From: Deltaproteobacteria bacterium
GTDB taxonomy: Bacteria > Desulfobacterota > Desulfobulbia > Desulfobulbales > Desulfobulbaceae
NCBI GenBank assembly: GCA_024280455.1
Contig: JAJRQC010000056.1
Coordinates: 1 to 64,000, forward strand
Reading direction: 5' to 3'
DNA length: 64,000 bases
Shown: positions 1 through 64,000 of the stretch, one piece after another
Layout of the letters: every line of letters starts with the position of its first letter
Position numbering within the stretch: position 1 is the stretch's first letter
Program-made: the position numbers and the translations under genes
The notes under the pieces: model-generated
The model's input: the letters and a program-made list of their open reading frames with translations, nothing else
The model's database searches: none
What the model was told of the DNA's origin: nothing

Positions 1-49
1 AACATTATTTTAACTCCCTCTGCGGGAAACTGCTGGTGGTGGGAAATAT

Positions 50-454
50 TTAAATCTGACACCCTGAACCAGAAAACCGAAATCGGCAACCTTTTTTGTG
101 CAGCCAGAAGAGGACGACCACAACGGCTCCTAGAAGGTCGGCGCCTATATCCCAGATGCTGGGGCAACGGCCGGGGATAAAGGATTGGTGGAATTCATCG
201 CTGATTCCGTAGGCAAGGCAAAAGAGAATGACGAGAATACCGGTACGTACGGGGGAGTCCCCGGCCCGGTTTTTTGGAACGGCATAGAGAGTGGTTGCGG
301 CAAGGATGCCGTAGACCAGGCTGTGCAGCAGCTTGTCGATATCCGGTACATCGGGCAGGACAATAGTATCTCCCGGCTGGTGGGAAAGAAAAAAGATGGT
401 TCCCAAGACCGCAAGCATGGGAACAACACGATACCACTGCCTGCGGGAAGACAT
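50..454 (-). CDS. VanZ-like membrane protein
   Basis: A small integral membrane protein of 134 residues with about four hydrophobic segments, at residues 10-25, 40-60, 70-85 and 100-118. The DEFHQSF motif and the spacing of the helices fit the VanZ-like family, whose best-known member gives low-level teicoplanin resistance; most family members have no known role. The gene lies 5 bases downstream of the SEC-C gene on the same strand, so the two are probably co-transcribed. Length is normal for the family. I infer a cytoplasmic-membrane protein of unknown physiological function. Bases 1-49, downstream of its stop, show nothing recognisable. Confidence 0.75.
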   Translation of the reverse strand: MSSRRQWYRVVPMLAVLGTIFFLSHQPGDTIVLPDVPDIDKLLHSLVYGILAATTLYAVPKNRAGDSPVRTGILVILFCLAYGISDEFHQSFIPGRCPSIWDIGADLLGAVVVVLFWLHKKGCRFRFSGSGCQI

Positions 455-459
455 GTTCT

Positions 460-987
460 TTAAGAGGTTGCCGGGGCTGAAGGCGCGTCGGTATCCAGGT
501 GAACCTGATCGAGCAGTTCCGGGGTATAGCGTTTGTATATCCGTTTTATGGCCGCATTGATCTGCTTGGTCGGCGCTCGGACAAGCTCGGTTTCCTGTTT
601 GTCGGCATAGGCCACCAGGAAGAACCTTTTGTTGCGCAGTGCAAAGGTGTGGCTCCAGTTAATCTCTATGAGTTCAGGATTTGCATCAAGTTCAATTTCT
701 ATCGGTTTCCCGGCTCTAGCCACCTGAACCGCATCACTTTCAGTCACCTCAAGAACCCAGGCATCACCATCCTGATCGCTGAAAAAGATAAAGACGCCCA
801 GCTCTCGCAGGATAGCCCGTTTTTCCGTCGCCGCTGCCTGGATTTTTTTGATTTCATCAACCAGAGAGATTTTTACCTGCTCCATGGGGCTGACCGGCTG
901 AGCGGATTGCCTGGTCACAAGGCAGCAGTGTTTGTATTTTTTTCCCGACCCACATGGGCAGGGTTGATTTCGTCCTATTTTAGCCAT
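460..987 (-). CDS. SEC-C zinc-motif protein
   Basis: The first 25 residues carry a SEC-C motif (PCPCGSGKKYKHCC), the zinc-binding knuckle also found at the SecA C-terminus and in many stand-alone proteins. The other 150 residues include a helical stretch at about 40-60 and a mixed alpha/beta region that I do not recognise. The start is fixed by the motif beginning at residue 7. The gene sits between nrdJ and the VanZ-like gene in the same direction. Function unknown; SEC-C adaptors commonly contact ribosomes or protein partners, but nothing here shows which. Confidence 0.7.
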   Translation of the reverse strand: MAKIGRNQPCPCGSGKKYKHCCLVTRQSAQPVSPMEQVKISLVDEIKKIQAAATEKRAILRELGVFIFFSDQDGDAWVLEVTESDAVQVARAGKPIEIELDANPELIEINWSHTFALRNKRFFLVAYADKQETELVRAPTKQINAAIKRIYKRYTPELLDQVHLDTDAPSAPATS

Positions 988-1027
988 CAGTCAAATTCCA
1001 GGGCAGAATGTGTTTTTTTTATTCTGG

Positions 1028-3199
1028 TTATGAGCACTTGGAGTAGCCGCAATCCCGGCATGTCTCACAGCCTTCTTCAAAGACCAGCTTACCGGAGCAT
1101 TCCGGACAGGTAGAGGCAAAGCCATGTTGCGTTCCCGCCATAAACGATTTGAGCAGTTTACCAAGTTGGGCCGGCAAGTCAAGCATGTGTCCACTTGAGC
1201 GATCAAGCTGTTTGATGATTTCGCCCATGGGGATCTGGTATCGCAGGGCCAGGGAAACCAACCGACAGGTGGTCGTCCACATGGTGGATTTATCCTTGAG
1301 GTCAACCCGGTTGTCGAAGGGGAATTTGGCAAAAACCTCCATTGGGTTTTCATTGTCATCAAAACAGACAATAAGATAAATGGTGTTGCCGTTGGCATCC
1401 TTGAGGCGATAGCGTTTGGCACTGAGGACATCGGGCAGCTTTTTCTTCTGGACGATTCCGGCCGTAGAGACCAGCGCGGTCTTGTCCTCTTCCGATGCCG
1501 TGGTGTTGAGGACCTGTTGATCCCGGGACCCATCGCGATAGACGGTCAATCCCTTGCAGCCGAGGTCAAAACCAAGCATGTAGGAAAGCCGGACATCGTC
1601 CTTGGTCGCATCTGACGGCAGGTTAATGGTTTTGCTGATCGAGGAATCAATCCCGCTTGTCTGCAGGATACCCTGCATTTTTATATGGTCTTGAGGCGAA
1701 ACATCCTGGGCCGTACGGAAAATCTGCTGCCATTTTTCCGGGATCTCATCATGACCGATAACCGTTCCGGATTCCGCCACTTTTTTCATCACCGTATCCG
1801 AATAGAATTCCTCTTCCCGGGCAATACGTTCAAAATGTTTATTGACCATGAGAAAACGGTCGCCGTCCATGACATTCTTCTCGGTAACAATGGAAAAATA
1901 GGGCTCGCAGCCGGAGGCGCAATCGGCAATCATGGAAACTGTGCCGGTGGGCTGAATAGAGGTGAGCGCTGCATTTCTACGGGCCGGATAATCGTTCTGT
2001 TCTTCGTTATAAGCGGGGAAGGGACCCTTCAGTTCTGCCAGCCGAACAGAGGTCTCCTCGGCTTTATCACGAATAAACTGCATGACATCGGCTGCGGCCT
2101 GTCGTCCCTCTTCGGCATCATAGGGAAGTTCCAGCTGAATCAGCATATCATGCAGCCCCATAATTCCGAGTCCGACTTTTCGTGTTTTCTGGGTCATCTC
2201 GGCGATCTCCGGAATTGGAAACCGATTGCAGTCGATCACATTATCGAGAAAACGTACGGCAAGGTAGACCGTTTTTTCAAGTCGATCCCAGGCAATGGCG
2301 TCGTCCTGGACATACTGGCTCAAGTTTATCGAGCCGAGGTTGCAGGATTCGTAAGGGAGCAGCCATTGTTCGCCGCAGGGGTTGGTGGCTTCAAACTGAC
2401 CAAGCTGCGGGGTGCTGTTGGCACGGTTTGCGGCATCGATAAACAGGACGCCCGGTTCACCATTATGCCAGGCAAGGTCGATAATCTCATCAAAAACCCG
2501 GGTGGCGGACATTGTTTTAATCACCTCGCCGTTTGATGGATCAATAAGGTCATAGTCCTGATCGTTGCGGACCGCATCCATGAACTGGTCGGTAATGGCG
2601 ACGCTGAAGTTGAAGTTCGTCAGCTGGGTCTGATCTTCCTTGGCATGGATAAAGTCCAGAATGTCGGGATGATCAACCCGCAGCACCCCCATGTTTGCTC
2701 CCCGTCGTTTTCCACCCTGCTTGATGGTTTCGGTGGCAGCATCAAAAACAGCGGCAAAGGAGAGCGGGCCTGATGCAACCCCCTGGGTCGACTGGACAGA
2801 GGAATTTTTGGCCCGCAGGCGGGAGAACGAATATCCGGTGCCGCCGCCGGTTTTATGAACCAGGGCGCCGTTGCGGATAGAGGTGAAAATCCCGTCCATG
2901 GAATCTTCGATGGGCAGTACAAAACATGCAGATAACTGTCCCAGATCAGTACCTGCATTCATGAGACAGGGCGAGTTGGGCAGAAAATCCAGATGGTAGA
3001 TCATGTTGAAGAAACTGTCCCGTAAGGATTCATAATCCTCGAATTCCCGGTCAACAACCGCCACCGCGTTGGCAACCCGTCGGCAGAGTGTTTCCCAGTT
3101 CTCCAGTGGAGTGCCGTTTTCATCTTTGAGATAATAACGTCGCGACAGTACTGTCTCTGCTGTATCGGTGAGCTTCTGTTTCAACATGTCCCTGGTCAT
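1028..3199 (-). CDS. nrdJ: B12-dependent ribonucleotide reductase (class II)
   Basis: Reduces ribonucleotides to deoxyribonucleotides using adenosylcobalamin, so it works with or without oxygen. The 723-residue protein has the N-terminal PNSPCLMNAG segment, the KTGGGTGYSFSRLR region, the active-site motif NPCGEQ, and the PTGTVSMIADCASGCEP block. It ends in a Cys-rich tail with two CxxC pairs (CPEC, CRDC) that probably handle re-reduction or zinc. The frame stays open for 77 codons upstream, but that stretch is a dispersed repeat and matches nothing in NrdJ. I chose the ATG at 3199 because GGGGGAAG lies just upstream. No cobalamin riboswitch is visible upstream. Confidence 0.93.
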   Translation of the reverse strand: MTRDMLKQKLTDTAETVLSRRYYLKDENGTPLENWETLCRRVANAVAVVDREFEDYESLRDSFFNMIYHLDFLPNSPCLMNAGTDLGQLSACFVLPIEDSMDGIFTSIRNGALVHKTGGGTGYSFSRLRAKNSSVQSTQGVASGPLSFAAVFDAATETIKQGGKRRGANMGVLRVDHPDILDFIHAKEDQTQLTNFNFSVAITDQFMDAVRNDQDYDLIDPSNGEVIKTMSATRVFDEIIDLAWHNGEPGVLFIDAANRANSTPQLGQFEATNPCGEQWLLPYESCNLGSINLSQYVQDDAIAWDRLEKTVYLAVRFLDNVIDCNRFPIPEIAEMTQKTRKVGLGIMGLHDMLIQLELPYDAEEGRQAAADVMQFIRDKAEETSVRLAELKGPFPAYNEEQNDYPARRNAALTSIQPTGTVSMIADCASGCEPYFSIVTEKNVMDGDRFLMVNKHFERIAREEEFYSDTVMKKVAESGTVIGHDEIPEKWQQIFRTAQDVSPQDHIKMQGILQTSGIDSSISKTINLPSDATKDDVRLSYMLGFDLGCKGLTVYRDGSRDQQVLNTTASEEDKTALVSTAGIVQKKKLPDVLSAKRYRLKDANGNTIYLIVCFDDNENPMEVFAKFPFDNRVDLKDKSTMWTTTCRLVSLALRYQIPMGEIIKQLDRSSGHMLDLPAQLGKLLKSFMAGTQHGFASTCPECSGKLVFEEGCETCRDCGYSKCS

Positions 3200-3246
3200 G
3201 CTTCCCCCTTTTAAACCAGATGAGATTATAAACGTGCCGTATTTTT

Positions 3247-3370
3247 GTCGGTGGCGTAGATAGCGAGTATGCGAGACTTCGAAAAGCCTCGCCACCGACG
3301 GCGGAAAGGTTATAATTTCTTGTAATTCCGTACAGTGCAAATGGCGTTTTTGCCTTTTTACGAGTTCATC
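3247..3370. repeat. Dispersed repeat, copy A
   Basis: A sequence of about 124 bp that recurs at 22908-23025 with high identity, and in part at 20654-20676 and (inverted) 60061-60112. It opens with GTCGGTGGCG, which pairs perfectly with CGCCACCGAC at 3290-3299, and ends CTTTTTACGAGTTCATC. It sits directly upstream of nrdJ and supplies a spurious N-terminal extension to that reading frame. Confidence 0.8.
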
Positions 3371-3854
3371 ATTTGTGACAAAAAAAACGAAATTTGTCGG
3401 CATCGATAAAAAGGACTTATAGCACAACATGTAGAGTCGTTCAAGGAATTAGAGTCCACATGTTGTGTTTTTTTAAAAGTAACAGTATTCCAGGCAGTTC
3501 AGAAAAATCACCTGTTTGTCAAGCAGGATCTCAAAAAAAAAGGGGTTTGGTCCGTAGCGCCTGGGCCGGAGATCATCCCGGATTTTCAGAACATGGTCGT
3601 TGCCGCCGGTCGGTTTATATGGGGAGTGAATTCTTCATGAGGTACATGTCGGGTAGAACCGGTTGAGGCAGGTAAGCATACTTTTCCGTCATCGGTACAA
3701 TTGTAATTCATCACGGGGGGTGAAAAGTGTGTAATTTTACGCCATCTCGGAATTGTAAGCGGTCACAGGTGCCGGAGGCCGAATTCCGGGTTAAAACCCA
3801 GAGGCTTACAGCCCGGGCTGGGCTGCATTGACAACAAAAACAACGGACAACCGC
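3371..3854. other. Intergenic, no gene recognised
   Basis: No credible gene is visible between the repeat and the ctpA terminator. Short open frames here lack ribosome-binding sites and any recognisable protein. The minus strand was examined for a cobalamin riboswitch ahead of nrdJ and none was recognised. A palindromic CAGCCCGGGCTG lies near 3808-3819. Confidence 0.5.
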
Positions 3855-3884
3855 TTCCCGAGCCCGGCAAACCGGGTTCGGGAA
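3855..3884 (-). terminator. Hairpin downstream of ctpA
   Basis: A 13-bp stem (TTCCCGAGCCCGG with CCGGGTTCGGGAA, one G-T wobble) and a 4-base loop lie immediately after the ctpA stop codon. A T-rich tract follows about 12 bases later on the minus strand. It fits a transcription terminator for the ftsEX-envC-ctpA operon. Confidence 0.7.
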
Positions 3885-3885
3885 A

Positions 3886-5205
3886 CTATTTCCTGCTTTC
3901 CTCTTTGGGGGCCTGGCCTGCAATGTTCAGACTTTTCAGAATGATAAGGGCGGTCCGGAGCTGATTATCCCGGGCAAGCCGCTGCTTGATCTTCTGCTGA
4001 TCTTTATCGTTTTGTTTAGGCCTGTTCAGGGCATCGATTTTTTTCCGGTCACCGTTGGTCAGGTGTTTGGGGAGATCCTTTTCTCTGATGTTCCAAAGTT
4101 TTTTCTTGTCTGTTGTCTCTTTGGACGGTTCCTGGAAGGGGACAATCATATCCGGAGTAATGCCGGTTTCCTGGATGGAATCCCCGCTTGGCGTGTAATA
4201 GCGGGCCGTGGTCAGGCGGATTCCCGCCCCGTTGGGCATGGGGATAATGGTCTGGACCGAGCCCTTGCCGAAGGTCGTGGTGCCGAGGACAATAGCCCGA
4301 CCATGATCCTGCAGGGCTCCGGCAACGATTTCCGAAGCACTTGCCGAACCGCCGTTGACCAGCACCACCATGGGGAAGGTAAATGCCTCACTGTTGCGAT
4401 GGGCTTCAAAGATCATGTCCTGGTCCGAGTTGCGACCCCGGGTTGAAACAATGACACCCTGATCAAGAAAGATATCCGATACCTTGACGGCCTGATCGAG
4501 CAGGCCACCCGGGTTGTTGCGCAGATCAAGAACAACTCCGGTGAGCGGTTGTTTTTTCAACGCCTTGTTCAGGGCTTTGCGTACATCTCTTGTCGTGGTT
4601 GCCTGGAAGTTGGTGATCCGCACATAGAGCAGGCCGGGCTCAAGCTGCATTGATTTTACCGAATGCAGAGGAATAACATCGCGAACCAGGGTGAAATCCT
4701 TGAGTTCCTGCAGGCCGGGACGATGGATGGTAATTGTGACCTCGGTGCCCTTTTTACCCCGTAGTTTTTTTACCGCCTCCATCAGGCCGAGATCCTTAGT
4801 GAATTCGCCGTCTATGCGAATGATTTGATCTCCGGCCTCTATGCCCTGTTGAAAGGCGGGGGTTCCCTCGATGGGGGAGACGGCGGTCAGGATTCCGTCC
4901 CTGATGGTAATCTCAACCCCGATTCCACTGAAACTGCCCTTGGTTTCCTCCTGCAGTTCTTTAAAATCATCGGGCCGCAGGTAGGAAGAATGGGGGTCAA
5001 GTGAGGTCAGCATACCGTTGATTGCCCCGATCATTACTGCATTGGTGTCAATCTTGTCGACGTAATGCTGCTGCAGCAGGGTGAGGACATTGGCAAAAGT
5101 TTCAAGATCTTTATAGGTCTGCTGTCGTTCATCGAGATCTTCTGCGTGCAGGGAAAACGGAAGGATAAAAAACAGGACAACAAGGGTAAGTAAAAGTTTT
5201 TTCAT
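3886..5205 (-). CDS. ctpA: C-terminal processing protease (S41)
   Basis: A periplasmic serine protease of the Tsp/CtpA family. The chosen start MKKLLLTLVV begins a clear signal peptide ending near SLHAED; the frame is open 45 codons further upstream, but that stretch has no signal-peptide character. A PDZ domain spans roughly residues 75-160 (GIGVEITIRDG, then AGDQIIRIDG). The catalytic core carries Ser in GGSASASEIVAGAL and Lys in FGKGSVQTI, the S41 Ser-Lys dyad. At about 439 residues it has normal family length. It follows ftsE-ftsX-envC in the same direction, a common order in this group that links it to division-site peptidoglycan work. A 170-bp mobile element lies between it and envC. 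Confidence 0.92.
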   Translation of the reverse strand: MKKLLLTLVVLFFILPFSLHAEDLDERQQTYKDLETFANVLTLLQQHYVDKIDTNAVMIGAINGMLTSLDPHSSYLRPDDFKELQEETKGSFSGIGVEITIRDGILTAVSPIEGTPAFQQGIEAGDQIIRIDGEFTKDLGLMEAVKKLRGKKGTEVTITIHRPGLQELKDFTLVRDVIPLHSVKSMQLEPGLLYVRITNFQATTTRDVRKALNKALKKQPLTGVVLDLRNNPGGLLDQAVKVSDIFLDQGVIVSTRGRNSDQDMIFEAHRNSEAFTFPMVVLVNGGSASASEIVAGALQDHGRAIVLGTTTFGKGSVQTIIPMPNGAGIRLTTARYYTPSGDSIQETGITPDMIVPFQEPSKETTDKKKLWNIREKDLPKHLTNGDRKKIDALNRPKQNDKDQQKIKQRLARDNQLRTALIILKSLNIAGQAPKEESRK

Positions 5206-5389
5206 GGGCTGTCTTTGGAAGAGGAGTGGACGCATTTCTGTAAGAACTGAGAAAAAAGGCTGCAGGTTATTAGAGGTAAATTGTTCTTTTTTACATTGAG
5301 CCCCAACGCTTTTCTGATTTTTTTTATTCATGGGCAACAATTACCGGTATTATAGCAGGTTATACCGGCATTGAATAGTTTTAAATCGT

Positions 5390-5559
5390 GTAACTATTCA
5401 GGAGTACCTCATCTTCACTCATTTCGGCCTCCTCGAATAGCACAAGTATGCTTCAAAGACCTAAATAAGTAGGTAAGCGTAGACTCCGAATATGAGGCAC
5501 TCCTGAACAGTTACATTCCCGGGTAAAGGCAAGTTTTTTGCGTCTACCTGAATAGTTAC
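5390..5559. mobile_element. IS66-type MITE with 8-bp duplication
   Basis: The 170-bp element has perfect 13-bp terminal inverted repeats, GTAACTATTCAGG at 5390-5402 and CCTGAATAGTTAC at 5547-5559. It is bounded on both sides by the same 8 bases, TAAATCGT (5382-5389 and 5560-5567). A third, internal arm at 5492-5514 is the inverse of 5390-5412 (21 of 23 bases). It has no coding capacity. Ends beginning GTAA and 8-bp target duplications are established traits of the IS66 family, so I infer a non-autonomous IS66 derivative. It interrupts the gap between envC and ctpA. Confidence 0.8.
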
Positions 5560-5582
5560 TAAATCGTGTACTTTGTTCGGGC

Positions 5583-6842
5583 TTATTCCGCCGGTGCCGT
5601 CTCCGGTTTGACTGGAGGAGCATTGCCGGGCATGGGCGGGAGGACAGGCAGGGGAAGTGGTATCTGTTTAGGGTAGTAGTTCTGTTGCAGCCAGGGCAGT
5701 GGGTCCAGCGGTTCCGACCCATGCCGTATCTCAAAATATAATCCTTTGGAAAACAGAGTTGCGATATCGCCTGTTGTACCTATCTGCCTACGAGGTTGCA
5801 CCTGATCTCCCTCAACAACTGAAATAGTATCGAGACGGGCTGTGATCGTGTAGTACTGCAGGCCGTGATCGAGAATCACCATATTGCCATAGCCCTGTTT
5901 GTAACCGGCAAAAATAACCTTGCCGCCATAAATGGAGTAGACCGGTTCGCCCTCGGCGGTTTCAATGGCTATCCCGTTGCTGGGGCCGTTGTCGAGTTGG
6001 TCTTTAAAGTAAACGGTCAGGTTGCCGATAGCCGGTCCGGCCATCTTTCCCTTGTTGATGACAAAGCCGCGAACCCGGTTCTCTTCTTTCTGCTTGAGTT
6101 CGGTCAGGGTCTTGGTCAGGGCGAGTTCAGCCCGCTGCATTTCACGGACGGCCTGTTCATACAGGCCTTTTTTGCTTCTAATCTGGGTCAGCAGTTGTTT
6201 TTTTTCATTTCGGATGTCATCCAGAGCCTGTTGTTCTTTCCCTGCCTGGACGATAAAGTCCTGCAGCAGGTTCTTCTCAAGTTCCTGGGCCTCCCTTGCA
6301 AGAGTCAACTGGACAATGGTGTCACGGTACATGTCAATGACCGATTGGTCATATTCCAGCAACTGTTTGAAGGAGTCATTGAAGAGCATGAGCTCGGGAA
6401 GACTTTTGTTGGAAAACGTCACGTTGAGAAAGCCGGTTTTTCCCATCAGGTAGAAGGATCGTAACCGTTTTTCAAGGTGGTGGCGGACATTTTCTTTAAC
6501 AAGTTCGGCCTGCTGCTGGTCCTGTTCCTTAAGGGCAAGGAGTTCTTCCTGGGTTTGCAGGCGTTTTCTCAGGGTAACCAGTTTTTGTTTCTGTTTGGCA
6601 ATTTCTTCGTCGATCTGTTTGAGATCATCAAGAAGACTTACCTCCTTTTCGCCGCTTTTTCGTATCTTATCGAGGTGGATTCGAATCTCCTGGCGCAGCT
6701 TGCCGATGTTTATTTTATGGCGCTTGAGAGGGACGGCCTGATCCTGAGCGGCTGCCGGAGGCGGTATTGAAAATGAACATGCCAGGGCTGGCAGGAGAAG
6801 GCAGTATACAAAAATATGCCGGGAAAACGGCTGCAAACTCAT
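5583..6842 (-). CDS. envC: EnvC-like murein hydrolase activator
   Basis: An exported protein that in the family is recruited by FtsEX and activates cell-wall amidases at the septum. It has a signal peptide (residues 1-32), a long coiled coil (about 35-250) and a C-terminal LytM/M23 domain (about 275-390). The LytM fold looks degenerate: where active enzymes have a zinc-binding H and D, this one has GIAIE, and the usual HxH becomes TAR. It should therefore activate amidases rather than cut, as in E. coli EnvC. It ends in a Pro-rich tail. Its start codon overlaps the end of ftsX by 4 bases, indicating translational coupling. Confidence 0.88.
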   Translation of the reverse strand: MSLQPFSRHIFVYCLLLPALACSFSIPPPAAAQDQAVPLKRHKINIGKLRQEIRIHLDKIRKSGEKEVSLLDDLKQIDEEIAKQKQKLVTLRKRLQTQEELLALKEQDQQQAELVKENVRHHLEKRLRSFYLMGKTGFLNVTFSNKSLPELMLFNDSFKQLLEYDQSVIDMYRDTIVQLTLAREAQELEKNLLQDFIVQAGKEQQALDDIRNEKKQLLTQIRSKKGLYEQAVREMQRAELALTKTLTELKQKEENRVRGFVINKGKMAGPAIGNLTVYFKDQLDNGPSNGIAIETAEGEPVYSIYGGKVIFAGYKQGYGNMVILDHGLQYYTITARLDTISVVEGDQVQPRRQIGTTGDIATLFSKGLYFEIRHGSEPLDPLPWLQQNYYPKQIPLPLPVLPPMPGNAPPVKPETAPAE

Positions 6843-7726
6843 ACCTGTACAATCTTCCTGGTTGAAGAAAAGCTGCCGGCGGCACAGAGCAGGGTGGAGA
6901 GCCCGATAATCGTGCCGATGATCGGTAGTGGAAAAAAGGTAAAGGGAAAGATGCCGAACATGGCGGAGCCGGTAAACTGCAGCTCTATCCAGTTAAACAG
7001 GATATAGAGTGCGGCCAGTCCGCAGGCTGAGCCCATCAATCCCTGAAGACCGCCTTCAAGAAAATACGGCATGCGGATATAGGTGCCCGAGGCTCCAAGC
7101 AATCGGAGGAGTTCCAGTTCTTCCGCCCTTGAAACCAGGGTCAGGCGGATGGTATGGGCGACGGTGAAGGTGGTCGTCATGATCAACAGCGTTCCGGAGA
7201 GGATAACGACAATCCGCATGAGCTGGACAAAGGAATAAAAACGCTCGATCCATTCCCGCCCGTACTGCACCTTGAGTACTCCGGGCAGGGTCTGGAGGTA
7301 GTCGGAAAAACGTTTGATTCGGGTTAAGCTGTCCAGCGACCGAACCGGATAGACTTCTATCGAAGGCGGGAGGAAGTCTTGGGGCATGTCGGTCAGGACG
7401 TCACGATCGGTGCCCAGTTGTTTTTTGAAGCGCTGGTAGGCCTCTTTACTGCTGACAAAAACAATCTTGTCGACGGCATCGAATTTGAGGATTTTCCGGC
7501 GGTACTCTTCCTGCAGGGCCGGAACCGGTTCTTCATCAAGGTAGGCTATCAGGCGGAGATCATCGCCGAGTTGTTTGCCGACATTGAGCAGGTTTGTATA
7601 AATAAGGGAGAAGAACGCAAAAATCAAAACCGACAGGGTGATGGTGACCAAGGTCAGGAACTGGGAATTCCAGGTCCGAAACAGGTTGCGAATGGTCTGG
7701 CCAAGGACGGCAAAGAGAAAATTCAT
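6839..7726 (-). CDS. ftsX: Cell division permease-like protein FtsX
   Basis: The membrane partner of FtsE. Its 295 residues show the FtsX plan: an N-terminal cytoplasmic stretch, a first membrane helix (about 25-45), a large extracytoplasmic domain (about 46-165) that would bind EnvC, and three more helices near 170-190, 225-245 and 265-285. The motif SRAEELELLRLLGAS before the third helix is typical. It overlaps ftsE by 4 bases and envC by 4 bases. The complex transmits ATP hydrolysis to septal peptidoglycan hydrolysis. Confidence 0.93.
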   Translation of the reverse strand: MNFLFAVLGQTIRNLFRTWNSQFLTLVTITLSVLIFAFFSLIYTNLLNVGKQLGDDLRLIAYLDEEPVPALQEEYRRKILKFDAVDKIVFVSSKEAYQRFKKQLGTDRDVLTDMPQDFLPPSIEVYPVRSLDSLTRIKRFSDYLQTLPGVLKVQYGREWIERFYSFVQLMRIVVILSGTLLIMTTTFTVAHTIRLTLVSRAEELELLRLLGASGTYIRMPYFLEGGLQGLMGSACGLAALYILFNWIELQFTGSAMFGIFPFTFFPLPIIGTIIGLSTLLCAAGSFSSTRKIVQV

Positions 7727-8442
7727 TCTTGTTCTCCTGTTGTGCCGTGATTCTCTTTTGTATCGACAATTCGTCCGTCCTTCAACTCAAGGACCCGGTA
7801 GTCGGTGTCGGCGTAGATACTGGAATCATGGGTGGCAATCAGGATGGTTGCCCCCCGGCGTCGGTGCTCATCAAACAGTTCCATGACCCGGCAGGTAGAT
7901 TCGGCATCCAGGTTGCCGGTTGGTTCATCGGCCAGGATAAGATCAGGATTATTGGCCAGGGCCCTGGCTATAGAAACTCGTTGCTGCTCACCTCGAGAAA
8001 GGTCGGCAGTCCTGGCATGCACTTTGGATTTCAGACCGAGCCGGTCAAGCAGGGTTTTGGTCTGCCTGCGGATAAATGATTTCTTTTGATAGGTGACCTC
8101 CATGGCCAGGGCAATGTTACGGGCCACTGTCCGCTCAGGCAGTAGTTTGAAATCCTGATAAGCCATGCCGATCCTGCGCCGCAATTGCTGTATTTTATGA
8201 CGGGAAAGTTTGCCCAGATCCATGCCGTCGATTTCGACCAGTCCCTTGTCCGGCAGCTCAATTTTGCAGAGCAGGCGGAGCAGGGTGGTCTTTCCGGCGC
8301 CGCTTTTTCCGGTCAGAAAAAGCATTTCGCCCCGGGAAACGCTCAAAGAAACCTCAGTCAGGGCTTCAATATCCGGCGGATAGAATCTGCCGACTTTGAT
8401 CAGTTCGACCATTACCCTGTTTTCTCGGCGTGACTCGGTCAT
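7723..8442 (-). CDS. ftsE: Cell division ATP-binding protein FtsE
   Basis: The ABC-type ATPase of the FtsEX complex. Walker A is GKSGAGKTT (about residues 45-53), the signature is [15 protein letters not shown], Walker B is [12 protein letters not shown], and the H-loop is ATHDS. The signature has R where most ABC proteins have G (LSGGE), as is frequent in FtsE. The start given here is 9 bases after the cooC-like gene; an internal ATG at 8412 would give 229 residues, closer to usual FtsE length, and could be the real start. It overlaps ftsX. Confidence 0.92.
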
Positions 8443-8451
8443 AGCTGCTGC

Positions 8452-9213
8452 TTATGCAAAGATGCGGTCAAAGATGGCAAAAGACTGTTCAAGGACTTTT
8501 GAATTTTCAGGGAGCTGCAGGTAGGACGCTCCGCTGAGTTCCTGGTTGATCAGTTCATCACTCGAAGAGATTATGCCGGCCAGGGGCATGTCCGCAGCCT
8601 CGGCAACGGCCTGGTCGATTTTTTCCTGCAGGGCGGGTGGAACCGGGTCAGGTGCCCGGTTGACAATAAGATGGCGCTCTTTGACGTCAAGCTGCAGCGG
8701 GCCGGTAATGTCGGCAATCCTGCGGGCGGTAAGAATTCCTCGGGCCGATGGATCCGAGATAATGAGCAGATAGTCGATCGTGGTCAGGTTCATCCGGCTC
8801 AAATGCTCCATGCCAGCCTCATTATCGACAATGATATATTTGTAATTTTCCGCAAGTTTATCCATGGTCATGGCCAGGTACTGGTTGGCCGCGCAGTAGC
8901 AGCCCGGGCCGTCGGGCTGGCCCATGACCATCAGGTCAAAGCCGGATTCCTCGATCAGGGACTGGTGGATTTTCATCTCCATAAACTGATCACGGCTCAT
9001 TCCGGAGGGAATCTCGCCTTTAATTTCCTTGCGGATTTCACCAAGTGTGGCGGTAATCTCAAGATCAAGCAGTTCATTGAGATTGGCGTTGGCATCGGCA
9101 TCAACGGCCAGTACCGGGGTCATTTTCCGTTGAATAAGATAGTTGAGGAGCAGGGCGGAGGTTGTTGTTTTTCCGGTGCCGCCCTTTCCGGCCATGGCGA
9201 TTACTTTGGTCAT
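8452..9213 (-). CDS. CooC-type nickel-insertion ATPase
   Basis: A MinD/ParA-like P-loop ATPase. The deviant Walker A (GKGGTGKTT) is followed by a CYC motif at about residues 105-107 inside GPGCYCAANQ. This CxC is the metal-binding motif at the dimer interface of CooC, which loads nickel into carbon monoxide dehydrogenase; AcsF relatives share it. I start at ATG 9213 because GGGAGG lies 9 bases upstream; the ATG at 9222 directly abuts the same GGGAGG. No CO dehydrogenase gene is in the window. It is the first gene of the ftsE-ftsX-envC run, 9 bases from ftsE, an odd partnership. It could serve a remote CODH/acetyl-CoA synthase. Confidence 0.75.
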   Translation of the reverse strand: MTKVIAMAGKGGTGKTTTSALLLNYLIQRKMTPVLAVDADANANLNELLDLEITATLGEIRKEIKGEIPSGMSRDQFMEMKIHQSLIEESGFDLMVMGQPDGPGCYCAANQYLAMTMDKLAENYKYIIVDNEAGMEHLSRMNLTTIDYLLIISDPSARGILTARRIADITGPLQLDVKERHLIVNRAPDPVPPALQEKIDQAVAEAADMPLAGIISSSDELINQELSGASYLQLPENSKVLEQSFAIFDRIFA

Positions 9214-9266
9214 CGTTGCCATCCTCCCAAATTATTTAATTCAGGCTATTAAAAGAAGAAAAATTG

Positions 9267-9342
9267 GTAACTGTTCAGGAACACACCTAAACCATTACGG
9301 CCGGTGGTGTTGTCGAATAAGTGTACTCTCCTGAAGAGTTAC
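9267..9342. mobile_element. Short MITE-like inverted repeat
   Basis: A 76-bp segment bounded by GTAACTGTTCAGGA (9267-9280) and TCCTGAAGAGTTAC (9329-9342), inverted copies with one mismatch, and closely related to the ends of the 5390-5559 element. Flanks GAAAAATT and GAAAAATA may be an imperfect 8-bp duplication with one extra base on the left. It lies in the divergent gap between the cooC-like gene and gph. Bases 9343-9524 show no other feature. Confidence 0.6.
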
Positions 9343-9524
9343 GAAAAATAAAAAAAATATGTAAACCTATTCTATTTACTCTAAAAAATACAGTTTTCCA
9401 AGGGAAACCGTCAGCCTGGAGAAGGGGGGCGACAGGCCTGCAGGTGCATTTCTACTGGACGAGCGACAGGTTGTGCCTTAAAGTCTCCGAGGTCCATCCC
9501 TATTGTCCGTAAAAGAGGAAAAAA

Positions 9525-10175
9525 ATGACCTATAAAGCTGCTCTGTTCGACCTTGATGGAACCCTGCTTGATACCCTGGAAGATCTTGCCGATTCCGCAA
9601 ATCATGCACTTGTTGAAATGCAGCTGCCCGTGCATCCTGTTGATGCCTACAGGTATTTTGTCGGTGACGGGATGATGACCCTGATTGAGCGTATTGTCCC
9701 TGATGACAGACGGGAACCGCAGACCATCATGGCAACTGCCGAGGCCTTCAGACGCCATTATACCAAGAACTGGGATGTGAAAACCAGACCCTATGCCGGT
9801 ATCGGGGAAATGCTGACAGCCCTGGTTGATGCCGGGCTGCAGCTGGCGATCCTTTCCAATAAACCGCAGGACTTTACCGAGCTCTGTGTCGCGCGGCTGC
9901 TTGGAGATTTTTCATTTGCTCCGGTGCTCGGTCAACGTGAGGGCATACCGAAAAAACCGGATCCGGCCGGGGCCTTTGAAGCTGCCGAAATCCTGAATGT
10001 TGCACCGGAGCAGTTTCTGTATCTGGGTGACACTTCCATTGACATGCACACCGCAGGCCGGGCAGGTATGTGTGCGGTTGGTGTTCTGTGGGGATTGCGG
10101 ACCGAGCAGGAACTGCGCGATTCCGGGGCCGATCATTTGCTCCAGGCCCCTGTCGATGTACTTGATTTACTGTAA
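9525..10175 (+). CDS. gph: HAD hydrolase, phosphoglycolate phosphatase-like
   Basis: A HAD-superfamily phosphatase with the four expected motifs: FDLDGTLLDT (nucleophile and acid Asp, near residue 8), SNKP, the Lys-containing KKPDP, and the GDTSIDM metal-binding loop. A helical cap between residues 15 and 80 and the total length (216) match Gph, which hydrolyses 2-phosphoglycolate. Substrate cannot be proven, since close relatives act on pyrophosphate or other sugar phosphates. AGAGGAAAAA precedes the ATG. It reads away from the cooC-ftsEX operon. Confidence 0.8.
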   Translation: MTYKAALFDLDGTLLDTLEDLADSANHALVEMQLPVHPVDAYRYFVGDGMMTLIERIVPDDRREPQTIMATAEAFRRHYTKNWDVKTRPYAGIGEMLTALVDAGLQLAILSNKPQDFTELCVARLLGDFSFAPVLGQREGIPKKPDPAGAFEAAEILNVAPEQFLYLGDTSIDMHTAGRAGMCAVGVLWGLRTEQELRDSGADHLLQAPVDVLDLL

Positions 10176-10260
10176 TAAGCAGACATAACCGCTTCGCCTC
10201 ATTGAATTATGAATTATACAAATTTGAAATTTTAAACCTGATATCTGAACTCGGAATTAT

Positions 10261-11856
10261 ATGAATCTCGTTTTTTTTACCTATGCCGGTCCGCCATTAA
10301 TCGGAGCCTTTATCGGCTACCTGACCAATAAGATCGCCATTCGCATGCTGTTTCGGCCCCTGAAACCATGGCATGTGCTGGGCATTCGTGTACCCATGAC
10401 GCCCGGGGTGATCCCGTCGAAACGGCATGACCTTGCCGTAAATATGGGAATCATGGTCGGCGAACATCTACTGACGGCCCGTGATATCGGAACCGCCCTT
10501 TCCATGGAACCATTCCAGGAACACCTGCATTCCCTTATCGACACCAGGGTCGGCGAAGTTCTGGATAGTGACCTGGGCCCGGTTCTTGACATAGTTCCCA
10601 AAAGATTCCGGGCCTATGCCAAGGTCGGTCTGCGTACCCTGAAATATCAGATGAAAGAGGGGGTTCGCAGCTATCTGCACAGCGAGACCTTTGCCGGAGT
10701 TTTTGAAGATGTTTTGACGCACCAGCTGGAACAGTACGGCGGACAGGAACTCAACGCTCTTGTTTCAACGGAGCAGCGACAACAGGCCTATGGAATCATA
10801 GATGATTTTTTACAAGGGCTTCTGGAGGGGCCGGGCGTTGAAGACTGGCTGACCGGCTATCTCGGCCAAAGGCTCCATGGAGCAGCCCAAAGTGGAAAAA
10901 ACGTCAGCGATCTGCTGCCGGAGCCGTTTATTGACTTTATTCAGACAACTTTAAAAAATCAGACCCCTGAGCTTCTGCATGGCCTTGCCGGTCTACTTGC
11001 CGAACCCCGGGTTCGTGACAAAATCATTGGTGCTGTTCTTGGTGGAATCGAACAATTTTTAAGTACCCTTGGGCCAATGGCTGCCATGGCCAAAGGGTTT
11101 ATCGACATGGACTCTCTGGATGGAAAGATCAGGGAATATCTTGTTGCCCATGAAGATGAACTGGAACAGTGGCTGCAGAGTCCGGAGGTGCAGGAACGGT
11201 TTGTCGCTGTGCTGCAGGAGCAGGTCAATAAATTCATACAGACCCCGGTTGCCGAACTTCTCGACCGGCTTGAAGACGGGCAGCTTGAAGATATCTGCCG
11301 TTCTTTGTCGGTGCAGCTGCTCGGCGCTTTGAGAACCAGGGGGACTGTTGAAACCCTGTCGTTATTGTTTCGTCAAAGCCTTGAGGACATGCTGGAACAG
11401 GGGCATCGATCGATGGCTGATATCGCAGGCCAACTGTTTCCCGGTGAGAACGGGCAGCAGATGCAGACAACAGTGCACAGAGAATTGCTGGCACTGTTTC
11501 GTTCCGAGGGCAGCAGCAGGATGATAGGCCGGATGATCGACTCGATGATCGACTCTCTGGCCCGGCATCCTGTCGGCATCCTGGCCCGCCTGATGCCGGC
11601 GGGTGTGCGGAGCGGCATCACCGATTATATCGTCCTGACCGCAAATAGAATGCTGCTGAAGGAGGTCCCGGGACTGGTTCGGTCGCTTAATATCAGTCAA
11701 TTGGTGACCGACAAGGTGGACTCGCTTGATTTATTGAAACTTGAAGAACTGCTTCTCTCCATCATGGAAGAGCAGTTTAAGTATATTAACCTGTTCGGCG
11801 CCCTGCTCGGATTCTGTATCGGCCTGCTTAACCTTGTGCTTCTTCAGTTTATCTGA
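10261..11856 (+). CDS. DUF445 family membrane protein
   Basis: A 531-residue protein with hydrophobic segments at both ends (about 5-25 and 508-531) enclosing a long amphipathic, mostly helical interior. The N-terminal GAFIGYLTNKIAIRMLFRP and the TPGVIPSKR motif are hallmarks of DUF445 (YheB-like) proteins, here in the long form. Role unknown; a related Bacillus protein is linked to the spore/sheath envelope. The last codons and stop (CAGTTTATCTGA) coincide with the left edge of a dispersed repeat, so the final residues may have been supplied or altered by that repeat. Confidence 0.8.
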   Translation: MNLVFFTYAGPPLIGAFIGYLTNKIAIRMLFRPLKPWHVLGIRVPMTPGVIPSKRHDLAVNMGIMVGEHLLTARDIGTALSMEPFQEHLHSLIDTRVGEVLDSDLGPVLDIVPKRFRAYAKVGLRTLKYQMKEGVRSYLHSETFAGVFEDVLTHQLEQYGGQELNALVSTEQRQQAYGIIDDFLQGLLEGPGVEDWLTGYLGQRLHGAAQSGKNVSDLLPEPFIDFIQTTLKNQTPELLHGLAGLLAEPRVRDKIIGAVLGGIEQFLSTLGPMAAMAKGFIDMDSLDGKIREYLVAHEDELEQWLQSPEVQERFVAVLQEQVNKFIQTPVAELLDRLEDGQLEDICRSLSVQLLGALRTRGTVETLSLLFRQSLEDMLEQGHRSMADIAGQLFPGENGQQMQTTVHRELLALFRSEGSSRMIGRMIDSMIDSLARHPVGILARLMPAGVRSGITDYIVLTANRMLLKEVPGLVRSLNISQLVTDKVDSLDLLKLEELLLSIMEEQFKYINLFGALLGFCIGLLNLVLLQFI

Positions 11857-11879
11857 AAATCGAATTACGCAGTATTTCT

Positions 11880-11986
11880 GTAACTTCTCAATAACCGAGG
11901 TAATGACAAAACGTGTAGGTTGGGTTGAGGAACGAGACTCCAACCTACTTTTTACAACTTTACACCACTATTTATTGAGAAACTAC
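11880..11986. mobile_element. MITE inside a dispersed repeat
   Basis: A 107-bp element with imperfect 14-bp terminal inverted repeats (GTAACTTCTCAATA and TATTGAGAAACTAC, 12 of 14). It is flanked by the 8-bp direct duplication GTATTTCT at 11872-11879 and 11987-11994. The related repeat at 35241-35248 has the same sequence context with a single GTATTTTT and no element, which is an empty site. The interior carries a GTAGGTTGG / CCAACCTAC hairpin. GTAA ends and 8-bp duplications again suggest IS66-type mobilisation. Confidence 0.78.
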
Positions 11987-12031
11987 GTATTTCTAACGCA
12001 AGTTGTTGATTTTCAGTGTTTGTTGTGCCGT

Positions 12032-12380
12032 CCAGCCATGCTGGTTTATCCGAAAATCGCCCACGAAGTGATACCGCATCAGGCTATTTTCATCCTTGGT
12101 TGTGGCTGTGACGTTAAAAATCCTGGTCCAGCCATGCTGGTTTATCCGAAAATCGCCCATGAAGTGATACCGCATCAGGCTATTTTCATCCTTGGTTGTG
12201 ACGTTAAAATCCCGGAGTCTGCGCTTCGCTCCGCTACCTGGTCCAGCCATGCTGGTTTATCCGAAAATCGCCCACGAAGTGATGCCGATCCGGGCTATTT
12301 TCATAGTTTGTTGTGGCTGTGACCTGTACAATCTGGTCCAGCCATGCTGGTTTATCTGAAAATAGCCCACGAAGTGATCA
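12032..12380 (+). repeat. Tandem array of the CCAGCCATGCTGG repeat
   Basis: Four head-to-tail units start at 12032, 12128, 12243 and 12338; spacings are 96, 115 and 95 bp and the last is truncated. Each opens CCAGCCATGCTGGTTTATC and contains an imperfect palindrome, GAAAATCGCC to GGCTATTTTC. Unit 2 carries an extra CGGAGTCTGCGCTTCGCTC module. The whole unit is conserved, so this is not a CRISPR array. Related copies lie at 14636-14779, 35214-35443, 50456-50505 and 57162-57357. The rest of 11857-12660 holds only the MITE and no gene. Confidence 0.85.
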
Positions 12381-12660
12381 ATGGTCGTTTTCCAATACAA
12401 GAGGCCTATCCCTGTCGTCATCTATATAGGTATTTCCTATTTGCATTATCGTGACATGTGCGATATGTGTTGTTTTTGTTTTGATTTTAAATCGAATCCA
12501 TTAGGGGGAAGGATGATTTTCTGATAATTCCATGTTGCACCGGCCTCATCAACAAGAAAACGCCTCGATGGAATTGAAAACGACAGGTACTGGCGGGCAG
12601 CAAAATGCGATACTGAAGAAGTATAAGACAGTATTTTTTTCCAGTAGAACAGGGAGGCCG

Positions 12661-14010
12661 ATGCCTAAGTGCGGAGAGGAGACGTATAGAGAAGTGAGGA
12701 GGAATATTACCCCCGGGGATCAAGGAAAAACCGGTGATGGTCAGGGGCCTATTCCCTATATGCCGCTTCGGGAAAAGCTTAAAAGTCACGTCAAGAATTG
12801 TACCGAATGTGGGCTTTGCGTGAAAGAATGCGCCTTTTTACAAAAATACGGGACACCCGGAAAAATTGCCGCAGGCTTCCGGATAGAGACCATTTCTCTT
12901 GCATTTGAGTGCAGCCTTTGCGGCTTATGCACCGCTGTATGCCCTCCGAAAACAGGTCTGGATCCGGCGGCACTTTTTCTTGAAATGCGCCGGGAAGCGG
13001 TTGCCCGTGGGGGACAGGACTTTTCTGATTACGGCGTTATTTTAAACTATGAGAAACGCGGAACGTCCAGTCGTTATTCCTACTATGCTTTGCCTGAAAA
13101 CTGCAATACCGTATTGTTTCCCGGCTGTACTCTTCCGGGGACCAGACCGGATAAAGTCAAGGCTCTCTTTGCTCATCTACAACAGACAATACCAGATCTC
13201 GGCATAGTCTTAGACTGTTGCAGCAAACCCTCACATGATCTTGGCAGAGAACATCATTTTCATGCCATGTTCAACGAAATGAAAGAATATCTGGAGACAC
13301 ATGGAGTACGAAATATTCTGGTAGCCTGCCCTAACTGTTATCGGGTTTTTAGCCAATATGGTGACCCCCTTAATGTCAAAACCATATATGAACATCTAAC
13401 GGAAACATCTTTGCCTGCAACAGCAAATATTTCTGCCAATGTCACTGTTCATGACCCTTGCGGTACCAGGAATGATGTTCATATTCACGCTGCTATCCGC
13501 CGAATCGCTGCGGAAAAATCGCTAAAAATAATAGAAATGAAACATCATGGCCCCAAAACTCTTTGCTGTGGAGAGGGTGGCTCAGTGGGTTGTGTCAATT
13601 CCGACTTTGCAAAAGGCTGGGGAGTGCATCGAAAAGAAGAAGCCGGTGGGGTCGGAATATTAACCTACTGTGCGGGGTGCGTCAATTTTCTAGAAGGCGT
13701 CAAGCCAACCATGCATGTCCTGGACCTGCTCTTTGATCCTGAAGTAACGCTCGCTGGTCAGGCAAAAACTTCCAAAGCTCCCTGGACATATCTCAATCGT
13801 CTGCGCCTTAAGAATCATTTTAAAAAGAATATCAATGCAACCACTTGCCGTGTAAGAACTTTTACTGGAGAAGACGGGGCGGAAAGAGGAATGTTGCAGC
13901 GAATTGTTCTACTGGTCGCCCTGATTGCCGTGTTGTCTGCCGTTCACCTGAGCGGAGCGACGCAATTCCTTGAACAGGAGAATCAGGGGGCTTTTGTTGA
14001 AGGGTATTGA
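12661..14010 (+). CDS. HdrD-like CCG-domain iron-sulfur protein
   Basis: A predicted electron-transfer protein. Two 4Fe-4S ferredoxin motifs lie near the N-terminus (CTECGLCVKEC and CSLCGLCTAVCP, about residues 47-57 and 84-94). Two CCG domains follow: C156, C186-C187, C223/C226, then C267, C302-C303, C337/C340. CCG domains bind the unusual iron-sulfur cluster of heterodisulfide reductase HdrD/HdrB and occur in GlpC and LdhA-type oxidoreductases. I start at ATG 12661, preceded by AGGGAGG; the frame is open to 12532. The last 40 residues become hydrophobic (MLQRIVLLVALIAVL) and resemble the start of a VTT membrane protein, suggesting a fusion or remnant. No methanogen-type partner is nearby. 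Confidence 0.8.
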   Translation: MPKCGEETYREVRRNITPGDQGKTGDGQGPIPYMPLREKLKSHVKNCTECGLCVKECAFLQKYGTPGKIAAGFRIETISLAFECSLCGLCTAVCPPKTGLDPAALFLEMRREAVARGGQDFSDYGVILNYEKRGTSSRYSYYALPENCNTVLFPGCTLPGTRPDKVKALFAHLQQTIPDLGIVLDCCSKPSHDLGREHHFHAMFNEMKEYLETHGVRNILVACPNCYRVFSQYGDPLNVKTIYEHLTETSLPATANISANVTVHDPCGTRNDVHIHAAIRRIAAEKSLKIIEMKHHGPKTLCCGEGGSVGCVNSDFAKGWGVHRKEEAGGVGILTYCAGCVNFLEGVKPTMHVLDLLFDPEVTLAGQAKTSKAPWTYLNRLRLKNHFKKNINATTCRVRTFTGEDGAERGMLQRIVLLVALIAVLSAVHLSGATQFLEQENQGAFVEGY

Positions 14011-14043
14011 CTACAGTATCAGGTCTGCGCTTAAAAAAAAGGC

Positions 14044-14640
14044 GTGATACTGCTTATTTTGCTGGCTGTGGCGGTGGTGGTAACACTACTTGTGTATAAA
14101 TACTTCTATTATCTTGATGCCTATTATTATACCGGTGGATTTTACTGGCTGTTCAACGTCAATAATCTGCAAACGGCCAACGTCGCAATATTCACTGAAT
14201 TCTTCAGCCCCATGAGTATTACCAGCGAAGCCTTACCGCAGATAATCCTCTCTAACCTTATTCAAAATTATTACCTGCCTTTCACAAAACCGATATTGGT
14301 TGCCGCCGTCACCGGCGCCTTTGGTCCGGGTCTTGGTTCCCTGTTCAGTTTCCTCGGGTTTTTCGTGGTCGGCTTGCTCTCTTACGGGCTGGGTTCATTC
14401 TTCTTCGGTGATATCCTGCCGTATATAAAACAGGGCGGACTTGAGCATTATCGAAAGATTATTATCCGTCCGGCAGCGATCATCTTTCCATTATTATTTG
14501 CCCTCCCTTTGATTCCTGTTTCCGTAGTCGCCATCGGCGGCGCGGCACTGAAAATTTCTTTCCGGGAAACAATTCTATTTATGTTGCCGGGGCTTACATT
14601 ACGGCTTTTTTGGCTTATGACATCTCAGCCGTTTCAATAA
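14044..14640 (+). CDS. VTT/TVP38-like membrane protein
   Basis: About 198 residues, starting at GTG, with four or more hydrophobic segments: 1-22, 78-95, 97-120 and 150-190. The GAFGPGLGSLFSFLG segment and the later PLIPVSVVAIGGAALKISF segment look like a VTT (SNARE-associated/DedA-like) domain, though divergent. It begins 33 bases after the iron-sulfur gene, next to an A8 run, with no convincing ribosome-binding site. The end of the upstream gene resembles a VTT N-terminus. Either a frameshift separated the two parts or this gene is translated by reinitiation. Its stop codon overlaps an inverted dispersed repeat. Confidence 0.5.
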   Translation: MILLILLAVAVVVTLLVYKYFYYLDAYYYTGGFYWLFNVNNLQTANVAIFTEFFSPMSITSEALPQIILSNLIQNYYLPFTKPILVAAVTGAFGPGLGSLFSFLGFFVVGLLSYGLGSFFFGDILPYIKQGGLEHYRKIIIRPAAIIFPLLFALPLIPVSVVAIGGAALKISFRETILFMLPGLTLRLFWLMTSQPFQ

Positions 14641-14779
14641 ACCAGCATGGCTGGACCAGGTAGCGGAGCGAAGCGCAGACTCCGGGATTTTAACGTCACA
14701 GCCACAACAGATAGCGTAGACTTCGAAGGATGAAAATAGCCTGATGCGGTATCACTTCGTGGGTTATTTTCGGATAAAA
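14636..14779 (-). repeat. Inverted copy of the CCAGCCATGCTGG repeat
   Basis: Read on the minus strand this is one unit of the 12032 array, with both optional modules present (CGGAGTCTGCGCTTCG and CGAAGTCTACGC). It therefore faces the left array across the iron-sulfur/VTT cassette. It overlaps the VTT stop codon and ends about 28 bases before the next gene. Confidence 0.85.
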
Positions 14780-14806
14780 ACTGATACAATCAAAAAGGAG
14801 AACAAT

Positions 14807-15592
14807 ATGGCACCCATGAAACAACAGCAACAGACTCGTCTGACCAGGGTAATTGTGGGACTTGCGGTTACCGGACTTTTGACTGGTGCCGTCATAGGGT
14901 TTGACCCAATATTCGCCCAGCAGGTAACGGCGGGGACGGTTGAACAGGTACTGGTACGAACCGTCAATGGCGATAGACACAAAATGATAGTGGATTCTGG
15001 TGCAAAAGAGGTGCGAATTACAGCCACGGTGACTAAGGATTGCTCAAAACCAGGTGTGTGCGATTTTGGTAGACGGTTTCAGGCTTTTTTCGGAATGAAA
15101 GGCGGTAAGATGGAAAAATATTTTGTGTTTACTACAGATGTTCCACGCTCCGAGATCAATAAAGCCCTGCTGGAGCTTGGTGTTGCCTCACGCAACCAGA
15201 TTCCAATGGAGGAAGTAGAAAAACGACGGGGGTTGAGTCGTTACACCAAGAAAGATGATTATCTGCAGGGAGATCCGATCATCGTAACGGTAACCTACAA
15301 AAAAGACGGTAAAAAGGTACGGGTAGCTCTTGAGGATCTTATTGAAGAACGAATAAATGTAGATGGCCAGGAGGTCTTTAAACCCTATACTCCGCATTTT
15401 GTTTACCATGGCACCGGAGAGGCAATTCATTTTCCTTCCGGCTGCATTGTCTGTCCATCAGACTGTAATGGTGGCATTATCACCGACAATAGTGTGCCTT
15501 TAAAACATACGGTAAATTATTACAGGGTGAACTGGAGTAAAATGCCCCCGGTAGGTACAGAAGTTGAAATGGTATTGAAGTCGATTTTGTAG
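14807..15592 (+). CDS. Exported Cys-containing YdjY-like protein
   Basis: A 261-residue protein. The start ATG at 14807 has AAGGAG 6 bases upstream; the longer frame begins inside the repeat and is rejected. Residues 12-38 form a signal peptide or anchor. The segments FVFTTDVPRSEINKALLELG, DPIIVTVTYKKDGKK and ALEDLI are laid out like YdjY-domain proteins, a family of unknown function. Five cysteines are unusual: C79, C85 and the cluster C213, C216, C220 (CIVCPSDC). I infer a periplasmic redox or metal role, possibly partnered with the upstream iron-sulfur and VTT proteins, but only their proximity and shared direction support this. Confidence 0.5.
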   Translation: MAPMKQQQQTRLTRVIVGLAVTGLLTGAVIGFDPIFAQQVTAGTVEQVLVRTVNGDRHKMIVDSGAKEVRITATVTKDCSKPGVCDFGRRFQAFFGMKGGKMEKYFVFTTDVPRSEINKALLELGVASRNQIPMEEVEKRRGLSRYTKKDDYLQGDPIIVTVTYKKDGKKVRVALEDLIEERINVDGQEVFKPYTPHFVYHGTGEAIHFPSGCIVCPSDCNGGIITDNSVPLKHTVNYYRVNWSKMPPVGTEVEMVLKSIL

Positions 15593-15707
15593 TTTGGTGT
15601 TCACGGGAAATAATGGGCATGGTTTGTTTTCAATTCCACTTGCCGATACGATGCCATAGGCCGAAAAAGTGCAACACGAAAAACAGTTTCACTACTCTGT
15701 GCCCCTC

Positions 15708-16850
15708 TCAGATACCGAGGCTGACCCCGACTCTAAGCGCACTTTCCACCCACGGATGATCAGGGGGCACTGTTTTTCGTTGTTTAACTATGTTTTCCAG
15801 CGGTACAAGTTCAGTGGCCCCGTCCCGCAGGGCAACCATAACCCCGAAATGACCCTCACGGATGGCGCAGGTACAAGCCGACCCGAGCTGAGTGGCTATC
15901 ACCCGATCAAAGGCGGATGGGGTGCCGCCCCGCTGCAGGTGGCCTAGAATTGTAAGTCGTGATTCCAGGCCGGTCAGCTCTTCAAGCTGAGCCGAAAGCC
16001 TCAGGGTATTATTTTTATGGTAAGCAGAAAATCGATCCAGCTCCTTGCCGGCTTTACGCAATTCTTTGGCATCCTTTTTCTTTTTTGCCTTGTCTTTCTT
16101 CCCTTTCAACAGTTGGTATTTTTTCAGGTCCTGGATTGAAAGTGCTCCTTCCGCCACAGTAACAATAGAAAAGTTTTTTCCACGATGCAGGCGACTGCGA
16201 ATAGCTTCGGCAACCAGGTTGACGTCATAGGGAAGCTCGGGAATGAGAATGACATCAGCCCCGCTGGCAAGGCCGGCACCGAGGGCAAGCCAGCCGGTGT
16301 TGTGGCCCATAACTTCAACCACGATAATTCTATGGTGGCTGTGCGCAGTTGAGTGCAGCCGGTCAATGGCGGCTGTGGCGATTTCCATAGCGGTATTAAA
16401 GCCAAAGGTAACATCCGTACCGACAACATCATTATCAATTGTTTTGGGCAGGGTGATGATGTTCATGCCCTTGCCGGCCAGACGAAAGGCGTTTTTCTGG
16501 GTGCCGCCACCACCAATACAGACAAGGGCATCGAGGTGATGACGATGGTAATTGTCCAGCATAACGTCGGTCATATCCATGAGTTGATTGCCGATCGGCA
16601 TCCGGTGTGGTTTGTCACGGCTTGTTCCAAGGATTGTGCCGCCAAGAGTCAGGAGGTTGGAAAGGATTTCGCCTTCAAGACGAATACTCCTGTTTTCCAT
16701 GAGGCCCCGGAAACCATCCCGGAAGCCGATAACCCTGATGTTTTGTCGATCATCCTGCTCCGATACCGCGCTCTTGCCAATTGCTCTGATGGCTGCATTC
16801 AGGCCCGGGCTGTCTCCTCCGGCTGTCAATACGCCTATATGCTTGGTCAT
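15708..16850 (-). CDS. pfkA: 6-phosphofructokinase
   Basis: Phosphorylates fructose 6-phosphate in glycolysis. N-terminal [14 protein letters not shown] and the active-site PKTIDND (residues 135-141) define the PFK family. The phosphoryl-donor loop reads GGGGTQ (113-118) rather than the GGDGS of E. coli PfkA or GGDDT of PPi enzymes, and Lys replaces Gly in PKTIDND. This combination is seen in bacterial group III enzymes, so whether ATP or PPi is used is not certain. A Lys-rich insertion at about 250-275 ([16 protein letters not shown]) is unusual. The gene converges on the YdjY-like gene. Confidence 0.88.
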
Positions 16851-16882
16851 CCCTTGCTCCCTGTTGCCAGATTTTCTGAAAG

Positions 16883-17140
16883 TTATTTTCCCTTCTTTTT
16901 GGTAAAACCACCTTTCTTGGTCTTTTTTTTCAATTCTAGATCTTTAATCAGTGATTTGAAATCAACGGTATTTTCATGCAGAGCCGCAAAACAGGTAACA
17001 ATAACGGCTATAGTGTTGGGTACCATGCCTTTTTTTTTATACGACTGGATGTTTTTATCACTCACCTTGATCAGATCACAGAACCTGGGGAGAGACATGT
17101 CAATATCAAGAAGGCGTTTTTTGAATTCTATAAAGGTCAT
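16883..17140 (-). CDS. Small HTH-like basic protein
   Basis: An 85-residue protein whose first 60 residues read like a small helix-turn-helix fold ([20 protein letters not shown], then a second helix). A Lys-rich tail follows ([15 protein letters not shown]) that could bind nucleic acid. I do not recognise a named family; a remote XRE-type DNA-binding protein is the best guess. It lies 32 bases upstream of pfkA in the same direction and may be co-transcribed. A pair of 20-bp direct repeats lies upstream at 17315-17397. Confidence 0.5.
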
Positions 17141-17314
17141 AACAAATCTCTTTTGTCCGTGCCTTGGGAATCAAGACTGGAAATTATTTACCTGGAAATC
17201 AAGGAGCCTGCCCGGCAAGGTTCGGGCGCAAATGCATTTTCAGCCCACCCGGCAACCATGAAACGTTTTCATTCCTGGATTAAAGGGTAGCCCAATCGAA
17301 TAAGTTTTACAAAT

Positions 17315-17397
17315 ATATGCTATATAATATTTCTAAATACCATAAAATTTCTTGACCAGCAGGAGGATTTTGTATACATATGCCATATAATATTGCT
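17315..17397. promoter_or_regulatory. Direct-repeat pair, possible operator or promoters
   Basis: Two near-identical 20-base copies of ATATGCYATATAATATTKCT lie at 17315-17334 and 17378-17397, 63 bases apart, between the HTH-like gene and the Lys-rich gene. Between them, TTGACC (17352-17357) is followed 15 bases on by TATACA, a possible promoter toward the Lys-rich gene. The rest of 17141-17451 holds no gene. The repeat could bind the adjacent HTH-like protein; that is inference only. Confidence 0.35.
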
Positions 17398-17451
17398 TTT
17401 GGTTGAAAAGGCAATGCGGCTCAATCCATATAATTTATTCTGGAGGACACC

Positions 17452-17579
17452 ATGGCAAAGAAAAAAGATAAAAAGAAAGATGACAAAAAAAGGCTTGTAA
17501 GAAAAAAGAGTGCAAGGCCAAGGACGTGAAAAAAGCGAAAAAGAAGGACAAGAAAAAAAATAAAAAAAAGAAAAAGTAA
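17452..17579 (+). pseudogene. Lys-rich small protein gene with frameshift
   Basis: An ATG with a strong ribosome-binding site (GGAGG, 17442-17446) opens a very Lys-rich frame that stops after 25 codons at 17527. If the run of seven A's at 17485-17491 is read as eight, or one base is re-read, the frame continues to TAA at 17577. That gives a peptide of about 42 residues that is half Lys and has two Cys (KACKKKEC). The continuing frame keeps the same composition, so it is probably the original product. Real decay, slippage or a sequencing error are all possible. Confidence 0.5.
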
Positions 17580-17594
17580 ACTTTTTTCGAAGTG

Positions 17595-17620
17595 CCGTAC
17601 AGGTCATTTGATCTGTACGG
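17595..17620 (+). terminator. Hairpin after the Lys-rich gene
   Basis: CCGTACAG and CTGTACGG form an 8-bp stem, extendable across a mismatch by TCA/TGA, 15 bases after the Lys-rich frame. No T-run follows, so termination is only likely. The rest of 17621-17781 is AT-rich with nothing recognised. Confidence 0.5.
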
Positions 17621-17781
17621 TATGTGTTCATTCTGCTGCAAATATATTTATCTTCCTGATTTTGTATTATTATTCTGTTTGGCACTCCTTTTTAATTTAA
17701 GCTCAATAGAAACCATCACCTCTGGATCGGGGGCGAAATCAAGGTTCCGCCGCCGGCCGTGAGGTCTGAGCGGCCGTAAAA

Positions 17782-18996
17782 TCACGTTTCATTAACTGCA
17801 AGGGGATATTTGGCAGGAGGTTGTCGGCAGATACTCTCTTGCTGGTTGCGGTGATGTTCAAGGGTTTCTCTGTGGGGTCGGAAGGCTCCGGTTTTCTTAT
17901 TCAAGCCTTGAAGTAGAAAACGAGGATCGTTGTACAATGTGCTGATCAGGCCGGATTTGTTGTGGTTGATGAGCAGGCGGATGGGAACATCAGGTAAATT
18001 GAGCATCTCATAATCCGTCACGGCATCACCGGCAATGATAACCGGTGTGGCGTCGATAAACTCCCTGATTATTTTGACTTTACCCTCGCGGTAGGTGACG
18101 GGATAACCGGCCGGCAAACTTGTACTTAAGCGATTACTGCCATCAAGTTGGACCCGTATCCCATAGATATTATCAGGGGTTACTGGAAAACCGAGGTATT
18201 TCACAGCCGCCTCGACAACCCACTCCGTACTTGCTGAGATAATGCAGCACCTGATACCACAGCGTTTCACCTGTTCCATGAGATCAATAATTTCGTGTTG
18301 AACTCGCATCCCTGTTGCGTGCCGTACTTCTATGACCCCGATGGATTGGCAAGATGTTATCCTCAGGATATCGGTGGCAACGGGTTCCTGAACTGCTGCC
18401 GACAGCGCCTGCCGGGTTAAATTTTTTACTTCATCCGTTGAGTAACCGGCAAGAAGTCTGGCCATGAGTGGCAGGGTATACCATGGTCCCAGCTCACTAT
18501 GCTTGCGGGCTTTTACACAATACCATAAAAAAAGATGCTTGAATTCGACGTGTTCAGGTAGGTGTATAACCAGGTGTGGTTGCTTCGCTTTGATGAATGG
18601 CCACAGTTTTTCATATAATACCAGAATGCGATTTTTTATGAGTTTCAGGGGTCTTCCGCTGATCTTTATCTGGCTATCGGGGAAGAGTCCTGCAAGTTGC
18701 TCAGGCGGCAGCTGAAAATGGAGGCCGTCAAGCTGAAACTGCAACACCGCCTTACCAACATCGTGATACGTACACGTGTTATCGAAGTCAAATACTGCTG
18801 CCATGGAAGTAGTTCCCTGGTGGCCATGCAGATATTCAAGCCAGAAATTGAGAATACGATAATTGGAAGGAGACCAGCTCTGCGGCTGGAGCTTCGGGAC
18901 CGGTTGCTGGTGGTAGTTGGGAGGGCGGGAGAGGCCGGCTTTTTCCGGAGGCTGGGTTGACTGTTTATTCCGATAGTTGGAATAAAGCTTTGGCAT
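17782..18996 (-). CDS. HAD-superfamily phosphatase
   Basis: A HAD phosphatase with motif I FDFDNTCT (two Asp), motif II ISAST, a downstream Lys, and motif IV AGDAVTDYEM. A long helical cap lies between motifs I and II (about 160 residues). The SerB-like core suggests phosphomonoester hydrolysis; the substrate is unknown. The frame is open to 19071, but ATG 18996 has CGGGAG 5 bases upstream, and residues around WSPSNYRILNFW look like genuine family sequence, arguing against a start at 18804. About 60 N-terminal and 40 C-terminal residues are Gln/Pro/Arg-rich and poorly conserved in appearance. Confidence 0.65.
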   Translation of the reverse strand: MPKLYSNYRNKQSTQPPEKAGLSRPPNYHQQPVPKLQPQSWSPSNYRILNFWLEYLHGHQGTTSMAAVFDFDNTCTYHDVGKAVLQFQLDGLHFQLPPEQLAGLFPDSQIKISGRPLKLIKNRILVLYEKLWPFIKAKQPHLVIHLPEHVEFKHLFLWYCVKARKHSELGPWYTLPLMARLLAGYSTDEVKNLTRQALSAAVQEPVATDILRITSCQSIGVIEVRHATGMRVQHEIIDLMEQVKRCGIRCCIISASTEWVVEAAVKYLGFPVTPDNIYGIRVQLDGSNRLSTSLPAGYPVTYREGKVKIIREFIDATPVIIAGDAVTDYEMLNLPDVPIRLLINHNKSGLISTLYNDPRFLLQGLNKKTGAFRPHRETLEHHRNQQESICRQPPAKYPLAVNET

Positions 18997-19436
18997 GCAT
19001 ACTCCCGGGGAGTTTATGGCGTCGTGAATGTTTAGAAGCCGAGTTCCAGGCTTCAATGAGTAATTTTGCATTGGCAGGGACTTTGTTGGTTTTTAGTGAT
19101 CGAAAAAAAAGATTCTACCGTGACAAGCGGGCAGATGAGGAGGAACCGATACATGTATATCATAGCGAACCTGATTAAAATAAATTGAAATGAATCATAA
19201 TATTATATTAGGCTTGATGTGTTATGTTTCCATTTGGAGCGGATTATTTTTTTGTTAAAAGGAGTGATATCTTTGATCATATCTTCTTGATCATATCTTC
19301 TTGATCAGGTCGGGAAGAAGCGTTGTCTGAAGGCATCGATCTGATGAATGTGTCGGCAATTGAAAGATTTTCATATTGGCGAAAAAGGGAGGTAGAGTAT
19401 GATAAGATAATATATGTTTAGTGCAAAAAAAAACAC
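18997..19436. other. Intergenic upstream of ackA with 14-bp tandem repeat
   Basis: No gene is seen here. TTGATCATATCTTC is repeated at 19273-19286 and 19287-19300, followed by a partial TTGATCA to 19307; each unit contains the palindrome TGATCA. AT-rich TATGATAAGATAATAT near 19398 may hold the ackA -10 element. The tandem unit could be an operator. Confidence 0.4.
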
Positions 19437-20642
19437 ATGAAAATACTCGTATTAAATTCCGGTTCATCATCGCTCAAATTCCAGCTCTTTGAGCTGCCGG
19501 ATCTGACTGTAATTGCGTCAGGTCTGATAGAGCGGATCGGCGGTGAATACAGTTCCGTTCGACTCACATTTTGTGATTCCGCAGGCGCAGAACAGGTCAT
19601 TAAAAAAAATATGGTTGTTCCCGAACATAGACCGGCCATTGCAATAATGAGTGAGCTGTTACTCGAAAGCGGGGCCATGGCCAATGTCCAGGAACTGGCA
19701 GGCATCGGTCATCGTGTCGTACACGGTGGAGAGTTTTTTCATGAACCAACCCTTATTGACCGCGCGGTAATGGAGGCCATTGAGGAGTTGGTTCCACTGG
19801 CTCCCCTGCATAATCCGGCCAACCTTATTGGGATACGTGTGGCAATGGAACATGCGCCCACCGTTCCCCAGGTCGCGGTTTTTGACACCGCTTTTCACCA
19901 GTCCATTCCGGAACACGGGTATCTCTACGCGCTTCCCTACACGTTGTATGAACAGCATAAGGTCCGACGCTACGGCTTTCACGGCACCTCCCATGATTAT
20001 GTGGCAAAACAGGCTGCAGAACATCTTGGAATGGTTCTTGGTGAGCTCAACATCATCAGTCTGCATCTGGGCAACGGGGCCAGTGCCGCAGCTATTCAAG
20101 GCGGGCAGTGTATTGACACCTCCATGGGACTTACACCACTGGAGGGACTGATCATGGGTACCCGCAGTGGTGATCTTGATCCGGCCATCCTCTTTTATCT
20201 GGCCCGGGAAACCGGCATGACCATTGATGAACTTGATGACATGCTCAATAAGAAGAGCGGGCTCAAAGGAATCTGCGGCGAGAATGATATGCGGACGATC
20301 ACCGAACTTGCCGAACAGGGAAATCATCAGGCCCGGCTTGCCCTGACCATGTTCTGCTATCGGTTGAAAAAATATATCGGCGCCTATATTGCTGCCCTTG
20401 GCGGGGTGGACTGTATTGTGTTCACCGGTGGAATAGGTGAGAACTCGGCCATTGTCAGACAGCTGAGCTGCCAGGGGCTTGAACGACTGGGTATTGGTCT
20501 TGATGTGGAAAATAATGCGTTCCGACAAGAAGGAATTCTGGAAGTTCAGGGTGCGGATAGTCCAGTAAAAATTCTTGTGGTGCCGACTGATGAGGAACTT
20601 GAAATTGCAACCCAGACCCTGCAGGTGATACAAAACTTATAG
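19437..20642 (+). CDS. ackA: Acetate kinase
   Basis: Interconverts acetyl phosphate plus ADP with acetate plus ATP. The 401-residue length and the signatures NSGSSSLKFQ at the N-terminus, FDTAFHQSIP, RYGFHGTSHDYV, HLGNGASAAA and FTGGIGENS are all diagnostic of AckA. No phosphotransacetylase gene is next to it. ATG follows an A-rich leader with no clear ribosome-binding site. In a sulfate- or sulfur-metabolising anaerobe it would run in ATP-forming acetate production or in acetate activation. Confidence 0.96.
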   Translation: MKILVLNSGSSSLKFQLFELPDLTVIASGLIERIGGEYSSVRLTFCDSAGAEQVIKKNMVVPEHRPAIAIMSELLLESGAMANVQELAGIGHRVVHGGEFFHEPTLIDRAVMEAIEELVPLAPLHNPANLIGIRVAMEHAPTVPQVAVFDTAFHQSIPEHGYLYALPYTLYEQHKVRRYGFHGTSHDYVAKQAAEHLGMVLGELNIISLHLGNGASAAAIQGGQCIDTSMGLTPLEGLIMGTRSGDLDPAILFYLARETGMTIDELDDMLNKKSGLKGICGENDMRTITELAEQGNHQARLALTMFCYRLKKYIGAYIAALGGVDCIVFTGGIGENSAIVRQLSCQGLERLGIGLDVENNAFRQEGILEVQGADSPVKILVVPTDEELEIATQTLQVIQNL

Positions 20643-20653
20643 GCAAATCGCGG

Positions 20654-20676
20654 TGTTGACTTTTTACGAGTCCATC
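20654..20676 (+). repeat. Fragment of the 3247/22908 repeat
   Basis: GTTGACTTTTTACGAGTCCATC matches the right-hand end of the dispersed repeat at 3247-3370 and 22908-23025. Only this end is present, 12 bases after the ackA stop. Confidence 0.55.
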
Positions 20677-20853
20677 TTGGAGATGTTGCCGAAAATAAGT
20701 GCAGGGCATAAGTGCTTATGCCGTCTACAAGAATGGTGCTGCCATGGAAAATTTGAGGTGCGCCGATGGATGATCAAAGAGGCGCCTTGGCAGGGCCGGA
20801 GGGGAATGTTCGCTAAAAAAATCTATGCGGGGTTGTTGAAAAGTTGAACTTGG

Positions 20854-20883
20854 GGGCACCTTAAAAAAATTTATAAAGTGCCC
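20854..20883 (-). terminator. Hairpin downstream of the cold-shock gene
   Basis: GGGCAC and GTGCCC bound a mostly A/T stem-loop 24 bases beyond the csp stop codon on the minus strand. It is a plausible terminator, although the T-run lies within the hairpin rather than after it. Confidence 0.5.
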
Positions 20884-20906
20884 TTGCTTGGGTTGTCGCC
20901 AGTTAA

Positions 20907-21107
20907 TTACTGGGCAACAACGTTTTCCGCAGCCGGTCCTTTGGCGCCGTCAACGACATCAAAGGTGACCCGCTGGCCTTCCTGCAGGCTCTTAAAGCCT
21001 TCTGCCTGAATGGCTGAATGATGAACAAAAACATCCTGTCCGCCATCCTGCTCAATAAAGCCGAAACCTTTCGAATCATTAAACCACTTTACTGTTCCTT
21101 CTGCCAT
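20907..21107 (-). CDS. Cold-shock protein
   Basis: A 66-residue single cold-shock (OB-fold) protein that binds single-stranded nucleic acid. RNP1 is KGFGFI and RNP2 is VFVHHSAI, preceded by the family opening GTVKWFNDS. The start at 21107 has AAGGAG 8 bases upstream; the longer frame is rejected. It is followed by a hairpin and lies 109 bases downstream of rhlE in the same direction, a frequent pairing of RNA chaperone and RNA helicase. Confidence 0.95.
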
Positions 21108-21216
21108 GGTAATACTCCTTACTTGCGGTTCCATTTTGAAACCATTGTTGAACAAAACCGAATTCCTATAAGTGAAACCCGGTGTGCAGCCTGATGGCTC
21201 AGGCTGCGGTTTATCG

Positions 21217-22485
21217 TTATTTTACTGCAGTTGACCGATTGCGATCAAACGATGACCGTCGATCGGATTTGCTTTTTCTCTTCTGGGCCGATACCGGTTT
21301 GCGGCGCGTATTTCCAGTTCTGCCGCTTTTGTTGCGTACGGCAGGGTGTGAAGAAGGGACCTCTTTACCATAATCAAAGTCGGCCACGGTTTCGCGGCGG
21401 ATTTTTTTCCCAAGGGTACGTTCTACCACCTGGATTATCTTACCGTCCTCCGAGGTGACAAAGGTAAAGGCCTCGCCGGTTTTTTCAGCCCTGCCGGTAC
21501 GCCCGGTTCTGTGGGTGTAGGCTTCAACGGTGTCTGGAATGTCATAGTTGACGACATGGGAGATGCCGGAGACGTCTATACCCCGTGCAGCAATGTCGGT
21601 TGCAACCAAAATGTTGAATTTTCCGGCCTTGAAACCTTCCATGGCCAGTTTTCTCTGGTTCTGTGACATGTTGCCCTGTAGCGAAGTCGCTCTGAAACCG
21701 GCCTTTCCAAGCTGTCGGGCCAGATTTTTTGCCTTATGTTTAGTACGGGTGAACACCAGGGTTGTGGACATGTCCTTTTCATGGAGAATATTTTTCAGCA
21801 GGGCTGTTTTTCTGCTCTGGTTTACCTGAAAGAGGACATGGCTGATTGTTGCGGCTGGTTTTTCGTGATCAACCTGAACCGTTACATGGTCAGACAGAAT
21901 GTCTTCGGCAAGATGCCTGATTTCTCCGGGCATGGTGGCGGAAAAAACCATGGACTGTCTTTTCTTTGGTACATGTTTGAGGATGCGTCGGATGTCGGGT
22001 AGAAAACCCTTATCAAACATCTGGTCCGCCTCGTCAAGGATCAGGACTTCGATATTGCTAAGGTCAATCGTTTTACTGTTGATATGGTCGAGCAGCCGTC
22101 CTGGACAAGCGACAACAATCTCAACGCCGCTGTTCATCTTTTTTATCTGGCCGACTTTACTCACTCCGCCGTAAATTGAACAACTGTGCAGCCCGGTTTT
22201 ACCTGCCAGCAGCGCTATGTTTTCATGGATCTGTTCAGCCAGTTCCCTGGTCGGGGTAAGGATGAGTGCTTTGATTTGTTTTCTCGGGCCCTGTTGCAGT
22301 CTCTGCAGGGTGGGCAGGACAAAGGCCGCGGTTTTTCCGGTTCCAGTCTGGGCAAGACCAAGCAGGTCCTTGCCTTGAAGCAGGTGCGGTATGGATTGTA
22401 CCTGAATGGGAGTGGGTACGGTGTATCCGGCGTCCTTCACGGTAGTGACTATGGCCGGGTGAAAATTAAATTGTTCGAAATTCAT
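21217..22485 (-). CDS. rhlE: DEAD-box RNA helicase RhlE-like
   Basis: An ATP-dependent RNA helicase. Motifs in order: [11 protein letters not shown] (I), PTRELAEQ (Ia), DEAD (II), SAT (III), a strong ARGID segment (V) and [11 protein letters not shown] (VI). The core ends near residue 370 and a 50-residue basic tail follows ([18 protein letters not shown]), typical of RhlE. The GQIKKM and [11 protein letters not shown] segments are also family-like. Neighbouring csp supports a role in cold or ribosome-assembly RNA remodelling. Confidence 0.9.
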
Positions 22486-22907
22486 GTAACTCCTTAGTTA
22501 GACTCAATTGAGTACGTATCTTGCTGACCAGGATTCTGTTTGATGAGAAAGCGATGATCAGGAAAAACTCTCTGTTGGTGTTTGTCAGTAATTTAAAAAG
22601 ATAAAAGTTGTAAGGGGAGGGAACTGTCGACTTTGTTCTTAAACAAAATAAAAAGAGGTGTCGATCAGTTCTGTCTCGGTAATGTTATAAGGGAAGGTTG
22701 CTGATTAAAAGTCCCATGCTGTTTTCCATACTCAGTGATCAGCAGAAACTCTAATGGTACCCAAGAATATTGGAATCACTATCGGAAACCGGAGTGATGT
22801 AAAAGAAGATGCTACGAATCAATTTTTCAATTAAAATATAAATATACAGCGTTTTAATATAAATGCAAGAATATAAAAAATAATAGTGTTTTATGACCAT
22901 CAAGGTT
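22486..22907. other. Long leader region upstream of rhlE
   Basis: No gene is seen. The bases ahead of rhlE are AT-rich and could be a long 5' leader of the kind common for cold-induced helicase mRNAs, but no specific regulatory element is recognised. Confidence 0.3.
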
Positions 22908-23025
22908 GTCGGTGTCGTAGATAAGCGTAGACTTCGAAAAGCCTCGCCACCGACGGCGGAGCGGTTATAACTTTTTGTATTTCCGTACAGTGCAAATGGC
23001 ATTTTTGCCTTTTTACGAGACCATC
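22908..23025. repeat. Dispersed repeat, copy B
   Basis: A close copy of 3247-3370 that includes GTCGGTGTCG paired with CGCCACCGAC and ends CTTTTTACGAGACCATC. It lacks a short segment present in copy A between GTAGATA and GCGTAGACTTCGA. It lies between rhlE and the OmpA-like gene. Confidence 0.8.
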
Positions 23026-23103
23026 TAGATTCAGCAAAGCAAAGCATGACGGGAGGTACTCAAAGCCGAGATTAAATGTATTGTACAGTAGTCATCGTAA
23101 AAA

Positions 23104-23128
23104 AACGCCCTGAGTAGACCAGGGCGTT
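23104..23128 (-). terminator. Terminator of the OmpA-like gene
   Basis: AACGCCCTG and CAGGGCGTT form a 9-bp perfect stem with a 7-base loop. On the minus strand a T-run (complement of AAAAAAA at 23099-23105) follows directly, so this is a standard intrinsic terminator 26 bases after the stop codon at 23154. Confidence 0.88.
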
Positions 23129-23153
23129 TGAATGGAAATATCGAGCAGTTTAA

Positions 23154-26100
23154 TCAGTCGTTGTTCGTCTCGGGCCGGGCGGCAGAGTTCTTATGCAGTT
23201 CCACCCTGCGGTTTTTCGCGCGCCCTTCTGCTGTGGTGTTGTCGGCAACAGGTCCGGCCTGGCCATACCCTTTGGCGGTCAGTCTACCCGCGTCAACCCC
23301 TTGCTCAATCAGGTAGTTCATCACCGCTGTTGCCCGTTGCTCGGAAAGTTTCTGGTTCCGATTTGCGTCGCCTATATTATCAGTATATCCAGCAACTTCA
23401 AGTTCGACGCCACCATTATTTACCAGTATTCCGGCAACATTGTTCAGGCTCTGTTTCGCATTGTCGGTAAGGTTTGCAGTTCCAGGGGCAAAGGATATAT
23501 CAGCCAGGACAATCTTTGCACCCTGTTCGCAGCCCAATTGGTCAACTGCGCTTCCCGGCGCAGAATCAGGACACAGGTCGACCCGGTCAACAATTCCATC
23601 CCTGTCAGTGTCTTTTTCACAACCAGTTGAGTCAACCGCTATTCCGGCGGACGTATCCGGACATTTATCATCCCTATCAGAGATCCCGTCATTATCGGTG
23701 TCCCTGGCCTGCAGGAGGAGCTGATCCCGTTCGTTCTGCAACGCCTTAATCTGCTTGTCAAGCGCACTGTTCTTTTGCTGTACCTTTGTCAGCTCCTGTT
23801 TGAGCCCTTCAACTTCTTTCGTTTTTTTTGTCAGTTCAGCCACTTCAGTCTGCAGCCGGGCAATGTCGTTTTTCTTACCCTCGAAGCTGGCTTTCAGGTC
23901 TGCGAGTTCTCCTGCCGCAGCACTGCTTTTGACCACTTGGACCGCTAGTTGCTCTTTTTCTCTACCCAGTATTTGAAGTTGCTGATTTGCCTCACCAAGG
24001 GCCTGCTCTTTTTCCTGGAGCAGTTGCCTGGTCTGTTCTGCGGTCTGGGCAGCGCTTGCCAGTTCCTCTATCCGGTTGTTGGCGTTTTTGAGCTGCTCCT
24101 GAAGGGTCTGTTCCTGCTGCCTGCTTCCCGTTAAGGTCTCAGAGAGTTTGGCAATTTCAGATTGTAATTGCTGCACCTGTTTTTCGGCAGCCTGCCTGGC
24201 TGATTTGGCCTCTTCAAGTGCGGATTTGTCGGCCTTGGCCGCAGTTATTGCAGCCTCCAGCTCAGTGATTTTTGTTTCTGCGGTTGTCAGGGCAGCTGTT
24301 TTCTCCTGCAGGCTTGTGGTTATGGATTCAAGTTCCTGCACCCTGGGCTGGAGTTCCTGCAACTGCCGGCTTAATGCGGTCTTTTCTTCCTCCAGGCTTG
24401 TAATAGAAGCCTGTAGGGTTGCAACCTGCGGCTCAAGATCGGCTAGAGCAGCGGTCTTCTCCTGCAGTTCACTCTGCACGCTTTCTACGGCCTGAGCGGC
24501 AGCCTGAGCAGCTTCAAGCTGCTGGGTTAATGCTGTCTTTTCCTCTTCAACGGTCGTAACTGTTGCCTGTAATGTGGCAACCTGGGGCTGCAGCTCAGCA
24601 AGGGTTGCAGACTTTTCCTGTACTGCAACCTGCAGCGTATCAAGCTGTTGAGTTAATGCAGCCTTTTCCTCCTCCAGGGCGGTGACAGAGCTCTGGAGCT
24701 GGGCAACCTGTGGTTCAAGAGCTGCCAGCGCCGCTTCTTTTTCCTGCAGGGTTGCCTTGATGGTTTCGGTTTCCTGTACCACTGCCTGAGCAGCGACAAC
24801 CTGCTCGTTTAATGTGGTCTTCTGCTCTGTAAGGGCGGTGATCTCCGAGGTAGCTTTCGTCAGTTGACTGGTGAGCTCTTCAAGGTTGGCCTGTAACTGG
24901 CTCATCTGCTGCTGGACTGACGCAAGCTCAGCCTCTTTGGTGGCAAGTGTTTCTTCGATGCTGCTTTTCCGGGCTTGAGCCTCTGCCAGTTCAGTCTGTC
25001 TCAGCTCAAGTTGGGCCCGAGTGTCGGCAAGAACGGTTTCCAGGCCTCCAATGGTTGTGTCGGCCTCTTCAATTCTGCCGTTGAGTGTTGCTATTTCGTT
25101 GTTCAGCACTTCCATTGACTCGGTCATGGAGGCAACGTTGCGGATCAGGTTCTGACGTTCGACAAGACCTTCTTCGTTTTCCTGCTGCAGGCTTGAACGT
25201 TCACCGCGCAGCTGGACAAGCTCTGTTTCCTTTGCTTCCAGCAGCGCAGACTGTTTTTTGAGTCGCTCCTGCAATGCGGCGGTTATTTCAGGTTGTTTTT
25301 CAAGATCTATTTTGAGCTGTGCAATCTCCTGTTCTGCCCGTGTAAGTTCGTCCTTCTTTTCGTCAAGCTGCTGTTCAAGGACGGCAATCCGGTTGGAGGA
25401 GGGAGCAAGCATTTTATCTTTTTCCTGACCATAGCGAAGCATGGCCTCTGCTTTAAGATCGGCTTTTTTCAAAGCATCCTTGGCAAGGACCAGCTGTGAG
25501 GAGGTGTCGGTCAACCGTGCCTTCAGACTGCCGATTTCATAAGTCTGCTGTTGTACTTCTTTACGCAGCTGTTCAAGGGCTTCTTCTTTTTCCTGAGCCT
25601 TGTTTTCACTCTCGGCCAGATTTTGCTCCGCTTCTGCAAGTGCCGTTTTCAGCTCCTGGACCGCTTGATTTGTTGCGGCCAGTTGAGCAGCGCACTCTTC
25701 TACCCGGTTAGTCAGAAGCATCATCCGCTCATTTGCTGTATTGGCCAGCTCTTTATTCTTTGATTCCAGGGCGAATGTGACCTCGTCAAGCTGCTGGTTG
25801 GCAGTTTTGAATTTCTGCAGCTCTGCAGCCAGCCTTTCATTTTCAGCGAGCAGTGCTTGTTTTTCTTTCAGTAGTGCTTCATTCTGCTGAGCCAGGGTCT
25901 CTTTCTTCTGAACAAGCTGCTGGTATTTTACGGCAACGGTATCCTGGCTGTTCAGGAACTGCTGAATGCGGGCATCACGATCAGCAAGTTCTTTTTGCAT
26001 ATTTTGCAGGGCGGTCTGTTGTTTAGCCAGGAACTCGTTCAGGTTATCATTCTCCCTGGTAAGCTGCTGGTACTTCTCGGCAATGATCTCCTGTCCTTCA

Positions 26101-26555
26101 ATGAATTGCCTGATACGGGCATCGCTATCGACAAAATCTCCGGCAGGTGCCTCGCCGTCGGCCTTAAGCACCTTCTGTAACTGGCTGGTCAGGTTTTGGA
26201 TTGTTTCATCCTTTAGTGGAATTTCTTTCTGCAGGGCAGCAATTTTTTCCACTGCGGCAATCTGGTCCTGAACAACTTGAGCCAGTTGTTTTTTAAGCGA
26301 AGCAAGCTCCCGGGTACTTGTCTCAAGTGCTGCTTCCTGTTTTTTCCATTCGGGTGATTTTTTTTCCTGCTGCTCCAGAGCGACACCATGGCCGGGTTCG
26401 GGAAGCGGATTATTTTTCTTGATGTTTGAATGGACAACCGCCAGGGAGATATAGATGATGATACCGATAACTGAGAGAATAATCGTACGTGGTTTCATGG
26501 TGCGCTTTAGAGAGTTAAGGTTGGGCTGAAAGCTATTAATAATTTTTTTATTCAT
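23154..26555 (-). CDS. Coiled-coil OmpA-family envelope protein
   Basis: A 1133-residue protein in four parts. There is a single N-terminal membrane helix (about 25-43, TIILSVIGIIIYISLAVV). A coiled coil of about 850 residues follows, very rich in Gln, Glu, Leu and Ala. Then come two thrombospondin type 3 calcium-binding repeats (DTDNDGISDRDDKCPD, DTDRDGIVDRVDLCPD). The protein ends in an OmpA peptidoglycan-binding domain (about 1010-1120). Part of the coil is a tandem repeat of about 47 residues (consensus LQEKxAALAxLEPQVAxLQ). I infer a long tether from inner membrane to peptidoglycan. It begins 3 bases after the glgB stop; an ATG at 26498 is an alternative start. Confidence 0.82.
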   Translation of the reverse strand: MNKKIINSFQPNLNSLKRTMKPRTIILSVIGIIIYISLAVVHSNIKKNNPLPEPGHGVALEQQEKKSPEWKKQEAALETSTRELASLKKQLAQVVQDQIAAVEKIAALQKEIPLKDETIQNLTSQLQKVLKADGEAPAGDFVDSDARIRQFIEGQEIIAEKYQQLTRENDNLNEFLAKQQTALQNMQKELADRDARIQQFLNSQDTVAVKYQQLVQKKETLAQQNEALLKEKQALLAENERLAAELQKFKTANQQLDEVTFALESKNKELANTANERMMLLTNRVEECAAQLAATNQAVQELKTALAEAEQNLAESENKAQEKEEALEQLRKEVQQQTYEIGSLKARLTDTSSQLVLAKDALKKADLKAEAMLRYGQEKDKMLAPSSNRIAVLEQQLDEKKDELTRAEQEIAQLKIDLEKQPEITAALQERLKKQSALLEAKETELVQLRGERSSLQQENEEGLVERQNLIRNVASMTESMEVLNNEIATLNGRIEEADTTIGGLETVLADTRAQLELRQTELAEAQARKSSIEETLATKEAELASVQQQMSQLQANLEELTSQLTKATSEITALTEQKTTLNEQVVAAQAVVQETETIKATLQEKEAALAALEPQVAQLQSSVTALEEEKAALTQQLDTLQVAVQEKSATLAELQPQVATLQATVTTVEEEKTALTQQLEAAQAAAQAVESVQSELQEKTAALADLEPQVATLQASITSLEEEKTALSRQLQELQPRVQELESITTSLQEKTAALTTAETKITELEAAITAAKADKSALEEAKSARQAAEKQVQQLQSEIAKLSETLTGSRQQEQTLQEQLKNANNRIEELASAAQTAEQTRQLLQEKEQALGEANQQLQILGREKEQLAVQVVKSSAAAGELADLKASFEGKKNDIARLQTEVAELTKKTKEVEGLKQELTKVQQKNSALDKQIKALQNERDQLLLQARDTDNDGISDRDDKCPDTSAGIAVDSTGCEKDTDRDGIVDRVDLCPDSAPGSAVDQLGCEQGAKIVLADISFAPGTANLTDNAKQSLNNVAGILVNNGGVELEVAGYTDNIGDANRNQKLSEQRATAVMNYLIEQGVDAGRLTAKGYGQAGPVADNTTAEGRAKNRRVELHKNSAARPETNND

Positions 26556-26558
26556 GTT

Positions 26559-28493
26559 CTATTTATGTACAGGCTTAAATATCACGGTTGCAAGTGGAGG
26601 CAGCGTTAATTCCAGGGAATGGGACATGGTGTGGGCAGGTTGGCCGCAACTGACCAGCGTTCCGTTGATATGGAGTCCACTGCCGCCGTAGATTTCCTGA
26701 TCCGAATTGATGATCTCCTGGTAGCGGCCGTTGGCCGGCACCCCGATGATGTAATGTTTACGGACTATTGGAGTGAAATTACAGATAATTACCATGAAAT
26801 TGCCGGTATCTTTGGCGCAACGAATAAAGGATAATACGGAATTGTCGGAATCGTTAGCGTTTATCCAGCGAAAGCCACTCCAGTCAAAATCATTTTCATG
26901 CAGGGCCGGTTCACTGCGATAGACCAGGTTCAGGTCGCGGACAAACCGGTGCAACCCCTTGTGCAATGGGGCTTTCATGGCTTCCCATTCAAGACCCTTG
27001 TCGTGGTCCCATTCCTGCCATTGACCAAAATCATTGCCCATGAACAGGAGTTTCTTGCCGGAATATCCCCACATGAACCCATAATAGGCCCGCAGATTTG
27101 CAAACTTCTGCCATTCGTCACCGGGCATTTTATTGAGCAGCGAGCCCTTACCGTGAACAACCTCATCATGGGAGAGAGGGAGTATAAAATTTTCATGGAA
27201 GGCATAGAGCATGCCGAAAGTCAATTCGTTATGATGAAACCGGCGAAAAACGGAATCTTTTGACATGTAATCCAGGGTGTCGTGCATCCAGCCCATGTTC
27301 CACTTCAGGCTGAATCCGAGGCCGCCGAGATAGGTGGGACGGGAGACCATGGGCCAGGAGGTCGATTCCTCGGCAATGGTCAGGACACCCGGGAATATTC
27401 CATGGACGACCTCGTTGGTTTTCTGGAGAAAGGAGATTGCATCAAGGTTTTCCCGGCCTCCGTACTTGTTGGGTACCCACTGCCCTTCCGAACGGGAGTA
27501 ATCAAGGTAGAGCATGGAGGCGACTGCATCCACCCGCAGGCCGTCAATATGATATTTGTCGATCCAGAACAGGGCGTTGGAGATGAGAAACGAACGGACC
27601 TCATTGCGACCGTAATTAAAGATCATGGTGCCCCAGTCCTGGTGCTCGCCCTGGAGCGGGTCTTCATGGGCGTAGAGGTGGGTACCGTCAAACCAGTTCA
27701 GCCCGGCCCCGTCCTTGGGGAAATGGGCCGGTACCCAATCGAGGATGACGCCGATTCCATTCTGGTGACACTGGTCGATAAAATACATGAAATCAGACGG
27801 TGTGCCGAATCTGCTGGTGGGGGCAAAAAAACCAAGGACCTGGTATCCCCACGAACCTTCAAAAGGGTACTCGGCAATCGGTAAAAGCTCGATATGGGTG
27901 TACCCCGTTTCCAGAATATATGGGATCAGGGTTTCGGCAAGTTCACGATAGCTCAAATATCTTTGGCCCCATTGTTCATCCGGAATTTTTTTCCAGGAGC
28001 CTAAGTGAACTTCGTAAATAGAGAGCGGACTGTCCAGCGACTGGTGTTGCTGCCTGGAACCAATCCACTCCTCGTCCTGCCACTGATAGCTGTCCAGGTT
28101 GACGACCACGGAACCGGTCTTCGGCCGCTCCTCCATCAAAAAACCGTATGGGTCGGATTTGTCGAGAAGCTTTCCGTCCTGGGTTGTAATTCGATATTTA
28201 TAGATCGAATATTCAGGCAGACCGGGAATGAAGATTGTCCAGATGCCGCTGTCTGAGGAATGCATGGGATGGGTGGAAGAATCCCAGTTGTTAAAGTCAC
28301 CGATAAGGCTGACCTGGCGGGCATTGGGCGCCCAGACGGCAAAGGCAACCCCGGCCTGGTCATCCATGGTCAGTAGATGGGCGCCGAGTTTTTCATAGGT
28401 GCGCTCGTGTGTACCTTCACCGATCAGGTATTTGTCAAAATCACTGAGCCATTCAGGTGAGGCAGGCCGGCTGGTGAGGAGTTTTGCGGACAT
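26559..28493 (-). CDS. glgB: 1,4-alpha-glucan branching enzyme
   Basis: Makes alpha-1,6 branches in glycogen. A CBM48 domain occupies about residues 35-135 ([20 protein letters not shown]) and a GH13 catalytic barrel follows. Catalytic residues lie in [17 protein letters not shown] (nucleophile Asp), [10 protein letters not shown] (Glu) and [13 protein letters not shown] (Asp). The length of 644 is normal. No other glycogen genes are adjacent; pfkA and ackA elsewhere in the window fit a sugar-storing fermentative side metabolism. Confidence 0.95.
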
Positions 28494-28630
28494 AGGGTAT
28501 CGATACCTGAAGCAGTAATGGGGATGGTTACAATGAGAATCCTTTCTTTAGTACCCTACAGGAGACGAATTGTCATTGATTTTGTCGAGAGTTACGGGAT
28601 ATCTTATGTTGTCTTTCTTGTTTGGGCTCA

Positions 28631-29803
28631 TCATCTACAGAGGTGTAAGATTTCCTCTATTCTCTCCCTGGTATATTCTTTTAGTCGCCATACTTTTGCC
28701 AGGGCCACGGCATTTGCTGCAATTTCTGGAATATCTGCTATGGGAATTTCGACTTCCTGCAGGGAGCTGGGACTGTCAATTCTGGCGAACCAGTTCTGCA
28801 GTATGGTGATTCCCCGTTGCGCCATCTCTTTGTCGGTGTAGTCTTCACAATCCAGGGTAGGGAAGATTCTTCGTGCCAGCTGGGCAATGCGGGCCGGATT
28901 TGTTGCTGAGAACCACTTGAGCCAGCCGGGGATAATAATGGAAAGTCCTGCCCCGTGGGGGATGTCATACAGCGCGCTCAGGGAATGCTCGATCATGTGC
29001 ATGGGAAATCCGACCTTGCCGAGTCCGGCAGCGGTCAGTCCGTTGAGTGCCAGGGTGGCCGTCCACATCAGATCGGCACGCCCGTTGTAGTCTTCAGGGC
29101 TTTCAAGACAACGGTCGCAACTGTCCATGGCATTTTCTATCAACCCCTCCATGAGCCGGTCCTGAACAGGTGTTGCCGGATCGGTAGCGGTCATGTAAAA
29201 CTCAAGCACATGGGCAACGGCATCAACAGCACCGTAAGCCGTATAGGAGGGCGGTACCGAGAAGGTGACTTCCGGATTGAGAATAGAGGTTTTGGGGTAC
29301 AGGCGTTGATTGCCGAAGCCGAATTTTTTTCTGGTGTCGTCGTTGGTGATCACCATGCCGGAATTCATCTCGGAACCGGCGGCGGCAAGGGTTAACACCG
29401 TGGTCAAGGGAATCGTTTTTTTTATGCTTTTCTTGCCGGTAAAAAATTTCCAGACGTCATGTTCAACCAGAGCCCCGGCACTGATTGCCTTGGCGCTGTC
29501 AATGACCGAGCCGCCGCCTGCGGCGACAATTACATCGATATTGTTGTTTTTTGCCTTCTCAATACTCAAACGGACATGGCTGAGCAGTGGATTTGAGCAA
29601 ACTCCTCCGTGTTCCGTGATCTCAAGCCCGGCATCATGCAGGGAGGAAACAATCTGACCATAGACGCCGTTGTTCTTGATACTTTTCATGCCGTATACCA
29701 GGAGCGCCCTGCTGCCCCAGGCAGCGGTTTCGGAACCAATGGAGGCAACAGTATTGCGGCCGAAGAGGATTTTCGTCGTATTGTGGAAGACAAAGTTTTG
29801 CAT
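28631..29803 (-). CDS. Iron-containing alcohol dehydrogenase (YqhD/BdhA-like)
   Basis: An NAD(P)H-dependent alcohol dehydrogenase of the iron-containing class, 390 residues. The nucleotide-binding GGGSVIDSAKAIS, the metal-ligand region AVDAVAHVLEFY and the His-rich GFPMHMIEHSLSALYDIPHGAGLS are all present. The overall pattern, starting NFVFHNTTKILFG, is that of YqhD/butanol dehydrogenase, which reduces aldehydes with NADPH. It could support aldehyde detoxification or alcohol formation. It follows the DUF2062 gene by 81 bases in the same direction. Confidence 0.9.
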   Translation of the reverse strand: MQNFVFHNTTKILFGRNTVASIGSETAAWGSRALLVYGMKSIKNNGVYGQIVSSLHDAGLEITEHGGVCSNPLLSHVRLSIEKAKNNNIDVIVAAGGGSVIDSAKAISAGALVEHDVWKFFTGKKSIKKTIPLTTVLTLAAAGSEMNSGMVITNDDTRKKFGFGNQRLYPKTSILNPEVTFSVPPSYTAYGAVDAVAHVLEFYMTATDPATPVQDRLMEGLIENAMDSCDRCLESPEDYNGRADLMWTATLALNGLTAAGLGKVGFPMHMIEHSLSALYDIPHGAGLSIIIPGWLKWFSATNPARIAQLARRIFPTLDCEDYTDKEMAQRGITILQNWFARIDSPSSLQEVEIPIADIPEIAANAVALAKVWRLKEYTRERIEEILHLCR

Positions 29804-29884
29804 GCAGAGATGTCGGCAAACGTTTCAGGTCGAGAGTTTTTTGTTCAGATCTGATGATATACTATGGAATGTAACGGAGGGAGA

Positions 29885-30388
29885 CTAATTAAGCAAATGT
29901 TTTTGCTGTCGTTTTTGACGAAGTTTATAAAAAAAATCATAGGATATGAAATAGGTGAGAAGGCCCAGGGGGATCGCGAGGATCATACCCCCGGTGAGCA
30001 GAACAAGCATGGCATCCATACTCAGTTTGCTCAGCGTGTGCAGACTGTCGATAATGCCCTGATCCATAAGCGTGGTCAGAACAGCTTTAAGTCGTATCCA
30101 GCTCAGGCGATCGGGAAAGAAGAAATCGCCGATTCTCCAGGCCAGCCAGTATTGGGGAATGAAGGTCAGCGGGTTGCTGATAACCGTGGCAATGAGCAGG
30201 GCAGCGATGGTGTTGACTCTTAAGAGCAGTGTACTTGATACAATCATGACCGTGTGCAGGGGAAGGGTCGGGGTGATGGCGATGGATGAACCCAGGGCCA
30301 GGCCCATGGCAAGGGAGTAGGGGCTGCCCTGCAAGCGTTTCAGGCGGAGAAAATAATATCTGGCTGTTCGACGTAAATCCCACTTCAC
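29885..30388 (-). CDS. DUF2062 membrane protein, paralog 1
   Basis: A 167-residue protein with three hydrophobic segments and the DUF2062 signature: SPYSLAMGLALGSSIAITPTLPLHT, RVNTIAALLIATVISNPLTFIPQYW. It is the same length as the gene at 31310-31813, and the two align along their whole length (shared RVNTIAA, SNPLTF.PQY). The pair encloses rsmA. Function unknown. Confidence 0.82.
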   Translation of the reverse strand: MKWDLRRTARYYFLRLKRLQGSPYSLAMGLALGSSIAITPTLPLHTVMIVSSTLLLRVNTIAALLIATVISNPLTFIPQYWLAWRIGDFFFPDRLSWIRLKAVLTTLMDQGIIDSLHTLSKLSMDAMLVLLTGGMILAIPLGLLTYFISYDFFYKLRQKRQQKHLLN

Positions 30389-30445
30389 GATATTTTATAG
30401 TATACTTTTCCGGTTGGGTTATTCTTTTAATAAGTTGCCGATGTC

Positions 30446-31300
30446 CTACAGTTGGTCAAGGGTATTGGTCAGCTGAACAAAGTCCTCAATGCTCAGGCGT
30501 TCCGCCCGGATCGAAGGCGACAGGCCGCAGGCCTCAATCGCCACGGTGATTTGCTGCTTATCCCCGTTGATACCACCACCGCGCAGGGCATTGATCAGGG
30601 TCTTTCTGCGCTGGCCGAAAGCAGCGTTGACCACTTTTCGTAATTTTTCCGGTTCAACGTGATCCAGATTCCGAATACGTTCGGATGCCGGAAAAAAAGT
30701 CAACCGGACCACTGCCGAGTCGACCTTGGGGCGCGGATGGAACTCTTCGGGTTTGACCCGCATCAGCATTTTGACTGCAGCACAACTGGAAAGCAGAACC
30801 GTCGGCACACCATACTCTTTTGTGCCGGGTTGTGCCAGCAGTCGATCCGCCACCTCTTTTTGCAGCATGATAACAGCGCTTTCCATGATGTCGGAATGTC
30901 GAAACAGCCTGAACAGGAACGGGGTTGAAATGGAGTAGGGCAGGTTGGCAACAATTTTAAGCCTGCCGCCGGATTCTTCGGCCAGCTGTTCAAGGTCTGC
31001 CTGCAGGATATCCTGATGGAGTAAGCGAACATTTGTCGGCAGATTTTTTTGTTCCTGATGCATTCGGTCAATACCGGAGTCAGCCTCTATGCCGATAACC
31101 AGTTTTGCCGCCCGAGCCATGGGTTCGGTCAAGGCGCCCAGGCCGACACCGACTTCGAGGATGACGTCGTTTTGATCAATCTCAGCCAGATCTGTAATCC
31201 GCTGGGCCGTATGCTTATGGACAAGAAAATTCTGGCCCAGTTTCTTTTTTGGTGACAACCCCTCTTTCCTGAGGAGGTGGCGGGTGCCTTTGAGATCCAT
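30446..31300 (-). CDS. rsmA: 16S rRNA dimethyladenosine transferase
   Basis: Dimethylates two adjacent adenosines near the 3' end of 16S rRNA during small-subunit assembly (KsgA). The SAM-binding motif EVGVGLGALTEP (about residues 50-61), the acidic residue in IGIEAD, the catalytic NLPYSISTPF motif and the C-terminal GQRRKTLINALRG are diagnostic. The length of 284 is slightly above E. coli KsgA. It lies 9 bases downstream of one DUF2062 gene and 57 bases upstream of the other. Confidence 0.94.
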   Translation of the reverse strand: MDLKGTRHLLRKEGLSPKKKLGQNFLVHKHTAQRITDLAEIDQNDVILEVGVGLGALTEPMARAAKLVIGIEADSGIDRMHQEQKNLPTNVRLLHQDILQADLEQLAEESGGRLKIVANLPYSISTPFLFRLFRHSDIMESAVIMLQKEVADRLLAQPGTKEYGVPTVLLSSCAAVKMLMRVKPEEFHPRPKVDSAVVRLTFFPASERIRNLDHVEPEKLRKVVNAAFGQRRKTLINALRGGGINGDKQQITVAIEACGLSPSIRAERLSIEDFVQLTNTLDQL

Positions 31301-31309
31301 AGGTGTATG

Positions 31310-31813
31310 TCAGTCCAGTTTATGTTTAGCGATACGTTTTGCCCGCAGGTGAACGAAAAAGTTCAGGGCAAGGTAATAGCCGATAACCGCAAGCGGCAGT
31401 CCGATGATGGAACCACCGGTGAGAATAACGGATAATGTTTTGAAACCAAGATGGCTCAGGGTGCGGATTCCGGTGAGCAAGTCCTCATGGTGAATAGTTG
31501 CCATGATTTCCTGCAGTTGTTCCCAGCTGATCCGGCCAGGCAGAATTATATTGCCGACTTTCCAGGTGTAATAGTATTGGGGCACAAAGGTCAGAGGGTT
31601 GCTGACCAGGGAAGCTGCAACCACCGCGGCAATGGTATTGACTCTGAGAAGCAGGGTCAAGGGGATAAGAAGTATGGTCTGAACCGGGAGCAGGGGCAGG
31701 ACACCGATAAATATACCGACAGCCGTTCCCCGGGCCAGGGAGTATGGATCACCGCGTAGACGGGTAAAGCGCAGCAGGTAATATCGAAAAAGACGAAAGG
31801 GGTTGAATTTCAC
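31310..31813 (-). CDS. DUF2062 membrane protein, paralog 2
   Basis: A 167-residue paralog of the 29885-30388 protein, with the same three membrane segments (SLARGTAVGIFIGVLPLLPVQ, RVNTIAAVVAASLVSNPLTF.PQYY). It starts 2 bases after tsaD ends, so it is translationally linked to tsaD and then rsmA. Duplication around rsmA is the notable feature. Function unknown. Confidence 0.82.
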   Translation of the reverse strand: MKFNPFRLFRYYLLRFTRLRGDPYSLARGTAVGIFIGVLPLLPVQTILLIPLTLLLRVNTIAAVVAASLVSNPLTFVPQYYYTWKVGNIILPGRISWEQLQEIMATIHHEDLLTGIRTLSHLGFKTLSVILTGGSIIGLPLAVIGYYLALNFFVHLRAKRIAKHKLD

Positions 31814-31815
31814 GG

Positions 31816-32820
31816 TTAATTTAGGGGTGAACGGGAGTACGCGTCATCATCCGGGTTCAGGATAGTACCCTGTTTGAACAGGTAATAGCCGGCGAGGCCA
31901 ATCATTGCCGCATTATCGGTGCAGTAAATGGGTGCCGGTATATGCAGAGAAAACCCCTCCTGCTCGCATCGCTTGAGCATCAGCTCCCGCAGGCGGCTGT
32001 TGGAGGCAACTCCGCCGCCAAGTGCTATTGCTTTGTGATCGTTCCCCTTACAGGCGAGGATTGTTTTTTCAACCAGCACTTCAACCACTGCTTCCTGGAA
32101 TGATGCACAGATATCTTCAACCGCCAGCGGAGTGTTTTTCTGCCTGCATCTGTTGACGTAGTTGACCACCGAGGTCTTGAGACCACTGAAACTGAAATCG
32201 AGACTGTTTTTATCGAGCCAGGCCCTGGGAAAGGCAATGGCTTCGGCATCACCTTTGGGTGCAAGGCTGTTGATGACCGGGCCGCCGGGATATCCGAGGC
32301 CGAGCAGCTTGGCCACCTTGTCAAAGGCTTCACCGGCAGCATCATCACGGGTCCGGCCCAGCAGACGGAAGCTGGTCTGGTCCTTGACCGCAAACAGACT
32401 GCTGTTGCCCCCGGAAACAATCAGGGCGGTATAGGGAAAGGCGGGTGGATTTTCATCCAGGAAGGGGGACAGCAGGTGGCCCGCCATATGGTCCACCCCG
32501 ACGCAGGGGATATTTTTAACCAGAGCAAGCGCTTTGGCAAAGGTAAAGCCGATCAACAGGCTTCCTACCAGCCCCGGTCCACGGGTGGCGGCAATACAGT
32601 CGATATCATCCAGGGTCACGCCCGCCTCCAGCAATGCCTGATCGACCACCGGCCGAATAGCTTCAATATGGGCCCGGGAAGCAAGCTCGGGCACAATACC
32701 GCCAAAACGGGCATGGACGTCGAACTGGCTGGAGATAATATTTGATTGTACCTGATCGGGACCGTTAACAACAGCGGCGGCGGTATCGTCACAGGAACTT
32801 TCTATGGCAAGGATGAGCAT
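31816..32820 (-). CDS. tsaD: tRNA threonylcarbamoyladenosine transferase TsaD
   Basis: Transfers threonylcarbamoyl to A37 of ANN-decoding tRNAs, with TsaB and TsaE. Diagnostic segments are ESSCDDTAAAVV near the start, the metal-binding DHMAGHLLSPF and GGGVASNSRLRE. A TTG at 32841 would add seven residues, but the ATG at 32820 begins exactly at the conserved MLILAIESSCDD. It heads the tsaD-DUF2062-rsmA-DUF2062 operon, a translation-related group, and reads away from moaA. Confidence 0.96.
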   Translation of the reverse strand: MLILAIESSCDDTAAAVVNGPDQVQSNIISSQFDVHARFGGIVPELASRAHIEAIRPVVDQALLEAGVTLDDIDCIAATRGPGLVGSLLIGFTFAKALALVKNIPCVGVDHMAGHLLSPFLDENPPAFPYTALIVSGGNSSLFAVKDQTSFRLLGRTRDDAAGEAFDKVAKLLGLGYPGGPVINSLAPKGDAEAIAFPRAWLDKNSLDFSFSGLKTSVVNYVNRCRQKNTPLAVEDICASFQEAVVEVLVEKTILACKGNDHKAIALGGGVASNSRLRELMLKRCEQEGFSLHIPAPIYCTDNAAMIGLAGYYLFKQGTILNPDDDAYSRSPLN

Positions 32821-32952
32821 AAGATGCGGCCTGTCTTGCAATGTGTATCATTCAATGGTAACTGTTTGCCTTCATTGCAGCCAAACAGGAGTACGGAAGA
32901 ATCTGTCTGTACTGAATATACCATTTAATTGCAAGTTCAACCATCAAACTCC

Positions 32953-33999
32953 ATGAACAGGAAACTACCCGAACAGCCGACAAAACACTCGGTCCTGACA
33001 GATATGTTTGCCCGGACCATTTCTTATCTCAGGCTTTCTCTCACCGATCGCTGTAATTTGAGGTGCATGTACTGTGTAACCGAGGACGAGAAGGACGGGC
33101 ACCTTGTTAAACTGGGTCAAGGGGAAATGCTGACCTACGAAGAACTGTTACGGGTTGTCCGGGTGGCGGTGGAAATGGGGATTTCCAAGCTGCGTCTGAC
33201 CGGAGGCGAACCGCTGGTCAGGCACAATATCATGCATTTTATCGACAATCTTGCCGCCATAGACGGTCTCGATGATATCCGGATAACCACCAACGGTGTA
33301 CTTCTGGAAAAATACGGCCTGGGCTTGATTGATGCCGGAGTAACCAAGGTGAATATCAGCCTGGATACCCTGAAGCGGGAACGTTTTGTCGAGATCACCG
33401 GGGTTGACTGCTTCGACCAGGTCTGGCGCGGGATTGAAACGGCACTTGCAGTCGGGTTCTCACCGGTCAAGCTGAACATGGTGGTCATGCGGAATATCAA
33501 TGACGACGAGCTGCTTGACTTTGCCAGGATGTCACAGGAGATGCCGCTGCAGGTCCGGTTCATTGAGTTTATGCCCATCGGGACCTCGACCCGCTGGAAC
33601 ACGGATACCTATATCACCTCCGATGAGATCATGCAGCGCTTCACAAGTCTTGGCGAGTTACTTCCCCTGGAGAGAAGGCAGGCCGATGGCCCGGCCAGGG
33701 TGTTTAAGCTTGGTTCCGATGCAAGGGGAACCATGGGTTTTATCAGCCCTATCAGTCATCATTTCTGTGATCGCTGCAATCGCCTGCGGTTAACGTCGGA
33801 AGGCCGTCTGCGCTCCTGCCTGCTCCATGACGAGGAAACCGACCTGAAGAGCGTGCTCCGGGCCGGTTGCAGTGATGCGGATATCAAAACGACCCTGCTG
33901 GCAGCGATCAGGAATAAGCCCAAAGGACACGAGATGGCCCAGCGCCTGAAAGAACAGGGCGGGGACTGTCACGGCCGGATGTCGAGGATCGGGGGCTGA
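32953..33999 (+). CDS. moaA: GTP 3',8-cyclase MoaA
   Basis: A radical SAM enzyme of molybdenum cofactor synthesis. The SAM cluster motif is CNLRCMYC (within the first 45 residues) and the second cluster is held by CDRCNRLRLTSEGRLRSC near the C-terminus. The protein ends in Gly-Gly, needed for activity in the family. The TGGEPL and SLDTLK motifs are also present. A TTG at 32929 is possible; no clear ribosome-binding site decides between it, ATG 32953 and ATG 33004. No other moa genes are adjacent. Confidence 0.94.
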   Translation: MNRKLPEQPTKHSVLTDMFARTISYLRLSLTDRCNLRCMYCVTEDEKDGHLVKLGQGEMLTYEELLRVVRVAVEMGISKLRLTGGEPLVRHNIMHFIDNLAAIDGLDDIRITTNGVLLEKYGLGLIDAGVTKVNISLDTLKRERFVEITGVDCFDQVWRGIETALAVGFSPVKLNMVVMRNINDDELLDFARMSQEMPLQVRFIEFMPIGTSTRWNTDTYITSDEIMQRFTSLGELLPLERRQADGPARVFKLGSDARGTMGFISPISHHFCDRCNRLRLTSEGRLRSCLLHDEETDLKSVLRAGCSDADIKTTLLAAIRNKPKGHEMAQRLKEQGGDCHGRMSRIGG

Positions 34000-34008
34000 C
34001 CTGAGAGT

Positions 34009-34641
34009 TCAGTGTATTGAACTCTTGACCACCTCCAGTCTTAAGCCGGCCTCTCCGGCAACCAGCTGGTATTCCAGGCTGCGGGTGCCGCCGGTTGGGG
34101 TTGCGTTGCTGTCGCCCTGGTTATAAACCGGAAAACTCCGAACCAGAACACCCTCACTCACATTGAACCCATCGTGGCCCATGTATCCTTTGGAGTTTTC
34201 AGGATCATTCTCCAGCGGCGGCAGGTATATTTCGCTGAGCGATCTTTTTTTATTTGCGCTGTAGGCGACCAGACTGCCGTAGCTGCCGCTGCCTGCAGAG
34301 TTGATATATACATAGATCTCCGGTGAGCCGTCGCCGTTGAGGTCGGCAACCTCGACCCCGGTGACGGATCCGTCAATTTCTCTTTTGATGGCCGAATTGT
34401 CTTCTTTCAGGCCCGATGGTACGATGGTCAGGGTGTTGAGTGAGCCCTGGTTGGGACAGAGGACGTGGAAGGCAATACCGTGCATTCTGAGCACCCTGTC
34501 CACGCCTCTTTCCTGTTCGGCTGCACTGACCATGCCGGGGATAAGCAGGACTGCACACAGGCAGAATATTTTTATTACCGCAACATTCGAGCTGAAACAT
34601 CGTCTGTGTGATCCCCGGTATACAGTGTGCATCTGTATCAT
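34009..34641 (-). CDS. PliI-like lysozyme inhibitor
   Basis: An exported protein of up to 210 residues. A signal peptide is visible at about residues 22-41 (VIKIFCLCAVLLIPGMVSA). The mature part matches the PliI family of periplasmic inhibitors of invertebrate-type lysozyme: GIAFHVLCPNQGS, NTLTIVPSGL, DLNGDGSPEIYVYINSAGSG, SLVAYSANKKRSLSEIYLPP and KGYMGHDGF. It converges on moaA and lies just downstream of the META-domain gene. I infer protection of the wall against host or predator lysozyme; the start codon is uncertain. Confidence 0.8.
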   Translation of the reverse strand: MIQMHTVYRGSHRRCFSSNVAVIKIFCLCAVLLIPGMVSAAEQERGVDRVLRMHGIAFHVLCPNQGSLNTLTIVPSGLKEDNSAIKREIDGSVTGVEVADLNGDGSPEIYVYINSAGSGSYGSLVAYSANKKRSLSEIYLPPLENDPENSKGYMGHDGFNVSEGVLVRSFPVYNQGDSNATPTGGTRSLEYQLVAGEAGLRLEVVKSSIH

Positions 34642-34689
34642 TCCACGTTCGCCAGTTTTTTTGTAAACGTAAACGGCTCTTCTCTGTTG

Positions 34690-35196
34690 CTACTCAAGAA
34701 GCCTGTAGAATTTCATGGTCCCAGTATCCGCTTTGAGGTCCAGGTACAGGTCACTTTGCTTTAGAAACCATACTGCCGATCCTTCAAGGTCTCTAAGAAA
34801 CCGTTGTTCCAGGGACTTCGGACCGCAGGCCGCCATGGTGCCGGGGCCGAGCTGGATCAACAGAGATTTGCCTCTTGTTGTATAGCTGCCCTGTGCGATA
34901 TTGCAGTCGGCCCGGATTCCGATTACACCGTCTGCTTTGAAACTGATGGTGTAGCGGCTGCTGTCTTCCGGTCGTGCTTCCGTATCATTATATTGTGAAC
35001 TGTCCCAGGCCCAGGTGGTTCCCGGCAGGATTTCCGGGCCGTATTTTCCGGCATTCGGGCCGAAAAGCGCGGAGGAGAGGGCGGGCGATTCTGTTTCGGT
35101 TGCAGCTGCCATGGATGGCGTATTGATAACAACGAAGAAAAGAAGTAGAAGGGTACAAGCGGGAGGATACAGTGATCGTTGTGTCCGGCTGGGCAT
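34690..35196 (-). CDS. Exported META-domain protein
   Basis: A 168-residue exported protein with an N-terminal hydrophobic signal (about 8-30). One META domain follows at about 55-165, with PGTTWAWDSSQYND, ISFKADGVIGIRADCNIAQGSY, a TMAACG segment and the closing TMKFYRL. META domains occur in HslJ and other envelope stress proteins. It is 48 bases upstream of the PliI-like gene in the same direction, so a two-gene envelope-defence unit is likely. Confidence 0.75.
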   Translation of the reverse strand: MPSRTQRSLYPPACTLLLLFFVVINTPSMAAATETESPALSSALFGPNAGKYGPEILPGTTWAWDSSQYNDTEARPEDSSRYTISFKADGVIGIRADCNIAQGSYTTRGKSLLIQLGPGTMAACGPKSLEQRFLRDLEGSAVWFLKQSDLYLDLKADTGTMKFYRLLE

Positions 35197-35213
35197 GAGT
35201 TTTTTTATAAGAT

Positions 35214-35443
35214 GAGTTTATCCGAAAATCGAATTGCGCAGTATTTTTAACGTAAGTCGTTGATTTTCATTGTTTGTTGTGCCGAAAAAGCATGGAGGTT
35301 TATCTGAAAATTGCCCACGAAGTGATGTCGTATCAGGCTATTTTCATCCTCGAAGTCTACGCTTATCTGGTTGTGGCTGTGACGTTAAAAACCCGGAGTC
35401 TGCGCTTCGCTCCGCTTATCTGGTCCAGCCATGCTGGTTTATT
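35214..35443 (+). repeat. Composite copy of the CCAGCCATGCTGG repeat
   Basis: This holds the leader module GAAAATCGAATTGCGCAG also found at 11855, an uninterrupted GTATTTTT site (35241-35248), one palindromic unit with both optional modules, and a terminal CCAGCCATGCTGGTTTAT. It is the empty-site counterpart of the repeat broken by the MITE at 11880-11986. Confidence 0.82.
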
Positions 35444-35757
35444 AATAAGAAATATTATTTATAATAAATAGATACGGTTTGAAAAATCAACAAAAAAATA
35501 TAATAGCCGATAACGCAGGTCCTTTGAATTCCCCAGAACAAATTTGGCCGTAGCTTGAAAAACATTGTGCTCCAGACCATCCTGATGAAATCTTTGGATA
35601 CATCGGCATATCTTTTGGTGTTTTGCGCTATTTTTGCTGTTCCTTTTGCCGGAGACTCGAGTTACAAAAAATCGTAAGCAATCATAGGGTATGTAACTCT
35701 GCGAAATGATACACCCATAACTTACAAAAAAATCTGCTGAAATAGAATCGTGAGCCC
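35444..35757. other. Intergenic ahead of trkH
   Basis: No gene is recognised. A 113-codon minus-strand frame spans part of it but overlaps the start of trkH and has no recognisable protein. GAGTTAC and GTAACTC near 35659-35698 form a short inverted pair. Confidence 0.35.
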
Positions 35758-37122
35758 GTGAATATTCAACGCTTTCTTTTTCAACCGCTGCTCTTTCCAA
35801 TTGTTTTTTTCGGCCTGACCATTGTTGTCGGCGGCCTGCTCCTTTCTCTGCCCGTTAGTCTGGCTGCCGGGTATTCCATATCCTTGACCAATGCCCTGTT
35901 TACGGCCGCATCCGCGACCTGCGTTACCGGGCTGACCGTGGTCGATACCGGCACCGCTTTTTCTCCCGTCGGTCAGGGGATCATTCTTTTTCTTATCCAG
36001 GTCGGCGGCCTTGGGATTATGTCCCTGACCTCTCTTGCCATGTATCTTTTCAGGCAGCGGGTCACCCTGACCGACCGTATTGCCGTGGGCCAGAATCTGC
36101 TCCAGGATCCACGTTTTCATCTCGGCCGCTTTCTGCTCCGCATTGTCCTGTGGACTTTTTGTATTGAACTGGCCGGGGCTGGTCTGCTTTTTCTTACCAC
36201 CAACGGTGAAATGCACTTTGCATCCGCCCTGTTTCACTCCATTTCCGCCTTCTGCAATGCAGGGTTTGCCTTGTATGGTGACAGCCTTTCCCGGTGGTCG
36301 GATAACGTCCCGGTCAATCTTGTGTTTATCGCCCTGATTATCCTGGGAGGAATCGGTTTTTTTGTAATGGTGGAAACCTGGCAGTGGTTTGTCAGCCGTA
36401 TCACACCCAGGAAAACCACCAGGGTACGGCTCAGCTGGTATTCCACAGTGGTGTTGCAAACCAGTTTGTACCTTGTCGTCGGCGGCACCCTGGCGCTGTT
36501 TATCACCGAATGTATTTCCCAGACCCATGACCTGTCCTGGCCGACGGCTTTATTGACCAGCTTTTTTCAGGCGGTGTCCTGCCGGACCGCAGGATTCAAC
36601 ACCGTGCCCATCGGGGTTCTGACCAATGTCACCCTGCTCCTGATGATGGGGCTGATGTTTATCGGCGCTGCGCCCGGTTCCTGCGGCGGCGGCATCAAGG
36701 TCACCACTTTCCGGGTGCTGCTTTCCTTTATGAGCAGTGAGCTGCGGGGCAGGGATCAGACGGTGATCGGCCGGATGGCGGCCAGCAGGGAGGCGGTGCG
36801 TCGGGCTCTGTCGCTTTTTGCCTTTTCAATTGTCCTCGTCGGCACCGCAATTCTTATCCTCAGTCTCAGTGAAACCGGGTCTATTCCCCATACCGAGGCC
36901 AGGGGCAAATTTCTGGAGATTGCCTTTGAGGCCGTCTCCGCCTATGGAACCGCCGGGTTGTCGACCGGCCTGACCCCGCAGCTCTCCACTCTCGGCAAAT
37001 ACGTTATTATTGTGCTCATGTTTGTCGGCCGTCTCGGCCCACTTGTTTTTATCGGCGCTCTGCATACCTTCAAGCGTCGTGAAGCCTTTACCCGACCTGA
37101 TTCGGATCTGCTTATCGGATAG
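35758..37122 (+). CDS. TrkH/KtrB-type potassium transporter
   Basis: A potassium uptake channel subunit of 454 residues, starting at GTG. It shows the four-fold pore architecture of the Trk/Ktr superfamily, with the P-loop/M2 regions TAASATCVTGLTVVD, SISAFCNAGFALYG, QAVSCRTAGFNTV and EAVSAYGTAGLSTG. These carry the selectivity-filter glycines. About eight membrane helices plus pore helices are evident. The RCK-domain gene 11 bases downstream forms its regulatory subunit, an arrangement typical of KtrB/KtrA or NtpJ systems. Confidence 0.92.
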   Translation: MNIQRFLFQPLLFPIVFFGLTIVVGGLLLSLPVSLAAGYSISLTNALFTAASATCVTGLTVVDTGTAFSPVGQGIILFLIQVGGLGIMSLTSLAMYLFRQRVTLTDRIAVGQNLLQDPRFHLGRFLLRIVLWTFCIELAGAGLLFLTTNGEMHFASALFHSISAFCNAGFALYGDSLSRWSDNVPVNLVFIALIILGGIGFFVMVETWQWFVSRITPRKTTRVRLSWYSTVVLQTSLYLVVGGTLALFITECISQTHDLSWPTALLTSFFQAVSCRTAGFNTVPIGVLTNVTLLLMMGLMFIGAAPGSCGGGIKVTTFRVLLSFMSSELRGRDQTVIGRMAASREAVRRALSLFAFSIVLVGTAILILSLSETGSIPHTEARGKFLEIAFEAVSAYGTAGLSTGLTPQLSTLGKYVIIVLMFVGRLGPLVFIGALHTFKRREAFTRPDSDLLIG

Positions 37123-37133
37123 GAGAACATTGT

Positions 37134-37784
37134 ATGAAACAGGAAATTGCAGTCATTGGCCTGGGAAAATTCGGCCTGTACTTTGCCTCAACCCTTGTTG
37201 ATCTTGGTCATACTGTTATAGGAATTGACAACAAGCAGACCCGGATTCAGGTAGCCGGAGACAAGCTGCACCAGGTGTACAAAGCCGATGCAACCAATAA
37301 GGAAGCCCTGGAGCAGATCGGTCTTGCCGAGGTTTCCCATGTGTTGATCAGCGTCGGCGACTCCATTGCCGCCTCGTCCATGATCGCCATGTATGTAAAA
37401 GAGATGGAAATTCCCCGGCTCTGGGTCAAGGCTGTCACCCCGGATCACCAGCGCCTGCTCTATAAACTCGGTGTGGACGAGGTGATTATCCCGGAGCAGA
37501 TGGCGGCGGTTCAGCTTGCCAGCAAGGTCGCTATTCCCGGGTTTCTGCAATATGCAGCCTTTGACCCGGAGGTTTCCTTTCAGGAGCTGACCATTGACCG
37601 CTGGGCGGGTAAGAGCCTGCGCCAGCTTGACCTGACCAGAAAATACCAGATCCAGGTCATCTCGGTCAAAAAGCGGGATGCGGATACCTATGAATACACT
37701 CCGGATCCGGATTATGTATTTCAGCAGGGCGATGTGGTGATTGTCCTGCGTCGGACCAATGCTACTGATCGGATAAAGCCCTGA
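37134..37784 (+). CDS. TrkA/KtrA potassium-uptake regulatory subunit
   Basis: A cytoplasmic ring-forming regulator of the adjacent TrkH channel. An RCK_N Rossmann domain occupies residues 1-125 (IAVIGLGKFGLYFASTL nucleotide-binding loop, then acidic GIDNK) and an RCK_C domain residues 135-210. At 216 residues it is a single-unit KtrA rather than the double-length TrkA. AGGAGAAC precedes the ATG. Confidence 0.92.
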   Translation: MKQEIAVIGLGKFGLYFASTLVDLGHTVIGIDNKQTRIQVAGDKLHQVYKADATNKEALEQIGLAEVSHVLISVGDSIAASSMIAMYVKEMEIPRLWVKAVTPDHQRLLYKLGVDEVIIPEQMAAVQLASKVAIPGFLQYAAFDPEVSFQELTIDRWAGKSLRQLDLTRKYQIQVISVKKRDADTYEYTPDPDYVFQQGDVVIVLRRTNATDRIKP

Positions 37785-37798
37785 GCCGTGTACCTGGA

Positions 37799-37882
37799 GG
37801 ATGCGCTTTCGGCTTATCCACCCTTATACTGTCCGGGTTAAAAATGGTGCAAAGGGTGGATAAGGAGCGCAGCGACGCATCC
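37799..37882. repeat. Long inverted repeat, REP-like
   Basis: CTTATCCACCCTT (37813-37825) pairs perfectly with AAGGGTGGATAAG (37852-37864). Outer arms GGATGCG (37799-37805) and CGCATCC (37876-37882) extend the structure. It lies between the converging trkA and ABC-F genes and could also stop transcription. Confidence 0.7.
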
Positions 37883-37911
37883 ACCGTATTTCGGCGGTAA
37901 CTGCTCGCCCC

Positions 37912-39753
37912 TCAGACCTCCCCGTCTTTGATGGCCTCTAGCTCCTGCCAGCGGTCATACAACTGTTCCACCTCGGTCTGCAGTTGCTGCTGCTCCTGCC
38001 AGTATTTCGTGACCAGATCATGGTCGGCAACGGTTTCAGGATCTGCCAGCAGGGTCTGCAGCTCTTCAAGCCGTTCCTCCTGGATAAGAATTTTTTCCTC
38101 AATACCATCATATTCCCGCTGATCCATGTAGGAGAGTTTTTTTGATTTTTTCTTTTCCTTGGTTGGCGGGAGTTTTTTTTTATCAGTGGGCTTTTTTTCT
38201 TCGGCAGAGGCGTGCAGCCAGTCCAGCCATTGCTGGTAATCGGCAAAAAACTCGGTGCGGCCTGTACCGTCGAAACCAAGAACCTGGTCGCAGACTTTTT
38301 CCAGCAGTAACCGGTCATGGGTGACTAGAACCAGGGCGCCTGGGAATTCAAGCAGACTTTCTTCCAGGATGCCCAGAGAAGGGATGTCCAGATCATTGGT
38401 CGGCTCATCAAGGAGGAGAATGTCGGCCGGCTGCCGCATGAGACGGGCAATCAGGATTCGAGCCTGTTCGCCGCCTGAAAGCCGTTTGACCGGAGTTTCA
38501 AGCTGGTCGGTCCGAAAGAGAAAACGCTGGGCCCAGGTGACTACGTGAATGGACTGGTCACGGTAGATCACGGAATCTCCATCCGGGGACAGGGCCTGTT
38601 TGAGGGTCTGCTCCTGGTCGAGCTGCTGCCGCCGTTGATCAAAGGAGACAATCCGGATGTTGTCTGCGGTCTCAATGGTACCGCTGTCCGGACGGTTTGT
38701 TGTATTATAATCCGCAGCGTGTTCCAGCAACTGCATCAACGTGGATTTTCCGCAGCCGTTTCGACCCAGCAGGCCGATTCGGGCTCCGTTGGTCAGAATA
38801 AGATCAAGATGGCTGAACAGGGTTCTGCCGTCATACCCTTTGCCGATGGCCTTTGCTGTAAGCAGTTTTTTTGTCTTTCTGCCGGTGGCTGAAAAGTCGA
38901 TCTGCACCTTACCGGTTGCCCGGTTTCGGGCCCGGACTTCACCGAGTTCTTCCTGCAGGCGTCCGGCCTCATCAATCCGGTACTTGGCCTTGGTCGCCCT
39001 GGCCTTGGGGCCGCGGCGAAGCCATTCGGTTTCCCTCCGCATCTTGTTGGCGAGCCGGGTTTCAATAACCTGTTGCTGCTCAAGAAATTCCTGCCGTTTG
39101 ATGAGAAAATCGCTGTAGACACCTTCGACCTGAAAGGCACCGTCAGGATACACCGGCGAGAGTTCAACAATACGGTTGACGGTGTTTTCCAGAAATCTGC
39201 GGTCATGGCTGACCATGATAAACGCGGACGGACTCTCGGCCAGACGGGCGCCAAGGAGTTTTTCCAGCCAGAGGATGCCTTCGATGTCGAGATGATTTGT
39301 GGGCTCATCCATGATCAGGATGTCCGGGTGGACGATCAGGGCCCGGCAGATGGCCAGCCGTTTGCGCCAGCCTCCGGATAACTGATTGACCAGGCAGTCG
39401 GGATCGGGAAATTCGGCCCGGCTGATCAGGGTATGGGCCCGGTTGTGGGCCTCGGCCTCTTCAACTTCGATTTTCGCCAGCCCGAGCAGCAGGTTGTCGA
39501 TTATATTTTTTTCTTCATCAAAGCTGTCTTCCTGGGCCAGGAAGCTGATTTGGGTGTGTTTCTGGAGAAAGATTTTTCCGGCATCGGCCTCAGTCCGGCC
39601 GCTGATAATTTTCAACAGGGTGGACTTGCCGGTGCCGTTGGGGCCGATGAGTCCGACCCGGTCCCCGCTGTGGAGGACAAAATCGATACCGGAAAAAAGG
39701 GACTGGGCGCCAAAGGCCTTGGCCAGTCCCTGACAGCTGAGTAGAAGTGCCAT
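37912..39753 (-). CDS. uup: ABC-F ATPase, Uup-like
   Basis: A soluble protein with two ABC ATPase domains, 613 residues. Domain 1 has GPNGTGKST, LSGGWRKRLA and MDEPTNHLD; domain 2 has GRNGCGKST, LSGGEQARILIARL and LLDEPTNDLD. A linker lies between them (about 235-300, Arg/Lys-rich) and a C-terminal coiled coil (about 530-613) resembles the Uup DNA/ribosome-binding tail. ABC-F proteins act on ribosomes; Uup also affects transposon excision and ribosome biogenesis. Confidence 0.9.
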   Translation of the reverse strand: MALLLSCQGLAKAFGAQSLFSGIDFVLHSGDRVGLIGPNGTGKSTLLKIISGRTEADAGKIFLQKHTQISFLAQEDSFDEEKNIIDNLLLGLAKIEVEEAEAHNRAHTLISRAEFPDPDCLVNQLSGGWRKRLAICRALIVHPDILIMDEPTNHLDIEGILWLEKLLGARLAESPSAFIMVSHDRRFLENTVNRIVELSPVYPDGAFQVEGVYSDFLIKRQEFLEQQQVIETRLANKMRRETEWLRRGPKARATKAKYRIDEAGRLQEELGEVRARNRATGKVQIDFSATGRKTKKLLTAKAIGKGYDGRTLFSHLDLILTNGARIGLLGRNGCGKSTLMQLLEHAADYNTTNRPDSGTIETADNIRIVSFDQRRQQLDQEQTLKQALSPDGDSVIYRDQSIHVVTWAQRFLFRTDQLETPVKRLSGGEQARILIARLMRQPADILLLDEPTNDLDIPSLGILEESLLEFPGALVLVTHDRLLLEKVCDQVLGFDGTGRTEFFADYQQWLDWLHASAEEKKPTDKKKLPPTKEKKKSKKLSYMDQREYDGIEEKILIQEERLEELQTLLADPETVADHDLVTKYWQEQQQLQTEVEQLYDRWQELEAIKDGEV

Positions 39754-39772
39754 GAAATAAAAATAAAAAGAT

Positions 39773-40876
39773 TCAGCTTAATCCGAGCTCGGGATTATCA
39801 CCCCGTGGGTAGGAGCCAAGCCATTCATAATAGGAGCTGGTTTGTTTGAGGATGTTGCAGCCTTCCTGGATGACAGGATCGTCAATGTGACCGGCAATGT
39901 CGAGAAAAAACAAGTATTTCCATTGCTTTCCCTTTATAGGTCTGGATTCAATTTTGGTCAGGTCGATGTTTCGTTCGGAAAGGACGTTGAGGACATCATT
40001 GAGGGCGCCAGGCCGGTTGACAAGCAAACCCAGCAGCAGGGAGGTCTTGTCACTGCCGCTCTTGGCCGGTGACTGTTTGCCGATAACCAGGAATCGGGTG
40101 GTGTTGCCCTGGTAATCTTCAATCCCCTTGACCACTACCTGCAAATTATAGGTCTTGATTGCAAGTGAGCTCGCAATAGCCCCGATGTTGGGGTTATTTG
40201 CCGCCATCTGGGCGGCGGCTCCGGTGGAAAAAACCGGCAGGGTGGGGACGTCGGGCAGATGCTTGCGCAGCCATTCCCTGCACTGGGCCAGGGGTTGGGC
40301 GTGGGAGGCAACAGTCTGGATGTCCTCCATGTCGCCGGACTGGCAGACCAGGTTGTGGGAGATGGCCAACTGCAGTTCGCCGCAGATTTTGACGTTGTAT
40401 TTCATGAAGGAGTCGAGGGTGGAGAAGACCGCGCCTTCAATGGAGTTTTCCACCGGAACAATCCCGTAGGCCACCCGTTCCTTTTCCACCTCATTGAAGA
40501 CATCGTCAATCGATTCCATGGAATTATAGACCGCGGACTGACCGAAATATTTGACTCCGGCAAGATGGGTGAATGTGGCTTCCGGGCCGAGATAGGCCAC
40601 GGCAGTCTTCTTCTGGGAGAGTCTGCAGGTGGTGATGATCTCGTGAAAGATGGAGCGCAGGGCCCGCTCCGGGAAGATTTTTTTATTGTCCTTGAGCAGC
40701 CGTTCGTAAATTTCAAGCTCACGTTTGGGGTCCCATTTAGCCCGGTTGCTCTCTGTTTTTAACTTGCCGATGGTCTTTGCACAGTCGATCCGCTCTTTGA
40801 GCAGGGCAAGAATGGTGTCGTCTATCTGGTCAATACGCCCCCGCACCTGGGGGATGGTTTTTTTATCGTCGTCCAT
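39773..40876 (-). CDS. pheA: Chorismate mutase / prephenate dehydratase
   Basis: A bifunctional enzyme of phenylalanine synthesis. Residues 1-90 are an AroQ-type chorismate mutase (RGRIDQIDDTILALLKERI). Residues about 92-270 are prephenate dehydratase (VAYLGPEATFTHLAG, later NTTRFLVIG). Residues about 280-355 are an ACT domain with the phenylalanine-binding signatures GALN and ESRP, predicting feedback inhibition. Length fits the fused bacterial form. No attenuator or leader peptide was recognised upstream. Confidence 0.95.
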   Translation of the reverse strand: MDDDKKTIPQVRGRIDQIDDTILALLKERIDCAKTIGKLKTESNRAKWDPKRELEIYERLLKDNKKIFPERALRSIFHEIITTCRLSQKKTAVAYLGPEATFTHLAGVKYFGQSAVYNSMESIDDVFNEVEKERVAYGIVPVENSIEGAVFSTLDSFMKYNVKICGELQLAISHNLVCQSGDMEDIQTVASHAQPLAQCREWLRKHLPDVPTLPVFSTGAAAQMAANNPNIGAIASSLAIKTYNLQVVVKGIEDYQGNTTRFLVIGKQSPAKSGSDKTSLLLGLLVNRPGALNDVLNVLSERNIDLTKIESRPIKGKQWKYLFFLDIAGHIDDPVIQEGCNILKQTSSYYEWLGSYPRGDNPELGLS

Positions 40877-41191
40877 GTCGTTTTTCGTTTACTGTAGGTG
40901 TCGGTCTGGGTAGATCTGTCAAATCGACAACCAATCGGATATTGATGAGAATTGGGAATATAAAACATTACATGGTAAATCATCTTTGCCCGGTTGCAAA
41001 GAAAAAATCCGGATTCCTGGCCGATTGGCTTAAAAAGAGTTGCGTTTGACCTGGTTTTCAATAATATACAACGTCGGTTTACAAAAATCCTGTAATCGGA
41101 AAAGTCCGAAAGAGGAGAGGGGGAAGGAGGCAAGGTCATTGTCGGCTTTCAATGTGAACATGGATAAGCATCAGTATGGAAGAAGAACGCC
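40877..41191. other. Intergenic between pheA and the DUF39 gene
   Basis: This divergent promoter region contains no gene. No riboswitch, clear promoter or repeat was recognised in it; a GGAAGAAG sequence just upstream of 41192 serves the DUF39 gene as a ribosome-binding site. Confidence 0.35.
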
Positions 41192-42385
41192 ATGAGTGAG
41201 TTTGAAATAAACAAGACCTATGCCGAAATTAATGCCCGGATTAAAGCTGGTGAAGCGGTTGTGGTGACAGCTGAAGAGATGATCGATATCGTCAAGAAAG
41301 ACGGCCCGGTTGAAGCGGCCCGCAGAGTTGACGTTGTAACTACCGGCACCTTCTCCACCATGTGTTCTTCCGGCGCTTTTTTTAATTTCGGCCAGACTAC
41401 CCCGACCATTAAAGCCCAGAAGGTGTGGATCAACAAGGTCTCTGCCTATGCAGGACTTGCGGCCATTGATGTGTATCTCGGCGCCACGGAACCGACCGAG
41501 GATGATCCTCTGAACAAAATATATCCCGGTGAATTCCGTTACGGCGGCGGACATATTATAGAAGATCTGGTGGCCGGTAAAAAGGTCTTTCTTGAGGCCA
41601 AAGCCTATCCCACCGATTGTTACGCCAACCAAAAGTGCAAAAAAGAACTGACCCTGGCCGATTTTCCCCATGCTCTGCTCTGTAATCCGCGCAACGGCTA
41701 CCAGAACTATAACTGTGCGGTCAATCTGTCGGACAAAACGGTCTATACCTATATGGGAACCTTGAAGCCCAAGTGCCGGAATGCCAATTACTGCAGTGCC
41801 GGACAGTTGAGCCCGCTCTTAAATGATCCCCTGTACCGGACCATCGGTCTGGGAACCCGGATTTTTCTCGGCGGCGGCATCGGCTACGTGACCTGGCAGG
41901 GAACCCAGCATAATCCGGGTGCTCCCCGGGGCGCAAACGGTGTTCCCATGCGTCCATCGGGGACCATGATGGTGCAGGGCGATCTGAAACAGATGTCGGC
42001 CGACTGGCTGCGCGGGGTCAGTATTCAGGGATATGGCTGTTCCCTTGCCGTCGGTCTCGGCGTCCCCATTCCGATTCTCAATGAAGAGATGGCCAGGTTT
42101 ACCGGAGTCTCGGATGACGATATTTTCACCCAGGTCGTTGATTACGGGCACGACTACACCAACGGGATTGCCCGCAACTACGGTGAGGTGAGCTACGCCG
42201 AGCTGAAAAGCGGAACCATTGAGGTCGCCGGAAACAAGGTGCCGACCGCACCGCTTTCTTCCTATGTCAAGGCCGGGGAAATTGCGGAAATATTAAAGAA
42301 ATGGATCTGTGACGGCAAGTTTCTGCTCACCGAACCGGTGGCGCAGTTTCCAACTGTAGATTTCTCTTTTGATGAACCGGTCTGA
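41192..42385 (+). CDS. Homocysteine biosynthesis protein (DUF39)
   Basis: A 397-residue member of the DUF39 family typified by Methanosarcina MA1821, which together with a small ferredoxin-like partner makes homocysteine from aspartate semialdehyde and sulfide. Family segments include TGTFSTMCSSGAFFNFG (C58), the AYPTDCYANQKC region (C143, C149), RGVSIQGYGCSLAVGLG and DYGHDYTNG. Candidate sulfur-relay cysteines are thus kept. The NIL-ferredoxin partner (MA1822 type) is not adjacent; instead a LarE-like sulfurtransferase follows 24 bases later. Confidence 0.88.
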   Translation: MSEFEINKTYAEINARIKAGEAVVVTAEEMIDIVKKDGPVEAARRVDVVTTGTFSTMCSSGAFFNFGQTTPTIKAQKVWINKVSAYAGLAAIDVYLGATEPTEDDPLNKIYPGEFRYGGGHIIEDLVAGKKVFLEAKAYPTDCYANQKCKKELTLADFPHALLCNPRNGYQNYNCAVNLSDKTVYTYMGTLKPKCRNANYCSAGQLSPLLNDPLYRTIGLGTRIFLGGGIGYVTWQGTQHNPGAPRGANGVPMRPSGTMMVQGDLKQMSADWLRGVSIQGYGCSLAVGLGVPIPILNEEMARFTGVSDDDIFTQVVDYGHDYTNGIARNYGEVSYAELKSGTIEVAGNKVPTAPLSSYVKAGEIAEILKKWICDGKFLLTEPVAQFPTVDFSFDEPV

Positions 42386-42409
42386 TTCCCGGTTGCAGAG
42401 GCGTATCTC

Positions 42410-43207
42410 TTGACTGTAGAGCAAAAAACGGAAAAACTGCACTCCATCCTGGAGGAGTACGGTAGAGTTGCCATAGCGTTCTCAGGAGGAGTCGACAGTT
42501 CCCTGCTCCTCAAGTCGGCAATTGATACGCTTGGGCCCGGTAACGTGCTTGTGCTCTCTGCCCGGACCTGTCTGGTCCGGCCGGAAGAACAGCAGGCGGC
42601 TGCCGGCTGGCTTGACCGTCATGGCCTGACCGGAGTCGAATTTCAACCGGTGGACCTGCATCCCCTTTCCTGGAAAGAGTTTGTCGGTAATTCCGAGAAG
42701 CGATGCTATCACTGTAAACTTCGAATCTATAAAGAGTTTTTTGAGGTGATGCACAAAAGGGATATACAGATCCTCCTTGACGGCACCAATACCGATGATC
42801 TGAAAAACAGGCGGCCCGGCTTGCTGGCTATCCATGAGCTCGGGGTCAAGACGCCGCTGGTTGAAGCCGGGTTTGATAAAAATGATGTCCGGGCCCGCAG
42901 TCGCATTTTGCTCCTTGATACCAGTGAACGTCCATCGTCTTCCTGCTTTGCTACCCGGATTCCCCATGGCCTTGAGGTTACCGCTGACCGGATCGAGGCA
43001 ATTGCCGGTTATGAGAAGGGCATGGAAAACCTGGGATTTGCCGGGTTTAGGGTTCGTCTACATCCTCTGCAGGAGGATGCAGTTATCCTGCAGCTGCAGG
43101 AGGATGATTTTGAACGTTTTTCCAGGCCCGGCATGCGCGTGGCCGTGGTCAGGTTCTTCCAGAAAGTAGGTGTTCGCAGTATTTTTCTGGATCTGATCGG
43201 ACGATAA
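42410..43207 (+). CDS. larE: LarE-like ATP-dependent sulfurtransferase
   Basis: A 265-residue PP-loop enzyme, starting at TTG. The ATP pyrophosphatase loop is SGGVDSS (residues 25-31). Three cysteines, C99 and C102 (RCYHCK) and C179 (SSSCFATRIPHG), fit the LarE type that holds a 4Fe-4S cluster and can use a bound sulfide, rather than the sacrificial single-cysteine type. LarE normally sulfurates the nickel-pincer cofactor of lactate racemase, but no larA, larB or larC is in view. Its position directly after the DUF39 gene suggests a link to sulfur delivery for homocysteine. That role is inference. Confidence 0.82.
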   Translation: MTVEQKTEKLHSILEEYGRVAIAFSGGVDSSLLLKSAIDTLGPGNVLVLSARTCLVRPEEQQAAAGWLDRHGLTGVEFQPVDLHPLSWKEFVGNSEKRCYHCKLRIYKEFFEVMHKRDIQILLDGTNTDDLKNRRPGLLAIHELGVKTPLVEAGFDKNDVRARSRILLLDTSERPSSSCFATRIPHGLEVTADRIEAIAGYEKGMENLGFAGFRVRLHPLQEDAVILQLQEDDFERFSRPGMRVAVVRFFQKVGVRSIFLDLIGR

Positions 43208-43488
43208 TTCAGGCGTGTTTCCTCTTTTTTTTCCTTATCTCATGACCAGATAGTGTATGGTCATCTATTTTTTTAACAATGAATTTTATCAGGTGACAAA
43301 ACGGTTGTCTTATGCTGGCTGATGCTTTTGGTAAAAAAGGGCGCAATCCGCCTGCAGCAGGGCAAAAAAGAGATTTTTTCCTTTGACAAACGATGCCAAT
43401 TTTATTTTAATCGCATTGTTGACGTAAAGTAACAGATCGGGCGTTATCCTGATTGATACTGGCACACACAAAACATCTGGAGGGAAGA

Positions 43489-43761
43489 ATGAACAAAAAA
43501 GAACTCGTAGAAGCAATGGCAGATTCAGCAGAAATCAGTAAAGCAGCCGCAGAGAAGGCCTTAAACGGTATGCTTGCCGCCGTAACCGGGGCACTCTCCG
43601 ATGGTGATAAAGTCACGCTGGTCGGCTTCGGTACATTTTCTACGGTTAAGCGGTCCAAAAGAAAAGCAAAAAATCCACAAACTGGTGAAATGATAGATAT
43701 TCCCGCCAAAGTCGTTGCCAAGTTCAAACCGGGTAGCAAGCTTGCAGATGCCGTAAAGTAA
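43489..43761 (+). CDS. hup: HU family DNA-binding protein
   Basis: A 90-residue histone-like protein. The N-terminal dimerisation helices are followed by the VTLVGFGTFSTVKRSKRKAKNPQTGEMIDIPA beta-arm region, a textbook HU segment, and the VAKFKPGSKLADAV tail. I chose ATG 43489, with GGAGGGA just upstream, over an in-frame upstream start at 43453. A terminator follows the stop. Confidence 0.97.
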   Translation: MNKKELVEAMADSAEISKAAAEKALNGMLAAVTGALSDGDKVTLVGFGTFSTVKRSKRKAKNPQTGEMIDIPAKVVAKFKPGSKLADAVK

Positions 43762-43782
43762 CAAGCATCAAGCATATATAAA

Positions 43783-43807
43783 AACAGCGGGCCTTTTGCC
43801 GGCTGTT
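43783..43807 (+). terminator. Terminator of hup
   Basis: AACAGCGGGC and GCCGGCTGTT form a 10-bp stem with one mismatch and a 5-base loop, followed by TTTTTTATTTT on the plus strand, 22 bases after the hup stop codon. Confidence 0.85.
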
Positions 43808-43833
43808 TTTTATTTTCACAGTTGATTGCACGT

Positions 43834-43876
43834 CGGGAAGTGGCTCAGTCTGGTCGAGCACAGGGTTCGGAGTTTC
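43834..43876 (+). other. tRNA-Pro-like 5' fragment
   Basis: CGGGAAGTGGCTCAGTCTGG continues into GTCGAGCACAGGGTTCGG, which looks like the acceptor, D-arm and anticodon 5' part of a proline tRNA. The remainder cannot be folded and no matching 3' acceptor strand follows. It lies 76 bases upstream of the intact tRNA-Pro and is probably a decayed duplicate or an integration scar. Confidence 0.4.
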
Positions 43877-43951
43877 CTGGCGAGATTTTTACACTAGAAC
43901 AGTATGATGTAAAGCACGATTTTGGGGCATGTTGGTTTATGCTCCAGGGGT

Positions 43952-44028
43952 CGGAATGTAGCGCAGCCTGGTAGCGCACATGCTTCGGGAGCATGGGGTC
44001 GGAGGTTCGAATCCTCTCATTCCGACCA
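43952..44028 (+). tRNA. tRNA-Pro (anticodon CGG)
   Basis: A 77-base cloverleaf. The acceptor stem CGGAATG pairs with CATTCCG, the discriminator is A, and CCA is encoded. The D-arm contains AGCGCAGCCTGGTAGCGCA, and the anticodon stem CATGC/GCATG encloses TTCGGGA, so the anticodon is CGG. The T-arm GGAGGTTCGAATCCTC is perfect. A strong terminator follows 12 bases later. Confidence 0.96.
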
Positions 44029-44039
44029 TTTCTATTCAA

Positions 44040-44078
44040 GGGTATTTCAATCTGTTCGATTGAAATACCCTTTTTTTT
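44040..44078 (+). terminator. Terminator after tRNA-Pro
   Basis: GGGTATTTCAATC and GATTGAAATACCC form a perfect 13-bp stem with loop TGTTC, followed by eight T's. It ends the tRNA transcript. Bases 44079-44300 show no gene. Confidence 0.93.
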
Positions 44079-44300
44079 GTGGTTAAGAAGCAGGTTTCAT
44101 AAAGAACTTCGTTGTTTTGATGACAGGATCATCAACCGGTTACTGTTGTACAGTGATTACAGGCCGGTCTGGGTGTTGCAGTACATCTGCCGGCAGCCTA
44201 GCAAACCAGCATGAGGAGATTCCCCCGGCAGTATCCGCCTCCTCCTGTGACCAGGTGGCAGAGTTCCCGGCATGTCCACAGCCGTCTTTTTCGCCGACTC

Positions 44301-47153
44301 CTAATTGTTGTTTCCCAGCATGACGGGCATGAACAGCAGCCATGGGAATGGGCGTAAACTCTTGGCAGAGACGGTGATCAGCAGCGGGTTTCGGTCCGGA
44401 TCATCACTGGGCAGGTCAAAGCTGTCGACAAAAGTTCCGTCTTCGGTCAACAGCACCTGTACGGTTATTATACAGGTTTCACCGGAAGCAAGTGTCGCCC
44501 CCGAGCATGTCTCTGCTCTGAAAACAAAAGGTGGATCAAGACCGTCTCCGCTGCCCGGTACACCAAGGGTAACGGGTGTCTGTCCCAGATTGCCGACGAT
44601 AATTGTCTGTTGTTGGGCCGGCAGCCCTTTTCTGATGGAGCTGAAAACAAGGTCAGAAGAACTCACGGTAATGTGCCTGTCCAGTGAGGTCAGATCAATG
44701 GTGAATGAATTTTCATCAAATCCTGCATTGCCTGCGTCATCATGCGCGACAACCCGAATGGTATGAACACCAGGGCCCAGCCGGGGCAGGTTCCCGCCCG
44801 ACACCGTATCCACGGCAACACCATCAAGCAGGACTTCAATACTCCCGTCGTCAAAGGTAAAGGAGAGAAGTGGTGTATCGCTTGAGGCCACAGAACCATC
44901 TGTCGGCTCCGAGATGAGAACCACTGGTGCCGTTGTGTCAACCGCAATGGTGACGGAACCGCTCCCGGTGAACGTATCAAGAACGGCATTGAGCGTAAAC
45001 ACGTAGCTGCCGTCCACAGCCAGATTGCTGACGCTGCAGGACCAGCTGTCTGTCGCCGGATAGGAGACAGGGCTCAGCACTGCAGTCCCGGTAGCGGATA
45101 TTGATACCGCTGCCCCGGGAAAACGATACCCGGACAGGATTTGCTGTGACTGGGCTGTAGGGCTGATGAACCCTGTTACATAGACCGCGATGCCGGGATG
45201 GGTACCCTTTACCCACTCGTCAGCATCGGAATCGCCGTCACCATCAGTATCGGGGTTGAACGGGTTGGAGCCGGACACCATTTCCACGCCGTCGGACAAA
45301 CCGTCATTGTCATCGTCCGGGTCACAGCTGTCGCCAATGCCGTCGCCGTCATAATCCAGTTGATTAACATTGGCCGTTGCCGGACAGTTATCCGCTGCAT
45401 CGGCAATAGTGTCACCATCGGTATCCCTGGTAAAGGGGGCGGCACCATTTATCAGCGTAAAGAGTTCCTCAATACCGGTGAGAGTGTCATTGTCCAGGTC
45501 GTTGTTCCAGTCCAGGATCGAGCAGAGCGGCCAGCTCAGTGTTTCAAGGCCTGCAAAGGAGTAACTGGCCAGAAGAGCGGACAGGTATGTGCCCGGATTT
45601 TCCTGTACCAGTCGCGCCGTTTCAGCGGCAACACCATTGACGGGAATCGGATCATCAGCAAGGGCGGCAATACGACTTCGCAATGTGCTGCAGCCGCTGT
45701 CCAGAACAGCTGTAAAGTCTGCCACCAGGTTGTTCAGCGTCCGGCCCTGCCTCTCCAGGCGCAGTGCAAGGGCATTAACAATCTTTACGGGGGGCTGATG
45801 GCCAAACAGGGCAAACGCATACCAGCTGTCACCGTCACCTGCCGCTTCCAGCTCAAGGCTGCGGGCCAGAAGTGCCAGCTCTCCATGATGTGCCGGAGAA
45901 ACAGTATAATCAGTTTTTGTCACAACCAGACTACTGCTCAGAAATTGTTCATACAGCTCCTGCCATTGCTGTGCCGTTGTCCATGTTCCGCTCATGTCAG
46001 CAGGAGAAGGATCCGGAATCATGGGCAGGTAGCGGGCAACGGTCAGGGCATCGCCGACTTCCAGGTTCACAGCCCGGATAACGGCTTCACGTCCCATGGG
46101 AAGACGGGTAATCCCGTAGATACCGCTTATCCTGGCGATGCCTGTAAGCAGAGACTGCCCCCGGAGCGTCTGGACGCTGTAATGAGCGGAGCTCCAGGCA
46201 GCACTTCCCCCGGTAAATGTTCCGGAAAGGAGAACCTCAACTTCATAGAGCCTCGTGGCTACGGGAACATCCGTGTTATCGTCTGCAGCCGTACCAAGCC
46301 AGAGCTCATCTTTATCGCTCCAGCCGTCATGGTCGGTGTCGAGGGGCAGACTTGCAGGGTCATCGGGAAGCGAGCCCCGCAAAATTTCATCAATGTCACT
46401 GACACCGTCATTGTCTGAATCTGTTGATGCTGCAGATAACGGGTTCAGGTTATGGGCAACCTCCCAGATATCAGGGAACCCGTCATGATCCGTGTCCCTG
46501 GTATGATCGGTTGCGGTTATTCTGTAGCTGTATGTTCCGGTGGTGTATGATTTATCTTGACCGGATCCGGGTATAAATACGGCCCTGACCTGCAGGTCTG
46601 CAGATTCCGCAAGGTACACGGTGTAGACTGGCAGCGGTTTCAACAACCAGCTGCCATCAGCATATATTTCAATAAAGCAGTCTCCAGCCGGGGCATCAGG
46701 ATAGGGATGACAGGTGAAATCCAAAGTAAGAGAGTCCTCATAGGTGCCGGGTGGCTGGCTGACGCTCAGGCCCGGAACAACGGCTGCAGCAGAGGAAAAG
46801 AGAGCCTTGTCAAAAATATACAGGGAAACAGCAGGTGTCCCGGGAGCAGGAGGAGTGCTGGATCCGTTGATCATATTGGGTACAGCAATCTCATCGCTTC
46901 CGACAGTGAAAGCCGTCTGATCCTCCGACAGGAGAAGTGGCGGCGACCCCGCCTGCCAATGTTGGTACAAAACCATACCAGTGCCGGTGTCGGCTGCGGT
47001 TGTCCAGTTATCAAAATGAAAGCTTGCTGTAACTTCCCTGCTGGAAAAAACCAGCACATTTGCTGCGCTGGATGCTTCCCAGGAACGACAGGGCACAGGA
47101 CACAGTAAACTGTATAACGACAGGACGCTGATGATTATGACGGAGTTACGCAT
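44301..47153 (-). CDS. Secreted surface protein with calcium-type repeats
   Basis: A 950-residue exported protein. I start at ATG 47153, the beginning of a signal peptide (MRNSVIIISVLSLYSLL). An early beta-rich segment (about 125-200) resembles a chitobiase C-terminal-like domain. Thrombospondin type 3 calcium-binding stretches follow near 215-290 and 570-660 (DTDHDGFPDIWE, DYDGDGIGDSCDPDDDNDG). A bacterial Ig-like region comes next (TTAPVVLISEPTDGS), then a C-terminal ASH/choice-of-anchor-like domain (NLGQTPVTLG, CIITVQVLLTEDG). It ends in hydrophobic WLLFMPVML. It is the last gene of a three-gene surface locus, 37 bases after the previous one. Function unknown. Confidence 0.7.
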   Translation of the reverse strand: MRNSVIIISVLSLYSLLCPVPCRSWEASSAANVLVFSSREVTASFHFDNWTTAADTGTGMVLYQHWQAGSPPLLLSEDQTAFTVGSDEIAVPNMINGSSTPPAPGTPAVSLYIFDKALFSSAAAVVPGLSVSQPPGTYEDSLTLDFTCHPYPDAPAGDCFIEIYADGSWLLKPLPVYTVYLAESADLQVRAVFIPGSGQDKSYTTGTYSYRITATDHTRDTDHDGFPDIWEVAHNLNPLSAASTDSDNDGVSDIDEILRGSLPDDPASLPLDTDHDGWSDKDELWLGTAADDNTDVPVATRLYEVEVLLSGTFTGGSAAWSSAHYSVQTLRGQSLLTGIARISGIYGITRLPMGREAVIRAVNLEVGDALTVARYLPMIPDPSPADMSGTWTTAQQWQELYEQFLSSSLVVTKTDYTVSPAHHGELALLARSLELEAAGDGDSWYAFALFGHQPPVKIVNALALRLERQGRTLNNLVADFTAVLDSGCSTLRSRIAALADDPIPVNGVAAETARLVQENPGTYLSALLASYSFAGLETLSWPLCSILDWNNDLDNDTLTGIEELFTLINGAAPFTRDTDGDTIADAADNCPATANVNQLDYDGDGIGDSCDPDDDNDGLSDGVEMVSGSNPFNPDTDGDGDSDADEWVKGTHPGIAVYVTGFISPTAQSQQILSGYRFPGAAVSISATGTAVLSPVSYPATDSWSCSVSNLAVDGSYVFTLNAVLDTFTGSGSVTIAVDTTAPVVLISEPTDGSVASSDTPLLSFTFDDGSIEVLLDGVAVDTVSGGNLPRLGPGVHTIRVVAHDDAGNAGFDENSFTIDLTSLDRHITVSSSDLVFSSIRKGLPAQQQTIIVGNLGQTPVTLGVPGSGDGLDPPFVFRAETCSGATLASGETCIITVQVLLTEDGTFVDSFDLPSDDPDRNPLLITVSAKSLRPFPWLLFMPVMLGNNN

Positions 47154-47190
47154 AACATACCTGTTGGCTGAAATAAATTTCCACGTCTGT

Positions 47191-50100
47191 TCACGGAACA
47201 CTCACCCAGTTGCTGGTATAAATCTTTTCCGGTTCCCCGCTCTCCGGGTTGAAGCTGACCAGTTTGTAGCGCAGATTGCTTCCTGCTCTGAACGGGTAGC
47301 GATCCTTGAAAAGAATGCGGATTCCTTCCCCTGCTGCAACTGGATCAGATACACCGGTAACGACCTCCCGGGCAATGTCCATAAGGGTGATAAATGGATC
47401 TTGCAGATGATCAACCGCAACCAGTTTATCCGTAAAATCAGTAAAACAGAAAAAGTTGTCGATAAGCGGGCTGATCTGGATAAAATCACGGCCGCTTTCC
47501 TGGCGATAGACAATGAACTGCCTGGCAACGATCTTTGTTCGTATTGTCGTGCAGGCTGGACATGAGTAAAAGGTCAGTTCATTATCCCGGATACAGGGGG
47601 GACTACCCTGATCACCAATAATGCCATAGGTTTGCGTGTCACAAAAGGGCACTCTGGCCCTGCAGGAGAGGCTTTCAAATTCTGGACTCAGGTCATCACT
47701 CAAAACCAGTACCGGACGGTGATCAGCGTCCGTGGACAAGTAAAAGGCCCCCAGGCTTTCCCCTGTAACGATTTCAGGCTCCTGCACCGTGGGCCAGGGA
47801 AGATTTTCCGGAGGGATCAGCTGCCAGGTTGCACATTGTTGATTGGACCAGTCGCTGACCATCATGTCCGTTGCCTGGGCTCGTATCTGAAAGCACCATT
47901 CCGTGCCCAGGTCTTCGGCTGCAAGAGGATGGGCATAGGGGTATTTTCCCGATTCATCAGCCTCGATTCCCCAGAGGTTGACATAATCGGTTCCGTTTAC
48001 ATCAGAGACCTTCAGGGTATACGAACTGATCCCTTCTGCCGGAATGCTCCAGTGCAGGGTGAAAAAATCACCTTCCGCATTACGCACAGGCTCCGGGGTG
48101 TCAAGCATTGGCGTGGGCGGCGGTCGTCTGTTGCCGGCATGGAGTTCCAGGCAGCCGAGGTTGTGCAGGATAGAACCGATATGATGTTCATTGAAGACCC
48201 GTATACCCAGGCAGATATCTGCCGGTGTCAGGCCAGAAAGGTCGTCAAATTCTTTGCATACTCTGCCGCTGATATCGGCAGGGGGAAAGGTTGCAAAAGG
48301 ACTCATGCCGCCGGGAGTCTGGTAATACATCCTGGCGGATTCATCCTCCTGCAGGGTCACGCAGATCTGAACAGAACCGTCAACCACGGGAAACGGATCA
48401 TTGTTTTCCACCCAGTCGCACCCTTTGTCCAGGGTGATGCAGCTTTGAAAACTGCAGGTATCTTTCAGGTTAAGAGGACCCATTTCAGCCAGCATGGTTC
48501 CTTCTTCACTGATAAAGCGAACCACGTAAGCCGTATAGCCGTTACATGGGGTAACGGCACAGTTGTCATTGGGCAGTTTGTCACCGGTTATCCGTGCAAC
48601 GCCGAAGTCGTCAAAGCTGCCAATGTCCAGCAGGCTGAAGATGGGACCTGTTGCGGCGTTTACTCCACAAAGGCGTAAAAGCTGATAGCCTGCAGCATCG
48701 CCGGTCAGGTCACGCAATATATAAACGTCTTCGGCCTCCGGCTGCAATTGCCCGCAATCACTTGGTTCCTCTGCAGTATATGAGCACTGTTGGATGGAAA
48801 GTGCGGCATCAGGTGCCGGCTGACTGCGGTCATACAGAACACCGCGTATCGGCGGTGATACCGGGCTCTGATTTCCAGCCCCATCTACGCCAATGACCCG
48901 GTACCAGTACACCTGGTTGTTTTCGATCGGATTGTCGGCAAGATGATCAATAAAGAAAATCTGCCTGTGCGTCTCTGACAGGTTTCGAGTAGATGCAGGA
49001 TCATTCGGATCAATGGTGGCGATCCATGCCGGCGGTGTCTCTGCGGGCAGGGAGTCGTTGCAGGTTTCGTCGGGATTTTCCAGGTTGTCCGGCCAGCCGT
49101 CTCCATCACTGTCGATCCCCCATGCTGCAGCCTCGGCAGAGGAGTTGAAACGAAAAACACGATACCGGACTACGGCAAGGTCAGCGCAGCGGGTGGCGCC
49201 AGTTATGCAGGATTCATCCGGGTCTGTCCAGCAGACAGAGTTTTCATCTGCAGAGCAATATGTGCGTCCCTCTCCGTAATATCTGCTGAAATTGGTCGGA
49301 GTAGGTGCATCCCACATCAGGGCCAGCCTGGGCGTTATGTCGTCGTCGGGATCCTTTACCTCCATGGTATGGATATTCCAGGCTGCATGGGGCGGCATGG
49401 CATCGGTGACGGTCAGTAATACCGGAGCGACAGGAGCGCAGTAATGACCAAAGATGTCTCTGGCAGCGAGGTAGTAATAGAATTGCTGTCCACGTTCCCA
49501 GCTCTCGCCGGCACCCATATGATTCTCTGCACCATCCCTTGCCAGACAGGCGTCCGGGCCTGTTTCCGGGGGAGAACCTGCAGCAACCACCGGCTCAGGT
49601 GTGACACGATGCAGTTCCCCGGGAATCCCGTTGCGCAAATTAACAACACCCACATCCGTTGTCGACCAGAACAGTTCGTAGCCATAGGTAAGGAGCTTGC
49701 GTCCCATGTCCTGAGGAGAGTCGGAGATGTCCCAGCTCAAGTGTATCTGTTTGTCGTCAAGCCCTGCACTCAGTGGAGAGCAGCTGCTCAAGGTGACCTG
49801 CCTGAGGCCGGTGGGAGCGGAAAGGATGGTTTCTGTTGCCGGATCCAGCATTGCGGTCCGGCCGATGGGCGGGGTTTCTCCATCAGCTGTAACAGCAGTC
49901 AGCAGATAGCGGTAGGTAGAGCTGCTGTTGATATCTGTATCTATGAAGGCAAGTCCCTGTGCTCTGGCCGCAGTCAGGTGGGAGCGGGTGAGCAGCATGG
50001 TACGGAATGGATTGTAGTCGGAAGACAGCGTGTTCAGTAAATCGTGCAGGTAGGCGGCATAATCATTCACCCCGCTGTTCATGCGCTTAAGATCACCTTT

Positions 50101-50421
50101 CAACAGCAGGGAGCGGAAAGGAAGATCAGTGTTGATATATGTATTGATGGTCGCGGAATCTGCCAGGGAATAAGAAGTTTCCGTCAACAGGACATGGGGT
50201 CCATCTTCCACGGAACGGTACAACCTGAAACGGCTGATTTCGGAAGGTATTTCACCTTCAAGAGAACCCCATTCCAGGGCTATCTGCGGAGTTCCGGCCC
50301 TGCCCTGCTCAACAACTGCTGTAAAAAAGAGTGCCCCTCCATCAGCGGCTGCAGGAGATAAATGCAGCAGCAGGCTGCACAAGACAAAGAAACAGACAAA
50401 AAATTTATACAGAGCGCTCAT
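47191..50421 (-). CDS. Large secreted Cys-rich surface protein
   Basis: A 1076-residue protein with a signal peptide (residues 1-26, ending AAADGG). Several fibronectin type III-like beta modules are suggested by repeated segments such as IALEWGSLEGEIPSEISRFR, IHLSWDISDSP and FTLHWSIPAEGISSYTLKV. One calcium-type DSDGDGWPDNLENPDE stretch lies near residue 435. About thirty cysteines are scattered through the mature part, implying disulfides outside the cytoplasm. No catalytic domain is recognised. It lies between the 2122-codon and the 966-codon frames in the same direction and is likely co-expressed with at least the latter. Confidence 0.62.
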   Translation of the reverse strand: MSALYKFFVCFFVLCSLLLHLSPAAADGGALFFTAVVEQGRAGTPQIALEWGSLEGEIPSEISRFRLYRSVEDGPHVLLTETSYSLADSATINTYINTDLPFRSLLLKGDLKRMNSGVNDYAAYLHDLLNTLSSDYNPFRTMLLTRSHLTAARAQGLAFIDTDINSSSTYRYLLTAVTADGETPPIGRTAMLDPATETILSAPTGLRQVTLSSCSPLSAGLDDKQIHLSWDISDSPQDMGRKLLTYGYELFWSTTDVGVVNLRNGIPGELHRVTPEPVVAAGSPPETGPDACLARDGAENHMGAGESWERGQQFYYYLAARDIFGHYCAPVAPVLLTVTDAMPPHAAWNIHTMEVKDPDDDITPRLALMWDAPTPTNFSRYYGEGRTYCSADENSVCWTDPDESCITGATRCADLAVVRYRVFRFNSSAEAAAWGIDSDGDGWPDNLENPDETCNDSLPAETPPAWIATIDPNDPASTRNLSETHRQIFFIDHLADNPIENNQVYWYRVIGVDGAGNQSPVSPPIRGVLYDRSQPAPDAALSIQQCSYTAEEPSDCGQLQPEAEDVYILRDLTGDAAGYQLLRLCGVNAATGPIFSLLDIGSFDDFGVARITGDKLPNDNCAVTPCNGYTAYVVRFISEEGTMLAEMGPLNLKDTCSFQSCITLDKGCDWVENNDPFPVVDGSVQICVTLQEDESARMYYQTPGGMSPFATFPPADISGRVCKEFDDLSGLTPADICLGIRVFNEHHIGSILHNLGCLELHAGNRRPPPTPMLDTPEPVRNAEGDFFTLHWSIPAEGISSYTLKVSDVNGTDYVNLWGIEADESGKYPYAHPLAAEDLGTEWCFQIRAQATDMMVSDWSNQQCATWQLIPPENLPWPTVQEPEIVTGESLGAFYLSTDADHRPVLVLSDDLSPEFESLSCRARVPFCDTQTYGIIGDQGSPPCIRDNELTFYSCPACTTIRTKIVARQFIVYRQESGRDFIQISPLIDNFFCFTDFTDKLVAVDHLQDPFITLMDIAREVVTGVSDPVAAGEGIRILFKDRYPFRAGSNLRYKLVSFNPESGEPEKIYTSNWVSVP

Positions 50422-50455
50422 ATATTCTCCAAAATATAAGTATGGCAGGCACTGT

Positions 50456-50505
50456 TATCTGAAAATACGCCCTCGAAGTACTGCTGGTCCAGCCATGCTG
50501 GTTTA
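50456..50505 (+). repeat. Short copy of the CCAGCCATGCTGG repeat
   Basis: TTATCTGAAAATACGCCC and GGTCCAGCCATGCTGGTTTA are joined with most of the unit interior deleted. It fills the gap between the 1076- and 2122-codon genes and is opposite in orientation to the copies at 57162-57357. Confidence 0.7.
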
Positions 50506-50526
50506 CTTGATTTTTTATGACAACTG

Positions 50527-53500
50527 TTAATCACAGCAGTTAATGGAAAGATCTTCGATGTTCCATTCCTGATCATAGCTGGCCTTAAAGGTGGCATCTC
50601 CGGTTTCACACCACTTGTCGCGCCGCACATCACTCACCGACTGCCAGCTTCCCGGTGAACAGTCCCCGATTCCGGCCCCGGCCCATCCGCTGCCGGAGAA
50701 ACTGTAGCTTGTTCCGGACAGCTGCCCCATGCATGTTATCTTTCCCTTCAAGGCGGCAAGGCAGCTCAGGCGGCCATAGGCAGAGCCGCCGACAAGGGCG
50801 CCAATGGTTCCCATGGGATCTGGTTCGGTAAAATACCAGGCACCCACATCGGCGCCCAGTCCGATGGTAAAGGCACATCCGTTGTCCCAGACCGGTATAT
50901 CAACAGATCCCCTGGCATAAATACCGGTCAGGGGGGAAATGTCTCCGATAAACCTTCCCGCTTCCGGGTCTAAACGCTGAAGAACTCCCTGGCCGCTGTC
51001 GGGACAGGATCTGCCCAGATAGAATGCAGCTCTGGGAATTTGATAGCTGTCGAAATGACCACTGCCGGTAGCCCCAAAGTATAATTCACATTCTCCGATA
51101 CCCACTTCAAGGCCGAGGTCATCCAGAACCAGCGGCTCGTAACTGACAGCTCCGTTCAGGTAGCAGTTGCCAAAAAGGGCTACCGGACGAGCATCCTGGT
51201 TAATGGTGAAGCCAATTGCCGCTGATTTTATTCCAACCGATCCGCCCAGCATTCGGGCGGTTACATCATGGGTGGAGAGTATGACATCATAATAATTTCC
51301 GCTGTTGCCACCGCAGCCGGCCGCACCGTTGTTGGCCGCTAAGGAAAAGACATCCAGGGCGGCGTTATACGATGTGGGATCAGACCCGCCATCAAACACA
51401 AACTCGGCGCCCATGTGAATACGCTCAATTTCATCCTGGCTGATCAAGGCGTAACCGTCAATTCCCACACTCTGCAGGCCGGTCCATCCAGAAGACTGTC
51501 CCACAGGATGTACCGCTGCAGCGAGTTGTGCAGACAACTGCTTATCAACTACGCTGACCGTCTGGCGAATGAGTTCGTTTATCCTCGCTGTCAACTGGGT
51601 GGTTATATTGTCAAGTTGATCGCTGATCAGTCCGAATTGACTGTAATAAGTGGTGTTGAGCAGGGTAACCGGTTCAGAATCAAGAAGGGCGTTGCGAAAC
51701 ATGGTACGCAGATCTGCAGTCGTCGGTTGAGGCAGTGCCGAGTCGGCCGCCTCTGCCAGTGCACTCAGCAGTCCCGGCAGATTGCCCTCCCCGCTTGCCG
51801 TGAGAAAGATTTGAAAGGGGATATTGAGGAGCAGAGACAACTGTTCCCCTCCAAACAGGGCAAGAAAGTCTACAGGGACAGGCACCGTTGCTTCAAAAGC
51901 GATGCCGGATTGCCCGAGCATGCTGGATTGCGCAACGGCAAAGCTGTCATCCAGAAAAGACTGGGCCCTGGTGCGTACAGAAGCCCAGTCGTCAGTGTCG
52001 TCGATGCCGGTCAGGGTCGGCACCCCATCGGGATCGATGTTCCGGCGCAACTCATCAAGTGGCTCCCTGAGTGCTGTCAGCTGCATCTCTACTCCATGGT
52101 AATTATTAATGATCCTGCTTTTTATAACCTCAAGCCTGGTCCGGAGGATTGTTATGTTTTCTCGAACTGTACTTCCTTCTCCTATGAGTCGGGTTCCCTG
52201 GTGGACCATGGTATCGATACGGCTGTTGCCGCCGTCCAGTATGTCTGTATAGGTTTTGGCAATGACCTGATCGGCCCGGCTGATGGCAAGGTCAAGTTCG
52301 TTCAGTGAGGAGTTGACTGTCCGGCGGATATTGCTCAGCAATGAGGTGTCAATTTCAGCACCGAACATCAAGGCTGCATCCTGCAGCTCGTTGCCAAGCG
52401 TGTCAAGATCAACACCTCCAATTGCCGCCCGTATATCCGTGATGACTTTCCGGGCCTCCTCCACCTGTTTGAACAGGGGGTTGAGGGAAGGGTCAGGGAT
52501 CCTCAGCGAGCTGGTGAGGTGAGAGGTGAGGGCATTTTCCAGCAGGGTCAACTCTTCCAGGGTTTGAAGAGCCGCTGTGTCCAGACGGTCAATTATGCCT
52601 GAACATCCGGCAGAAGGGTCTGGACATTGCGGAACCAGCTCCTCTGCAGCCTGCTGCACAGTTGTGATGCCGGAATCAAGATGGTCGATAACCATACCCA
52701 GCCTGTTGCGGAAAAGTCTGACCTGGTCCTCCATATTCTGCAGGACGTCCAGACCGGGATTATCTGCCAGAGAGAGGAGTGCGGGTACGCCGAACAGGGC
52801 AACCGATGAAAGGTCGTTGTAAAGTAGTTCAAACTGTCCCGGGAGTTCCGTGCTGACAATTTCATGCAGATCTGCCCGTATATCCCGCAGGGGAAGAACG
52901 AGAATGCCATTGATCATTCCCGGTGCCTGGTGAATATAAGTCAGGTTCCGGGCCGTATCAGTCAGCATTGGTTCCAGGGCCGCATCCAGCAGCAGGTTGT
53001 CAAATTCCGGAGCGAGTACAGCGGTCAGATCTCCACCGGTCAGAGACAGCATCTTCTCTTCAAGGTCATAGAGACAGGTCTCCTCACCATTGATGCTGGT
53101 GCAGAGAACACTACTCATTGAAAAGGCCGGATCCACGTGCAGCACCTCATGGAGGAAGATATCAAGTGTTCCGGTATAGTTGCCGATATCCAGTTGAAAA
53201 TTCTGCAGGGCAGCTACATCGGCACTGAGGCGAAAGGAAAGTTTTGTTTTTTTCGGGGTAATATAATCCGGAACACTTTGAACCTGGACAACCCCGAAAA
53301 TATCGGCTTCTTTCGGCAGACCCGAGAATCGGGGCCCACTGTCCAATGCTGTGCGCTGGTAGACGGCATAGGCGTTGAGATTCACCATGTCTCCGGAAGG
53401 CCAGGAATAGGAGAAATATGGTTTTGGCGGTTCCCTGCCTTCGGTATGCAGCCGGTTCCTCAGGGTTGTAACAGTATCTCCCAGATAGGCTGGATTTTCC

Positions 53501-56500
53501 GGAACACCATCCCTGTTGAGATCATTTGCTGTTTCGTCCTGGAAGATGTACAGATCAAAGTCCTCTCTGTCTTGAGCCCCGAGGTTGTCAAAATGACCGG
53601 CCAGGCGGAGATCGTCAAAGAGCGGGACATCGGTCAGGCCTGCAAGAACGGAAAAACCGTTCCACTGAGGCAGGAGTGCGTTGCCGTTCGTATCTGTCGG
53701 TACCTGGTTGAGATAGGCGGTTCGCAGCCGGATGTCGAATCCACGGCCGTTTGTGCTGTCCACGGGAGAATCACACCGGCTCTGGACATCTCCGTAAAAT
53801 TCCTGATCATGCAGCACTCCCGCAGAACTGTAAAAGCCGGACAGTGTCAGTGGATTATCCAGGCCGTCGATCTGGTTTCTGGTGTGAAGTTGCAGCACCT
53901 TGTCTGCAGAGGGGCAGATTTGATTTCCAGCGTTCTGGTCAGGGGAATACTCAAAGGCCATGCCGGTAAGCAGCACCGGCATGTTCCAGTACATAAGGGT
54001 CTGGCACCCCTTATGTTCCCCCTGGTCGTCACAGGCCGGCCAGGTGGGTTCGTCCCCGGTGTCGACCTGGCCCGATCCCAGGTTGCCGTCACAGGTCAGG
54101 TCAAGGTTGAGAAAGGCGACATTGAAATCCTGCTGATTGCCGTCTATGTCGTTGGCTACCGGTCCGTCCCGCAGAGAGATAGTACCGTCAATAAAGGTGT
54201 AACTGTTCAGCCTGTTGCGATCCTGTCGAAAGGCAAACCGGCTGAAGTTAAACGTGTAGCCGTAAATATCAACGGTGCCGTCCACTGTTGAGTCAAAGGC
54301 GGTATTAAACACGCCGGTAAGCCCGCCCGGTCGCAGGACATATTTTACTGCAGGTCGATCAATCATGCTGATATGGGCTGGAACAGTGTCAGCGGCAAAA
54401 AAACGGATCAGAGTCTGGTTGTTGAGAAGTTGGCCTGCACCTTCATCCAGGCTTGTGTAATTTTCCGGCCCAAGGTTGAGGCCGGCAAAGAAGCCATCCC
54501 CCCTGGTTGCGGCAGGATTGGCCGGGTCGTGGAGAGGCAGGAACGTCGCCGGCCCCGCCTGGTCGTTAAACAGGTAGGAGCCGAGCAGCACCTGGCTCAG
54601 GCGCAGGGGCTCTGCAAGAGTCTCAGCTGTCTGCGGCATGATAAAGCCGGGAACGAGAAAGGCTCCGCTGCGGTTGCGATCCTGCCTGATATATGTTCCC
54701 GGCTGCTGGTTCGGAGTTCCGTTATCATCCTGCAGAGGAAAAACACCCCACTCTGTCGAATCTTCGCCGGTATCATTGAGATCCATGTCCATGGACGGAC
54801 CGATGTCGGCAAATCCGATACCAAAGGCACCGGAAGCGTGCAGGCCGGCCCGTGCTGCATTGACCCGGTACCACCTGGCATCATAGGTGTTGCCGCTGCA
54901 CTCCGGTCCCATGCAGCTCCGATCAAATTTCATGGTAAAGGTTACGTTGTTGAGCGTGCCTTGCTGTATGGTGCTGTCTTCAAGTATCAGGCCAAGATAA
55001 TCAAACCCGAGGCGTGCTCTTGGGAATGATGTCTGTAACCCGTTTCCGCTATCACCCTGAAACCACAGAAGCCCGTCAAGACCATTCCGGTCAAAGGTTA
55101 CGGTGTTGGACGCAGACTGGATGGGATTGGAAAAAATAATATCATTTGCGGGAAAGGATGTTCTCGGGTCAGCAGGGGCAAGAGCCTGCACGGCCTCCTG
55201 GTGGATGTACACCGGGTATGGCTGGAAAAGGGAAATTCCGCTGCTGTTGATATTTATCGGCAGTCGTATGGCCGAACTTTTCAGGTAGAACGGCAGACCG
55301 TAACTGTGCAGATAAGAAACAAAGGTTGAGATGGTCACACCTTCGAGGCTTTGTTGAAAGGAACGACCGGGAAAGTTGATCTGATCTGTCCCAAAGGGAT
55401 CAATGAGACCACCATTCTCTCCGTGGGCCGTAATGGTTTCGGGCAGGGTGACAACTGCAGCGCTGAAGGCACCACCATTTGCATCCAGCGTGGTTTCTGC
55501 AAATTCAACATGGAGACCGGCCACCGTGGCGGCAAGAGTACCAAGGACCGCCTGCCCTGAAATCAGGTGCAGGTCAACACTGAATCCATCGGAGTTATCC
55601 TGCTTTTCTGTGCAGAGACCGGCTGCATTCACTGGATAATTCTCTGCCATGTCACTCCAGTTTCCGGTAAGGGAAGCCAGGCTGATATTATCCGCAAAAA
55701 CGGTTCCGCATTCCAGTGAGGGGCCAAGGCTGATACTGGAAAATTCTGTTTCAACGTTATTAAAGTAGAGCAGGCCGGAAAAAACTGTGTAGCTGAAATC
55801 ATTTGTTGCCAGCATGTTGTTGGGGCTGAAGGCGTCTGCAATGGATGCAGCAGTGGTGGTCACGAGATATGTGGCGGTTTGCATGCTTTCGTCTGTGCCG
55901 CCGGCATCAGGCAGGGGATATTCGGGTGTGTGGGTAAAGGAATAGCGTTGGCTGGCTGGGTCGGCCTGCCAGGTCGGTGTCAGCTCTTCAGTATACAGTG
56001 TGGTCTGAGCGTCTGCATTATCCCTGTTCAGCAGTCGGGTAGACAGCGTGATGGTTTTGGGCGGAGAACCTTCGCATTCAATCCGAACATTTTCCAGGCG
56101 GAGCTGTTCAGGGGGCTGACCCTTGATGACCCAGCGCGGATCAGCAATCCGGGGAGGCATCGCTGCCATGGAGATATCCCGGATAACCGTCAGATCAGTG
56201 GAATACCCATCTGAATTTGCTCCTGACGCAGTGCAGAGGCCGGCCAGGGAAAAGTTGTCTTCCCACCAGGAAGTTGTCCAGTTGCCGGTCACTGCTGAGA
56301 GATAGGTATCACCACTGCAGACCGACGAGTTTGCCGGAGTCAGGGCGTTAATCGTGTAGACAGTCCTGTCGTAGATCAGATGAGCTGAAAAAACTGTGTA
56401 TTGAAAGGATGCGCTGTCTGCCCGGTTATTGAAAACGTTGGATTCAATGGGAAGTTTATCGCCTTTGACATGAGCGGAGAGGTAGTATTCTGCGGTATGC

Positions 56501-56895
56501 AGGTTACCTGTACCGCTTCCGGGAAGCGGCATTGCAAAGGAGAGACTGTTGAGATCGATGTAGTAGCCGGAAGGACTGCGTGTCCAGTCAAAGGGGGAAA
56601 AGGTCTGGATGGCTGCGGTGCCCACATCCGTATCATCAGCTGCAAGGCGTAGGGTCGTCGTTACAGTCGTGGTCGATGGGAGAGAGTCACCGGAGGCAAG
56701 AAGACACCAGATCCGGGCTGAATACGTTTTGGCATCCGGAGTTCTCCCCTTGAGTACGTAGTCGGCGCCGCCGGTTATGCCTACTCCCCCTTTAGAAAAG
56801 GTAAGATCCAGTGCCAGGGCGGGATAGGGAAAAAGAAGCACTGCAGGCAGCAGTGCGGTCCAGAGATATTTACAACAGGTATTCCTGCAAGCCAT
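50527..56895 (-). CDS. Giant secreted protein, unrecognised family
   Basis: A 2122-residue exported protein, the largest gene in the window. A signal peptide ends near residue 29 (LLFPYPALALDLT). Residues about 30-1200 are beta-rich with tandem repeating segments; the phrase around NSDGYSTDLTVIRD returns as NSDGFSVDLHLISG some 180 residues later. Residues about 1370-1660 form an amphipathic, coiled-coil-like helical region, and the last 250 residues are Gly- and Cys-rich, ending in a Cys-Cys-Asp tail. I recognise no enzymatic domain and no autotransporter, sortase or type 9 sorting signal. It is flanked by oppositely oriented dispersed repeats. An extracellular structural or adhesive role is plausible but unproven. 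Confidence 0.65.
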   Translation of the reverse strand: MACRNTCCKYLWTALLPAVLLFPYPALALDLTFSKGGVGITGGADYVLKGRTPDAKTYSARIWCLLASGDSLPSTTTVTTTLRLAADDTDVGTAAIQTFSPFDWTRSPSGYYIDLNSLSFAMPLPGSGTGNLHTAEYYLSAHVKGDKLPIESNVFNNRADSASFQYTVFSAHLIYDRTVYTINALTPANSSVCSGDTYLSAVTGNWTTSWWEDNFSLAGLCTASGANSDGYSTDLTVIRDISMAAMPPRIADPRWVIKGQPPEQLRLENVRIECEGSPPKTITLSTRLLNRDNADAQTTLYTEELTPTWQADPASQRYSFTHTPEYPLPDAGGTDESMQTATYLVTTTAASIADAFSPNNMLATNDFSYTVFSGLLYFNNVETEFSSISLGPSLECGTVFADNISLASLTGNWSDMAENYPVNAAGLCTEKQDNSDGFSVDLHLISGQAVLGTLAATVAGLHVEFAETTLDANGGAFSAAVVTLPETITAHGENGGLIDPFGTDQINFPGRSFQQSLEGVTISTFVSYLHSYGLPFYLKSSAIRLPININSSGISLFQPYPVYIHQEAVQALAPADPRTSFPANDIIFSNPIQSASNTVTFDRNGLDGLLWFQGDSGNGLQTSFPRARLGFDYLGLILEDSTIQQGTLNNVTFTMKFDRSCMGPECSGNTYDARWYRVNAARAGLHASGAFGIGFADIGPSMDMDLNDTGEDSTEWGVFPLQDDNGTPNQQPGTYIRQDRNRSGAFLVPGFIMPQTAETLAEPLRLSQVLLGSYLFNDQAGPATFLPLHDPANPAATRGDGFFAGLNLGPENYTSLDEGAGQLLNNQTLIRFFAADTVPAHISMIDRPAVKYVLRPGGLTGVFNTAFDSTVDGTVDIYGYTFNFSRFAFRQDRNRLNSYTFIDGTISLRDGPVANDIDGNQQDFNVAFLNLDLTCDGNLGSGQVDTGDEPTWPACDDQGEHKGCQTLMYWNMPVLLTGMAFEYSPDQNAGNQICPSADKVLQLHTRNQIDGLDNPLTLSGFYSSAGVLHDQEFYGDVQSRCDSPVDSTNGRGFDIRLRTAYLNQVPTDTNGNALLPQWNGFSVLAGLTDVPLFDDLRLAGHFDNLGAQDREDFDLYIFQDETANDLNRDGVPENPAYLGDTVTTLRNRLHTEGREPPKPYFSYSWPSGDMVNLNAYAVYQRTALDSGPRFSGLPKEADIFGVVQVQSVPDYITPKKTKLSFRLSADVAALQNFQLDIGNYTGTLDIFLHEVLHVDPAFSMSSVLCTSINGEETCLYDLEEKMLSLTGGDLTAVLAPEFDNLLLDAALEPMLTDTARNLTYIHQAPGMINGILVLPLRDIRADLHEIVSTELPGQFELLYNDLSSVALFGVPALLSLADNPGLDVLQNMEDQVRLFRNRLGMVIDHLDSGITTVQQAAEELVPQCPDPSAGCSGIIDRLDTAALQTLEELTLLENALTSHLTSSLRIPDPSLNPLFKQVEEARKVITDIRAAIGGVDLDTLGNELQDAALMFGAEIDTSLLSNIRRTVNSSLNELDLAISRADQVIAKTYTDILDGGNSRIDTMVHQGTRLIGEGSTVRENITILRTRLEVIKSRIINNYHGVEMQLTALREPLDELRRNIDPDGVPTLTGIDDTDDWASVRTRAQSFLDDSFAVAQSSMLGQSGIAFEATVPVPVDFLALFGGEQLSLLLNIPFQIFLTASGEGNLPGLLSALAEAADSALPQPTTADLRTMFRNALLDSEPVTLLNTTYYSQFGLISDQLDNITTQLTARINELIRQTVSVVDKQLSAQLAAAVHPVGQSSGWTGLQSVGIDGYALISQDEIERIHMGAEFVFDGGSDPTSYNAALDVFSLAANNGAAGCGGNSGNYYDVILSTHDVTARMLGGSVGIKSAAIGFTINQDARPVALFGNCYLNGAVSYEPLVLDDLGLEVGIGECELYFGATGSGHFDSYQIPRAAFYLGRSCPDSGQGVLQRLDPEAGRFIGDISPLTGIYARGSVDIPVWDNGCAFTIGLGADVGAWYFTEPDPMGTIGALVGGSAYGRLSCLAALKGKITCMGQLSGTSYSFSGSGWAGAGIGDCSPGSWQSVSDVRRDKWCETGDATFKASYDQEWNIEDLSINCCD

Positions 56896-57161
56896 TCTCT
56901 TCCTCCCCGTGGGCGAATGGATAAAGTACCAGTGGCGGTTTTTCCTGCACTGTTGTCTGTGGGATATCCGGTAGAAAAATCAACCGTACAGCGTCCCTTA
57001 TCTCTTTATACAGGGGGAAAGGGTACAAAGAGGTTACAAAAAGAGGGGGCAGAGATTTTTTTTGGGCTGTTTGGAAAAAGATGATCAGGAAGTCGGCGGC
57101 GGACCAGGATGATCATTTCTGCAGACACCACTGAAAGAACTGGATGCAACAGGAATTTTTG
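56896..57161. other. Region upstream of the giant gene
   Basis: This presumably holds the promoter for the surface-protein genes. No specific promoter, operator or gene was recognised. Confidence 0.3.
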
Positions 57162-57357
57162 ATAAACCAGCATGGCTGGACCAGATTTTTAACGTCACAG
57201 CCACAACAAAGGATGAAAACAGCCCGAAACAGCGTACTTCGTGGGCGATTTTCGGATAAACCAGCATGGCTGGACCAAGATTTTTAACGTCACAGCCACA
57301 ACCAAGGATGAAAATATCCTGATACGACATCACTTCGTGGGTTATTTTCGGATAAAC
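57162..57357 (-). repeat. Two inverted units of the CCAGCCATGCTGG repeat
   Basis: Read on the minus strand, two tandem units (about 57256-57357 and 57162-57258) show the palindromic core and CCAGCCATGCTGG junctions. They face the 50456-50505 copy across the giant gene. The remaining bases to 57437 carry the msrB leader. Confidence 0.82.
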
Positions 57358-57437
57358 CGATTATAACCGCTGTTCTGCCGGCCGGGCCCTTTTACCGGGC
57401 CGAAGAGTACCATCAGGATTACTACAGGAAAAATGTC

Positions 57438-57998
57438 ATGCAATATTCCAGATACAAGGTCGGTTCCGGCCGGGCCGGTTTTCTGGAGAAGACCTGGAAG
57501 AGTCAGGAAAAAAACGAGCAAAAAAAATACACCCGGCCGGGTGATGAGCTTTTAAAAGAACTACTCACCCCGCTGCAGTATAAGGTGACGCAGGAGGAGG
57601 GGACGGAGCCGCCTTTTAACAATGCTTACCGGAACAATAAGAAGGATGGAATTTATGTGGATATCGTCTCGAGAGAGCCTCTTCTTTCCTCAACTGATAA
57701 ATATAAATCCGGCACCGGCTGGCCCCGTTTTATCCGGCCCATCAACAAGGGAAACCTGGTAGAACGTAAGGGCCGGAAGTTTTTTACCGTCCGCACAGAG
57801 ATCCGCAGCAAACAAGGGGATTCCCACCTGGGGCATGTATTTGATGACGGTCCAGCCCCTACCGGCCTGCGTTACTGCATCAACTCTGCGTCCCTGCGAT
57901 TTGTGGCCAAAGAAGAAATGCAGGACAATGGGTATGGTGAGTACCTGAAACTTTTTGAGTCGCAGCCGACACAGAATTCGTCTTTTCCCGATCAATAG
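57438..57998 (+). CDS. msrB: Methionine-R-sulfoxide reductase
   Basis: Repairs R-methionine sulfoxide. MsrB signatures are [28 protein letters not shown] and [12 protein letters not shown], where the Cys is the catalytic residue. The two CxxC zinc pairs of many MsrBs are absent, so this is the zinc-free type; no second (resolving) Cys is evident in the reading frame, so recycling may need an external thiol. A 40-residue N-terminal extension is Lys-rich and without a signal peptide, suggesting a cytoplasmic enzyme. Confidence 0.9.
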
Positions 57999-58022
57999 AA
58001 TTTCTGCTGCGGGTGCCCCTGC

Positions 58023-58160
58023 TTAACTGTTGGACGAAAGTATTTGTGCCAGGGTTGAGCGCAGTTCTTCTATCTGATAAGGTTTTGGAATTACGGCACT
58101 GAGTCCGAAGACGGTAAAATGAGCCATGATGGGATCGTTGCGTAGCCGCTTGAGGCCATA
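58023..58160 (-). pseudogene. 3' fragment of a response-regulator receiver domain
   Basis: Read on the minus strand, the frame ending at the TAA complementary to 58023-58025 encodes NDPIMAHFTVFGLSAVIPKP followed by YQIEELRSTLAQIL. This is the typical end of a receiver (CheY-like) domain, with the conserved Lys-Pro and last helix, as at the C-terminus of hybrid histidine kinases. Nothing upstream belongs to a kinase; the frame runs into a transposase fragment. It is a rearrangement remnant. Confidence 0.65.
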
Positions 58161-58185
58161 CCTTTCGCCTGTCCCCTGGGTAATA

Positions 58186-58329
58186 GCCGACACTCACATC
58201 CATCTCAGTGGGCACGACACGGTTGATTATTTCAATCAGATTAACACGACGACAAAAAGCAGCAATTACTGGAAGGTGATCAGCTCGAGAGATCTGCATT
58301 TGTTCCAGAACATCATCTGTTTTGACCAT
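58186..58329 (-). pseudogene. IS1634-type transposase N-terminal fragment
   Basis: The first 48 codons of a minus-strand frame (VLEQMQISRADHLPVIAAFC and RVVPTEMDVSVG) match the DUF4277 N-terminal domain of IS1634-family transposases. The sequence then breaks off into unrelated DNA and the receiver fragment. No catalytic domain or second end is found, so the copy is dead. Confidence 0.65.
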
Positions 58330-58704
58330 AGCTATTCCACTACCTCAAACGTGGCAGGAGCAATACGGCGAACCAGTATACCCTGCTTTGATTTCTTGGC
58401 CAGAGCACTGGATAAAGAATCACGATCTGTTACCCGCCCATATTCATCTTGATTTTACGTTTAATATTCATGAGGCTTGAAATTCAAGATTATACCTTGT
58501 TACCAAGGTGGGTAAAGTGTGTTTGACCTCAAAGTAATGCGGATCAGTAAGTCACTTTTGGGAGTTTAAATGACGGCACATTGGAAAAGAGTATAATTTT
58601 GGACTAACGCTGGCTTTGCCAAATAACGAGAAATTTTAAACCATGGTCAAAAAAACTCATGGAATATTTTGACTTCAGTAGAAAAAAGAGATAGATTGCG
58701 GGGC
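58330..58704. other. Intergenic with unassigned coding-like scrap
   Basis: On the minus strand just upstream of the transposase start, a short frame (about 58337-58450) encodes GRVTDRDSLSSALAKKSKQG and ends TAG. It may be the tail of a lost gene. No intact gene is seen, and no clear ribosome-binding site marks the start of the ATPase. Confidence 0.35.
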
Positions 58705-59817
58705 ATGAAGGAAAGATATCTACACCAGCAGGTCGTCCGTGATCTGAAGAAGAAAATGGTTTTTATCAGCGGACCAAGACAGGTCGGTAAAACCACTCTT
58801 GCCAAGTCTCTTCTGAAAACGGACGCATCCTACCTCAACTGGGACATTCCCGCCCATAGGGAATCGATTCTCCGCAGAGAACTTCCAGTAACGGAAATGT
58901 GGTGTTTTGATGAAATCCATAAGTACAGCTCCTGGCGGGATTTTCTTAAAGGTGTGTACGATGAATTCCATCAGGAGCACCGGATCCTGGTCACAGGAAG
59001 TGCGCGTCTGGACATGCTGAGAAAATCCGGAGATTCACTCCAGGGCAGGTACCACCATTTGCGCATGCACCCCCTGTCGGTGAAAGAATTGGGAATCACC
59101 AGCCAGGAGGATTTTTTGAGGTTGCTTAAGCTCGGAGGATTCCCGGAACCGTGGTTTTCAGGCTCAGCAGTTGAGGCAAAACGGTGGTCAACCAACTACA
59201 GATCGCTTCTGGTCAACCAGGAATCGACCAGTATTGAAACTATTTCTGATCTCTCAAAACTGGAACTTCTGTCCCTGCGCCTGCCTGAACTCATCGGTTC
59301 CCCTCTATCCATTAACGCTTTACGCGAAGATCTGCAGCTGGCTCATAAGACAGTGAGTCGCTGGCTTGATATCCTGGAAAATATCTATATGATATTCCGG
59401 CTGGCTCCCTTTGGTTCGCCCCTGATCAGGGCAGTGAAAAAGGAACAGAAACATTATCATTTTGACTGGACCTTGGTGCCGGACATGGGGGCACGATTTG
59501 AAAACCTGGTTGCCTCCCATTTATTAAAATGGGTCCACTTCAGAAGAGATGTTTTTGGAGAGGAGATTGAGTTGCGCTATTTCAGAGATACAGATAAACG
59601 AGAGGTTGACTTCTGTGTCACCCTAAACCGGAAACCAACAATGTTTGTGGAATGTAAGTGGTCTGAAAACTCGACCAGCCCCCATTTATACTATTTGAAG
59701 AAGAAATTCCCGGAAGTTGAATATACCCAGGTTACAGCAATAGGAGAGAGAAGTTTTATTGATAAAAAAGGTATTATCCACCTGTCTGCTGTAGAATTTT
59801 TACGGAAACTGGTGTGA
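58705..59817 (+). CDS. AAA+ ATPase with DUF4143 domain
   Basis: A 370-residue protein. The N-terminal AAA_14 ATPase has Walker A SGPRQVGKTTLA and Walker B MWCFDEIHKY, plus a VTGSARLDML sensor region. A C-terminal DUF4143 domain contains a winged-helix-like part and ends with REVDFCVTLNRKPTMFVECKW, the D-ExK arrangement of PD-(D/E)XK nucleases. The family is widespread and uncharacterised, often in defence or mobile contexts, which fits the adjacent transposase debris. The frame is open to a TTG at 58669; ATG 58705 matches the usual family start. Confidence 0.85.
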   Translation: MKERYLHQQVVRDLKKKMVFISGPRQVGKTTLAKSLLKTDASYLNWDIPAHRESILRRELPVTEMWCFDEIHKYSSWRDFLKGVYDEFHQEHRILVTGSARLDMLRKSGDSLQGRYHHLRMHPLSVKELGITSQEDFLRLLKLGGFPEPWFSGSAVEAKRWSTNYRSLLVNQESTSIETISDLSKLELLSLRLPELIGSPLSINALREDLQLAHKTVSRWLDILENIYMIFRLAPFGSPLIRAVKKEQKHYHFDWTLVPDMGARFENLVASHLLKWVHFRRDVFGEEIELRYFRDTDKREVDFCVTLNRKPTMFVECKWSENSTSPHLYYLKKKFPEVEYTQVTAIGERSFIDKKGIIHLSAVEFLRKLV

Positions 59818-60247
59818 ACAGTGTTTAAGCCAAACAGATATCATGGTGAGATCGTTGCCGGTTCTTTGATGGTACCTGCGCGATAATTCAAAATGCTTTG
59901 TGATTATCCGTTATTTTTTTCGTTTTTTTAAGGGAATGCTGTTTCTTCTTTCTTTGTTTCGTTAAATTCGTTTTGTTCGTAGAGGGAGATTAACCAATAT
60001 TAATAGGGAACTTTGCTCGATTCAGTGTAGGGGTACTCTCTCCTTATCATTATGTAATGTGATGGACTCGACAAAAGTCAAAAGCGCCATTTGCCCAGTA
60101 CGGAATTACAAGATGATACGACCTGTCCACCGTCGATTTCGTGGCTTATCGGAGTCTCAGGAGTTCGCTCGTCATGTGGACATTGCCACACATAACCGGA
60201 AGTCTCTACTATCTACGACACCGATATTCCTGTGAATTAAAAAAAGG
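59818..60247. other. Intergenic downstream of the sdh operon
   Basis: Contains only the repeat fragment at 60061-60112. No gene was recognised and no clear terminator was found for either converging gene. Confidence 0.4.
60061..60112 (-). repeat. Inverted partial copy of the 3247/22908 repeat
   Basis: Read on the minus strand, CTTGTAATTCCGTAC, then GCAAATGGCGCTTTTGAC, matches the middle and right end of copies A and B with several changes. It is the most diverged copy. Confidence 0.6.
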
Positions 60248-61006
60248 TTAATCGGCGGTAAAGGCTGCCCGTAGATATTCCCGGTTGAGGCGGGCAATAT
60301 TGCGGATGGAAATGGACTTGGGACAGACATTCTCACATTCCCGCTCGTTGCTGCAGTTGCCGAATCCGGCCTTGTCCATGGCCGTAACCATGGAAAGCGC
60401 CCTGCGTTTACGTTCAGGGCTGCCCTGGGGCAGCAGGGCGAGTTGCGAGACCTTGGCCCCGACAAAGAGCATGGCCGCAGCATTGGGGCAGGCGGCAACA
60501 CAGGCGCCGCAGCCAATGCAGGCGGCGGCATCCATGGCCTGTTCGGCATTGGCCTGAGCCACCGGGATCGAGTTGCCGTCCTGGGCGGATCCGGCATTGA
60601 CCGAGACGTAGCCCCCGGCAATAATCACCTGATCAAAGGCGGACCGGTCAATAATTAGATCTTTGATCAGCGGAAATCCCTTGGCACGGAAGGGTTCGAT
60701 GGTAATGGTCTGGCCGTCCCGGAAGTGCCGCATATGGAGCTGGCAGAGGGTGGTTTCCCGTTCCGGGCCATGGGCGGTGCCGTTGACAACCGCCCCGCAC
60801 ATGCCGCAGATGCCCTCTCTGCAGTCATGGTCAAAGGCTACCGGTTCCCGTCCCGACAGGGTGAGCTGTTCGTTGAGCACGTCCAGCATTTCGAGAAAAG
60901 ACATATCCGTGTCGACGCTTTCAAGGACGTGTTTCTCAAAGGATCCCTGGAAATCAGCACCTGATTGCCGCCAGATTTTTATCGTTATTGTGATCGTTTT
61001 TGCCAT
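60248..61006 (-). CDS. sdhB: Succinate dehydrogenase/fumarate reductase iron-sulfur subunit
   Basis: The electron-wire subunit between flavin and quinone. The 2Fe-2S ligands lie in [10 protein letters not shown] plus a downstream Cys (about residues 62-88). The 4Fe-4S motif is [12 protein letters not shown], and the last cluster motif is [12 protein letters not shown]. The length of 252 is usual. It is the last gene of the sdhC-sdhA-sdhB operon, starting 49 bases after sdhA. Whether the complex runs as succinate dehydrogenase or fumarate reductase cannot be read from sequence. Confidence 0.94.
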
Positions 61007-61055
61007 ATCAATACTATCCGATGAATGTTAACTCTCAGTCCCTATTCCCTAATTG

Positions 61056-62995
61056 CTACTTATAGCTGCGCTGGGAAGGGGTGACGTTTTCAAAACTGAG
61101 CTGTTCCTTGTGGAGTGCGGGTTCCGTTCCCTCACCCTTGTATTCCCAGACCGCGACATGGGTATAATGCGCATCATCACGTTTGGCCTCATGTTCCTCG
61201 GTCTGGCTCTCCTCGCGCAGGTGGCAGCCGCAGGACTCTTCCCGGGCCAGGGCATCGCGCACCATAACATCGGCAAATTCCAGGAAATCCGACACCCGGC
61301 CGGCCCGTTCCAGTGACTGGTTGAGCTGTTGTCCGGTACCGGGGACCAGGACATTATTTTTAAAATCATCACGAATTTCCGGGATCTTATTCAGGGCATA
61401 CTCAAGGCCTTTTTTATTTCTGGCCATGCCGCAGTGGTCCCAGAGCAGGCTGCCCAGCTGCCGGTGATAATGATCCACGGTCTGCAGTCCTTTTTTCCCG
61501 GAACGGGTATTTTTGAGTAAATCCTCTGTCGCCGCCTGTACCGCTTTTTCCGCCTTGTCATAGGGTTTATGACCGGTGCTGAGATCACAGGCTCCGGCCC
61601 GGGCCAGATAGTTGCCCATGGAGTAGGGTAGGACAAAATAGCCGTCGGCCAGGCCCTGCATCAGGGCCGAGGCCCCGAGCCGGTTGGCGCCGTGGTCGGA
61701 AAAGTTGGCCTCGCCGACAACAAACAGGCCGTCGATTGTGGACATCAGGTTGTAATCCACCCACAGACCGCCCATGGTGTAATGGACGGCAGGGAAGATT
61801 TTCATCGGTTCCCGGCTCGGATCGCTGCCGGTAATCTTTTCATACATCTGAAAGAGATTGCCGTATTTCTTCAGGATGACCTCAAGCCCGTCACGCTTGA
61901 TTGCCTCCTGGAGGTCGAGATACACGGCCAGGCCGGTTTCACCTACGCCCTGACCCTGGTCGCAGACTTCTTTTGCATTGCGGGAGGCGACGTCCCGGGG
62001 AACCAGATTGCCGAAACTCGGGTATTTCTGCTCCAGATAATAGTCACGTTCATCTTCGGGTATTTCCGTCGGTGGCCTGGTGTCGTGCTTCTTTTTCGGC
62101 ACCCAGACCCGGCCGTCGTTGCGCAGGCTCTCACTCATCAAGGTGAGCTTGGACTGGTAATCGCCGTGGACCGGGATACAGGTGGGATGGATCTGGACAA
62201 AACAGGGGTTGGCAAAGCCTGCCCCGTGCTTGCAGGCCCGCCAGGCCGCGGTGACATTGGAGGCCATGGCATTGGTGGATAGATAAAAGACATTGCCGTA
62301 GCCGCCGGTGGCCAGGACAACGGCATGGGCGGAATAACGTTCGAGTTTGCCGGTGATCAGGTTGCGGCAGATAATGCCCCGGGCCCGGCCGTCAACGATC
62401 ACCAGATCCATCATCTCGCGGCGGGAGTAGATGGTGACTTTGCCGCTGGCCACCTGACGCATCATTGCCGAATAGGCCCCGAGCAGCAACTGCTGGCCGG
62501 TCTGACCGCGGGCGTAAAAGGTTCGTGAGACCTGAGCGCCGCCGAATGAACGGTTAGCCAGGGTACCTCCGTATTCGCGGGCAAATGGAATCCCCTGGGC
62601 CACGCATTGATCAATGATGTTGTTGGAGACCTGGGCCAGGCGGTAGACGTTGGCTTCCCGGGCCCGGAAATCGCCGCCCTTTATGGTGTCGTAAAAGAGG
62701 CGAAAAACGGAGTCACCGTCGTTCTGGTAGTTTTTTGCCGCATTGATCCCGCCCTGAGCGGCAATGGAATGGGCCCGGCGCGGGCTGTCCTGGATGCAGA
62801 AGGATTTGACATTATAGCCAAGTTCACCCAGGGTCGCAGCTGCAGAAGCCCCGGCCAGGCCGGTGCCGACAACAATAACTTCATATTTGCGTTTGTTGGC
62901 CGGGTTGACCAGTTTATTGTCAAATTTGCAGGAATCCCATTTGTCGGCCAGCGCTCCTGCTGGTATCTGTGCGTCAAGCTGTATTTTTTTATCAT
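61056..62995 (-). CDS. sdhA: Succinate dehydrogenase/fumarate reductase flavoprotein, frameshifted
   Basis: The catalytic FAD subunit. The open frame as written covers only 62603 down to 61056 (515 codons) and lacks the FAD-binding N-terminus. The missing part is in a second frame directly upstream: [20 protein letters not shown] (dinucleotide-binding), then [18 protein letters not shown] with the FAD-linked His. Adding one A to the A7 run at 62984-62990 joins ATG 62995 to the rest, giving 646 residues, a normal length for B-type enzymes. Catalytic-domain segments HPTCIP and [20 protein letters not shown] are intact. A sequencing error seems likeliest; transcriptional slippage or a true mutation are alternatives. 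Confidence 0.9.
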
Positions 62996-62997
62996 TT

Positions 62998-63648
62998 CTA
63001 TCTCAGTTGATTGCCGGAAAACAACAGCAGCAGGACAATGGTAAGGAAAATTCCGGCAATACTAAAACATCCGGCCCAGCTGATTGCCCGGAGGAATCCG
63101 TCATATTTCGGATGATTGATGCCGATTGACTGGAAAACAGACCAGAAACCATGGCTGATATGGAGGCCGAGAATCAGCATGGCTGCAGCATAAATGATAC
63201 TGTAGAGGGGATTGTTCAGTATCGGGCCGACGATATCGGCAATGGGCTTATCCTGGCCGGTAAAATGAAAGTTGAGCAGGTGCAGCAGGATAAAGGCAAG
63301 GATGGCCAGACCGGTGTAGGGCATGGTTGTCGATCCCCAGGTGCGACCTCCTGCAGGTTTCTGTACGGCATACCTGCTTTCACGGGCGGTGCGGTTTTGC
63401 AGAAAAAGGGTCAGCCCGGTATATATATGGACAAGGAAGATGGTCAGTAGGCCGACCTCGGCGATATTGATGAGAATACCGAGCGAGTGCAGGTGCTCGG
63501 CATAGCTGTTAAAGGCCTGTCGTCCCCAGAAAATCGAGCTGTTGCCGGCGGCATGAACCAGCAGAAAACCGCCCAGCAGAAAGCCGGTGACGGCCATGAT
63601 ATATTTCTTGCCAACAGATGATGTACAGGCCTGCCTGAACCATGACAT
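62998..63648 (-). CDS. sdhC: Succinate dehydrogenase cytochrome b subunit
   Basis: The membrane anchor of a B-type succinate:quinone oxidoreductase, 216 residues with five helices (near 15-35, 60-80, 105-128, 148-170 and 187-212). Conserved His candidates for two haem b groups are in [26 protein letters not shown] and [12 protein letters not shown] single large cytochrome subunit (instead of SdhC plus SdhD) defines the type found in Wolinella and many sulfate reducers. Its stop codon lies 3 bases before the proposed sdhA start. It diverges from the radical SAM gene across 72 bases. Confidence 0.93.
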
Positions 63649-63720
63649 GATGACTGTCCTATTCGGTTATTTTGATCATTTTTAATTGCCTGATTGTATT
63701 GCTTTCGTTTGGAGAACACA

Positions 63721-64000
63721 ATGGCAAAAAAAGAAAAAATCAACGACCGATATTTCGAGTCCGGCCGTTCCCTGTTACCGGGTAGATCCAGGCAGGCGAC
63801 AGCTCTGCTTGAACACTGCATGCTTTGTCCGCGACGATGCGGAGTGAATCGGCTGCAGGGGGAAACCGGCTTTTGCGGTATCGGACGCAAGGCAAGAATA
63901 GCCGCCTACGGGCCTCATTTCGGCGAGGAATCAGTGCTGGTCGGGTCAACCGGTTCCGGGGCTATATTTTTTGGGGGCTGTAATCTGCAATGCGTATTCT
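63721..64000 (+). CDS. Radical SAM protein, COG1313-type (partial)
   Basis: The first 93 codons of a gene that runs off the window end. A Cys motif (CMLCPRRCGVNRLQGETGFC) precedes the radical SAM motif, of which GGCNLQCVF is visible; the last Cys would follow the edge. This matches the pyruvate-formate-lyase-activating-enzyme-like family COG1313. The ATG follows GGAGAAC. The target protein of the radical chemistry cannot be judged from this piece. Confidence 0.8.
   Translation, partial: MAKKEKINDRYFESGRSLLPGRSRQATALLEHCMLCPRRCGVNRLQGETGFCGIGRKARIAAYGPHFGEESVLVGSTGSGAIFFGGCNLQCVF

What the first reader, a model, noticed from the sequence alone, without database searches (positions are those of the whole stretch)
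11872..11994. Filled-site and empty-site pair for a second miniature element
The 107-bp element at 11880-11986 is flanked by GTATTTCT on both sides and interrupts a longer dispersed repeat. The repeat copy at 35221-35280 has the same flanking bases joined through a single GTATTTTT. This internal comparison demonstrates insertion with an 8-bp duplication without any other genome.
Basis: seen in the sequence. Interest (0 to 1): 0.65.

Follow-up and report, generated by a model that had tools for sequence, protein, structure and literature searches.

The report
IS66-type mini-transposon in a dispersed repeat
A 107-base mini-transposon without genes jumped into one copy of a bacterium's scattered hairpin repeat and duplicated 8 bases of the target; related bacteria carry the full-size IS66-type transposon with the same ends, so it is a new member of a known kind of mobile DNA.

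Summary
The 107-bp element (11880-11986) has 15-bp terminal inverted repeats (GTARYTTCTCAATAA) and is flanked by GTATTTCT twice. It splits a dispersed repeat whose copy at 35215 ff. is continuous through GTATTTTT. The genome holds five more copies or remnants, 13 empty copies of the repeat and a second filled one. The two filled copies share derived flanks, so they descend from one insertion; the 107-bp form equals the 168-bp form minus 61 bp. In 77 elements from relatives the duplication is 8 bp and no other length (43 perfect; shuffled pairs mean 0.66). Relatives carry 1777/1784-bp elements with the same ends, perfect 8-bp duplications and a single DDE_Tnp_IS66 gene of about 530 codons. It is therefore a MITE of the IS66 family, apparently ISBst12 group. 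That transposase is not in this assembly. The core is a GTAG-type REP, and a RAYT gene flanked by the same REP occurs in the genome. Insertion sites show a symmetric preference, GTTA-N4-[8 bp]-N4-TAAC (held-out z about 7), which a related species' version of the hairpin repeat matches exactly around its loop. New member of a known kind; the target preference and REP core are the less expected parts.

The parts
11872..11879 (+). left copy of the 8-bp target duplication GTATTTCT
   Evidence: sequence; 8-bp length confirmed over 77 elements
11880..11986 (+). 107-bp non-autonomous IS66-type MITE
   Evidence: autonomous relatives with the same ends L117/L118
11880..11894 (+). left terminal inverted repeat GTAACTTCTCAATAA
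11915..11948 (+). GTAG-type REP palindrome forming the core (here a fused, shortened version)
   Evidence: the same palindrome occurs alone in the genome and flanks a RAYT gene; local hairpin in fold
11927..11935 (+). junction of a 61-bp internal deletion relative to the 168-bp copy on C42, at the imperfect direct repeat GAGGAACGA/GAGGTACGA
   Evidence: comparison with C42:4009-4176
11972..11986 (-). right terminal inverted repeat GTAGTTTCTCAATAA
11987..11994 (+). right copy of the 8-bp target duplication GTATTTCT
   Evidence: sequence
11846..11879 (+). left part of the interrupted dispersed hairpin repeat; its TGA at 11854-11856 is the stop codon of the DUF445 gene 10261-11856
11987..12096 (+). 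right part of the interrupted dispersed repeat (continues as tandem units to about 12400)
35215..35350 (+). uninterrupted (empty-site) copy of the dispersed repeat; target octamer GTATTTTT at 35241-35248

Best explanation
11880-11986 is a miniature inverted-repeat transposable element (MITE) of the IS66 family, apparently ISBst12 group. A single-gene IS66-type DDE transposase, seen in relatives but not in this assembly, recognises GTARYTTCTCAATAA ends and joins them to staggered cuts 8 bp apart, giving the 8-bp duplication. It prefers targets of the form GTTA-N4-[8 bp]-N4-TAAC. A version of this lies around the loop of the dispersed hairpin repeat, where the insertion took place. The two filled repeat copies in the genome (window C63, and C42) descend from one insertion that was duplicated with its repeat; the window copy then lost 61 bp between short direct repeats. 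Shown by sequence: ends, duplication, copies, empty sites, autonomous relatives, shared flanks, target preference. Inferred: that this transposase mobilised this copy, the order of events, and the cut chemistry.
For: Own-genome copies with the same ends at C170 (99 bp, perfect duplication GTACAACA), C42 (168 bp), C101 (172 bp), C76 (148 bp) and C12 (one end seen). 43 of 77 elements have a perfect direct repeat at exactly 8 bp; other lengths give at most 2, shuffled pairs mean 0.66 and max 5. Autonomous elements L117 (1784 bp, ATTCATCC twice) and L118 (1777 bp, CTTTCTTC twice) have perfect 15-bp ends and a 533/531-aa protein matching DDE_Tnp_IS66, E about 1e-18. The experimentally seen ISBst12-group ISDge4 has ends GTGACTACTCAGCA/GTAACTGCTCAGCA and an 8-bp direct repeat (PMC12898284). 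Target motif: score 4.20 at the true site v. 2.22 elsewhere, T(-6)/A(+6) 65 of 98, held-out z about 6.9. Common descent of the C63 and C42 filled copies: shared derived flank (GTGCCGTCCAGCC, TTTTCAGTG) not seen in the empty copies.
Against: No close relative of the transposase was found in the window's own genome (0 tblastn matches); the IS66 gene on C156 has no such ends nearby. The transposase scores below NCBIfam's curated cut-off for IS66 (122-124 v. 180 bits), though above Pfam's. The MITEs share only their termini with the autonomous elements, so they are not simple deletions of them. Copies C76 and C101 have degenerate ends or duplications.
Confidence: 0.93

Rival explanations
1. The 107 bp is an original module of the dispersed repeat; the empty copies lost it by a precise deletion between the GTATTTCT repeats.
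For: The repeat is mosaic and its copies differ by indels; deletion between direct repeats would give the same empty form.
Against: The element occurs outside the repeat at unrelated sites with their own 8-bp duplications (C170; dozens in relatives). 13 of 15 complete repeat copies listed in this genome are empty.
Confidence: 0.03
2. The element is a REP/BIME moved by the RAYT (IS200/IS605-like) transposase.
For: The core is a GTAG REP; a RAYT gene flanked by inverted copies of the same REP is present.
Against: The 15-bp ends, the 8-bp duplication and identical ends on a DDE transposon belong to the outer element; many MITEs with the same ends have no GTAG REP. Y1 transposases are not known to make such duplications (background knowledge).
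Confidence: 0.03
3. The C63 and C42 filled copies are two independent insertions into the same preferred position.
For: In other genomes independent insertions at one position of a repeat are indicated: G061 (both orientations, 158/175-bp types, copy-specific duplications) and partly G005.
Against: The two copies share derived flank changes, and the 107-bp insert equals the 168-bp insert minus 61 bp apart from a few substitutions.
Confidence: 0.12

Closest known systems
IS66 family, ISBst12 group (e.g. ISDge4 of Deinococcus geothermalis)
   Same: 8-bp duplication, ends beginning GTAAC (11 of 14 bases shared with ISDge4's GTAACTGCTCAGCA), single transposase gene in the autonomous relatives (PMC12898284)
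   Different: The window copy has no gene; the transposase is longer (531-533 v. 449 aa) and diverged from the curated IS66 model
Bacterial MITEs (NEMIS/Correia, RUP, Nezha, MITEPsy1)
   Same: About 70-300 bp, inverted-repeat ends, no coding capacity, target duplication, near genes (PMC3733652, PMC3189936)
   Different: Different ends, different duplication length, IS66-type partner
GTAG- and CGTC-tagged REPs and RAYTs (PMC3733652)
   Same: The core GTAGGTTGGGTTGAGGAACGAAACCCAAC is a GTAG-tagged palindrome and flanks a RAYT gene; the 156-bp relatives carry a CGTC-type palindrome
   Different: Here the REP lies inside a DDE-transposon MITE, not alone

Membership tests
MITE | short element with terminal inverted repeats and no transposase gene | tested here: met
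   107 bp, 15-bp ends with 2 mismatches
MITE | target-site duplication | tested here: met
   GTATTTCT twice; family-wide exactly 8 bp
MITE | several dispersed copies in the genome | tested here: met
   six copies or remnants in G000; tens in G005 and G061
MITE | autonomous element with the same ends | tested here: met
   in relatives only: L117, L118; none found in the own assembly
IS66 family, ISBst12 group | DDE_Tnp_IS66 transposase in the partner element | tested here: met
   Pfam PF03050 68 bits, cut-off 23.1; NCBIfam IS66 model hit but below its cut-off
IS66 family, ISBst12 group | 8-bp direct repeat | tested here: met
IS66 family, ISBst12 group | single ORF (no tnpA/tnpB) | tested here: met
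   one 1.6-kb ORF fills the 1.78-kb elements
IS66 family, ISBst12 group | ends resembling ISBst12-group ends | tested here: met
   11 of 14 bases shared with one ISDge4 end
IS66 family, ISBst12 group | transposition of this element by that transposase | not testable with these tools
   needs an assay
GTAG REP (core only) | GTAG-tagged palindrome associated with a RAYT gene | tested here: met
   Y1_Tnp gene C167:40224-40589 flanked by inverted copies

The most novel reading that the evidence does not exclude
This IS66-type lineage selects a 24-bp symmetric target (GTTA-N4-N8-N4-TAAC) resembling its own ends (GTAAC...GTTAC), so it repeatedly enters the same point of dispersed repeats, and its MITEs act as carriers that spread REP palindromes of two unrelated superfamilies.
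Probability: 0.45. Interest if true: 0.5.

Novelty: new member of a known kind. Interest (0 to 1): 0.38.

Why it matters
It gives a filled/empty pair inside one genome and ties an orphan MITE to its transposase family through relatives. It also provides a sequence rule for where an IS66-type element inserts; the 2026 paper found here describes transposition of this family as insufficiently characterised (PMC12898284). The REP core suggests that MITEs may help spread REPs.

Tried and rejected
General hairpin-loop targeting: rejected, since apart from the hairpin repeat, target sites show no excess of strong stems; the signal is the GTTA/TAAC motif instead. Partner in the own genome: the IS66 gene on C156 has no matching ends. 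G041 1964-bp 'pair' and L243 1822-bp 'pair': ends match but the flanks are not duplicated (3 of 8; 2 of 8), not used. Rfam: nothing credible in 11700-12450. A group II intron-like 5' end suspected at the end of contig C12: no Rfam match. Linkage of MITE and flank variants in G005: inconclusive, r = -0.19 (one copy is misaligned by an indel), but all 9 MITEs lie in one orientation. Literature for IS66-type MITEs: no described equivalent found in the held library; Res. Microbiol. 2010 'Route 66' is cited there but was not read.

Full report
Check of the observation. The sequence at 11872-11994 is GTATTTCT, a 107-bp element, GTATTTCT, exactly as reported. The element begins GTAACTTCTCAATAA and ends TTATTGAGAAACTAC, inverted repeats of 15 bp with two mismatches. 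It splits a dispersed repeat. The copy at 35215 ff. is continuous...CGAATTGCGCA GTATTTTT AACGTAAGTCG.... Base by base, 31 of 34 positions agree on the left and 40 of 44 on the right, and the right match continues for about 110 bp.

Genome-wide. The window is contig C63 of a 4.15-Mb draft genome related to Desulfobulbaceae MAGs such as S143_11 and S145_10, judged by matching contig sizes of same-genus genomes. Further copies: C170 99 bp with GTACAACA on both sides; C42 168 bp at the same position of the same repeat (GTATTTCT/GTATTCAT); C101 172 bp (GGATTTAG/GGATTCGG); C76 148 bp with a degenerate end; C12 with one end. The interrupted repeat occurs in 13 continuous copies, five with the octamer GTATTTTT and eight of a second type, CGCGATGTTATGAACG or close variants; one continuous copy lies next to the filled C42 copy. 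The C63 and C42 filled copies share flank changes absent from the empty copies, and the 107-bp insert is the 168-bp insert lacking 61 bp between GAGGAACGA and GAGGTACGA. So these two are most simply one insertion, copied with its repeat, then shortened. The closest relative's orthologous locus lacks repeat and element.

Family in relatives. Exact ends occur in 21 of 146 related genomes, against almost none for the reversed control pattern. A longer form of the end was found in Desulfobulbaceae, Desulfobacteraceae, Candidatus Electrothrix gigas and several cyanobacteria. From all loci, 80 end pairs were collected; 77 had enough flank, and 43 have a perfect direct repeat at 8 bp. The count is 0 to 2 at all other lengths tested, and shuffled flank pairs give a mean of 0.66 and a maximum of 5.

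The partner. L117 (1784 bp) and L118 (1777 bp) have perfect 15-bp ends, perfect 8-bp duplications and one ORF of 533/531 aa matching DDE_Tnp_IS66 (E about 1e-18), but below NCBIfam's IS66 cut-off. A 2576-bp relative with a 54% identical transposase has a perfect duplication GATTCTTG. ISDge4, an ISBst12-group IS66 element seen to transpose, has ends GTGACTACTCAGCA/GTAACTGCTCAGCA and an 8-bp repeat (PMC12898284). The own assembly has no such transposase, so the mobilising enzyme was lost, lies in unassembled sequence, or acted before the copies diverged (inference).

The core. The centre of the element is a GTAG-tagged palindrome, GTAGGTTGGGTTGAGGAACG..., also found alone in this genome and many relatives and flanking a Y1 transposase (RAYT) gene in inverted orientation on C167. 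The 156-bp relatives carry instead CGTCATCCCCGC...GCGGGGATCCAG, which fits the CGTC superfamily of the same review (PMC3733652; assignment by eye). How REPs entered the MITEs is not known.

Target choice. In 49 sites outside recognised repeats, the bases at fixed distances from the duplication are biased: GTTA at -8 to -5 and TAAC at +5 to +8 (mean 4.20 of 8 matches v. 2.22 at control offsets; T(-6)/A(+6) 65 of 98). A matrix trained on half of the sites finds the other half with z about 6.9. The hairpin repeat of G005 and G002 reads GTTA-CGCA-[TGTTTTTT]-AGCG-TAAC, a full match, and is found with the MITE inserted there many times; the empty repeat copy in the window matches 5 of 8. In G061, insertions of two lengths and both orientations with copy-specific duplications sit at one position of another repeat, which indicates independent events. 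In G005 some composites share mismatched duplications (copying), while others combine nearly identical MITEs with diverged flanks (independent insertion or gene conversion), so both processes are likely. Palindromic targets in general are not preferred.

Verdict. A genuine, well-marked MITE insertion; a new member of a known kind, with a target preference and a REP core that deserve a note.

Noticed in passing
window 11846-12400, 14628-14778, 35215-35460, 57153-57356: Mosaic dispersed hairpin repeat (units with GAAAATC...GATTTTC or GAAAATCGCCC...GGGCTATTTTC stems, joined by TCCAGCCATGCTGG), often in tandem, in intergenic regions; no credible Rfam match in the stretch tested.
   Followed up: partly
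window 10261-11856: The stop codon TGA of the DUF445 gene lies inside the dispersed repeat (TTTATCTGA), so the repeat touches the last codons; in the closest relative the gene ends without the repeat.
   Followed up: partly
window 3274-3370, 20643-20676, 22929-23025: Another short repeat (97 nt, ends ...TTTTTACGAGTTCATC); a similar sequence lies behind the DUF445 gene in a related genome (L299).
   Followed up: no
L087 6261-6538 (own genome C12): A MITE copy is broken by a palindromic GGAGCCCGCCC...GGGCGGGCTCC element and then by sequence that looks like a group II intron start, at the contig end; no Rfam match at gathering score.
   Followed up: partly
L311 (own genome C167:40138-40793): RAYT (Y1 transposase) gene flanked by inverted copies of the REP that forms the MITE core.
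   Followed up: yes
L314-L343 (G061): Abundant dispersed repeat (GTAAGCGCTTCATTAAC...GATAACACCTCGGAATGTAAGCG; at least 41 copies) that serves as a recurrent target of the related MITE.
   Followed up: partly
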